A stretch of 37,143 nucleotides of DNA from the NCBI GenBank assembly GCA_020721205.1, contig DYNF01000034.1:2459-39601 (forward strand), written 5' to 3'. This document shows positions 1 through 37,143 of this stretch, piece by piece. Source of the stretch: Prochloron sp. SulCav_FS08_3_32_3330 (GTDB lineage Bacteria > Cyanobacteriota > Cyanobacteriia > Cyanobacteriales > DYNF01). The notes below the pieces were generated by a model that did no database searches, had not been told where the DNA came from, and saw only the letters and a list, made by a program, of their open reading frames with translations. A program made the translations under genes and the position numbers. Position 1 is the first letter of the stretch. Each line of letters opens with the position of its first letter.

Positions 1-78
1 TAGATTTAAAGATACAATATTTGTAGTAGATTTAAAGATACAATATTTGTAGTAGATTTAAAGATACAATATTTGTAG
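1..78. repeat. Three exact tandem copies of a 26-bp unit
   Basis: A 26-bp AT-rich unit beginning TAGATTTAAAGATACAATAT is repeated three times without change (1-26, 27-52, 53-78). The array may continue to the left of the window, so the copy number is a minimum. It directly abuts the palindromic repeat at 81-108. No open frame is supported across it. Confidence 0.95.
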
Positions 79-80
79 TA

Positions 81-220
81 GTAGCAACGGGTTAAAACCC
101 GTTGCTACCCAAACAAAACCCGTCTTTACGGGTTTTATGATTAAATATTAACCAATATTTAAAAAATTAAACCTGCGGGTAGCTGGTTTTGTTTATGTAG
201 CAATGGGTTTAAACCCGTTG
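81..220 (-). repeat. Dispersed composite palindromic repeat (copy A)
   Basis: Read on the minus strand this matches the composite element seen again near 16.65, 17.12, 18.33 and 22.09 kb. It has an outer hairpin (GCAACGGGTT...AACCCGTTGC), a spacer with AAACAAAACC and TAATATTTAATC, an inner AAACCCGT/ACGGGTTT hairpin, and a second outer hairpin. On the plus strand the first perfect inverted repeat is GTAGCAACGGGTT/AACCCGTTGCTAC at 81-108, the inner one is near 116-136 and the last is near 197-220. This copy lacks the TTTTCATTCT-type flanks seen at the 16.6-kb copy. Confidence 0.85.
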
Positions 221-321
221 CGATGGAGGTATGAGTGAACTACTCATTTCCGCTATCGCACTCGAATAGGGACTTCTCGCTCACTTTCGTTAAAAATACT
301 TCTTTGCGTCTTTGCGTCTTT

Positions 322-355
322 GCGAGATTTTATCATACCTTAATTATGCAACGCC
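322..355 (+). repeat. 34-bp dispersed repeat, copy 1
   Basis: The 34 bases starting GCGAGATTTTATCATACCTT are identical to 25147-25180. The bases just before both copies also resemble each other (CTTTGCGTCTTTGCG versus CTTTGCGTTCTTTGCG). Both copies lie in intergenic DNA. It looks like a small dispersed element; no gene is supported in it. Confidence 0.85.
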
Positions 356-373
356 TTATTTTTTAATGATTAA

Positions 374-850
374 ATGCAAAGTCAATTACCAGAAGGTTAT
401 AATTTTCGTAAAGGAGAAGCCAAAGATCGGGCTTTATTGGTTAAATTTTTACGTCATACCTATAAAGAGTTATTTCCTGATCAACCTAGTTTTGTCCATT
501 TAATCAAAACCGTTGATGATTATTTTAGCTTAGAAACCCCTTTATGGTGGGTAGAAAAAGAAATTAATCCAGATCACAGAAAGACTCAAATCGCTTGTGT
601 CTGGATGGGAAATGCGATTGATCAAGTTACAGGCGATCGCTATAGTCATATTTTTTCATTATATGTAATGCCCGAATATCGTCATCAAGGTATAGGTAAA
701 GCTTTAATGAATCAAGCTATTTCTTATGCTAAAAATAGGGGCGATCAAAAAATTGGTTTACAAGTTTTTAGTCATAATCAACAAGCATTAAAAATGTATA
801 ATAGTTTAGGTTTTGAAACTCAATCTTATTTAATGTTTAAAAATTTATGA
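374..850 (+). CDS. GNAT-family N-acetyltransferase
   Basis: The 158-residue protein has the GNAT fold signature. The acetyl-CoA pyrophosphate-binding motif is RHQGIGKALM at about residues 103-112, preceded by the beta-strand IFSLYVMPEYR and followed by a motif-B-like segment (NQQALKMYNSLGFE, about 135-148). The length is normal for a single-domain GNAT. Members transfer acetyl from acetyl-CoA to an amine on a small molecule or protein; nothing in the sequence identifies the acceptor. It is a stand-alone gene behind a repeat-rich region, and a HIP1 site lies inside it (633-640). The assignment to the superfamily is firm, the substrate is unknown. Confidence 0.85.
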   Translation: MQSQLPEGYNFRKGEAKDRALLVKFLRHTYKELFPDQPSFVHLIKTVDDYFSLETPLWWVEKEINPDHRKTQIACVWMGNAIDQVTGDRYSHIFSLYVMPEYRHQGIGKALMNQAISYAKNRGDQKIGLQVFSHNQQALKMYNSLGFETQSYLMFKNL

Positions 851-980
851 TCAGAAATAAAAATTGGGCATCTGAGATCTTGCCCTGTGATCAAAGTAAT
901 AAAATCTAAAATTCGATGAGAAAAGACATTTTAAATGTTATGATTCTCTTATCATTGTGGACAAAATTTTGAGTTAGATC

Positions 981-1733
981 ATGCACAGTAACAATTCCAA
1001 CCTCCTTGATTTAGATGATACCGATATTGATCCCTTAGATGAAATTGAACCGATTGATCAACAAAGTCCTCCTCCTTTCGATGTGGAGGAAATGTTGGCT
1101 TTACTTTCAGCCCCAGAAAGTGGGAAAAGAATGATGGCGGCTAGAGCATTTTGTGAAATAGCGGATCCTAGATCTATTCCCTTATTAATTGAATTATTAA
1201 AAGATGTTTGTCCCTTGGTGCGCGTTAGTGTCGCTTATGCTTTAGGGCGTAATACTAGCACCAACGTGGTACAACCTTTAATTGATATTTATAATAGTGA
1301 CTGGAATGGCTATGTGCGTAAAGGAGTGGTCTGGGCTTTAGGAAACTGTTGTGATAGCCGTTGTGTGGACACTTTGACCCATGCGTTAAAAACGGATATT
1401 TCCGCCGTGAGACTCTGGGCGGCTAGTGGCTTGGCACAACTCTCAAAATTGCGTTATGAGGATATGATTAAAGCAATACCACCCCTGATTGAAAGTTTAC
1501 GCAGAGATAGGGTAGCGGCGGTTAGAAGCAATTGTGCATGGTCAATAGGTCAAATTTGCCGTGAACTCCCCTCAAACGTGGTTTATGCTACGGCGATTGA
1601 TGCTTTAATTGAAAGTTTAGTCGAGGATGAGGATTTGGGCGTGAAAGAGGATGCCAAAGGTGCTTTATTAAAGTTAGGAGATACTAGAGGTATTCAAATG
1701 ATTGAAGAATTAGAGTTAGAGGGTTTAATTTAA
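981..1733 (+). CDS. HEAT-repeat protein (Slr1098/IaiH-like candidate)
   Basis: The 250-residue protein has an acidic N-terminus (about residues 10-36, rich in D/E) followed by about five helical HEAT repeats from residue 36 to the end. The repeats are recognisable by units such as DPRSIPLLIELLKD and PLVRVSVAYALGR. No signal peptide or membrane segment is visible. HEAT repeats form protein-binding solenoids; cyanobacterial relatives include E/F-type bilin lyase subunits, NblB, and the IscA-interacting protein IaiH (Slr1098), which is similar in size. I suspect the last family but cannot prove it without alignment. It is followed by an AAAATTC tandem repeat and then a K+ channel gene on the same strand. 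Confidence 0.8.
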   Translation: MHSNNSNLLDLDDTDIDPLDEIEPIDQQSPPPFDVEEMLALLSAPESGKRMMAARAFCEIADPRSIPLLIELLKDVCPLVRVSVAYALGRNTSTNVVQPLIDIYNSDWNGYVRKGVVWALGNCCDSRCVDTLTHALKTDISAVRLWAASGLAQLSKLRYEDMIKAIPPLIESLRRDRVAAVRSNCAWSIGQICRELPSNVVYATAIDALIESLVEDEDLGVKEDAKGALLKLGDTRGIQMIEELELEGLI

Positions 1734-1760
1734 AAATTCAAAATTCAAAATTCAAAATTC
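1733..1760. repeat. Four copies of AAAATTC
   Basis: The heptamer AAAATTC is repeated four times in tandem starting at the stop codon of the HEAT-repeat gene. Short AAAATTC tracts of this kind are frequent in cyanobacterial intergenic DNA. No function is implied. Confidence 0.9.
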
Positions 1761-1815
1761 AAAATAAAAAAATTAACTTTTAACTTTTACTACTCCCTAC
1801 TGTCTAAACTAAAAG

Positions 1816-2892
1816 ATGCGAAAAGAGGATTTTTTAGCTTTTGAAAAAAAATATCAACGTCTTAATCGTCAACTATTTTCTGGTATTTTTATATTAGGAG
1901 GACTATTTTTTTTAGGCACAATTTGGTATTCTTTAGTAGAAGAATGGTCTTGGTCAGATTCAGCTTATATGACCATTATTACTCTTTCTACCGTAGGTTT
2001 TGGCGAAATCCATCCCCTTGGGGAAAAATCTCGTTTATTTACCATAATTTTAATCTTATTAGGGGTAATTGCGATCGGTTATATTGTTAATCGTTTTACT
2101 GAATTAATTATTCAAGATTATTTTCAACAAAGAAATCGTTTAAAACAGGAATTATCATTGTTAGAAAGTCTCTCTAATCATTATATTGTATGTGGTTTCG
2201 GGCGTATGGGGCGACAGATTGCCCTTGAGTTTGAGGCGGAAAATATCCCTTTTGTGGTAATTGATTCCGATTCAGAGCGAATTAATAAAGCTAAACAGAA
2301 AAATTATATTACAATTCAAGGTGATGCTACCCTTGATGATTCTTTATTAGATGCAAAAATTGAGAAATGTATTTGTTTAGTCGCCGCTTTAAAATCTGAT
2401 GCTGAGAATCTTTATACAATTTTATCAGCAAAAACTCTTAATCCTAAAATTAGAGCGATCGCCAGAGCGGGTAGTGAAGAAGCATTACAAAAAATGCAAA
2501 GGGCTGGGGCTGATGCGGTAGTTTCTCCTTATATTACAGGGGCGAAAAGACTAGCTTCCGCCGCTTTAAGACCTCAAGTAATGGATTTTGTAGATGGAGT
2601 TTTAACAGGTGCCGATCGCTCCTATTATATGGAGGAATTTCTCCTTGATTCAGAAAATTGTATTTATGTAGGTAACACCTTAAAAGATGCTCAACTGAGG
2701 GTACAATCAGGAGCATTAATCTTAGCGATTCGGAGGGTAAACGGGTCATTAATCGTAGGACCGATGGGAGACACCGTATTATGTGAGGGAGATATGCTTA
2801 TTTGTCTGGGAACAGCCGAACAATTACGCCAATTAAATCAAATATTGGATCCCCTTCATTTCTCTCCCCCACGCACTCCGAAAAATACTTAG
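1816..2892 (+). CDS. Potassium channel protein with pore and RCK/TrkA domains
   Basis: The 358-residue protein is a two-TM potassium channel fused to a cytoplasmic ligand-gating domain. TM1 is about residues 19-40, the selectivity filter is TVGFGE at 59-64 (the K+-channel TVGYG variant), and TM2 is about 75-92. The RCK-N (TrkA-N) Rossmann domain starts at about 121 with the glycine motif GFGRMG (127-132) and the strand-end acid VVID (147-150). RCK-C (TrkA-C) covers about 270-345 (MEEF, then a strand-rich region). This matches MthK/Kch-like channels and cyanobacterial pore-plus-TrkA proteins. RCK domains bind NAD(H), nucleotides or Ca2+; c-di-AMP binds some RCK-C domains in Firmicutes, which is notable given the c-di-AMP riboswitch elsewhere in this window. 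Confidence 0.9.
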   Translation: MRKEDFLAFEKKYQRLNRQLFSGIFILGGLFFLGTIWYSLVEEWSWSDSAYMTIITLSTVGFGEIHPLGEKSRLFTIILILLGVIAIGYIVNRFTELIIQDYFQQRNRLKQELSLLESLSNHYIVCGFGRMGRQIALEFEAENIPFVVIDSDSERINKAKQKNYITIQGDATLDDSLLDAKIEKCICLVAALKSDAENLYTILSAKTLNPKIRAIARAGSEEALQKMQRAGADAVVSPYITGAKRLASAALRPQVMDFVDGVLTGADRSYYMEEFLLDSENCIYVGNTLKDAQLRVQSGALILAIRRVNGSLIVGPMGDTVLCEGDMLICLGTAEQLRQLNQILDPLHFSPPRTPKNT

Positions 2893-2899
2893 TTCATTT

Positions 2900-2953
2900 G
2901 TTCGTTGTTGTGCTTTAGCACCACAAGCTTGTGGTGCTAAATGCTCGAACGAA
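2900..2953. terminator. Palindromic hairpin between convergent genes, likely bidirectional terminator
   Basis: A perfect 28-bp palindrome (2914-2941, TTTAGCACCACAAG and its complement) lies between the K+ channel gene (+) and the COP23 gene (-). It is flanked by imperfect arms TTCGTTGTTGTGC and GCTCGAACGAA. It belongs to the TTCGTTGTTG(G/T)GCTTTAGC repeat family found repeatedly in this window. The position and stem strength suggest termination from both sides; there is no strong T-run. Confidence 0.6.
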
Positions 2954-2960
2954 TCTGTTT

Positions 2961-3860
2961 TTAACGGAAAATATTAGGATTTAATTGTCTTCCACCACCG
3001 GATGAATTATGAGTATTAAGATAAGCCCCCGTGCCACCATCATTAGCATCTAAGAAAGGTTTTAAATAAATACCATTACCCGATCGCCCGGAAGTATTAC
3101 CTCCTAAAGTTTGATTTAAAATCGTCAAATCACCATTTAAAATACCACCTAAAGCACCATTAAGAGGATTATTACTACCCTCTGTAAACGTATAAACGCC
3201 CTCTGTAGATTCCCCATTATCAGCAACAGTTAAACTTTCAAAAATGTCATCCCTTGTGATTTCAGGATCTTGACCCACTGGCACAGTTAAAACGAGCCGA
3301 CATTCTTGAACTGCTTCAGTGGTAACACAGAGGATATCATAGCCATTTAATTTACCCGTACTTAATTCCACTAAACCATCAGGACGATATAACTCTAAAC
3401 GACTACTAATTACCTCACAACGTCTTTGAGGACTCCAATCATCACCCATTTGGGAAGGGATTGCCCAAGGATAAGCCTCTCCGGGTTGACTTTCGGGGTG
3501 ATACATCACAGTATATTTACCTTCGTGTACAGAACAGGTAAAGCGTGGATCATCTTCTCCGACGACAATATCACCATCAGGATCCCTCGATTGATCCGGT
3601 TGATCTTCATCTTCTTCACCCTCGACAATCACTTCAGGTTCATCATTTCCAATTAAAATATCAGGAATATCACTATTATTTAATAGGTCTACAATATCTT
3701 CAAAACCTGTAATATTATTGGGAACTTGAGAAGTTAAAACTGGTTTAGAAAAAGCAATTCCACCTTGAGTTAATAGAAGTAAAACACCCATCGGGATGCT
3801 CATTTTTTGGATCAAGGAGGTTAAATTTTTGGTTGTTTTTGAAAAATTGTGTAAAGACAT
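2961..3860 (-). CDS. COP23-domain secreted protein
   Basis: The 299-residue protein has a signal peptide-like start (basic residues, then hydrophobic MSIPMGVLLLLTQGGIAF at about 20-37), so it is probably exported. An acidic low-complexity linker (about 70-100, many D/E) precedes the conserved domain at about 105-225. That domain has the pattern of the COP23 family: an FTCSVHEGKYTVMYHPE start, a RCEVISSRLELYRPDG core and paired cysteines (TCS, RRCE, LCVTT, ECRL) that probably form disulfides. COP23 was described as a circadian-oscillating membrane protein in Cyanothece; its molecular function is unknown. The C-terminal tail has FLDANDGGTGAYLN, a small acidic loop. It is convergent with the K+ channel gene and monocistronic in appearance. 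Confidence 0.8.
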   Translation of the reverse strand: MSLHNFSKTTKNLTSLIQKMSIPMGVLLLLTQGGIAFSKPVLTSQVPNNITGFEDIVDLLNNSDIPDILIGNDEPEVIVEGEEDEDQPDQSRDPDGDIVVGEDDPRFTCSVHEGKYTVMYHPESQPGEAYPWAIPSQMGDDWSPQRRCEVISSRLELYRPDGLVELSTGKLNGYDILCVTTEAVQECRLVLTVPVGQDPEITRDDIFESLTVADNGESTEGVYTFTEGSNNPLNGALGGILNGDLTILNQTLGGNTSGRSGNGIYLKPFLDANDGGTGAYLNTHNSSGGGRQLNPNIFR

Positions 3861-4079
3861 AGCTATTTCATAAATAAGGAATGGATTAAAATAATTAATT
3901 ATTAATGATAAAAGATCATTTTTTCAGAACTAAAAATATTTAAGCTTAATTTTATTTTTACAATTTCTATCCGTAATTTTACGGAGATATTTCCTTTAGT
4001 GTAGTTTAATTTTAGTTCTAATGTGACAAGACGAATAAACATCTTTTTATGTTTCCAAAATTTTATAAAAAATTTCAGT

Positions 4080-4397
4080 TTAATTTGATTGATAATGATA
4101 ACGAGCTTGTAAAAAATAGACTCTATTTCCTGTTACTTTATAAACTAAACGATGTTCTAAATCAATACGTCGTGACCAAGTATCAGGAGCAATATATTTC
4201 AGAGGCTCAGGTTTACCTAATCCTCTAAATGGTTCACCATCAAGAATATCAGCTACTAAATCTAAGATTTTATCACCTTTTTTAGAGTCTTGACGATACC
4301 AGTAAGCTAAATCTTTCTTAAAATCAGGACTAAAGACAGGAAAATAACCAGAAATTTGATTATGATGATCTAGGTTTTTCTTCTTTTTAGGACTCAA
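4080..4397 (-). CDS. yoeB: YoeB/Txe-family mRNA interferase toxin
   Basis: The 105-residue RelE-superfamily protein closely follows the YoeB/Txe pattern: FSPDFKKDLAYWYRQD, then LDGEPFRGLGKPEPLKY, then WSRRIDLEHRLVYKV, ending ARYHYQ. E and R in RIDLEHRL and the C-terminal H-Y pair are the catalytic residues of YoeB, which cleaves mRNA at the ribosome. The start is TTG overlapping the last codons of the antitoxin gene (11-nt overlap). A strong GAGGAG Shine-Dalgarno inside the antitoxin gene, seven bases before the TTG, supports this start and implies translational coupling. About 15 residues of lysine-rich N-terminal extension precede the canonical domain, so a slightly later non-ATG start is possible. 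Confidence 0.88.
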   Translation of the reverse strand: MSPKKKKNLDHHNQISGYFPVFSPDFKKDLAYWYRQDSKKGDKILDLVADILDGEPFRGLGKPEPLKYIAPDTWSRRIDLEHRLVYKVTGNRVYFLQARYHYQSN

Positions 4398-4674
4398 TTC
4401 CTAACTCCTCTTTTAATTCTGCTATAGTTTGAGGTGTATCTGTAGTATTTTCAGCCCATTCTAAAGCTCGAAATAAATTTTTGGCATTTTCAGGCGATCG
4501 CAATAAATAAACACATTCTAACAAGCTAGAAAGCTCATTTTCCGCAATTAAAGCCACATTTTTATGATTACGGCGTTTTATTACCATAATTTGACTTTGA
4601 TCACATACCTGATCCAAAATACTCGCTAAATTCATTCTCGCTTGAGAATAAGTAGTTTCTTTGCTTAACATCAT
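4387..4674 (-). CDS. yefM: YefM/Phd-family antitoxin
   Basis: The 95-residue partner of YoeB. The N-terminus (TYSQARMNLASILDQVCDQ) is the classic Phd/YefM DNA-binding fold, followed by IMVIKRRNHKNVALIAENEL, the second conserved motif. The C-terminal part (about 55-95) would bind and neutralise YoeB. Two ATG codons occur in tandem; the first is used here. Family members autorepress their operon, and two TGTACA operator-like palindromes sit immediately upstream (4690-4695, 4703-4708). Function and order (antitoxin then toxin, overlapping) follow the known yefM-yoeB arrangement. Confidence 0.88.
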   Translation of the reverse strand: MMLSKETTYSQARMNLASILDQVCDQSQIMVIKRRNHKNVALIAENELSSLLECVYLLRSPENAKNLFRALEWAENTTDTPQTIAELKEELGIES

Positions 4675-4688
4675 TTTCGACAGACAAA

Positions 4689-4709
4689 TTGTACAACAGT
4701 ATTGTACAA
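4689..4709 (-). promoter_or_regulatory. Paired TGTACA operator of the yefM-yoeB operon
   Basis: Two TTGTACAA palindromes (4689-4696 and 4702-4709) have centres 13 bp apart and lie 15-35 bp upstream of the antitoxin start. In E. coli, YefM and YefM-YoeB bind two palindromes with TGTACA cores about 12 bp apart. The match in core sequence, spacing and position makes this the likely autoregulatory site. Confidence 0.8.
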
Positions 4710-4805
4710 CAAGATTTAAGTGATGTCAAAACTGGGTTAAAAATGGTGCAAAAATTATTGATTTATAAGCAATTATGAAAATGTAGAGTAAAATTTTAAC
4801 TATTT

Positions 4806-5963
4806 TTATTGAATTTTATTAACAATCTTTTCTAACATTTTAATCTGTTCATAATCATGGGTAGCCATTACTGAAAATCTGATCCTACTTGTTGGCACAG
4901 TGGGAGGGCGAATAGCCGGAGCAAGTATTCCTTCATTTTGGCAAATTTCTGCTACTTTTAAGGCTTCTTCAGCCGATTTTAAGGGTAAACAAATGATCGC
5001 AGATTCAGAAGGTAATAATTTAAAATTCTTTAATATTTCTTTTAAATAAGCTACATTTTGCCATAATTTTGCCCTTCTTTCCGGTTCATTTTTAATTATT
5101 TTAATTGCTTCTAAAGCCGAAGCGGTGTCAGGAATAGATAAACCTGTAGTATAAATCCAAGTTGAAGCACGATTGCGTAAATAATCTATTAAAATTTTAT
5201 CTCCTGCTATATATCCTCCTAAACTTCCTAAAGCTTTACTTAAAGTTCCCATCTGAATTAGGGGTTTACCCGTACAATTAGCATATTCTACTACTCCAGC
5301 CCCATTTTTACCCATAACTCCTGTACCATGTGCCTCATCTACTAATACCATACAATCATAGTTTTGTGACAACTCGATTAACTCTGAAAGCGGACAAATA
5401 TCTCCATCCATACTAAAAACGGTATCAGTGGTAATTAAACAACGACGATATTTTGAGCGATTTTCCTGTAATTTTTGCTCTAAATCGGTCATATTATTGT
5501 GTTTATAATCAATAATCGTCGCATTACTTAATTTTGCTCCATTTTTCAGGCTAGAATGATTATATTCATCCCCTAATACTAGATCTTTTCCTCCTACTAA
5601 AGCGGGAATAGTACCCATGTTCGCTAAATAGCCGGAACTAAAAACGATCGCATCTTCCGTCTGTTTTAAAGAAGCGATCGCATTTTCTAACTCTCGATGT
5701 AAAGGGCGATCGCCTGTCAATAAGCGAGATCCCGTGCTTCCCGTGCCATATTTTTTAATCGCTGAGATCGCCGCTTGTTGTAGCCGGGGATCACCAGCCA
5801 AGCCTAAATAATCATTACTAGCAAAATTAATTAAAGTTTTACCATTAATATTAATAGTAGATCCGGGTAAACTATCAATCGTTTTAACTTGACGATACCA
5901 GTGAGCTTTTTTAATAGTATCAAGGGATTTTGTAAGCCATGAATAAGGATTAGAGGTAGCCAT
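4806..5963 (-). CDS. bioF: 8-amino-7-oxononanoate synthase (biotin synthesis)
   Basis: The 385-residue PLP enzyme of the alpha-oxoamine synthase family joins pimeloyl-ACP/CoA and alanine to form KAPA, the first ring-building precursor of biotin. Visible features are [10 protein letters not shown] (46-55), [11 protein letters not shown] (74-84), the ring-stacking histidine in [10 protein letters not shown] (H136), [10 protein letters not shown] (209-218) and the PLP lysine in [12 protein letters not shown] (K243). Length and motifs fit BioF better than Kbl (KBL) or the longer HemA. The start codon overlaps the end of ribE by 14 nt, so the two vitamin genes are probably cotranscribed and translationally coupled. 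Confidence 0.9.
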
Positions 5964-6639
5964 TTTCCGTTAAAAATTCTAAACTTATATCTTCATTTTG
6001 TTCTTGTTTAATTTTGTCATATTTTAGCAATTTTTCCACATATTTCCCTAAAATATCACCTTCCAAATTAACTAGATTTCCTACTTTTAAATAAGCCAAA
6101 TTTGTGTGATGATAAGTGTGAGGAATTACCGCCACTTTAAACCAATTTCCTAACTCATCACAATCAGCTATAGTTAAACTAATACCATTGACAGAAACGC
6201 TACCTTTGATTACTAAATAACGAGCAATAAAATCTTGCCAATGTGGTTTTAAAAGTTCGGGAAAATCAAAGATTAATTCCCAAGCTTGAGCAGTTTTAAT
6301 AGCAGATTTTAAACAGCCTATTCCATCCACATGACCTGTGACAAAATGACCACCTAACTTACTTCCCATTCTTAAAGAAGTTTCCAAATTAACGAAAGGA
6401 GAAGATTGATCTCTTTTGCCTAAAGTAGTACGTTTTAAAGTTTCAGGAGAAGAAGTAGCAATAAAACCATTTTTTAAGATTGATTCTACCGTTAAACAGA
6501 CACCATCAACCGCTACACTATCACCAATTTCTAAATCTTTGAGAATAAATTGAGGTTGATCTTGAGGTATGATAATAATAAATTGATCATCCCCTTGAGC
6601 AGAAATTTGACCTAAAGTTTGAATTAAACCAGTAAACAT
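5950..6639 (-). CDS. ribE: Riboflavin synthase alpha subunit
   Basis: The 229-residue enzyme dismutates two 6,7-dimethyl-8-ribityllumazine molecules to riboflavin. It starts with the invariant MFTGLIQ and has two internally homologous lumazine-binding barrels. The first contains [13 protein letters not shown] (about 39-51) and the second [13 protein letters not shown] (about 147-159), with [12 protein letters not shown] between them. About 15 C-terminal residues extend beyond the usual end. It is followed by bioF with overlapping reading frames. Confidence 0.93.
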
Positions 6640-6671
6640 AAATAATAAAATTTTGATGTTAAATATATTTT

Positions 6672-6986
6672 TTAACTATCAGAAATAATAGATAACTTCA
6701 AACCTAAATTTGACAATAAATCAATGAAAGTATAAATTTCTTGACCATCAGTTTTAGCTAAGAGTTGATCTAACTTTTCAAAGGATAATTGAGCTTCTTT
6801 GGAAAGATTATTGTTTTTAACTTTTGCTTGAATAATATCAGTTAAAGTTAATCTTAATAATCCTGATAAACGCTCTTGATCCTCTAAAACAACTTCTATA
6901 TTTTTAGCAATTCTTTCTGAATCACTAAGGGCAGATAGTAGATAATCTTGATAATTTTTACTGGTTTTTGTTTTCACGGTTTGCAT
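6672..6986 (-). CDS. Probable antitoxin of a HigB-like pair
   Basis: The 104-residue, mostly helical protein (YQDYLLSALSDSERIAKNIEVVLED...) starts inside the end of the upstream toxin gene (29-nt overlap). The N-terminus resembles the HigA-2/addiction-module antidote family that accompanies DUF891/RelE-type killers in cyanobacteria. The usual C-terminal helix-turn-helix is not obvious: residues 50-104 read as helices with LTLTDIIQAKVKNNNLS, a degenerate HTH at best. Its role as the antidote rests on operon position and toxin-first order typical of hig loci. Confidence 0.65.
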   Translation of the reverse strand: MQTVKTKTSKNYQDYLLSALSDSERIAKNIEVVLEDQERLSGLLRLTLTDIIQAKVKNNNLSKEAQLSFEKLDQLLAKTDGQEIYTFIDLLSNLGLKLSIISDS

Positions 6987-7302
6987 AGTCTTGCCAATAC
7001 TCCTGTGCTTTATTTATATCTTTTTTTTGAGTGCTTTTATCACCACCACAAAGTAATAATATAATAGTAGTTCCTATTTGTCCAAAATAGATACGATAAC
7101 CTGAACCATAATCAATTTTTAATTCAAAAACTCCTCCTCCTACTGGTTTACAATTTCCTAAATTACCTAATCGAACTCGTCTTAAACCATTATCAATTAC
7201 AGCTTGAGTTTTTTTATCTTTAATTGAATTTAACCATTTTTCAAAAGGGCTTTTCCCTTGTAATGTTAAGTAAATTTTTAGTTCTTTAGATTGAACTTTC
7301 AT
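6958..7302 (-). CDS. HigB/RelE-type toxin (DUF891 style)
   Basis: The 114-residue protein has the pattern of the addiction-module killer family: a start of LTLQGKSPFEKWLNSIKDKK, then RRVRLGNLGNCKPVGGGVFELKI (split here by position: RLGNLGN at about 43-49), then GSGYRIYFGQIG and LLLCGGDKSTQKKDI, with the final KAQEYW helix. G-x-R-I-Y and GGDKSTQ-x-x-DI are the hallmark motifs. Such proteins cut translated mRNA or inhibit gyrase; the activity here is untested. The toxin gene precedes the antitoxin gene, as in higBA. A palindromic repeat separates it from the upstream glpX gene. Confidence 0.82.
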   Translation of the reverse strand: MKVQSKELKIYLTLQGKSPFEKWLNSIKDKKTQAVIDNGLRRVRLGNLGNCKPVGGGVFELKIDYGSGYRIYFGQIGTTIILLLCGGDKSTQKKDINKAQEYWQDYANRENKNQ

Positions 7303-7356
7303 TTTATTGTTTAATATTTCAGTAAATTCATTTTCCTTTAGTAGCTACCTTAAATA

Positions 7357-7388
7357 TAGCAACGGGCTTCAAATTAAACCCGTTGCTA
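7357..7388. repeat. Palindromic repeat between glpX and the higB-like gene
   Basis: An inverted repeat TAGCAACGGG(TT)...(AA)CCCGTTGCTA of the window's GCAACGGG family lies 25 bp after the glpX stop codon on the same strand. It could end glpX transcription and so insulate the TA genes downstream. Confidence 0.75.
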
Positions 7389-7412
7389 ATTAAATCAAAT
7401 TTAAGTTAAAAC

Positions 7413-8453
7413 TTAACGTAATTGAAGATATCTAGGTTGATCAAATAAGTGAATCGTATCTACAAAACGAGCAGTTTTAGACTGAGTAGAAATTACTAAA
7501 CTTTGAGTTCTTGCACCACCGTGGAATAAACGTACACCGTTCATTAAAGTACCCGGAGTAATACCACAAGCCGCAAATAACACGGTTTCACCACCCGCTA
7601 ATTCTTCCGCAGTGTAAACTTTATCAGGATCATTAATACCCATGCTTTTCAGACGAGCAAGATTACCTTCTTTACTTTCCCCGATTAAGCCAGTTTGTAC
7701 AACTTCAGGATCATAAATTAATTGACCTTGGAAATGACCACCTAAACAACGCATAGCGGCGGCGGAAATCACACCTTCAGGTGCCGCACCAATCCCCATT
7801 AAAGCATGAATATTAGTCCCCGAAAAAGCACAGGAAATAGCGGCAGAAACGTCACCATCAGCGATTAAACGAACTCTGGCACCTGCGGCTCTGATTTCGT
7901 TAATTAAGCTTTTATGACGGGTACGATCCATCACCACAACTACTAACTCCTCGATCGAGCGATTTAAACATTCCGCTAAAATTTGGAGATTTTGAGTAGC
8001 AGTTTTATTGATATCCACATGATTACGCGCCGCCGGAGGAGCGGCTAATTTTTTCATGTAGAAGTCAGGAGCGGCAAATAAACCACCTTTTTCCGAGATT
8101 GCTAACACAGCCATAGAGCCATTTTGACCGTAAGCCACAAGATTTGTGCCTTCACAGGGGTCTACTGCAATGTCAATCTCGATTAACTCATCCACACTAC
8201 AAACTTCATGAGCGTTTTCTTGAGTACAAATACCCACTTCTTCGCCAATATAAAGCATAGGGGCATCATCCCGTTCGCCTTCGCCGATTACGATGCGTCC
8301 TCTCATGTGAATTTTGTTCATGCGTTCACGCATAGCTTCTACTGCTACTTGGTCAGCGATATCTTTTTCGCCTTTACCCATCCATTTTGCAGAAGCTAAA
8401 GCGGCATTTTCCACTACTTCAATAATTTCTAACCCAAGGGTCGTTTCTAACAT
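7413..8453 (-). CDS. glpX: Class II fructose-1,6-/sedoheptulose-1,7-bisphosphatase
   Basis: The 346-residue GlpX-type phosphatase removes the C1 phosphate from FBP and SBP in the Calvin cycle and gluconeogenesis in cyanobacteria. It belongs to the Li+-sensitive phosphatase fold: [18 protein letters not shown] (about 57-74) and [15 protein letters not shown] (about 98-112) hold the metal-binding acids, and [13 protein letters not shown] (about 172-184) and [12 protein letters not shown] (about 222-233) complete the active site. Length and motifs are canonical. It has its own promoter-like sequence upstream (8485-8512) and is divergent from mtnP. Confidence 0.93.
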
Positions 8454-8484
8454 AAATTTCTATCTAATAAATTATTAATCTACA

Positions 8485-8512
8485 ATAATAAACCACTTTG
8501 CACATAAGTCAA
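8485..8512 (-). promoter_or_regulatory. Candidate sigma70-type promoter for glpX
   Basis: On the minus strand TTGACT (8507-8512) is followed after 16 bp by TATTAT (8485-8490), about 32 bp before the glpX ATG. The -35 box lies within an imperfect inverted repeat, AAACCACTTTG...CAAAATGGTTT (8490-8520), that could be a protein-binding site. Confidence 0.45.
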
Positions 8513-8544
8513 AATGGTTTATATTTTATTCTGTTAAATCCACA

Positions 8545-8574
8545 TTGACTTAGGTATTTTTTCTCATTCATAAT
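8545..8574 (+). promoter_or_regulatory. Candidate promoter for mtnP
   Basis: TTGACT (8545-8550), 18 bp, CATAAT (8569-8574), followed by about 55 bp of leader before the ATG at 8630. The match is good at -35 and moderate at -10; spacing is one base over the optimum. Confidence 0.4.
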
Positions 8575-8629
8575 GTTATATGTTATCATGGGATAATTTT
8601 CAGTTATAGATCTTTGTAAAAATTAAGAA

Positions 8630-9502
8630 ATGAAACAAGCAAAAATCGGTATTATTGGCGGTAGTGGTTTATATAAAATGGAGGCACTTAAAGGGATAGA
8701 GAAAATTACCCTTTCTACACCCTTTGGTATGCCCTCAGATTCTTTCATTATGGGAGAGTTAGACGGTGTTTCCGTCGTTTTTTTACCCCGTCATGGAGTC
8801 AATCATCATTTACTTCCCTCAGAAGTGCCTTATCGGGCAAATATTCATGGAATGAAACAGTTAGGGGTGCAATATATCATATCAGCTTCGGCAGTGGGAT
8901 CACTACAAGCTGAAATGAAACCTTTAGATATGGTAATACCGGATCAATTTATCGATCGTACGAAAAACCGTAGTTCTACCTTTTTTGGCGATGGAATCGT
9001 TGCCCATATCGGTTTTGGCGATCCTATTTGTACGAATCTCGCTCAAGTTTTAGGAGATACGATCGCTAGTCTTAATTTACCTGATGTAAACTTACACCGT
9101 AGTGGTACTTATGTCTGTATGGAAGGACCAGCTTTTTCCACAAAAGCCGAGTCTAACTTATATCGTAGTTGGGGTGGGACGATTATTGGTATGACTAACT
9201 TACCCGAAGCAAAATTAGCAAAAGAAGCGGAGATTGCATACACTACATTAGCATTAGTCACAGATTATGATTGTTGGCATCCAGACCATGATCATGTAAC
9301 CCTAGAAATGATTATTGATAATTTACATCGCAATGCTGAAAATGCTCAAAAAGTAATTAGAGAAACAGTAAAACGCTTAACAGAAAATCCACCAGTTTCT
9401 ACTTCTCATCAGGCTTTAAAAAATGCGATTCTTACCCCTTTAAATAAAGTACCTGATTCTCAATTAAAAAAATTAAATTTATTATTACAAAAATATTTAT
9501 AA
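8630..9502 (+). CDS. mtnP: S-methyl-5'-thioadenosine phosphorylase
   Basis: The 290-residue PNP/UDP-phosphorylase class 2 enzyme splits methylthioadenosine with phosphate into adenine and methylthioribose-1-phosphate, the entry to methionine salvage and disposal of the polyamine/ethylene by-product. Typical motifs are the phosphate-binding [12 protein letters not shown] (7-18), [16 protein letters not shown] (about 52-67), [15 protein letters not shown] (about 161-175), [16 protein letters not shown] (about 188-203) and the substrate-proximal [14 protein letters not shown]. The MTNLPEA and DYDCW motifs favour MTAP over purine nucleoside phosphorylase. It is a single gene divergent from glpX. 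Confidence 0.92.
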
Positions 9503-9521
9503 TTAGTTAAGCTATTAAGTA

Positions 9522-9638
9522 AGTGGTCATAAATATAGTCATATATAAAAAAGTTCGTTGTTGGGCTTTAGCCCTATACAGTAGTGCTAAAGCCCAACAA
9601 CGAACCATCTTTTTTGGTTACTTTATTTATGACTAACT
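9522..9638. mobile_element. MITE-like element with TCATAAAT terminal inverted repeats (copy 1)
   Basis: About 117 bp between mtnP and the lipase gene. The ends are inverted repeats: AGTGGTCATAAAT (9522-9534) against ATTTATGACTAACT (9625-9638). The core is a nearly perfect palindrome, GTTCGTTGTTGGGCTTTAG and complement (9553-9605). A second copy with the same ends and core is at 17381-17499. It encodes no transposase, so it would be a non-autonomous miniature element; it may also terminate mtnP transcription. Confidence 0.75.
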
Positions 9639-9662
9639 AATTGTTTTAAATTTTAAATTATT

Positions 9663-10451
9663 ATGAAAAATTTTGATGCTTTGACAACTCAATATAGTGC
9701 TAAGAATGCTTATAGTTTAGGACTATGTGCAAAATTAGTTTATCAAGACCCTTCTGTGATTGAAAATACAGTCAAAAATGAATGGGGAATGAAAAAATTT
9801 AACTTTATTCATCAAGAAGAAACTGAATGTTTTATTGCTGGAGATGAGCAGAAAATTATCGTCGCTTTTCGGGGAACAGAACCCACAGAAATTAAAGATA
9901 TTCACACCGATGTTAAATTTATTTTAGTAGATGGATATTTAGAAGGAAAAGTTCATCGTGGTTTCAAAGAAGCGTTAGAATTAGTGTGGGATGAAATGGT
10001 ATTTACCCTCAATCAATTTCAAGATCAAGATCAGTCGTTATGGTTTACTGGACATAGTTTAGGTGCCGCCCTCGCTACTTTAGCTGTCGCCAAACTTATT
10101 GATACTATTGATCCGCCTATTTATGGACTTTATACTTTTGGACAACCAAGGGTAGGAAATAAAGATTTTGCTAAAAGTTTTGATATTTTTATTAAAGAGC
10201 GAACTTTCCGTTTTGTTAATAATAATGATGCGGTAACAAGGCTACCTTTTAGAAGTATGGGTTATCGTCATATTGGTACATCTAAATATATTAATCACGA
10301 TTTCTTGATTCACCATGATATTAGTCCTTGGCAAATGCTTTTAGATAATATAGAAGGGCGTTTAGAAGAAATAGGAAAACCCGGCACAGATGGAGTTAAA
10401 GATCATGATATGAGTCTTTATTTACACGCTTTAGAAATAGCAAAAAATTAA
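9663..10451 (+). CDS. Class 3 lipase family alpha/beta-hydrolase
   Basis: The 262-residue protein has the fungal-type (class 3) lipase pattern. FRGTEP (69-74) forms the oxyanion region, HRGFKEAL (98-105) follows, and the nucleophile elbow is FTGHSLGAALATLA (128-141, S132). YTFGQPRVGN (157-166) is the next strand; D189 in NNNDAVTRLP and H203 in YRHIG are the likely rest of the triad. No signal peptide is visible, so it is probably cytosolic or membrane-associated, acting on acylglycerols or membrane glycerolipids. Substrate specificity cannot be read from the sequence. Confidence 0.87.
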   Translation: MKNFDALTTQYSAKNAYSLGLCAKLVYQDPSVIENTVKNEWGMKKFNFIHQEETECFIAGDEQKIIVAFRGTEPTEIKDIHTDVKFILVDGYLEGKVHRGFKEALELVWDEMVFTLNQFQDQDQSLWFTGHSLGAALATLAVAKLIDTIDPPIYGLYTFGQPRVGNKDFAKSFDIFIKERTFRFVNNNDAVTRLPFRSMGYRHIGTSKYINHDFLIHHDISPWQMLLDNIEGRLEEIGKPGTDGVKDHDMSLYLHALEIAKN

Positions 10452-10567
10452 ATAATTTCAGCAATTTAAACCTATAGCAATCCTTAAGACGAAGCATTAC
10501 TATATTCAATTACAGGGAAATTAAACTTTGCTATCTTAAGTAATAGTTGTTACTTTCGTGCATAAGT

Positions 10568-13438
10568 CTACTGATCACTGGTCACTGATGTCACACTATC
10601 CCCAAAACCTAAATTTAACTCTAGCATTGAGTCTGAATTTTGATTAATTTCTAAAGGATTAGGTTGAGCAATTAAATTATCTACTAATAAATTATATTTT
10701 CCTTGCTCTAAACCCTCTAAATAATAAATTCCGGCTTGATTAGTAATAGAAGAAACTCTTTTGCCTCCTTCCTCCACTGGAATCGCTTCTACCCTCACTC
10801 CACTCATCGGTTTACCTAAAGTATCGGAAACTCGTCCCGCAACGGTATAGGAAGGAATCAGAGGTACTTCTACAGGGGTATAACTCCCTGCGATTACTTC
10901 TACGGCTAATGAGGATTGTGCCGTTGCCCAACCAATAGGTGATCCGGCGGGATCTATGTCTAAACGGTAGGTATCTGGTGCAAGACGGAAAAATACTCCT
11001 TCCCCACGCACATCAGGCTCATATCGTCCAAAACGGCTGATCGGTTCATTATTTAATAGGAATAATAAATCTACTTCTTCGGTATAAATTTCTTCATCTC
11101 CATCCCTTTGTCCATTACTATTTTTGTCATAATATGGTTTAAGGAATAAACCTCCTTCACTTCTTAATCTTTCAACCCGACTGTTCCCAATACTTAGTTG
11201 AGGTTGAATAAAGGCATTAGAAGAAAGGGAAATACTAAAACTTGATTCTTCTGAAGTTAGGGAAATATCTTGGTAACGAGTGGTAAGATAAAGTCCGGGA
11301 ATCATTGCGGTGGAAGCTGAAGCTACAAAACCATCACCTTGTGAACCAATACCATAGCCAAGTTCAAAAGTCCAAGGAGCAAAACCGTCTGCACTATTCC
11401 CTGTGGGACGGTAACGCCAACCTAATCTGATTAAATCATCTTCTTGATCATTGGAGTTAGTAGTATCATAATTAAGAATTAAAGAATTTTCTGATGAGTT
11501 TAACATCCCTTCTCTGGACAAGTTATAGACAAATTCTGTATTACTGGTGATTTCATTTGCTCGGTGATTTAATTCTAAATTATTGTAGCGAGATAAAATA
11601 TTCCAACGCACATTTTGATTACTGTCCACATTCACACTGCTAGAGGCAAAAAGATCGCCAATATTACGCCCTAAACTAATTCCTCCGGCGATCGCCTCGT
11701 CTCGGGAGTTCCAACTAGAGTTTAGACTTAAACCGGGTAAAATGTTCCAGTTAGCATTTAATCTTTGGGATAATTCATCACTATTAAAGTTAAAACGTAG
11801 ATCCCCTGTCGGCTCAAAATCTACATTGGCATTATAATCCACACCTCCGTCTTTTTCTGTGCCTAGAAGTGCCGAAGCACTAACTCTTAAAGGAATATTA
11901 GCAGGTTGAAAAAACATTTCCGTTGAACCGAGGGCTGTTTGATCATAGATCATTCCAGCACCAAGAGTTAAACTATCATTGGCACCCCAACGGTAAGCGA
12001 CCCCACCTTTCACCGCATCAAAATCACCAATAAAATCATTATTAGGTATTTGACGGGTTGAACCGATGGAAGTAATCAGAGCAGAAGTACCAGAAGTTAG
12101 TTGTCCGGGTAAAGTGGAATAAGTAGCATCTCTAATTTCTGGGGTAGCAGTGAGTTGTCCATTAGGATAGAGATAAACTCGGTAACTATTGCTTCCAGTA
12201 AATCCATTTAGGGAAGTGCCAGAGGTAGTCACATCTTCAAAACGATAAATACCGGAGGAGTCTACTAATACTTCTCCAACGATAAAATTACCTTGATTAG
12301 TCACTAATCTAACTAATGTTCCCGGCTCGGCTTCGCCAATAATATTACGCCCTACCCGATCGCTGCGTAATCTTTCATTCGCACTAAAACCATTCCCAAG
12401 GGATGCAAAAGTTTGAGGAGCTTCAAAACCCCAGCGTTGAATATTGGTGATCCCCATATAGTTACCCCCTTGTTGAAGTGACCAAAAAGGAGATTGAGTC
12501 CCGATCGCCAGATCTGCCGAAGGATTTTGATTGAGATATTGTAACTCGTTTAATTGCCAAGTATTAACATCCCCAAAATCATTTTGCTCAATTGCTGTAT
12601 AAATACTTCCTCCTAAAAGACTACCAACGGCGGTTAAATCTCCCCGATAATCAGTGCTATTATTCCCTCCTCCTGTAATATTCAATTCCTGTCCAATGGC
12701 GGTCAGAATGGCATTTGCCCCTTCAATTTTCGGTAGTCCATCAAAACTAATGGGGGTTCTTTGTCCCAAATAAGAACGATTATCTGCTCTTTCTTCTAGC
12801 CATGGGGGGGTCAATACAAGGGCATATTCAGCAATATCAAATTCAACGGGTACACTTAAAAGAGTGCGGATCTGTCCTGTGCTAAAACATAGCCCCAATT
12901 CGGGATCCTTGATTAATTGATCTGGATTAATTCTTACCACTGAAGCAAAGTTTCTCAATTCCAGTTGTCCATCATCGAGGGTAATAACTCGATAATTGAG
13001 GGCTTCGATCACATCATTAAAGGGAATTAACCAATAGTCAAAATTAACTGCCCCTCTTCCATCTTCGTCACCCCTGACCATTGTAGTGGGAATAATATTG
13101 CGAGTACCAAGGTTAATACCCATCGGAATAATAGAGGAATTTTTCTCAAGATATTGGGCAATATCATTCGTTAGCTCTGTTTCTTCCACAGGATCAGACT
13201 CTAAACCTGTATTAACAGAAATTCCTGTTTCCTCAGTCGCCTCATTATTATTAGTTTGATCTATTTCCACATTAGATATTTCAGAGGAAGGGGGAGAAAG
13301 TTGAGCTAAAAAGTAGGATTGTCTAGCTAAAGTCAGAACCTTGAAATCATCTTGTTCTTCCAGCCTAACCTCGGCGATGGGTGCTTGGGAGAACAAGATT
13401 TCAGGGGAGGTATTAGGAGGTAAGTCAAGATTAAACAT
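10568..13438 (-). CDS. Usher-like outer-membrane protein with C-terminal carboxypeptidase-regulatory domain
   Basis: The 956-residue last gene of the fibre locus. Visible parts: an acidic linker (about 50-95), a compact domain (about 128-215), usher-style text AEPGTLVRLVTNQGNFIVGEVLVD (quoted in parts: AEPGTLV 370-376), then a long alternating, Ser/Asn/Thr-rich beta-strand region (about 440-750) suggesting an outer-membrane barrel. After it come an EF-hand-like loop (DKNSNGQRDGDE, 771-782) and a CarboxypepD-regulatory/Ig-like domain (about 866-925). In chaperone-usher systems the usher secretes and assembles subunits; position next to a PapD-like chaperone and subunits supports this job. Oddity: no signal peptide is seen, and an in-frame stop lies 43-45 bases upstream with no earlier ATG. 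Classic PapC motifs are not evident, so the assignment is by context. Confidence 0.65.
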   Translation of the reverse strand: MFNLDLPPNTSPEILFSQAPIAEVRLEEQDDFKVLTLARQSYFLAQLSPPSSEISNVEIDQTNNNEATEETGISVNTGLESDPVEETELTNDIAQYLEKNSSIIPMGINLGTRNIIPTTMVRGDEDGRGAVNFDYWLIPFNDVIEALNYRVITLDDGQLELRNFASVVRINPDQLIKDPELGLCFSTGQIRTLLSVPVEFDIAEYALVLTPPWLEERADNRSYLGQRTPISFDGLPKIEGANAILTAIGQELNITGGGNNSTDYRGDLTAVGSLLGGSIYTAIEQNDFGDVNTWQLNELQYLNQNPSADLAIGTQSPFWSLQQGGNYMGITNIQRWGFEAPQTFASLGNGFSANERLRSDRVGRNIIGEAEPGTLVRLVTNQGNFIVGEVLVDSSGIYRFEDVTTSGTSLNGFTGSNSYRVYLYPNGQLTATPEIRDATYSTLPGQLTSGTSALITSIGSTRQIPNNDFIGDFDAVKGGVAYRWGANDSLTLGAGMIYDQTALGSTEMFFQPANIPLRVSASALLGTEKDGGVDYNANVDFEPTGDLRFNFNSDELSQRLNANWNILPGLSLNSSWNSRDEAIAGGISLGRNIGDLFASSSVNVDSNQNVRWNILSRYNNLELNHRANEITSNTEFVYNLSREGMLNSSENSLILNYDTTNSNDQEDDLIRLGWRYRPTGNSADGFAPWTFELGYGIGSQGDGFVASASTAMIPGLYLTTRYQDISLTSEESSFSISLSSNAFIQPQLSIGNSRVERLRSEGGLFLKPYYDKNSNGQRDGDEEIYTEEVDLLFLLNNEPISRFGRYEPDVRGEGVFFRLAPDTYRLDIDPAGSPIGWATAQSSLAVEVIAGSYTPVEVPLIPSYTVAGRVSDTLGKPMSGVRVEAIPVEEGGKRVSSITNQAGIYYLEGLEQGKYNLLVDNLIAQPNPLEINQNSDSMLELNLGFGDSVTSVTSDQ

Positions 13439-13534
13439 AGTTCTAAAGCCTAATTTTACGAGAATAATATTTAAGAGTATTTAAAGTTTTCTGTGTTTTT
13501 CGTTACTAATATGAGCTAATGAGTAAGAGATTTT

Positions 13535-14341
13535 TTAATCAGTTTGGGCAGGAATAGTCACATCCACATCAAAGGGTAGTGCTTGAGGATTTTGAGAATC
13601 TCCCCAAAATAATTCTCCTGTAAGCTCATAATCGCCGGGAGTTGGCTTTTGATCTTGCTCTAAAAAGCGAATGGGAATATTGCGTTCTCCCTCAGCAATA
13701 ATCGTAATATCGGAAATTTCATCGGTGGCAATAACTTCTGTTCCTTCTAATAAACGCCATCTCACCCCCGGACGTACTGTGGCATTACCGCTATTACTGA
13801 CTAAGAGATTAATTTGGCTTTGTTGGGAATCATAACTTGCTCCTTGAACAGTCATATTGTGAGAAACTTCCCCATGACGCACATAAATCGTAACACCCAC
13901 ATTAGTGACTAAGGATAAACCAGATTGAACTTCTCTTTCAATTAAAGGTTCAGCTAAAACCACTGTTCTATATTCCCCTGCCGGGGTACTAGGTAACAAC
14001 CGAATATATAAACGAACTCGCCTTGTTTGTCCGGGGTCTAAAATTAATTCATTGGGAGAAAAAACCATGTATTGGGATAAGTCATTGGCACTCGACTCCA
14101 AGGTTTCAAAACCATCTCGACTATAGGTAAAAGGTCTAGTAGAAAGACGCATCCGAGCTTCTTGATTACTTAAATTGGTTATACTAATCACACCCGTTGC
14201 TTGTCCTTGTTCGGTTTCAGTGCTAATAACCATTGGTGAAATTTTCACTTGAGCTTGAACTGGTTTCATCACAAACATTGAAGTTGATAAAACTAAACCA
14301 GCTAAACCAGAAGTAATCCATTGAAAAGTAGGTTTAAACAT
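13535..14341 (-). CDS. Periplasmic pilus/fimbrial chaperone (PapD-like; CccP-type)
   Basis: The 268-residue protein has a clear signal peptide (hydrophobic 11-24, cleavage after VQA at residue 30). Two immunoglobulin-like domains follow: about 31-150 with TGVISITNLSNQEARMRLST and the G1-strand-like SGLSLVTNVGVTIYVRHG, and about 155-265. This is the architecture of PapD-family chaperones, which cap subunits by donor-strand complementation. It lies between a subunit gene (36 bp upstream) and the usher-like gene. Synechocystis has a comparable pair, slr1667/slr1668 (cccS/cccP), controlled by the cAMP receptor SYCRP1; I saw no TGTGAN6TCACA site in front of this locus. Confidence 0.82.
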   Translation of the reverse strand: MFKPTFQWITSGLAGLVLSTSMFVMKPVQAQVKISPMVISTETEQGQATGVISITNLSNQEARMRLSTRPFTYSRDGFETLESSANDLSQYMVFSPNELILDPGQTRRVRLYIRLLPSTPAGEYRTVVLAEPLIEREVQSGLSLVTNVGVTIYVRHGEVSHNMTVQGASYDSQQSQINLLVSNSGNATVRPGVRWRLLEGTEVIATDEISDITIIAEGERNIPIRFLEQDQKPTPGDYELTGELFWGDSQNPQALPFDVDVTIPAQTD

Positions 14342-14377
14342 TCTCTTAAAAATTAAAGTAATATAAATCTATTTTAT

Positions 14378-15484
14378 TTATTGTGCTGTTACAGTAACGG
14401 AAATAGTCGCACCATAAGTCCCTGCCGCCATTTCTTCCGCACCATTAATTGTTTCAAAGGTAGAGCTTAGAGTAATCCCCATATCTCCATCATTATTGGG
14501 AGGTGTTGTACCGAAGAAATAAGTTAAAGGAGCAGTTCTCGCAGAAGTAGAACCAATCTGATTATTGGTGGGATAGGTAAAACTAGCGGTAATTTTATGG
14601 TCTACCCCCACATCTGTAGAGCCAGTAACTAAATCCAGATTATTGCCTAAATTTTTCGGTGCAGTTATACTACTTAAAAAAACGCTATAAGCAACTTGAT
14701 TAGAGTTACAATCAAATTCAACATTGTTAGTAGCCGTTAATTGAGTAACTCGATTCTCTGGCGTTCCATTATCTTGAATTGTTCCCCCTATTCCCCCCAA
14801 AGTGGTCTGAATTGTGTAGGGAATTGCAAGGGGAGCAACCTGAATACTACATTCTTTATTAACTAATCCAGAAACAGTGGTTTGTCTAAGAGCAAAAGGA
14901 TTAGTTTGTACTTGAAATGTTGTTCGATAGGGATTTCCCTCCGCCATCTCTTCAGCCCCATCTATCGTGGTAAAACGAGAATCAATCTGTACCGCTAATT
15001 TTTCACTATTAAGGGTTATATCTATATCATTGCCCATTCCAGTGGGTGCAACAATATTACCAGTAGCATTTACAGGTTGATTTGTGACTAGGGAAACACC
15101 ATTAGCAGTTACAGTTACTAAATGGGAGACTCCTGGTCCAGTTGTGCCTGTGATCCAATCTAAATTTAAGCCACCATCAGAAGCCGTAAAACGGGGGGCT
15201 GTTAAACTGACGGCTGACACCGACAGATCCACTGTTGTTAACCCCGGACAATTAAAATTAACCACATAGCTAGTAGATAACTCCGTAGCACGTTGCTCAA
15301 GAACACCATTGTTTAATATTCCTCCACCACCACCACTAGGAGAAATCACCGTATAAGTGGGAGTAGGAGGAACTGTGTCAACATAGCTACAACTTTGTCC
15401 CCACGCACTTTTACTGAAACAGGTTAAACTGCCTAGAGTAAGAAGAAGGAATACATAAGTTTTTGGCTGAACGAGAAAATACAT
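14378..15484 (-). CDS. Tandem spore-coat-U-like fibre subunit (two pilin domains)
   Basis: The 368-residue secreted protein has a signal peptide (cleavage near 29/30, SAWGQ|S). Two similar domains follow: about 31-200 and about 210-368. Each begins with a Cys-containing segment (SCSYV; KECSIQV), has YTV/YTI plus GGxGGxxxN(G), a second Cys (FNCPGL; FDCNSN) likely disulfide-bonded to the first, a TAP(R/K) turn and an EEMA(E/A)G segment before the last strand. The final strand ISVTVTAQ is hydrophobic-alternating, like a chaperone-interacting G strand. The fold class is inferred from SCPU/CsuE-type subunits. Duplication suggests a tip or linker subunit rather than the main shaft subunit. Confidence 0.72.
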   Translation of the reverse strand: MYFLVQPKTYVFLLLTLGSLTCFSKSAWGQSCSYVDTVPPTPTYTVISPSGGGGGILNNGVLEQRATELSTSYVVNFNCPGLTTVDLSVSAVSLTAPRFTASDGGLNLDWITGTTGPGVSHLVTVTANGVSLVTNQPVNATGNIVAPTGMGNDIDITLNSEKLAVQIDSRFTTIDGAEEMAEGNPYRTTFQVQTNPFALRQTTVSGLVNKECSIQVAPLAIPYTIQTTLGGIGGTIQDNGTPENRVTQLTATNNVEFDCNSNQVAYSVFLSSITAPKNLGNNLDLVTGSTDVGVDHKITASFTYPTNNQIGSTSARTAPLTYFFGTTPPNNDGDMGITLSSTFETINGAEEMAAGTYGATISVTVTAQ

Positions 15485-15642
15485 TGAATTATTAACAATT
15501 AAATAAAAAAATTAATGATACCTCTATTCACTTTAGTAGACTTATGTTATGAGCAAAATATTAATTATCTTCCCGAAAACAATCAGTCCACTAAAATGAT
15601 CAAGAGTATTTTGATCTCAGAAGTTGTTAAAGAAGATCAAAA

Positions 15643-16284
15643 TTAGAGAGCTGTTACCGTAACAGCAAGAACAGTAGGTCCATAAATACCTGCGGGAAGT
15701 TCTTCTGCCGTTCCAGTTGTTGTGAATCTGGAGGTAATATCCACCGCTATGTCTCCATTGGCATCTGTGTTTTGTGCTGAAGCTGTAACAGTACCAGCTG
15801 CAGCAAGTGCTTGTGCCGTCACAGGAGTGCCGGAGTTTAAAGTATAATCAACTTCATGTTGGAAAGTTAAACCAGATGGATATGTACCTGCGGTGGGAGC
15901 TGTTACTGTTGACCCTGTAATAACGACATCAACAGTCAGAGTATTACAATCAAAACTCGCTGAGTCTGATGCTTCCATTGAGACAGCTCTGTCTTCTTGA
16001 CCTAAAGAAGTCGGAGTACCTGTACCATAATCATTTGATAAAATATTTGCGTTTGCCCCGCCTAGAGTGTAGGCAATTACATAAGGAGTAGGTGTAGTTA
16101 TAGATGCTGGTAGTACGGTGACACTACATTCTATTCCTACGTCGGTAGCCGCAAAGTTCATATTTGTGGTTGCACCGGGACTATTTGGAGGAGGTTGAGA
16201 CATTGCTGGATTACCACAGACAGCCACAGCACCACAGGCTACGAGTAAAGAAAGGGTTTTCGTTGCGAAATTTTTTGTATTCAT
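15643..16284 (-). CDS. Spore-coat-U-like fibre subunit (single pilin domain)
   Basis: The 213-residue secreted protein has a signal peptide (hydrophobic 10-22, cleavage near AMS|Q, residues 28-30), then one SCPU-like domain with the same landmarks as the downstream two-domain protein: GIECSVTVLP, YVIAYTLGGANANIL, FDCNTL, VTAPTAGTYPSG, RFTTTGTAEELPAGIYG and the terminal strand VLAVTVTAL. Cys in GIEC and FDC probably pair. An AGGAA Shine-Dalgarno precedes the ATG by 8 bases. As the first gene with a long upstream region and 158 bp after it, it is the best candidate for the major, abundantly made subunit. Confidence 0.75.
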   Translation of the reverse strand: MNTKNFATKTLSLLVACGAVAVCGNPAMSQPPPNSPGATTNMNFAATDVGIECSVTVLPASITTPTPYVIAYTLGGANANILSNDYGTGTPTSLGQEDRAVSMEASDSASFDCNTLTVDVVITGSTVTAPTAGTYPSGLTFQHEVDYTLNSGTPVTAQALAAAGTVTASAQNTDANGDIAVDITSRFTTTGTAEELPAGIYGPTVLAVTVTAL

Positions 16285-16625
16285 GATTGAAATTCCTAAA
16301 TTAAATAAATTTTAGAATGTTAATTTGAGATTAAATTATGGTTAAGGTGTGTTGAGAGTTTGCTTTTCCTGAGAAATTTAACATGATTCTGATTTAAACC
16401 ACCGTAAATCAGAAGATTAGCCAAGAAAAATACTGACCTTTATTTTAAGGTAAAGGGCGATCTAAGATAGAGATTTGAGAGGAAAAAGTTATTTTTTCCA
16501 TTTTCATCTTGAAAACAAGTCTAACACAAAAATTTTAACTCAGATCATTTTTTTTGGTAAATAAAAGTTAATTTTTGTAAAGTTATGGTGAAAAGTTATG
16601 GAGATCCCCCCAACTTTTGAGGATG
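16285..16625. other. Upstream region of the fibre operon
   Basis: About 340 bp of AT-rich DNA between the first fibre-subunit gene and repeat copy B. It must hold the promoter of the fibre operon. I see no convincing coding frame, RNA gene or named operator; in particular no CRP/SYCRP1 palindrome. Near its right end AACTTTTGAGGATGGGGTG resembles the first part of the 78-bp repeat at 17508. Confidence 0.6.
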
Positions 16626-16808
16626 GGGTGTTTTCATTCTGTCAAAAGCAACGGGTTGAAACCTGTTGCTACATAAACAAAACCACTGCCGACCCAGGGC
16701 TTAATTTTTAAATATTAGTTAATATTTAATCCTAAAACCCGTAAAGACGGGTTTTGTTTGGATAGCAACGGGTTTTAACCCGTTGGAAAAAAAAGATTGA
16801 AAACACCC
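16626..16808 (+). mobile_element. MITE-like composite palindromic element with terminal inverted repeats (copy B)
   Basis: A 183-bp element. The ends are inverted repeats GGGTGTTTTCATTCT (16626-16640) and AGATTGAAAACACCC (16794-16808), matching at 14 of 15 positions. Inside are GCAACGGGTT hairpins at both sides (about 16648-16672 and 16763-16785), the AAACAAAACC and TAATATTTAATC spacer, and an inner AAACCCGT/ACGGGTTTT hairpin. Other copies are at 81-220, 17123-17203 (left part), 18331-18500 and 22075-22180 (internally deleted). No transposase is encoded, so it would need a helper in trans. Confidence 0.75.
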
Positions 16809-16868
16809 TTAAATCCATTTAAAGCACTCCAGCGATCACGCAGTGCGTGAACTAATTTGAATTAAAAC

Positions 16869-17078
16869 TTACTCATCAATTATACTTTTTTCTTTTCTAA
16901 TTTCTTCAATATCACGCCAAAATTCGGCTCTTGTTACACTTTTTAGAGTTAATTGACGCTCTTTTGTATAGTCACCAAAACCCCATCCTATCTCCTGTAA
17001 AAAGCGGATGGTGTCAACTTGTCCTAACTCTTTTACTAATATTTGATAACCCTTTTCTTTTAATTCAATTGGTTTCAT
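16869..17078 (-). CDS. Orphan antitoxin-like small protein
   Basis: A 69-residue protein starting MKPIELKEKGYQILVKELG, chosen because GGAG lies 9 bases before this ATG; an ATG five codons upstream would give 74 residues. The sequence (a single helix-rich unit, then TIRFLQEIGWGFGDYTKER and SVTRAEFWRDIEEIRKEK) resembles short cyanobacterial proteins that precede toxin genes in TA loci. No toxin gene follows: downstream lies MITE-like copy B. It looks like an orphan antitoxin. The family call is from memory of the pattern and is moderate. Confidence 0.55.
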   Translation of the reverse strand: MKPIELKEKGYQILVKELGQVDTIRFLQEIGWGFGDYTKERQLTLKSVTRAEFWRDIEEIRKEKSIIDE

Positions 17079-17122
17079 TTTATTCATCTCCATGGAAGAA
17101 AATAGTATTCATTAACCAAGGG

Positions 17123-17203
17123 AGGCAACGGGTTGAAACCCTTTGCTACATAAACAAAACCTGCCGACCCAGGGCTTAATTTTTAAATATTAGTTAATAT
17201 TTA
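17123..17203 (+). repeat. Partial composite palindromic repeat (copy C)
   Basis: The left part of the composite element: a GGCAACGGGTTGAAACCC hairpin, TACATAAACAAAACCTGCCG, GACCCAGGGCTTAATTTTTA and TAGTTAATATTTAAT. The right half is missing. Its right end supplies the stop codon of the truncated antitoxin-like frame at 17190-17309, so the junction appears to be the break that truncated that gene. Confidence 0.8.
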
Positions 17204-17309
17204 ATAAATCATCTTCAGCAATAGAAATTATGATTTCTTGACCATCGAGTAAATTAAGATTTTCGGCTAATTGTAAGGTATTACCTTGTTTGATTGCTTT
17301 AATTTTCAT
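17190..17309 (-). pseudogene. Truncated antitoxin gene (AF2212/DUF104-like N-terminus)
   Basis: A 39-codon frame beginning MKIKAIKQGNTLQLAENLNL and continuing LDGQEIIISIAEDDLL before running into repeat copy C, where it stops. The pattern (I-K-A-I, then L-x-L-P/D-G-Q-E-I-x-I-x-I) is the N-terminal barrel strand set of small antitoxins of the AF2212-like/AbrB style, which are normally about 70-80 residues and are followed by a PIN toxin. The C-terminal toxin-binding part and the toxin are gone. Its upstream DNA is one copy of a 50-bp direct repeat with a promoter-like TATACT. Confidence 0.65.
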
Positions 17310-17332
17310 GATTATTAAGTGGTTATTATTAA

Positions 17333-17382
17333 AATAATAATTGGTTACTTTTTAAGTATAGCTTAAATAACTCTGATACTAG
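17333..17382. repeat. 50-bp direct repeat, copy 1 (promoter-bearing)
   Basis: Fifty bases ending TCTGATACTAG are identical to 18273-18322, 940 bp away. On the minus strand the repeat contains TATACT (complement of 17355-17360), a good -10 hexamer, 45 bp before the truncated antitoxin start. The MITE-like element at 17381 begins exactly where the repeat ends. Confidence 0.9.
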
Positions 17383-17499
17383 ATGATCATAAATATTGTC
17401 ATATATAAAAAAGTTCGTAGTTGGGCTTCAGCCCAATCTAGTTAGGGCTGAAGCCCAACTACGAACGATCTTTTTTTGTTACTTTATTTATGACCACCT
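17381..17499. mobile_element. MITE-like element with TCATAAAT terminal inverted repeats (copy 2)
   Basis: Same layout as 9522-9638: ends AGATGATCATAAAT (17381-17394) and ATTTATGACCACCT (17486-17499), then a core palindrome GTTCGTAGTTGGGCTTCAGC with its complement (17413-17466). The subterminal ATATATAAAAAAGTTCG and TTGTTACTTTATTTATGA are shared with copy 1 almost exactly, which shows it is one element family and not two independent hairpins. Confidence 0.78.
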
Positions 17500-17507
17500 A
17501 CTTACTA

Positions 17508-17654
17508 GGTCAAATCCCCGAATTTTGAGGATGGGGTAAGGAAAAGTCGGGGATTTTCAGTGATATAGGGGAAACTTTAAGCTTGGGTCAAATCCCCGAC
17601 TTTTGAGGATGGGGTGAGGAAAAGTCGGGGATTTTTAGTAAGATAGGGGAAACA
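17508..17654. repeat. Two tandem 78-bp units with an AATCCCCGAC hairpin
   Basis: The unit GGTCAAATCCCCGA(C/A)TTTTG, then AGGATGGGGT(G/A)AGGAAAAGTC, then GGGGATTTT... starts at 17508 and again at 17586. Each contains the inverted repeat AAATCCCCGACTTTT/AAAAGTCGGGGATTT. The first copy has GAATTTTG where the second has GACTTTTG, weakening its stem by one pair. Part of the unit (CTTTTGAGGATGGGGTG) recurs at the left end of MITE-like copy B. Confidence 0.85.
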
Positions 17655-17673
17655 CTCTGAATATTAGGTCAAT

Positions 17674-18045
17674 TTACAAAAGAGGAAGTAGGCGCAAACG
17701 AAGACGATGAGCGTCCACTGTTACTACTGCTCCTTTGACTAAATCGTTTTCACATTCAGGTAAAATAGATAATAATAATTTAGTCATCGCTACTGCTTTT
17801 AATCTTTCAATCCGAATCCGAATAACAGAAGGAGAAGTTGCATTACTAAGAGCCAATAATGTATGAAAATCAGCATCAAGAGTAACGACAACACGCTTTT
17901 TTTCTTTTGCTAAGAACAAAATTTCTTGATCTTCTGCTTTAGAATATCCGATTTCACCTACATGAATAGTATCAATACCAGCTTGACTTAAAAGTGGAGA
18001 AGCTGAACGTGGTAAGCCTTGATCAAGCAACAATTTTATCCGCAT
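17674..18045 (-). CDS. DUF5615 PIN-like toxin-type protein
   Basis: The 123-residue protein follows the DUF5615 pattern: MRIKLLLDQGLPRSASPLL (the first acid of a PIN-like site at D8), then GYSKAEDQEILFLAKEKKRVVVTLDADFH with D at about 57 and 59, and VIRIRIERLK later. DUF5615 proteins are PIN-like putative ribonucleases found next to DUF433 proteins and treated as the toxin of a TA-type pair. It overlaps the DUF433 gene by 23 nt, exactly as in the second pair at 30.0-30.7 kb. Confidence 0.82.
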   Translation of the reverse strand: MRIKLLLDQGLPRSASPLLSQAGIDTIHVGEIGYSKAEDQEILFLAKEKKRVVVTLDADFHTLLALSNATSPSVIRIRIERLKAVAMTKLLLSILPECENDLVKGAVVTVDAHRLRLRLLPLL

Positions 18046-18265
18046 TTTCTAATTCAATAATCCGATCTTCAAAATAAGTAGAAGTATAAATTAATGCCTG
18101 TTGAATGTCAGCTTCTTCTAATTCGGGAAATTCTTGGTATAATTCCTCTCGATTAGGATAAGTTGCTAATAATTCAATTACTCGTTTAACTGTTAAACGT
18201 AAATTACGGATACAAGGTTGTCCATTCATCTGTTGAGGATTGCTTGTAATTCGATCTAATTTCAT
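18023..18265 (-). CDS. DUF433 antitoxin-type protein
   Basis: An 80-residue protein starting MKLDRITSNPQQMNGQPCIR, then LRLTVKRVIELLATYPNREELYQEF (read in two parts: LRLTVKRVIELLA and YPNREELYQEFPELEEADI). This is the DUF433 winged-helix family, with the motif NP..M.G.PCIR...L....I...LA. It probably represses its operon and neutralises the DUF5615 protein. I place the start at the ATG of 18265; a TTG three codons upstream is the only longer choice. A 50-bp repeat with TATACT (complement of 18295-18300) lies just upstream and is its likely promoter. Confidence 0.82.
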   Translation of the reverse strand: MKLDRITSNPQQMNGQPCIRNLRLTVKRVIELLATYPNREELYQEFPELEEADIQQALIYTSTYFEDRIIELENADKIVA

Positions 18266-18272
18266 CTTGATC

Positions 18273-18322
18273 AATAATAATTGGTTACTTTTTAAGTATA
18301 GCTTAAATAACTCTGATACTAG
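18273..18322. repeat. 50-bp direct repeat, copy 2 (promoter-bearing)
   Basis: Identical to 17333-17382. On the minus strand its TATACT lies 30 bp before the DUF433 ATG at 18265, giving a short leader. Together the two copies bound a 940-bp segment that holds the MITE-like element, the 78-bp repeats and the DUF433/DUF5615 pair. Confidence 0.9.
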
Positions 18323-18330
18323 TAAAAAGT

Positions 18331-18500
18331 CAAAAAGGCAACGGGTTCAAACCCGTTGCTACATAGGCAAAACAGGCATACGCAGGTTGATTTTTTTAAT
18401 ATTAGTTAATATTTAATCATAAAACCCGTCTTCACGGGTTTTGTTTAGGTAGCAACAGGTTTTAACCCGTTGGAAAAAAAAGAATGAAAATACCCTGCTT
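18331..18500 (+). repeat. Composite palindromic repeat (copy D)
   Basis: Contains the left GGCAACGGGTTCAAACCCGTTGC hairpin in two arms (about 18336-18360), the AAACAGGCATACGCAGGTTG spacer, TAGTTAATATTTAATCATAA, the inner AAACCCGT/ACGGGTTTT hairpin (about 18421-18441), and the right GCAACAGGTTTTAACCCGTTG. The right end GAAAAAAAAGAATGAAAATA, then CCCTGC, matches copies B and E. The left terminal TTTTCATTCT is not recognisable here. Confidence 0.8.
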
Positions 18501-18542
18501 CGGAAGTTTAGAAAAATTAGGATTTTTAGTTTACAATCTTGA

Positions 18543-18980
18543 TTAAATTTTGATATAATTTCCTAAAATTTGAGTTAATCCGGGGATAGCTTCTGCTACT
18601 TCACCTTTCACAGAAGGACGCACTTTATTATAAGCAATTTTGACAATTTTATTCTGAGATTTTTCAATTTTTGCATCGGTTACACTTAAGATAACATCAG
18701 CAGTAGTAGAGTTATTTTCTACTAAATATTGAAAGGGATCCCCTGTGGCTAAACCCTCTTTCCAGATTGGATCTAAAGCCACAGAAACTTGAGGTAAAAG
18801 TCTTTCAATTGCTTCTTTAATATAATTAGGACTAACACCTTTTAATGCCCCATAAACTGCTTTAAAAGCAAGTCCAGTAATGCCCGTTTTTTTGCTAACT
18901 TGATCCTCCATTAATTTAGCACAGTCTATGGCAATATTAGACTGTATTTCTTGAGGTTTTATTTGTTCACTTAATTCCAT
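18543..18980 (-). CDS. DUF6918 family protein
   Basis: The 145-residue protein starts MELSEQIKPQEIQSNIAIDC; a longer version from an ATG at 19010 adds ten hydrophobic/basic residues and cannot be excluded. It has the pattern of DUF6918: IDCAKLMEDQVSKKTGITGL, then a region where a helix precedes LDPIWKEGLATGDPFQYL, and VTDAKIEKSQNKIVKIAYNK with PSVKGEVAEAIPGL near the end. The domain has no known function. No membrane segment or signal peptide is visible. It is divergent from the membrane protein at 19.1 kb. Confidence 0.7.
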   Translation of the reverse strand: MELSEQIKPQEIQSNIAIDCAKLMEDQVSKKTGITGLAFKAVYGALKGVSPNYIKEAIERLLPQVSVALDPIWKEGLATGDPFQYLVENNSTTADVILSVTDAKIEKSQNKIVKIAYNKVRPSVKGEVAEAIPGLTQILGNYIKI

Positions 18981-19102
18981 AATTATTATTTTTGAAAATA
19001 AATTGTTCATTTTTATTATAATGATAATTCACCAATTGAATTATCATTATTTCTTATCAATATTTGGGAAAATATACTATAATTATATTTAAAATCTTAA
19101 AA

Positions 19103-20050
19103 ATGAAAATAATAATATCAAAAATTAAACCCTATTTTCGTTGGTTTATGATCGGATTAGTTTTAATTTATCTAATTAAAACTTTTCAAGATAACTGGAT
19201 TTCTATTCAAGCAATTAATCTTGATTATAATGATTATTTAAGTCTGATTATTGCCTTTTTTATTACACTTTTTGCTCATATTTTTGCGGGAATAGTTTGG
19301 TTTTTAATCCTGAGAAAAACTTTTGAACAAAAAATTAACTTTTTCTGGACAATTAAAGTTTATTTAATCACTAATATGGCTAAATATCTGCCCGGAAATA
19401 TCTGGCATTTTTACGGTAGAATTAATTTTATTTATAAAAAAGGAGCTAGTTTAGGAGTTGCTAGTATTAGCGTATTATTAGAACCATTATTAATGGCGGC
19501 TTCTGCCCTTTTAATAACATTAATAAGTCATAGTATCGGCTTAATCTCTATTTCTCAAAACCCTAGTTTATTACTGTTAGAATTACTAATTTTAATAATT
19601 ACTTTAATCTCTTTTCATCCTCAAATAATTAACCCAATTATTCATCGTTTAAGTAAGATAAAATTTAAAAATAAAACTCAAGAAATAGAAGCAGAAAAAA
19701 CTGATCTTAAACATTATCCTATTTTGCCATTTTTAGGAGAATTAATATTTGTGATTTTAAGAAGTTTAGGCTTTTTGTTTATCATAAGTTCTCTAATTTC
19801 TCTTAATTTCTCTCAAATTTTTCTGTTAATAAGTGCTTTTAGTTTTGCTTGGTTATTAGGTTTAATTATTCCGGGTGCGCCGGGAGGTTTAGGTATCTTT
19901 GAAGCAACGATTATTACTTTATTAAATCATCAATTTCCGAGCGAAATTATTGTTGTTAGTGCAGGAATTTTTCGAGTTATTAGTATTTTAGCAGAAGCGA
20001 TAGGAGCAGGTTTAACTTATCTTCCTATTTTACCTAAAGATCAACTATAA
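19103..20050 (+). CDS. Lysylphosphatidylglycerol synthase-type TM (flippase-like) membrane protein
   Basis: From the ATG at 19103 the protein has 315 residues; a TTG at 19064 would add 13. It is very hydrophobic, with about eight predicted membrane segments (the first at about 13-30 of the ATG form). It carries the UPF0104/LPG-synthase-TM pattern: YLITNMAKYLPGNIWHFYGR (cytoplasmic loop) and IIPGAPGGLGIFEATIITLL near the end. The family includes the flippase half of MprF and putative glycolipid or polyprenol-linked sugar exporters. No synthase domain is attached. Its lipid substrate is unknown. Confidence 0.8.
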   Translation: MKIIISKIKPYFRWFMIGLVLIYLIKTFQDNWISIQAINLDYNDYLSLIIAFFITLFAHIFAGIVWFLILRKTFEQKINFFWTIKVYLITNMAKYLPGNIWHFYGRINFIYKKGASLGVASISVLLEPLLMAASALLITLISHSIGLISISQNPSLLLLELLILIITLISFHPQIINPIIHRLSKIKFKNKTQEIEAEKTDLKHYPILPFLGELIFVILRSLGFLFIISSLISLNFSQIFLLISAFSFAWLLGLIIPGAPGGLGIFEATIITLLNHQFPSEIIVVSAGIFRVISILAEAIGAGLTYLPILPKDQL

Positions 20051-20118
20051 TTAGATCATGCTATAATATTTATTATCAAAATTAATTTTCTTGATCATTA
20101 AACAAATTCGTTAAAATT

Positions 20119-20487
20119 ATGGTAACAGATGAGTATATCAATTACTGGAAAAATAAACGTAATCAACAAAAGGAAAAATTAGATGAAGAAATGCAAAAAG
20201 CTAGACAAAGTTTAGAGCTAATAAAAAACATCTTAATTAAAGAATTTAAGGTGACAAAAATAATTTTATTTGGCTCTTTAATTAAAGGCAATTTTCATCA
20301 AGAATCCGATCTAGATCTAGCTGTAGCTGGAATAGAAAAAAGTGATTATTTTCGAGCTTTTGCTATGGTTAATAGTCTAAGTAATCGCCCAGTAGATTTA
20401 AAACCCTTAGAAGATTTAGAACCTTATTTTTTACAAAAAATAATGAAATATGGAGAATGTATTTATGAACAAAATAACCTCAACTGA
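20119..20487 (+). CDS. MNT-type minimal nucleotidyltransferase (antitoxin candidate)
   Basis: The 122-residue protein has a helical N-terminus and a nucleotidyltransferase core: ILFGSLIKGNFHQESDLDLAV, read as GSLIKG (GS motif at about 56) and SDLDLAV with the two metal-binding aspartates (about 66 and 68). A further acid is in NRPVDLKPLEDL. It overlaps the HEPN gene, the standard arrangement of MNT-HEPN TA systems, in which MNT neutralises the HEPN RNase, sometimes by adding AMP to it. Confidence 0.83.
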   Translation: MVTDEYINYWKNKRNQQKEKLDEEMQKARQSLELIKNILIKEFKVTKIILFGSLIKGNFHQESDLDLAVAGIEKSDYFRAFAMVNSLSNRPVDLKPLEDLEPYFLQKIMKYGECIYEQNNLN

Positions 20488-20968
20488 AATTACCGAAATC
20501 ATGGGAGATATTAATAATGAATTATGGAGAATGGAACGCTTAGAAAAGGAGATTAAACAAGTTCAACAAGAAATAGTAATTCACCCAGAATTAACTAATA
20601 TTTTGTTTGAAAGTTTGGCTTTAAAACTTCATAATTTTTATACAGGTTGTGAAAGAATTTTTCAAATTATTGCTGATGAGTTAAATGGTGGAAAACCATC
20701 TAGTTATGACTGGCATCGGCGTTTACTTGAAAGAATGACAACTCAACAAATTAATCGTCCTGCTGTAATTAAGGAAAATACTGCTAAAAAACTAAAGGAA
20801 TATTTAGGTTTTCGTCATATTGTGCGCAATATTTATGGTTTTGAATTAGATATTAAAAGGGTAGAAAATTTAGTTAATAATTATTTTTTCGTCTGGTCTG
20901 ATTTTAAAAATGATCTATCTACTTTTTTAGATTGGCTTGATCAATTAAAAATTTCCCTTGAGGATTAA
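20465..20968 (+). CDS. HEPN-domain protein (HepT-like ribonuclease candidate)
   Basis: From the ATG at 20465, which has GGAG nine bases upstream inside the MNT gene, the protein has 167 residues; an ATG at 20450 adds five. It is all-helical with two halves: about 1-60 (coiled, Glu/Lys-rich) and a HEPN unit with ALKLHNFYTGCERIFQIIA and the catalytic-type motif FRHIVRNIYGFEL near residues 118-130, matching the R-x4-6-H-like HEPN RNase signature in altered form (RHIVRN, with Tyr three residues later). It pairs with the MNT gene. Toxicity is an inference. Confidence 0.72.
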   Translation: MNKITSTEITEIMGDINNELWRMERLEKEIKQVQQEIVIHPELTNILFESLALKLHNFYTGCERIFQIIADELNGGKPSSYDWHRRLLERMTTQQINRPAVIKENTAKKLKEYLGFRHIVRNIYGFELDIKRVENLVNNYFFVWSDFKNDLSTFLDWLDQLKISLED

Positions 20969-21039
20969 TTTAAACAAATATCTTATTTAGTGTTATAATA
21001 CATTTAATCAATTTTCCCTAACAATTACTAATTAAAATT

Positions 21040-21909
21040 ATGTTCAACATTAAAACGGAAAATCGTCAATATCAAACTTATATTTTAACCGATGATCAAG
21101 GTCAATCTTCTTTAGAAATTGTACCAGAAAGGGGCGGAATTATTACTCAATGGCAAGTTAATAATCAAGCTATTTTATATCTTAATCAAGAAAGATTTAC
21201 TGACCCAAATTTAAGTGTAAGAGGTGGGATTCCTATTTTATTTCCCATTTGTGGCAATTTACCCGATAATTCTTATCAATTAAATGGTCAAAAATATACT
21301 TTAAAACAACATGGTTTTGCCAGAGATTTACCTTGGCAAGTTGTAAAACAAGATACTAATAATCAGGCTAGTTTAACCATAAGTTTAAGCAGTAATCCAG
21401 AAACTTTTAAAGTTTATCCTTTTAATTTTACCCTAGAATTTACTTATATTATTAAAGGCAATTCTTTGAAAATTCAACAGAAATTTACTAATAATTCTTC
21501 AACAAAAATGCCTTTTTCTGTTGGTTTACATCCCTATTTTAATATTACTAATAAAAATAATCTTTCTTTTGATATTCCTTCTCATCAATATCAAGATCAA
21601 CAAACTAAAGAAATTTTACCTTTTAAGGGTTCTTTTAATTTTGAAAAAGACGAAATAGACGTAGGTTTTACTTATCTTTATCAAGAAAATACCAGTTTTT
21701 CTGACCAAAATCAAGATTTAACAATACAAATTAACTATTCTTCCCTTTATTCTACTCTTGTTTTTTGGACATTGAAAGGACAAAATTATATTTGTCTTGA
21801 GCCTTGGAGTGCGCCCCGTAATGCCTTAAATACAGGGGATCAGTTAACTTTTCTTGAGCCTGAAAGTAGCCTCACGGCAGAGGTGGAGATGATTTTTCAA
21901 AAAAATTAA
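21040..21909 (+). CDS. Aldose 1-epimerase family protein
   Basis: The 289-residue galactose-mutarotase-like beta-sandwich protein. Recognisable parts are LEIVPERGGIITQW (about 25-38), GGIPILFPICGNLPD (about 62-76), LKQHGFARDLPW (with catalytic-type His), FSVGLHPYFNI (second His) and CLEPWSAPRNALNTGD near the end with the conserved Glu. This looks like the subfamily of glucose-6-phosphate 1-epimerase/YeaD relatives, which interconvert alpha and beta anomers. The sugar is not certain. It lies about 75 bp before tRNA-Lys. Confidence 0.82.
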   Translation: MFNIKTENRQYQTYILTDDQGQSSLEIVPERGGIITQWQVNNQAILYLNQERFTDPNLSVRGGIPILFPICGNLPDNSYQLNGQKYTLKQHGFARDLPWQVVKQDTNNQASLTISLSSNPETFKVYPFNFTLEFTYIIKGNSLKIQQKFTNNSSTKMPFSVGLHPYFNITNKNNLSFDIPSHQYQDQQTKEILPFKGSFNFEKDEIDVGFTYLYQENTSFSDQNQDLTIQINYSSLYSTLVFWTLKGQNYICLEPWSAPRNALNTGDQLTFLEPESSLTAEVEMIFQKN

Positions 21910-21982
21910 AGAAAATACTTGCATTTTTTAAAAAGGTGCGCTATATTTATAAATTGTGTGAAGGAAATAAAAAACCTTTCAC

Positions 21983-22054
21983 GGGTCGCTAGCTCAGCGG
22001 TAGAGCACTCGGCTTTTAACCGAATGGTCTTGGGTTCGAATCCCAGGCGACCCA
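21983..22054 (+). tRNA. tRNA-Lys (anticodon TTT)
   Basis: A 72-base cloverleaf: acceptor stem GGGTCGC/GCGACCC with discriminator A; D arm GCTC-AGCGGTA-GAGC; anticodon stem TCGG/CCGA with loop CTTTTAA giving anticodon TTT; T arm TGGG-TTCGAAT-CCCA. CCA is not encoded. A T-run follows directly (TTTTTT), consistent with termination. Confidence 0.97.
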
Positions 22055-22074
22055 TTTTTTAAGGATTTTTTTTT

Positions 22075-22180
22075 AGTTTTCATTTTCCAAAAAGCAACAG
22101 GTTGAAACCTGTTGCTACATAAACAAAACCTGCCTACGCAGGTTGAATTTTTTAATATTAGAAAAAAAAGAATGAAAACG
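22075..22180 (+). repeat. Internally deleted composite palindromic element next to tRNA-Lys (copy E)
   Basis: Starts with AGTTTTCATTTT, has the left GCAACAGGTTGAAACCTGTTGC hairpin (about 22093-22115), ACATAAACAAAACCTGCC and TTTTTTAATATTAG, then jumps to the right end GAAAAAAAAGAATGAAAACG. The whole inner hairpin and right GCAACGGG hairpin are missing, but both ends with the GTTTTCATT/AATGAAAAC inverted repeat remain. It begins about 20 bp after the tRNA. Confidence 0.75.
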
Positions 22181-22200
22181 TCCTGCCTGTTTTACTTCTT

Positions 22201-23442
22201 TTAAGGAAAAATTGCTTCTTTTTTGTGTTCTTTATTGAGGGAATCACCTAATTTTTCTAAAGCAATTAAACAGGCATATTTTAAATCCCAAAGATTAGTT
22301 TCTAAGGCTTTTTTTAATTCAGGAATTGCTTTTTTATTTCCTATTTCCCCCAAGGAAATCGCCCCCGCAATCCTCGATTTTTGAAATTGTGGTGCTTTAT
22401 TTTGTAAAGCTTCATTTACTAATAAATCATAAGTTGAATCCTGTTTTAACCATCCAAAAATTTTAATAAAATGATAATGGGCGCTGTAATTTTTCTTAGC
22501 TTTTTCTTGATAGGATTGTATTAATAATTCTGGGGATTGTTTGGGATATAATTCTAATATATATTTCGTCGCTAGATAACATCTTTCAAAATCTGTGTCA
22601 TAAAGTTCATTAATTAAAAATTCTAAACTAGGCGTTTGATCATATTTATAGAAAAATTTTAAATCTTTAATATGATCTCTTAATACTTTTTCTAAATCAG
22701 GTTTTATTTTATTAAAAGTGAGTTTATTTTGAGCTAAACCAGATTGAGTTAGTAATCTGATTGCTCTTAAACGAAATACCATTGAAACGGGACATTTCAC
22801 AATAGACTCTATTCCCTCATAATATTGAGCATCAATCAAATCTTGAATACAGTCTCGGCGATCATTCCCTTTCGCATGGTGAAGAAAGCTTGTAATTTTA
22901 GCTATTTGGGAAAAATCCCCTGTTAAATGGGCAATAGAGGCGATCGCCCCACTCGCAATATTTTCACAGGAGGAGGTGGTAAATTTTCTGATTTTGGCTA
23001 GGGCAGGTTGATAATTTAATTTCGTTAAAATTGCAATTATTTTACGATAATTATAATTATTTTTTTCTAAAAGTTGAGTTATTTTTTCCAACATTTCTTC
23101 ATTTTCTGTGCCTATTTCCCCGATCGCCACTACTGCATTTTCCACAACAGAAGGGTCTTCATCCTCTAAACATTGACTTAAAACGGATAAACTTTCAGTG
23201 GCTCTTAATCGTCCTAAGCTTTCAATCGCTTTACGTCGAGTAAGGCGATCGCATAAATGAGGATCAAGATTAGACACTGCGGAAATCAAAGCTTGAATAG
23301 AAGCTTCAGTAGGAAAAAAAGCTAAATAAGAAGCGGCTAAATAGCGCTCGGAGGGATCTGTTAACTGATCTAAAGGGATTTGTAAAATGGAGATGGCTTC
23401 TTCTTCGGTTAAGTCAAAAAGAGGTGTTAAATTATAATTCAT
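22201..23442 (-). CDS. HEAT-repeat protein, E/F-type phycobilin lyase-like (CpeY-like candidate)
   Basis: The 413-residue HEAT/PBS-lyase-repeat protein. The N-terminal FDLTEEEAISILQIPLDQL (9-27), then RYLAASYLAFFPTEASIQALI and RLTRRKAIESLGRL, closely follows the style of the bilin lyase CpeY and related E/F-type subunits, including the DRLTRRKA segment. Further repeats (DPSVVENAVVAIGEIG; IAGAISLGEIGNKKAIPEL; KYACLIALEKLGD) run to the C-terminus. Such proteins attach or detach phycobilins on phycobiliproteins or act as chaperones for them. No phycobiliprotein gene is in the window, so the pigment-related role is inferred from family resemblance only. No signal peptide. Confidence 0.6.
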   Translation of the reverse strand: MNYNLTPLFDLTEEEAISILQIPLDQLTDPSERYLAASYLAFFPTEASIQALISAVSNLDPHLCDRLTRRKAIESLGRLRATESLSVLSQCLEDEDPSVVENAVVAIGEIGTENEEMLEKITQLLEKNNYNYRKIIAILTKLNYQPALAKIRKFTTSSCENIASGAIASIAHLTGDFSQIAKITSFLHHAKGNDRRDCIQDLIDAQYYEGIESIVKCPVSMVFRLRAIRLLTQSGLAQNKLTFNKIKPDLEKVLRDHIKDLKFFYKYDQTPSLEFLINELYDTDFERCYLATKYILELYPKQSPELLIQSYQEKAKKNYSAHYHFIKIFGWLKQDSTYDLLVNEALQNKAPQFQKSRIAGAISLGEIGNKKAIPELKKALETNLWDLKYACLIALEKLGDSLNKEHKKEAIFP

Positions 23443-23572
23443 AAATTCATTTAGGTAAAAATTGATTTAAAATAGAAAAAGAGGAAAGCAAAAAACCTAG
23501 TTTAATTAATAATTAATTTTAGGGAATGCTTTGCTATTTGAAATATAATTTTTTTGAGACAAAGATAATTTT

Positions 23573-24205
23573 ATGAATATTTACCTTTTTTCTTTTATTA
23601 TTGGTGGAATTTTTGTTAGTTTATCGGCATTAAGTGGTATAGACGGTGCAGATTTTGACCAAGAATTTGATTTTGATTCAGATCATGATTTTGACATTCA
23701 TTTAGATTCTGATATCGAAATTACCCCTTATGAGGAGGAAAATAAAGAAGAAGATCGAATTATTCCTCGCCAAAGAAAATTTCCTAGATTGCCCATAACT
23801 AGCTTTAAATTTTGGACTTTTGGCTCTTGTTTTTTTGGTTTAACAGGGTTAGTTTTATCTTGGTTAAATACAGGAATTTCTACTAATTTTATTCTTGTTG
23901 TTTCAATTTTTGTGGGTTTAACTTGTGGCATATCTATGGTGAGTGTGTTAAGAAATTTACGCAAAAATCAAGCAAATAGTTTATTAAAAAGTGAAGAAAT
24001 TGCTGGTTTATTGGGGGTGGTAGAAGTGCCGTTTAATCCTCAAAGTAAAGGAAAAATTAGGGTTAATATTAAAGATTTAATTGTTGATTTTATGGCGATA
24101 ACTGAAGAAGATAAAGAGTTTCAGAAAGGGGATAAAGTCTTAGTTGTGGGAAGGGAAAATAATAAAGTTTGGGTAGTTTCTGCCAATGTACTTGAGGATG
24201 AATAA
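23573..24205 (+). CDS. NfeD-like membrane protein with C-terminal OB-fold domain
   Basis: The 210-residue protein has an N-terminal hydrophobic segment (about 3-21), a strikingly acidic stretch (DFDQEFDFDSDHDFDIHLDSD, read as residues about 27-47), two further membrane segments (about 80-97 and 103-122) and a soluble C-terminal domain (about 143-207; GLLGVVEVPFNP, KGDKVLVVGRENNKVWVVSA) that looks like the OB-fold of NfeD proteins. NfeD partners usually lie next to flotillin/SPFH or stomatin genes and act in membrane organisation or protease function. No such partner is adjacent here; the next gene is an ABC ATPase. Confidence 0.65.
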   Translation: MNIYLFSFIIGGIFVSLSALSGIDGADFDQEFDFDSDHDFDIHLDSDIEITPYEEENKEEDRIIPRQRKFPRLPITSFKFWTFGSCFFGLTGLVLSWLNTGISTNFILVVSIFVGLTCGISMVSVLRNLRKNQANSLLKSEEIAGLLGVVEVPFNPQSKGKIRVNIKDLIVDFMAITEEDKEFQKGDKVLVVGRENNKVWVVSANVLEDE

Positions 24206-24288
24206 GTTTTTAGAAAAGCTCAAGTATGGAATTTTGAATTTTCAGGTATAATTAAAATTTTATTATAACATTAATGTTTTAAAACAAA

Positions 24289-25068
24289 ATGACTGAAAAT
24301 CAAAATCCTCCTTTATTATTAGAAGCTTCGGGTATGGTTAAATATTTCGGCGGTATTCGTGCGGTTAATTATGCCCATATTAATGTTCCTAAAGGTAGTA
24401 TTACAGGCTTAATTGGACCTAATGGTGCGGGGAAAACAACTCTTTTTAATCTTCTTGCTAATTTTATTGTACCTGATCAGGGAAAAGTAATTTTTAATCA
24501 TGAAAAAATTGATCATTTACCTCCTCATAAAATAGCTCAAAAAGGGTTTATTAGAACATTTCAAGTAGCGAGAGTTTTATCTCGTTTATCGGTGTTGGAA
24601 AATATGTTATTAGCAACTCAAAATCAAACGGGAGAAAACTTTTTAAAATTGTGGTTTCAACGGGGAAAATTAATTCAAGAGGAGCGAGAAAATAAGGAAA
24701 AAGCGATGAATATTTTAGCTTCTGTGGGATTAGCAGAAAAAGCGAAAGATTTTGCTGGGGCATTATCAGGAGGGCAAAGAAAACTGTTAGAAATTGCGAG
24801 AACTTTAATGTGTGATCCTCACTTAATCTTATTAGATGAACCTGCGGCGGGGGTTAATCCGACTTTAATTAATCAAATTTGTGAACATATTTTACAATGG
24901 AATAAAGATGGTATTTCTTTTTTAATTATTGAGCATAATATGGACATGATTATGTCTATTTGTCAACATATTTGGGTATTAGCTGAAGGCTCAAATTTAG
25001 CTGATGGCACACCGGAAGAAATTAAAAATAATCCTCAAGTTTTAGAGGCTTATTTAGGGGCTGATTAA
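24289..25068 (+). CDS. LivG/NatA-type amino-acid ABC transporter ATPase
   Basis: The 259-residue ATP-binding subunit: Walker A GPNGAGKT (43-50), Q-loop region FQVARV (91-96), ABC signature LSGGQRK (159-165), Walker B LILLDEP (179-185) and the switch His in IIEHNMDM. The FIRTFQ motif, GAGVNP-type D-loop (PAAGVNP) and the long insertion before the signature are typical of LivG/BraF and of NatA, the neutral amino-acid permease ATPase of cyanobacteria. It energises import of branched-chain or neutral amino acids. The partner permeases and binding protein are not in the window, as is common for scattered nat genes in cyanobacteria. Confidence 0.85.
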   Translation: MTENQNPPLLLEASGMVKYFGGIRAVNYAHINVPKGSITGLIGPNGAGKTTLFNLLANFIVPDQGKVIFNHEKIDHLPPHKIAQKGFIRTFQVARVLSRLSVLENMLLATQNQTGENFLKLWFQRGKLIQEERENKEKAMNILASVGLAEKAKDFAGALSGGQRKLLEIARTLMCDPHLILLDEPAAGVNPTLINQICEHILQWNKDGISFLIIEHNMDMIMSICQHIWVLAEGSNLADGTPEEIKNNPQVLEAYLGAD

Positions 25069-25146
25069 TGATCAATATTTTCAATATTTGGCATTACTGA
25101 ATCGAGGGATGATTTAAAAATATTTCTTTGCGTTCTTTGCGCATGA

Positions 25147-25180
25147 GCGAGATTTTATCATACCTTAATTATGCAACGCC
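25147..25180 (+). repeat. 34-bp dispersed repeat, copy 2
   Basis: Identical to 322-355 over 34 bases (GCGAGATTTTATCATACCTT and 14 more). It lies in the 197-bp gap between the LivG/NatA-like ATPase gene and gor, where nothing else is recognisable apart from the gor leader. Confidence 0.85.
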
Positions 25181-25265
25181 CAATATTTTAATTATAATTA
25201 ATCTTACGCAAATTTTTTGATAAGATAAAATATACACAAGAAAAATTATTAATTAGGAATTAATC

Positions 25266-26609
25266 ATGAGTTACGATTTTGATTTATTTGTGATTGGTGC
25301 GGGATCCGGCGGTATTGCTACCGCTAGAAGGGCGGCTGAATATGGTGCTAAAGTTGCGATCGCCGAATTTAGCAGTTTGGGAGGCACTTGTGTTAATCGG
25401 GGTTGTATTCCAAAGAAATTAATGGTTTATGCCTCTCATTTTCCTGATTTATTCAGCGAAGCGGTGGGATATGGCTGGAGTGAGGTAAAAAGCACTCTTG
25501 ACTGGCAAAAAATGATCACTTCTGTCAATAATGAGGTTAAACGGTTAAATGCTATCTATGAAAGAATGTTAGCTAATTCTAATGTGACTGTATTTCAGGG
25601 TCATGCTACTTTTGTAGATACTCATACCGTCGTGGTGGGAGAAACCTCTGTTACCTCTGATAAAATTTTAATAGCGGTGGGGGGTGAACCTACTAAACCG
25701 GATATTCCGGGGATTGAACATACGATCGTCTCAGATCAATTTTTCCAATTACCAGAACAACCGAAACGGATGGTAATTTTGGGAAGTGGTTATATTGCTT
25801 GTGAATTTGCTTGTATTATGAAGGGTTTAGGCTCACAAGTTACGCAAATTTTTCGTGCTGATCATATTTTAAGAGGATTTGATGAGGATTTGCGTCTCAC
25901 AATTCAAGAAGAAATGGAAAAAGAAGGAATTAAAATGTTAAGTGGACATCAATTAACGGGGATTGAAAAGACAGAGGAAGGCTTAAAACTTCATTTAGAA
26001 GGGGCTAAAGACGTGATTTTCGCTGATGCGATCAGTTTAGCGGCTTTAGGGCGTAAACCGAAGTTAGAAGGCTTAAATTTAGAAAATATCGGGGTTAAAG
26101 TGGAAAAAGGGGCGATCTGGGTGGATGAGTATAGTCGCACTTCGGTGGAAAATATTTATGCTGTGGGGGATTGCACCGATCGCATTAATTTAACTCCTGT
26201 GGCGATTAATGAGGGTCGAGCTTTTGCGGATACGGAGTTTGGCAATAAACCCCGTTTAATGAGTCATGAGAATGTGCCAAGTGCAATTTTTACTATTCCT
26301 GAAGCGGCTACTGTGGGATTAACTGAGGCTCAGGCAAGGGAAAAATATGGAGATAATATTAAGATTTATCGCACTAAATTTCGCCCAATGTACTACGTTT
26401 TACCCGAAAAAGACAAGAAAACTATGATGAAATTAGTAGTAAATTCTGAGACTAATAAGGTATTAGGTGCGCATCTTGTGGGGGATCATGCGGGAGAAAT
26501 TATCCAAGGAGTTGCGATCGCTGTGAAAATGGGAGCGACAAAAGCGGATTTTGATGCAACAGTAGGGATTCATCCTAGTGTGGCGGAGGAATTTGTAACG
26601 ATGAGATAG
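25266..26609 (+). CDS. gor: Glutathione reductase
   Basis: The 447-residue FAD/NAD(P) disulfide oxidoreductase reduces glutathione disulfide with NAD(P)H. The FAD motif is FVIGAGSGGIATARRA (8-23), the redox disulfide is GGTCVNRGCIPKK (C42 and C47), the pyridine-nucleotide site is ILGSGYIACEFA (about 173-184), FAD-2 is YAVGDCTDRINLTPVA, and the dimer-interface catalytic base is in GIHPSVAEEFVT near the C-terminus. The motif set fits glutathione reductase rather than lipoamide or mercuric reductase. It is monocistronic, with an MITE-like hairpin after it. Confidence 0.93.
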   Translation: MSYDFDLFVIGAGSGGIATARRAAEYGAKVAIAEFSSLGGTCVNRGCIPKKLMVYASHFPDLFSEAVGYGWSEVKSTLDWQKMITSVNNEVKRLNAIYERMLANSNVTVFQGHATFVDTHTVVVGETSVTSDKILIAVGGEPTKPDIPGIEHTIVSDQFFQLPEQPKRMVILGSGYIACEFACIMKGLGSQVTQIFRADHILRGFDEDLRLTIQEEMEKEGIKMLSGHQLTGIEKTEEGLKLHLEGAKDVIFADAISLAALGRKPKLEGLNLENIGVKVEKGAIWVDEYSRTSVENIYAVGDCTDRINLTPVAINEGRAFADTEFGNKPRLMSHENVPSAIFTIPEAATVGLTEAQAREKYGDNIKIYRTKFRPMYYVLPEKDKKTMMKLVVNSETNKVLGAHLVGDHAGEIIQGVAIAVKMGATKADFDATVGIHPSVAEEFVTMR

Positions 26610-26922
26610 TATACTTCTTACAAAAATAAGTTATTAATTAATCAAAACTTATGAAAAAATCAGATCAAAATTTTAAAATTTAAGTCGCTTTAGCAGACTT
26701 TAGCTATTAGCTGTGAAATTTATGATCCTGTTGGCGAATTTAAAAAATTAGGCTCGTAGTTGGGCTTTAGCCCTATTTAGCACTAGGTAGATAGGGCTAA
26801 AGCCCAACTACAAACATTTCGCCAACAGGATCGTGAATTTCATTGCTAATAAAAATCGTTAACTAAAGTTAACTGAATTGCTGTTAACAATGATCAGGTT
26901 TTTAATAATAACTATTAATTGA
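26610..26922. other. Intergenic region between gor and the antiporter gene
   Basis: This 313-bp gap between convergent genes holds the 129-bp MITE-like element at 26714-26842 and otherwise only AT-rich sequence. No gene or RNA is supported outside the element. Confidence 0.7.
26714..26842. mobile_element. MITE-like element with GATCCTGTTGGCGAA terminal repeats
   Basis: A perfect 15-bp inverted repeat GATCCTGTTGGCGAA (26724-26738) and TTCGCCAACAGGATC (26818-26832) bounds the element, with matching TGAAATT/AATTTCA outer arms (26714-26720 and 26836-26842). The core is the palindrome CTCGTAGTTGGGCTTTAGCC with its complement (26752-26815), the same core as in the TCATAAAT elements at 9.5 and 17.4 kb but inside different ends. 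It can also act as a bidirectional terminator between the convergent gor and antiporter genes. Confidence 0.78.
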
Positions 26923-29001
26923 TCACTGATCACTCGTATCACCGAATAAAACAATCGAACAACTAACAGCAGAAATCACCTGAGTTGTGACATCACTAAT
27001 CGCTAAACCTCCGGCAGTACGACGACGCACCGAACGCAAAATAATTAAATCATGACTCTTAGATTTCCTGAGAATTACTTTAGCAATATCAGGATAAGGA
27101 ATAACTTTAATTATTACAGAAATAGGGGAAGCAATTTTCTCTAAATAATTCTTAATTTGTGCCTTAAAACTATTGATATCCTCCGCAGAAGTCCTACTAT
27201 TACAAACATGAAGTAAAGTAACTTCAGCTTGATTAGTATAAGAAAAAAGTAGCGCAAAATTAACAATTTCTAAAGTCTCAGGAGTTAAGTTTTTAATAGG
27301 AACTAAAACTCGATGAATATTAATCGGTTCTGTTAATAAACGCATCACCGCCACAGGACAATGAGAAGCCCAAAAAACTCGATCAATAATAGTACCAAAA
27401 AGTTTAGCTTGAATACTTTTATCCGAAGTCCATCCCATCACAATTAAATTAGCATTTTGTTCTTTTGCCGTGCGACTAATCCCATTCGCTAAATCATCAT
27501 CAATACGCACAATCGGATTAACTTTTACCTCAAATTGTTCCCCTACCGCCACAGCTTTTTTTAACAGACGCTCACTTTGTTTTAAAGATAATTCTAACTG
27601 GGTGTCATCCATTTGTAAATGGGCTTTAGTAATTGCTACGGGGGTAATCATTCCTCCGGCTTTATGACGGGCTAATAAAGCGGCTATTTCTGTTAAATAA
27701 GTGGCGGCATAGGCATTATAAATAGAGATAACAATATTAAAAATTTTATTAGTTTGAGGATTAAAATTATCATCTAAATTATTAAGATTAATCGGTAAAT
27801 TATTAGTTTCTAAATTAGCTTGAGGAATTGTTAATTTAGGAGCAAATTTAGCAGTAATAACAGGACCTAAAATTGAAGTTACTAACATTAAAACAATGAC
27901 CGCATTAAACACACTTTCATTAATTATTCCTACTTCAACTCCTGCTAAAGTTGCCGCTAAAGTTGCCGCTACTTGAGGTAAAGATAAAGACCACATCGTC
28001 AAAGTTTCAGACCAATTATATTTATAAATAGTTTTAGTTACAAAAGAAGCTAAAAATTTAGAACCAATTAAGCCTCCAACAATTAAACTTGTTAATAATA
28101 AATAGGAAGTAAAACTAGCAATTAAACCGGACATATTTAATAATAAGCCCATATCTACAAAAAAGAAAGGAATAAATAAGGTGCTACCCACAAAAACAAC
28201 TTTTTCTTCCACAAGGGATTTTCCGACCACATCATTAACAGCAAGTCCGGCTAAAAATGCCCCCACAATTTTTTCAACATGGATTAATTCTGCTCCTACA
28301 GATGCTAAAAATACTGCTAATAAAACAAAGATAAATTGATTACTTTCTTCATCTCCACTGCGTCTAAAATATTCTTTACCTAACCAATCAAAACCGAATA
28401 AAACAATCCCTGAATAAATGGCTAAACTTAATAATTGTAAGGCTAAACTACTAGCAGAAAAATCTCCGCCATGAATAGAAACACAAATTGCTAAAACTAA
28501 TAAAGCTGACACATCAGTAATAATTGTTGCTCCAATCGTGATCATAACAGCTTCATTTTTAACTACGCCTAAACGGTTAACAATAGGATAAGCTAACAGG
28601 GTATGAGAAGCTAATAAAGAACCAATTAAAACGGAAGCATTCCAATCAAAATTAGAAATTCTACCCACAATTATTCCCGTAATTAAAGGAATTAAAAAAG
28701 TAGCAATTCCAAAAGTAATTGAACGGTTTTTTGTTTTCTTAAATTCGATTAAATCTATTTCTAAACCAGCCACAAACATGAGATAAATTTTACCAATATC
28801 TGAAAGAAATTTCATCGTTTCACTTTCAGAATCAAGTAGATTTAAACCATCATGTCCTAAGATTACTCCTGCAAATAATAACCCGACTAAACCCGGTAAT
28901 TTTATTTTTTCAAAAATCGGTGGAATGATGAGAATTACTAAAAGAAGAATCGTAAAAGAAATTATCGGATTATGGGGGATCGAATTGAGAAATTCCTGCA
29001 T
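26923..29001 (-). CDS. Kef/CPA2-type cation:proton antiporter with two universal-stress domains
   Basis: The 692-residue membrane protein. Residues about 1-390 form a 12-13-helix Na+/H+-exchanger-like domain with the CPA2 marks LPGLVGLLFAGVILGHDGLNLL, MFVAGLEIDLIEFKK, GSLLASHTLLAYPIVNRLG and EKIVGAFLAGLAVNDVVGKS. The soluble C-terminus (about 410-692) contains two UspA-like units; the first ends near NLIVMGWTSDKSIQ..., with GTIIDRVFWASHCPVAVMR, and the second ends LIILRSVRRRTAGGLAISD. Fusion to Usp domains suggests regulation by ATP/AMP or c-di-AMP, which binds Usp proteins in some bacteria. It exchanges Na+ or K+ for H+; the ion is not decidable. Confidence 0.87.
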   Translation of the reverse strand: MQEFLNSIPHNPIISFTILLLVILIIPPIFEKIKLPGLVGLLFAGVILGHDGLNLLDSESETMKFLSDIGKIYLMFVAGLEIDLIEFKKTKNRSITFGIATFLIPLITGIIVGRISNFDWNASVLIGSLLASHTLLAYPIVNRLGVVKNEAVMITIGATIITDVSALLVLAICVSIHGGDFSASSLALQLLSLAIYSGIVLFGFDWLGKEYFRRSGDEESNQFIFVLLAVFLASVGAELIHVEKIVGAFLAGLAVNDVVGKSLVEEKVVFVGSTLFIPFFFVDMGLLLNMSGLIASFTSYLLLTSLIVGGLIGSKFLASFVTKTIYKYNWSETLTMWSLSLPQVAATLAATLAGVEVGIINESVFNAVIVLMLVTSILGPVITAKFAPKLTIPQANLETNNLPINLNNLDDNFNPQTNKIFNIVISIYNAYAATYLTEIAALLARHKAGGMITPVAITKAHLQMDDTQLELSLKQSERLLKKAVAVGEQFEVKVNPIVRIDDDLANGISRTAKEQNANLIVMGWTSDKSIQAKLFGTIIDRVFWASHCPVAVMRLLTEPINIHRVLVPIKNLTPETLEIVNFALLFSYTNQAEVTLLHVCNSRTSAEDINSFKAQIKNYLEKIASPISVIIKVIPYPDIAKVILRKSKSHDLIILRSVRRRTAGGLAISDVTTQVISAVSCSIVLFGDTSDQ

Positions 29002-29132
29002 AATTTTTATTAGTTATTGGTGATTTGTTATTTCTAAATATTAACGCAAGAATATTTAATTACGCAAAAATTTTAGATAACAATAAATTAAATTTTATGG
29101 TTATCTACACAAAACTTCAGACTAAATCTGTT

Positions 29133-29960
29133 TTATTGATATTTTTCGAGAAAATCTAAAGCCTGATTTCTTAATTCATAATATTCTTCAGTTTCTCTCA
29201 ATTGATGTTGATTACGAGGACGAGGTAAGTCAATTTCTAATATTTTACCAATGGTGGCATCAGGTCCATTAGTCATCATTACCACCTTATCTGACATAAA
29301 AATTGCTTCATCCACATCGTGAGTAATCATCATAACAGCTTGGGGATGATTTTCCCAAATATCAAGCACTTGTTGTTGTAATTTGGGTCGAGTTAACGCA
29401 TCTAAAGCGCCAAAAGGTTCATCTAATAATAACATTTTTGGACGAGTGGCTAAAGCTCTGGCAACTCCTACCCTTTGTTTCATTCCTCCTGATAATTCAT
29501 GAGGATATTTATGAGCCGCCGGAGTTAAATTTACCATTGCTAAATGTTCTCTGACTATCTCATCTTTTTCACTAATACTCCGTTTTTTAAACACTTCATC
29601 CACCGCCATGCGCACATTTTCTTCTACCGTTAACCAAGGTAATAAAGAATAACCTTGAAAGACCATCATCCTCTCGGCACCGGGTTTACGAATGGCTTTA
29701 CCTTCAAGAGTTACTAAACCGGAGGTAGCTGTTTCTAAACCTGCTACTATTCTTAATAAAGTAGATTTACCACAACCAGAATGACCAATTACTGATACAT
29801 ATTGTTTAGGTTTAATGGTAAGGTTAATATTCTCAAGTACCCCAATCTCACTCCCATCTGATTTGGGAAAACTTTTGCAAACATTTTCAATATTGAGAAA
29901 GATATCTTCCTCGTTTAAATTATTAGAATTTACTGGAGAAAAGCTGTTAGAAATTGTCAT
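29133..29960 (-). CDS. Nitrate/bicarbonate/cyanate-type ABC transporter ATPase (NrtD/CmpD/CynD-like)
   Basis: The 275-residue ATPase of the NrtD group: Walker A GHSGCGKST (59-67), Q-loop VFQGYSLLPWLTVEENV (100-116), signature LSGGMKQR (156-163), Walker B MLLLDEPFGALD (176-187) and THDVDEAIFMSD (213-224). The segment RKPGAERMMVFQ is characteristic of NrtC/NrtD/CmpC/CmpD. No second, NrtC-like ATPase with a fused substrate-binding domain is present, so this is a three-component transporter as in cynABD rather than nrtABCD. It is the last gene of the operon and separated from the binding-protein gene by a DUF433/DUF5615 pair. Confidence 0.88.
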   Translation of the reverse strand: MTISNSFSPVNSNNLNEEDIFLNIENVCKSFPKSDGSEIGVLENINLTIKPKQYVSVIGHSGCGKSTLLRIVAGLETATSGLVTLEGKAIRKPGAERMMVFQGYSLLPWLTVEENVRMAVDEVFKKRSISEKDEIVREHLAMVNLTPAAHKYPHELSGGMKQRVGVARALATRPKMLLLDEPFGALDALTRPKLQQQVLDIWENHPQAVMMITHDVDEAIFMSDKVVMMTNGPDATIGKILEIDLPRPRNQHQLRETEEYYELRNQALDFLEKYQ

Positions 29961-30006
29961 AATTTTAGAGATTTTATTTTATCAAAAATTTACGTTTAAT
30001 TAATAC

Positions 30007-30366
30007 TTAAAAAAGTGGTAAAAATTCAATTCGATCTTGATATTCATTAGCCAATGAACCTTCAGCAATCAAAAGTAATTGTTCAATATTTTCACCAATA
30101 CTTGACTTTGAATTTAGGATAAATATTCCCTGTATATGGTGTCCTAAAGCAATGTGATCTACTAAATGAACAGGCATAGATTTACGGTTATTAGTAACTA
30201 ATATATACCCATTATCTTCGCACCAAATTAAAATTTCTGGGTCTAATGTCCCTCTGGGCGGAGCAGTTAAATCACCAACAGCTATTACTAATAAATCTGA
30301 ATTGAGACGACGTAGTTGATTTGTATAAATAGGATCAACATTTTCATCTATAAGATACTTGAGCAT
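30007..30366 (-). CDS. DUF5615 PIN-like toxin-type protein (inside transporter operon)
   Basis: The 119-residue protein reads MLKYLIDENVDPIYTNQLRR, then GTLDPEILIWCEDNGYILVTNNRKSM; acids at D7/E8, D43/E45 and the TNNR turn fit the degenerate PIN-like active site of DUF5615. Later LGHHIQGIFIL is the family's H-x-G-I-F/I motif. It overlaps the upstream DUF433-like gene by 23 nt. It probably forms a TA-type pair with it; toxin action is inferred from family association only. Confidence 0.8.
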   Translation of the reverse strand: MLKYLIDENVDPIYTNQLRRLNSDLLVIAVGDLTAPPRGTLDPEILIWCEDNGYILVTNNRKSMPVHLVDHIALGHHIQGIFILNSKSSIGENIEQLLLIAEGSLANEYQDRIEFLPLF

Positions 30367-30694
30367 AATTAATTTGTTTTCCTAATTTTTCAGCTTTTAA
30401 TTTTCTTAATTTCTCCACAATGGGTCGAGGATGACTTTCTTGTTTGGCTCTCATGCGATCGCTCCATTCTAACCAATCACTCATATAAGCAGAAACAGTT
30501 TGCCGATTATGCAAATAGTATAAAATAGTGGCATAGGTCTGTTCTAAACTTAGGGAAGTATAGGTTTTAGCAATTTCTTCAGCAGTTTTAGCATGAAAAA
30601 GATAGTCAAATAAAATTGTTTCGATTCCGACTCTTGTTCCTTTAAGTCGAATATCGTCATCAGCTAAAAAATCAAAATAGTCGTCTAACTGCAT
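30344..30694 (-). CDS. DUF433-type antitoxin protein (inside transporter operon)
   Basis: The 116-residue protein has the DUF433-like core: YFDFLADDDIRLKGTRVGIE, TILFDYLFHAKTAEEIAKTY, SLSLEQTYATILYYLHNRQT, with an extra basic C-terminal tail (about 75-116, rich in R/K). It is longer than the 80-residue protein at 18.0 kb and diverged from it, so the two pairs are not recent duplicates. It lies 55 bp after the start codon side of the binding-protein gene's end and on the same strand, so it would be cotranscribed with the transporter unless it has its own promoter. Confidence 0.75.
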   Translation of the reverse strand: MQLDDYFDFLADDDIRLKGTRVGIETILFDYLFHAKTAEEIAKTYTSLSLEQTYATILYYLHNRQTVSAYMSDWLEWSDRMRAKQESHPRPIVEKLRKLKAEKLGKQINYAQVSYR

Positions 30695-30749
30695 AGTTTT
30701 TGCTCCTTGATTTTTGGTTTAAGTTAATCATTTTGATCTTAATCATTTT

Positions 30750-32147
30750 TTAAGAGAAATAAAAAGATTGAGGTTGATTTGCTCTAATCTTAAAACTGTT
30801 TAAATAACCTACCGGATCACTAGGATCAAAGGCTTTTTGATCAATAAAAGCAGAGGCTGGTTCAACTTTATAATCATCACTAGGACAATTAATCCCCATT
30901 TCTGAGGCAATTTCTCGATATAAGTCGGTTCTCCACGCTTTACGCACGATTTCCTCCGCATCTTTCGGAAATTCAGCAATTTGTCCCCAACGGGCGGCTT
31001 GAGTCATTAACCAGAGGCTTTCTGATTGCCAAAGAAAGGTAGAATGATCATACTCAATCGAGGATATATCCGAAGATAAATCAAAGAAAATAGTAGTATG
31101 AGGACTATCTTTAATCCGAGTTTTATTGTCAAAACCGCCGTAATTATAATTACCGACGATGCCCGGTCGGGTAAATTCAATTTTTGAGCCTGTAAATGAG
31201 CGTTGGGAAATAATTTGAGCTACTTCCTCACGATTTTCTGCTTTACTGCAATATTGACAGGCAGAAATCATGGCTTTAACTAGAGAGCGATAAGTTTTCG
31301 GATTATTTTCAATAAACGATTGTGATACGGCTAGGAGGCGATCGGGATGTCCTTTCCAAATTTCGTGACCTTGAGCAAAGGTAAAACCAATACCTTCATT
31401 CCCCGTAATCGCCCTTGTATTCCAAGGTTCAGCCACCATATAACCTTGCATTGCCCCAATCCTCATATTACTCACCATTTGGGGCGGTGGAGTAATAATC
31501 AAACGTAAATTTTCTACGGGATTTAAGCCGATCGCTGAGAGTAAATAACGCACAAAATATTCATAAATAGCGGTATTGAGAGGAACAGCCCAAACTTTTT
31601 GATCCGTAGGGGCTTTTTCAAAATATCCTCGCAAATCTGCTCCCATTGCTTCTAAATCCCCTTGATAATCTTGCCAAGGGCGGACTCCAGCTTCCCACAT
31701 TCCCTTATTCATCGTTAAGGCGTTTCCATGACGATGAATCGTCATAGCGGCACAGAGGGGAAAATGTCTAGCACCTTCTGCTCCGATCCAAGCGTTGGTC
31801 ACAGTGCCAGAAACCACGGGAGAAGCGTCTAATCTGCCAAAAATGATGCCATCTCTGGAGTTAGCCCAACTTGCTTCCCGACTTAGTTGCACATTGAGTC
31901 CATATTTGTGAAAGAAACCTTTTTCCCAAGCGATCGCAAAGGGAGCGCAATCATTGACAGGCACAAAACCAACGGTAAGATTAGGTTTTTCTAAGGTTTC
32001 TGGTTTAATTATTTGTTCCATTTCTAAGGCAGATGGAGGTAGGTTTTGGGCTTGATTTTGAGGACGATTACAACCAGAAAATGCGATCGCCGCCGCACTA
32101 ACTCCTATCCCTTGAAGAATTTTACGCCTAGTCCAATTTTTTGTCAT
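30750..32147 (-). CDS. NrtA/CmpA-family substrate-binding lipoprotein
   Basis: The 465-residue binding protein has a twin-arginine-type lipoprotein signal (TRRKILQGIG, hydrophobic stretch, AFSGC with Cys26 as the lipid-anchored residue). The mature part follows NrtA/CmpA: LTVGFVPVNDCAPFAIAWEK, GFFHKYGLNVQLSREASWAN, RDGIIFGRLDASPVVSGT and MRIGAMQGYMVAEPWNTRAI. It differs at places that matter for nitrate or bicarbonate binding: where NrtA reads LSRNGNAITL-like text this has IHRHGNALTM, and the pocket-lining segments are diverged. Substrate is therefore open: nitrate, cyanate, bicarbonate, guanidine-like or other. It follows the permease gene, an unusual order (binding protein normally first). 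Confidence 0.85.
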   Translation of the reverse strand: MTKNWTRRKILQGIGVSAAAIAFSGCNRPQNQAQNLPPSALEMEQIIKPETLEKPNLTVGFVPVNDCAPFAIAWEKGFFHKYGLNVQLSREASWANSRDGIIFGRLDASPVVSGTVTNAWIGAEGARHFPLCAAMTIHRHGNALTMNKGMWEAGVRPWQDYQGDLEAMGADLRGYFEKAPTDQKVWAVPLNTAIYEYFVRYLLSAIGLNPVENLRLIITPPPQMVSNMRIGAMQGYMVAEPWNTRAITGNEGIGFTFAQGHEIWKGHPDRLLAVSQSFIENNPKTYRSLVKAMISACQYCSKAENREEVAQIISQRSFTGSKIEFTRPGIVGNYNYGGFDNKTRIKDSPHTTIFFDLSSDISSIEYDHSTFLWQSESLWLMTQAARWGQIAEFPKDAEEIVRKAWRTDLYREIASEMGINCPSDDYKVEPASAFIDQKAFDPSDPVGYLNSFKIRANQPQSFYFS

Positions 32148-32171
32148 AAAATTATTAGTTATTTGTTATTA

Positions 32172-32220
32172 GGCTCGTTGTTGCACTTCAGTGCTACAGA
32201 TTTTTAGTGCTATTCTGATA
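32172..32220. repeat. Degenerate palindromic repeat in the gap between the two transporter genes
   Basis: CTCGTTGTTGCACTTCAGTG, then a loop, then AGTGCTATTC: a decayed copy of the TTCGTTGTTGGGCTTTAGC palindrome family. The right arm is largely lost, so a strong terminator is unlikely, and read-through from permease to binding-protein gene is plausible. Confidence 0.6.
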
Positions 32221-32228
32221 GCTAATAT

Positions 32229-33050
32229 TTAAGTTTTACGATGGGTAATCATAATTTGTAATTGAGCTAAAGCAGAATCAAGAATTAAACCAGTTATACC
32301 AATGACAAATACAGCCAAAAAGACCGAACTAACATTAAGACGATTCCATTCATCCCACACAAAAAAGCCAATTCCGATCCCTCCGGTTAACATTTCTACC
32401 GCTACAATTACTAACCAAGCTATCCCTAAACTGATGCGTAATCCTGTAAAAATATAAGGTAAACTAGCCGGAAGAACAATCTTGATCCATTGTTTCCAAC
32501 GGGGCATTTCTAACACCCTAGCTACTTCTAAATAATCTTTTGGTACATTAGCCACACCTTCAGCCGTATTAATAATTGTTGACCATAAAGAAGTAATAAA
32601 AATAACAAAAATTGCAGAAGGTTCTGCCGAATTAAAAATAGCAAGGGCGATCGGTAGCCACACTAAAGGAGAAACAGGTTTAAAAATTTGAATAATCGGA
32701 TTAAAAATTAACCAAGCATTCCTAGAAATACCAATTAAAAAGCCTAAAGGAACTGCTACAATTGCCCCTAAGAAAAAACCAATGATTACCCTGCGTAAAC
32801 TAGCCAGTAATAACCAACCTAATCCCAAATCGCCCGGACCCCGACGATAAAAAGGATGTAAAATAAAATCTAAATTCTTATTTAATGCTTCTAAGGGAGT
32901 AGGCATCATTTCTCCTCTAAATAAAGAGATCAGCCACCACAGCAAAATAACACCTGAAAAGCCAATTATTGGTAAATAAAATTCTTTTTTACCTAGCAAA
33001 AACTGAGACTTTTTTTGCAAAAGTCTACCTGTAATTGTTAATAGATTCAT
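32229..33050 (-). CDS. NrtB/CmpB/CynB-like ABC transporter permease
   Basis: The 273-residue inner-membrane protein has about six membrane segments and the permease EAA motif region (YLEVARVLEMPRWKQWIKIV, then LPASLPYIFTGLRISLGIAW). The end FFVWDEWNRLNVSSVFLAVF, then VIGITGLILDSAL, is almost a signature of NrtB, CmpB and CynB. It is the first gene behind the c-di-AMP-type riboswitch. A GAGGG Shine-Dalgarno lies nine bases before its ATG and can be paired by an upstream stretch. Confidence 0.9.
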   Translation of the reverse strand: MNLLTITGRLLQKKSQFLLGKKEFYLPIIGFSGVILLWWLISLFRGEMMPTPLEALNKNLDFILHPFYRRGPGDLGLGWLLLASLRRVIIGFFLGAIVAVPLGFLIGISRNAWLIFNPIIQIFKPVSPLVWLPIALAIFNSAEPSAIFVIFITSLWSTIINTAEGVANVPKDYLEVARVLEMPRWKQWIKIVLPASLPYIFTGLRISLGIAWLVIVAVEMLTGGIGIGFFVWDEWNRLNVSSVFLAVFVIGITGLILDSALAQLQIMITHRKT

Positions 33051-33056
33051 AATAGA

Positions 33057-33126
33057 TTACCCTCAATTTTGTTGAGTAATTAGTAATAGTAACCGAGTAA
33101 TCGAATAGGATTACTGATGAGGGTAA
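33057..33126 (-). promoter_or_regulatory. Predicted expression platform: Shine-Dalgarno-sequestering helix
   Basis: In the mRNA, TTACCCTCA (complement of 33118-33126) can pair over nine positions with TGAGGGTAA (complement of 33057-33065), which contains the GAGGG Shine-Dalgarno of the permease gene. Between the arms sits another hairpin, AGTAATC (33096-33102) with GATTACT (33109-33115). There is no T-run, so control at translation initiation is more likely than termination. Confidence 0.6.
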
Positions 33127-33127
33127 A

Positions 33128-33330
33128 TTGTTTAAATACCGCATCTTCAGTCTCCTCTCAATGCCGACGAGGTTAGCTGACGGGCTAGGACTGAGAGATG
33201 TCCTTTTATAAAAATTGTAGATTTTAGTTTCCTTTTTTGGTAATCCTAAATACACAATTTTTTCTAAATACGCCCCTAAAAATTGGTTTCCCCGTTCCCA
33301 TAAAGGGACTAAGCTGACTTACTCTGTGTT
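33128..33330 (-). promoter_or_regulatory. ydaO/yuaA-type c-di-AMP riboswitch
   Basis: The mRNA-sense (minus) strand contains the two conserved blocks of the ydaO aptamer in correct order. Block 1 (33271-33316) reads CAGCTTAGTCCCTTTATGGG, then AACGGGGAAACCAATTTTTA, then GGGGCG. Block 2 (33152-33189) reads CTAGCCCGTCAGCTAACCTC, then GTCGGCATTGAGAGGAG, which matches the classic CCGUCAGCUAACCUCGU...GAGAGGAG of ydaO RNAs. A strong local helix, GACTGAAGATG (33142-33152) with CATCTCTCAGTC (33189-33200), joins the region. ydaO RNAs bind cyclic di-AMP and usually turn expression off. Exact 5' and 3' limits are approximate. Confidence 0.88.
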
Positions 33331-33400
33331 GATATATAAGTATAACTGATTTTATTTTTTATGGTGAAATTTTTGATTATTTCTTCAATTTTTTTTCCTG

Positions 33401-34642
33401 TTAAACTTTAGGTAATGTCACCGAATCAGATTGATTTTGATATTTCCCGCCTCGATCTTGATAAGTTGTTTGACAAGGATCCCCCTCAAAAAATAATAAT
33501 TGACATACCCCTTCATTCGCATAAATACGACAGTCTGTGCTAGAAGAATTACTAAATTCTAAAGTAATATTTCCTTTCCAAGATGCTTCTAAAGGCGTAA
33601 TATTTGCAATTAAACCACAGTTATGAACGAAAACTCCTGCATCTAACGCAAAATTTCCCGCTTCTGGCACAGTTAAACAATAAACATCATGAGTCCCCGC
33701 TACCTCTTTAATCTCAATAACTTTATGATTTTTCAGTGTTTTATGTCGTTTATTGCCTCTGAAATTTTCTATAATTTCAGGAAATCTTCTGAATACTGAC
33801 CTATTATTTAAGCGATTATAGTCAAGATGATGACGATGAGAATTGCTGAAATCTTCATAAATATTATGTCTTAAATTCCACTCATCACTTAAACGATGAG
33901 TAGGGTATAAATGACCATTTAACGGTTGATAAACCATCTCATAACCCCTTGCTAATTGACGATAAAGGGGCATTAAGGAATCATTTGGTCTCAACTGATC
34001 AGCTTGTACCATTCTGCCATCTCTCGTCATAAATAAATGGTCATGAGTACAGAAAATTGATTGTTGATTATCTAAAGTAATTTCGATTAAAGAATCATGT
34101 CCAATATAGCGAGGATTTTCTAATAAAGTAACCATAATTCTGCCATATTGACCAATACTATAACCCCAAAATTGTTGACCTTTTTGAGATTTTTCTGCCA
34201 TTTCTTCTAAAGTTGGGCTAGTGCCATCAACTAAAGCCACACGGGTATCTCCTCTAAAACAACGGGCATAAGTTGATTTTCCTAAACAAATTGCCGTAAC
34301 ATTGGATGGCATCGCAATATTTTCGAGGGATACTCCTAAGCCATAACTATTAGCAGGAATTATAAAAAATTCCCCATATTCATCGGTTTGTAAATCAACT
34401 TTTTCTAAATTTTTTAAACTAAAATTTTTCGGATTAACTACCGTACCCGGAATATGTTTAAAGATTAGAAATTCTTTTGGACTTAAACGAATATCATAGC
34501 CATAACTAGATAAACCATAACTTAAAACGGGTATTTCTAAACCCGTATTTTCGACATTAATTTTACGCACTAAACTACTCTCAAAAGGCGTAATCATACC
34601 TTTTTGAGCTTGTTCAATAATCCATTTATCGTGTTTAATCAT
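33401..34642 (-). CDS. dcd: dCTP deaminase interrupted by an in-frame intein
   Basis: The 413-residue precursor consists of a dCTP deaminase of 199 residues (1-127 plus 342-413) with a 214-residue intein between. Dcd converts dCTP to dUTP, the first step of dTMP synthesis. The extein has [10 protein letters not shown] (45-54) and GKSTYAR (121-127), which joins to [17 protein letters not shown] after splicing, giving the invariant GKSTYARxGL site with the catalytic Glu in LEASWKG. Length after splicing is normal. The precursor cannot be an active trimer or hexamer until the intein is removed. Confidence 0.93.
33620..34261 (-). mobile_element. Intein within dcd (214 residues, HNH-like endonuclease)
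   Basis: Residues 128-341 of the precursor. Block A is [13 protein letters not shown] with Cys as first residue, block [12 protein letters not shown] (T199, H202), block [12 protein letters not shown] (about 316-326), block [12 protein letters not shown] ending H340-N341, followed by Cys342 of the extein. All splicing residues are present, so it should be active. Between B and F lies [14 protein letters not shown] (269-282) with HH271-272, D274, N276 and N279-N280, which is the HNH homing-endonuclease pattern rather than LAGLIDADG. Confidence 0.88.
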
Positions 34643-34668
34643 TTCTCTTTATTTAATCTAAATTATTG

Positions 34669-34830
34669 GTTCGTTGTTGGGCTTCAGCCCTCATCTTGTT
34701 TTTGATTAATTATTAGTTCATTGTTGCTTTTTAGTTTTAATTTGTATGTGGTGCTAAAGCCCAACAACAAACTTTTTTTATTGTTACGCTTCAGTATAAA
34801 AATTTGTGGTGCTAAAGCACAACAACGAAC
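34669..34830. repeat. Cluster of degenerate TTCGTTGTTGGGCTTTAGC palindrome half-copies
   Basis: Between dcd and thrC there are GTTCGTTGTTGGGCTTCAGC (34669-), GTTCATTGTTGC, GTGGTGCTAAAGCCCAACAA(C), GTTACGCTTCAG and GTGGTGCTAAAGCACAACAA with CGAAC at 34830. Several left and right arms of the same palindrome are nested or broken. T-rich stretches (CTTTTTTT) follow the arms, so it may also end thrC transcription. Confidence 0.75.
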
Positions 34831-34837
34831 CTTTTTT

Positions 34838-35956
34838 TTAGAATCCCATTTCCTTTGCCACAATATCAAGATCCGGTTTAATCCCCGATTTAACTTGATT
34901 ATTACTATGTTTAATCGCACAGTCAGGATCCTTTAAACCATTACCCGTTAACACACACACTACCGTAGCCCCATCAGGTACTTGATCTTTTACCTTAAAT
35001 AATCCAGCCACTGAAGCCGCCGAAGCAGGTTCACAAAATACTCCCTCTTGTGAGGCTAGGAAACGGTAAGCATCTAAAATTTCTTCATCCGTTACAGGAT
35101 TAAACTCACCCCCGGACTCCTGTTGAGCAGCGATCGCCTTATCCCAGTTAGCCGGATTACCGATCCGAATCGCTGTCGCTAAAGTTTCAGGATGGGCGAT
35201 CGGTTTACCCGCAATAAAAGGAGCCGCTCCCGCCGCCTGAAAACCCATCATTTTAGGAAGACGATCACTCCTCCCCTCTTGATAATACTCATTAAAACCC
35301 ATCCAATAGGCACTAATATTCCCCGCATTACCCACCGGAATACATAACCAATCGGGGGCATTTCCTAACACATCTACCACCTCAAAAGCGGCAGTTTTTT
35401 GCCCTTCCAAACGATAAGGATTAATAGAATTAACTAAAGTGACAGGATAATTTTTTGCCATACCCTTGACAATATCTAAAGCCTGATCAAAATTACCATC
35501 AATAGCGATCACTTCCGCCCCGTAAAGTAAAGCTTGAGCCAATTTTCCTAAAGCTACATATCCATCAGGAATAATCACAAAAGCCCTCATTCCAGCACGT
35601 CTAGCATAAGCGGCGGCGGCGGCAGAAGTATTACCCGTACTCGCACAGATTACCGCTTTAGCCCCTTCTTCCTTCGCTTTCGAGATCGCCATTGTCATAC
35701 CCCGATCTTTAAAGCTTCCAGTCGGATTTAAACCGTCAAATTTTACTAATACTTTTACAGATCGTCCGATCGCAGTAGAAATAGCCGGACAAGGGATTAA
35801 AGGGGTATTTCCCTCTAACAAAGTAATTACGGGAGTCTGGTCATTAACGGGTAAATAAGCACGATAGGTTTCGATTAAACCTCGCCAGTTAGGGGAATTT
35901 TGAGACATAGATTGATTAAATGAATTAGTAGTAGAAAGACTCAAAGCCACAGACAT
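34838..35956 (-). CDS. thrC: Threonine synthase
   Basis: The 372-residue fold-type II PLP enzyme turns O-phosphohomoserine into threonine. Visible features are [12 protein letters not shown] (46-57), the PLP lysine in [14 protein letters not shown] (K83), the phosphate-binding [15 protein letters not shown] (104-118), [17 protein letters not shown] and [13 protein letters not shown] (conserved SAY), and [12 protein letters not shown] near the C-terminus. GN-x-GN loops bind the cofactor. About 20 residues precede the family's usual N-terminus, so an internal ATG at codon 17 is an alternative start. Length is like cyanobacterial class 1 enzymes, about 360 residues. Confidence 0.94.
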
Positions 35957-36173
35957 TAAGAGTTAAGATAAATAAAAAATATTAAATATGTATAGTTCCC
36001 CATAAAAGGGAATATTTGAAATTTCAGGGTAATGAATTTTGGTTAAAATTATTACCAACTTTCCTAGTTTACTAGCAAGGGTGTCATTTTTGCTCAAACA
36101 ACCTAAATTAACTTGTGTAAAACCTGACGAAACCCTACAATATTAACTGATTCCTGACATAGCAATTCCTGAT

Positions 36174-36518
36174 ATGACCCATCTTACATTAAATCTGATT
36201 CAAGGCTCGGTGGTTTTTAGTTTTTCACCCGAAAGTGCAAAAAACTTAAAACAAGAAATTCAACAATTAATGCAAAGTCTCAAAACTATTGCGATCAATA
36301 CAAATAGTGGCTCAAATCGCCCTGCCCCCCAAAAAGCGATGGAATATCGCTATACAGGGGAAGTATTTTTAGAAGTATTTTGTAATCCGAATATTTATCC
36401 TAGTCCTTTTGCCGCCAAAGTTTTATTAACCCTTAGAGATGATAAAATTCGCATTACTACGGAAGCAGAGTTAACTCAACTAATTGAAGATTTAGATCAA
36501 TATTTAGCTCAAGTTTGA
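36174..36518 (+). CDS. Small conserved protein of unknown function
   Basis: The 114-residue soluble protein (MTHLTLNLIQGSVVFSFSPE, an Ala/Gln-rich helix, then RYTGEVFLEVFCNPNIYPSP and FAAKVLLTLRDDKIRITTE, ending ELTQLIEDLDQYLAQV) shows an alpha/beta layout. No known catalytic motif, signal peptide or membrane segment is visible. The codon use is like its neighbours and the frame is compact, so I think it is a real gene. I do not recognise the family; it precedes the phasin-like gene. Confidence 0.7.
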   Translation: MTHLTLNLIQGSVVFSFSPESAKNLKQEIQQLMQSLKTIAINTNSGSNRPAPQKAMEYRYTGEVFLEVFCNPNIYPSPFAAKVLLTLRDDKIRITTEAELTQLIEDLDQYLAQV

Positions 36519-36530
36519 TCCAGATCAAGT

Positions 36531-36558
36531 GTAGAGACGTAATATCTTACGTCTCTAC
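36531..36558. terminator. Strong hairpin, GTAGAGACGTAA/TTACGTCTCTAC
   Basis: A perfect 12-bp stem with a 4-base loop (36543-36546) lies 12 bp after the stop codon of the upstream gene. The palindrome GTAGAGACGTAA is one of the common dispersed hairpins in cyanobacteria. No T-run follows directly, so it is a candidate terminator or mRNA-stabilising hairpin and a repeat at the same time. Confidence 0.6.
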
Positions 36559-36620
36559 ACAATGATCACAAAAGTTTTATATAATAAAAATTTAATTTGT
36601 AAATCTAGTTTTAAATAAAA

Positions 36621-36992
36621 ATGGATAATAATAATTTTTTTAATTTTCTTCAACAAGGTTTTCGAGTCACGATCGGTGCTACCACTGTTTTCATCGAAAC
36701 TTTACAAGATTCTCAAAAAAGACAAGAAACTATTTCCCAACTTCAAACTCAATGGGATGAGCTTTCTCAAGAATGGGCGAAAAAAGGGGAACAAACTGAA
36801 GAAGACGCTCGGAAGATGATGGATAAGATTTGGAATAAAAAATCTGATCATTCATCTGCGGATCCTAACTCTGGTGATGTTACTACTGTGGATGTTTCCG
36901 CTACTTCTGCCAAGGAGGTGGACTCTGAAGTTAAAAATTTAACTCAACAAATAGTTGAGCTTAGACGAGAGTTAGAAGAATTACGCAATTGA
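36621..36992 (+). CDS. Phasin-like/coiled-coil small protein
   Basis: The 123-residue protein: residues 1-60 read NNNFFNFLQQGFRVTIGATT, VFIETLQDSQKRQETISQLQ, TQWDELSQEWAKKGEQTEED and ARKMMDKIW, an amphipathic helix layout resembling phasin-type or apolipoprotein-like surface proteins. A Ser/Asp/Thr-rich linker (about 73-98) is followed by a C-terminal heptad coiled coil, VKNLTQQIVELRRELEELRN (104-123). Similar proteins in cyanobacteria are annotated as phasin family or hypothetical. The role is unknown; no signal peptide. Confidence 0.6.
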   Translation: MDNNNFFNFLQQGFRVTIGATTVFIETLQDSQKRQETISQLQTQWDELSQEWAKKGEQTEEDARKMMDKIWNKKSDHSSADPNSGDVTTVDVSATSAKEVDSEVKNLTQQIVELRRELEELRN

Positions 36993-36998
36993 CATACT

Positions 36999-37028
36999 CC
37001 CCCGTTAAGCTGACGCTGTAACGGGGGA
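36999..37028 (-). mobile_element. Candidate IS200/IS605-type right-end hairpin
   Basis: CTCCCCCGTTAAGCTGACGC, then TGTAACGGGGGATTCTGAAT: an inverted repeat CCCCCGTTA/TAACGGGGG (37000-37007 and 37020-37027 approximately). In cyanobacterial IS605-family elements the right end is often such a GAATCCCCC...GGGGGAG hairpin, which also forms the end of the reRNA that guides TnpB. Here it would be read on the minus strand, with the element extending to the right, outside the window. Confidence 0.5.
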
Positions 37029-37142
37029 TTCTGAATAGTCAGTTACCTGACCATTTCTCCACTCAAACACTTCGACTTCGCTCAGTGTAAACAAATTTAA
37101 TTGCAGAGGGTTGCTAGACTCAATTTCTAACGAAACTGATTT
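37005..37142 (-). CDS. Partial CDS: C-terminal end of a probable TnpB-type protein
   Basis: An open minus-strand frame enters from the right edge and stops at 37005-37007 inside the hairpin described above, giving 45 residues that end VFEWRNGQVTDYSESPVTAS(A). A coding frame that runs into a right-end hairpin is the normal geometry of tnpB genes and their overlapping reRNA. No catalytic motif is included in this short piece, so the call depends on geometry and may be wrong. Confidence 0.4.
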   Translation of the reverse strand, partial: KSVSLEIESSNPLQLNLFTLSEVEVFEWRNGQVTDYSESPVTASA

Positions 37143-37143
37143 A

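What the first reader, a model, noticed from the sequence alone, without database searches (positions are those of the whole stretch)
33128..33330. c-di-AMP riboswitch controlling an NrtB/CmpB-type transporter
Seen: both conserved ydaO blocks in order, on the strand of the transporter genes, ending about 80 bases before the permease ATG. Known: ydaO-type RNAs bind c-di-AMP and usually control K+ and osmolyte transport or wall enzymes; c-di-AMP in cyanobacteria is linked to carbon and nitrogen homeostasis through SbtB. Inference: this transporter is a c-di-AMP-controlled importer of an anion or small C/N compound, a less usual target class. The same window also has a K+ channel with RCK domain and an antiporter with Usp domains, both possible c-di-AMP receptors by family.
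Basis: partly seen in the sequence, partly recalled or inferred. Interest (0 to 1): 0.78.

Follow-up and report, generated by a model that had tools for sequence, protein, structure and literature searches.

The report
c-di-AMP riboswitch before ABC importer
A genuine c-di-AMP-sensing RNA switch sits in front of a nitrate-transporter-like import system in this cyanobacterium and in most relatives that carry that system, where it probably blocks translation when c-di-AMP is high; this links the messenger to an uncharacterised importer, but the switch itself is of a known kind.

Summary
The minus strand at 33147-33325 matches Rfam RF00379 (c-di-AMP/ydaO) at 72.1 bits (cut-off 38; E 5e-15), the only copy in this genome, which also encodes a diadenylate cyclase. 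It leads a permease-SBP-ATPase operon of the NrtB/NrtD kind. The association is conserved: 68 of 77 evaluable orthologues in a 291-genome class sample, and 75 of 80 named loci, keep the aptamer just before the permease. The roughly 100-nt platform carries two mutually exclusive, conserved hairpins: one buries the Shine-Dalgarno, the other uses the aptamer's 3' tail. There is no terminator. I read it as a translational OFF switch (inferred, not shown). In cyanobacteria this is not a rare target: among the 31 loci fetched for the best hits, 12 precede this operon and 12 a CitMHS gene. In Nostocales the operon adjoins a second aptamer with Usp and CitMHS. The binding protein carries an invariant Tyr195/Arg270 pair where NrtA has His/Lys and CmpA Gln/Glu, so neither nitrate nor bicarbonate is the predicted substrate; an osmotically relevant anion is my guess. 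New member of a known kind; ligand binding, direction and substrate are untested.

The parts
33339..33368 (-). promoter-like site TTCACC-18-TATACT just upstream of the aptamer
   Evidence: consensus scan only, 9 of 12 matches; 6 such sites found in the region against 2.1 expected; weak
33147..33325 (-). c-di-AMP riboswitch aptamer (RF00379)
   Evidence: cmscan 72.1 bits, E 5.2e-15; model R1 114.8 bits (the window is one of the sequences R1 was built from)
33192..33198 (-). pseudoknot loop strand UCUCUCA of the aptamer
   Evidence: pairs with the 3' tail; helix 99.1% paired in 50 leaders
33154..33160 (-). pseudoknot 3' tail strand UGAGAGG
33137..33151 (-). anti-sequestor 5' arm ACUGAAGAUGCGGUA, overlapping the aptamer 3' tail
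   Evidence: 9-pair helix kept in 94% of cells in 50 leaders, with some pairs changed on both sides; the window's own version is shifted in register and weaker
33113..33125 (-). anti-sequestor 3' arm UACCCUCAUCAGU, shared with the sequestor
33118..33126 (-). sequestor 5' arm UUACCCUCA
   Evidence: read from sequence; helix 3, 91.3% paired, 4 of 7 pairs changed on both sides
33057..33065 (-). sequestor 3' arm UGAGGGUAA containing the Shine-Dalgarno GAGGG (33060-33064), 9 nt before the ATG
   Evidence: read from sequence
32229..33050 (-). ABC permease, NrtB family
   Evidence: TIGR01183 above cut-off; closest solved chains NrtB 8w9m_B and CmpB 9u9z_A
30750..32147 (-). substrate-binding lipoprotein with twin-arginine/lipobox-like N-terminus; closest to NrtC/CmpC C-terminal domain, then NrtA and CmpA
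   Evidence: PF13379; phmmer to PDB; pocket comparison; N-terminus read from translation
29133..29960 (-). ABC ATPase, NrtD family, no fused C-terminal domain (275 aa)
   Evidence: TIGR01184 above cut-off

Best explanation
The leader 33051-33330 (-) is a c-di-AMP riboswitch that controls translation of a permease-SBP-ATPase operon. When c-di-AMP is low, the aptamer's 3' tail (ACUGA...) pairs with the downstream UCAGU strand (anti-sequestor), the Shine-Dalgarno is free, and the importer is made. When c-di-AMP binds, the aptamer holds that tail (pseudoknot plus 5' AGUC / 3' GACU pairing), the freed strand pairs with the Shine-Dalgarno, and translation stops. The product is a periplasmic-binding-protein ABC importer of the nitrate/bicarbonate class with a third pocket type, most likely importing a small anion that matters for ionic or osmotic balance. 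Shown: aptamer homology, its conservation before orthologous operons, and two conserved, mutually exclusive helices. Inferred: ligand binding, OFF direction, anion substrate.
For: RF00379 72.1 bits. Conserved before the orthologous permease in 75 of 80 named loci and 68 of 77 evaluable orthologues of a class sample. Sequestor helix 91.3% paired with 4 pairs changed on both sides, pseudoknot 99.1% paired, structure as a whole 96.7% paired against 36-50% when slid. Anti-sequestor 94.0% paired against 26-47% when slid. Folding in many orthologues switches from anti-sequestor to sequestor when the tail ACUGA is withheld. 5' AGUC / 3' GACU kept at 97%, though nearly invariant. No terminator-like site. 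Diadenylate cyclase in the same genome. Pocket Y195/R270 invariant in 47 of 47 binding proteins, against H196/K269 in NrtA and Q/E in CmpA. Neighbours Usp and CitMHS and no assimilation enzymes among recurrent neighbours.
Against: No binding or expression data. In the window itself the two folds differ by only about 0.2 kcal/mol and the simple fold does not flip as expected. In several orthologues the sequestor is the minimum-energy fold with or without the tail. Nine of 77 orthologous operons lack a good aptamer directly before the permease. The anti-sequestor has only 2 of 9 pairs changed on both sides, no more than shuffles give. The substrate is inferred from two pocket positions only.
Confidence: 0.66

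Rival explanations
1. The riboswitch works, but in the ON direction, or by transcription attenuation or mRNA stability rather than Shine-Dalgarno access.
For: Direction was not measured. In several orthologues the sequestor is predicted to form regardless of the tail.
Against: No terminator-like site in the leader. The conserved helix covers the Shine-Dalgarno. The alternative helix uses the aptamer's own 3' tail, as expected of an OFF switch.
Confidence: 0.22
2. The transporter is simply another nitrate or bicarbonate importer (NrtABCD/CmpABCD function) placed under c-di-AMP control, tying the messenger to carbon/nitrogen supply.
For: Permease and ATPase pass the ntrB and ntrCD models. The SBP is closest to the NrtC/CmpC C-terminal domains, and the one of CmpC is reported to sense nitrate (PMC13249358).
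Against: H196 and K269 of NrtA are Tyr and Arg in all 47 binding proteins examined; CmpA has Gln and Glu. A separate CmpA operon exists in the same genome. No nitrate or carbon enzymes recur beside the operon.
Confidence: 0.15
3. The aptamer in this particular genome is a decayed copy without function.
For: The window's leader has a weaker anti-sequestor and near-equal folds.
Against: 72 bits with the conserved aptamer columns and pseudoknot intact and a perfect 9-bp sequestor on the Shine-Dalgarno; cyclase present.
Confidence: 0.05

Closest known systems
c-di-AMP (ydaO/yuaA) riboswitch, RF00379
   Same: Full-length aptamer match, 5'-leader position, conserved blocks and pseudoknot
   Different: Long variable stem (about 52 nt where the model has about 6); the platform buries the Shine-Dalgarno and no terminator-like site is found
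c-di-AMP riboswitch before Synechocystis slr0753 (reported as verified, Mantovani et al. 2022, as cited in PMC10117731)
   Same: Cyanobacterial c-di-AMP riboswitch; the CitMHS family, which I take to be slr0753's by resemblance, is itself a frequent aptamer target and a close downstream neighbour of this operon in 29 of 80 loci
   Different: Target here is an ABC importer; no CitMHS homologue was found in this genome (no positive control)
NrtABCD nitrate/nitrite transporter
   Same: NrtB- and NrtD-type membrane and ATPase subunits; SBP of the same family
   Different: Order permease-SBP-ATPase, one unfused ATPase, pocket Y195/R270 instead of H196/K269
CmpABCD bicarbonate transporter (BCT1)
   Same: Same transporter class; CmpB is among the closest solved permeases
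   Different: Pocket residues Gln/Glu in CmpA are Tyr/Arg here; the genome has its own Cmp operon elsewhere

Membership tests
c-di-AMP riboswitch (RF00379) | Covariance-model score above the curated cut-off over the full model | tested here: met
   72.1 vs 38 bits, positions 1-134
c-di-AMP riboswitch (RF00379) | Loop to 3'-tail pseudoknot | tested here: met
   7-pair helix, 99.1% of cells paired in 50 leaders including the window
c-di-AMP riboswitch (RF00379) | Located in the 5' leader on the sense strand of the regulated gene, kept in relatives | tested here: met
c-di-AMP riboswitch (RF00379) | Host makes c-di-AMP | tested here: met
   by gene content only: DAC domain PF02457 in the same genome, E 8.7e-37
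c-di-AMP riboswitch (RF00379) | Binds c-di-AMP and changes gene expression | not testable with these tools
   needs in-line probing and reporter assays
NrtABCD nitrate transporter | NrtB and NrtC/D models | tested here: met
   TIGR01183 and TIGR01184 above cut-offs
NrtABCD nitrate transporter | NrtA nitrate-charge residues H196 and K269 (PMC8786288) | tested here: not met
   Y195 and R270 in the window and in 47 of 47 sequences
NrtABCD nitrate transporter | NrtC: ATPase fused to a CRD domain | tested here: not met
   single 275-aa ATPase with only PF00005
CmpABCD bicarbonate transporter | CmpA pocket with Glu at the NrtA K269 position | tested here: not met
   Arg in all 47 binding proteins

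The most novel reading that the evidence does not exclude
Cyanobacteria use c-di-AMP riboswitches to run an anion-homeostasis locus: a dedicated ABC anion importer with a third pocket type, a Usp protein and a CitMHS family transporter (the family I take the putative chloride exporter slr0753 to belong to), placed side by side and switched off together, complementing the known control of potassium by this messenger.
Probability: 0.22. Interest if true: 0.62.

Novelty: new member of a known kind. Interest (0 to 1): 0.45.

Why it matters
What c-di-AMP does in cyanobacteria is still being worked out; in the papers found here the only riboswitch target described as verified is slr0753. A widely conserved importer under the same aptamer, often beside a CitMHS gene and a second aptamer with a Usp gene, gives a concrete, testable regulon and an orphan transporter whose substrate should reveal the physiology behind the signal.

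Tried and rejected
CPA2 antiporter as part of the riboswitch operon: not in the orthologous loci, so not a conserved part. Transcription terminator in the leader: none found. The nine orthologues without a good aptamer were searched again with permissive Rfam settings: no RF00379 match; one of them (L152) has its aptamer in front of a sucrose-phosphate-synthase-like gene that leads the operon. A CitMHS homologue in this genome: none found (no positive control). Nelson 2013 and Mantovani 2022 could not be read, so whether the ABC target was already listed there is unknown. Structure prediction of the binding protein was not run, since solved relatives were found by sequence.

Full report
Observation. 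Rfam's c-di-AMP model (RF00379) matches window 33147-33325 on the minus strand over its full length with 72.1 bits, cut-off 38, E 5.2e-15. It is the only copy in the genome. The next gene is a permease at 32229-33050, so the aptamer ends 96 nt before its ATG. The host genome encodes a diadenylate cyclase.

The operon. The permease and the ATPase pass the NCBI models for NrtB and NrtC/D. Between them lies a 465-aa binding protein (NMT1_2) with a twin-arginine/lipobox-like N-terminus. Its closest solved relatives are the C-terminal regulatory domains of NrtC and CmpC, then NrtA and CmpA. The same genome carries a CmpA operon elsewhere, so this is an additional system.

Conservation. A scan of named genomes gave 80 orthologous binding-protein loci; 79 have permease-SBP-ATPase in this order and the remaining one is cut at the contig end. 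A covariance model built from 30 cyanobacterial aptamers finds an aptamer directly before the permease in 75 of the 80; one more lies 0.9 kb upstream, one is cut by the contig end, one is degenerate, one is absent, and one locus lacks the upstream part. As a less selected test I took orthologues from 291 genomes of the class and fetched the upstream DNA: 68 of 77 evaluable cases have the aptamer. A 43% identical homologue (L211) does not. Among the exceptions, L152 has the aptamer before a sucrose-phosphate-synthase-like gene that leads the operon. These counts follow sequences, not independent events, and Nostocales dominate the named set.

How it probably works. The spacer to the ATG is conserved in 50 aligned leaders. 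One helix buries the Shine-Dalgarno (7 pairs, 91.3% of cells paired, 4 pairs changed on both sides); the aptamer pseudoknot is 99.1% paired; the whole structure is 96.7% paired against 36-50% when partners are slid. A second helix uses the aptamer's 3' tail (ACUGA...) and part of the same strand: 9 pairs, 94.0% against 26-47% when slid, with changes on both sides in 17 cells but in only 2 pairs, which is no more pairs than shuffles give. The two are mutually exclusive. In many orthologues the predicted fold flips from the second to the first when the tail is withheld; in the window the energies are nearly equal (-19.6 and -19.4 kcal/mol). The tail can also pair with the aptamer's 5' end, AGUC/GACU, at 97%, but these bases hardly vary. 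No terminator-like site exists. The simplest reading is a translational OFF switch. The direction is an inference.

The regulon. Among the 31 loci fetched for the window and the best class hits, the downstream gene is this ABC operon in 12, a CitMHS-family gene in 12, Usp in 4, a sucrose-phosphate-synthase-like glycosyltransferase in 1 and unassigned in 2. This is a top-scoring, not random, sample. I take the CitMHS genes to be of the slr0753 type by resemblance and from memory; slr0753 itself was not compared. Its c-di-AMP riboswitch in Synechocystis is described as verified, and the protein as a putative chloride exporter, in PMC10117731. In 35 of the 80 named loci a second aptamer follows the ATPase gene, leading to a Usp gene, and in 29 a CitMHS gene lies downstream. 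No assimilation enzyme recurs as a neighbour. This fits the osmoprotectant and salt theme proposed for cyanobacterial c-di-AMP riboswitches (PMC5986932, PMC4284465).

Substrate. NrtA balances nitrate's charge with H196 and K269, whereas CmpA needs calcium (PMC8786288). Mapped through the solved sequences, these positions are Tyr195 and Arg270 in all 47 binding proteins compared, against His/Lys in the NrtC-type domain of this genome and Gln/Glu in CmpA. I therefore predict a different ligand, probably an anion because of the arginine; this is a lead, not a result.

Novelty. The aptamer class is known and cyanobacterial examples are known. None of the papers found names this ABC operon as a target, but the primary tables (Nelson 2013) could not be read. 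I rate it a new member of a known kind, useful because it is widespread and points to a testable regulon.

Noticed in passing
window 33401-34642 (-): dCTP deaminase gene interrupted by a roughly 215-aa intein (Pfam Intein_splicing, residues 136-341).
   Followed up: no
window 30007-30694 (-): A DUF433/DUF5615 gene pair, toxin-antitoxin-like by resemblance, sits between the SBP and ATPase genes; the 80 orthologous loci show no match to it.
   Followed up: partly
window 26923-29001 (-): CPA2 antiporter with Usp domains follows the ATPase gene here; in many Nostocales a Usp gene with its own aptamer stands at that place.
   Followed up: partly
L104 3014-3208 (-) and L022 1501-1666 (+): c-di-AMP aptamers before sucrose-phosphate-synthase-like glycosyltransferase genes.
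   Followed up: partly
about a dozen genomes, mostly family f35 (e.g. G099, G131, G118): Binding proteins match the query only over about residues 4-338 although the open frames are about 430-600 aa, suggesting a different C-terminal third.
   Followed up: no
G000:C105:29111-30448 (L112 3100-4449, -): An orphan second binding protein (449 aa, 33% identical) in the same genome, with no permease or ATPase gene within the 8.8 kb read.
   Followed up: no
   Followed up: no
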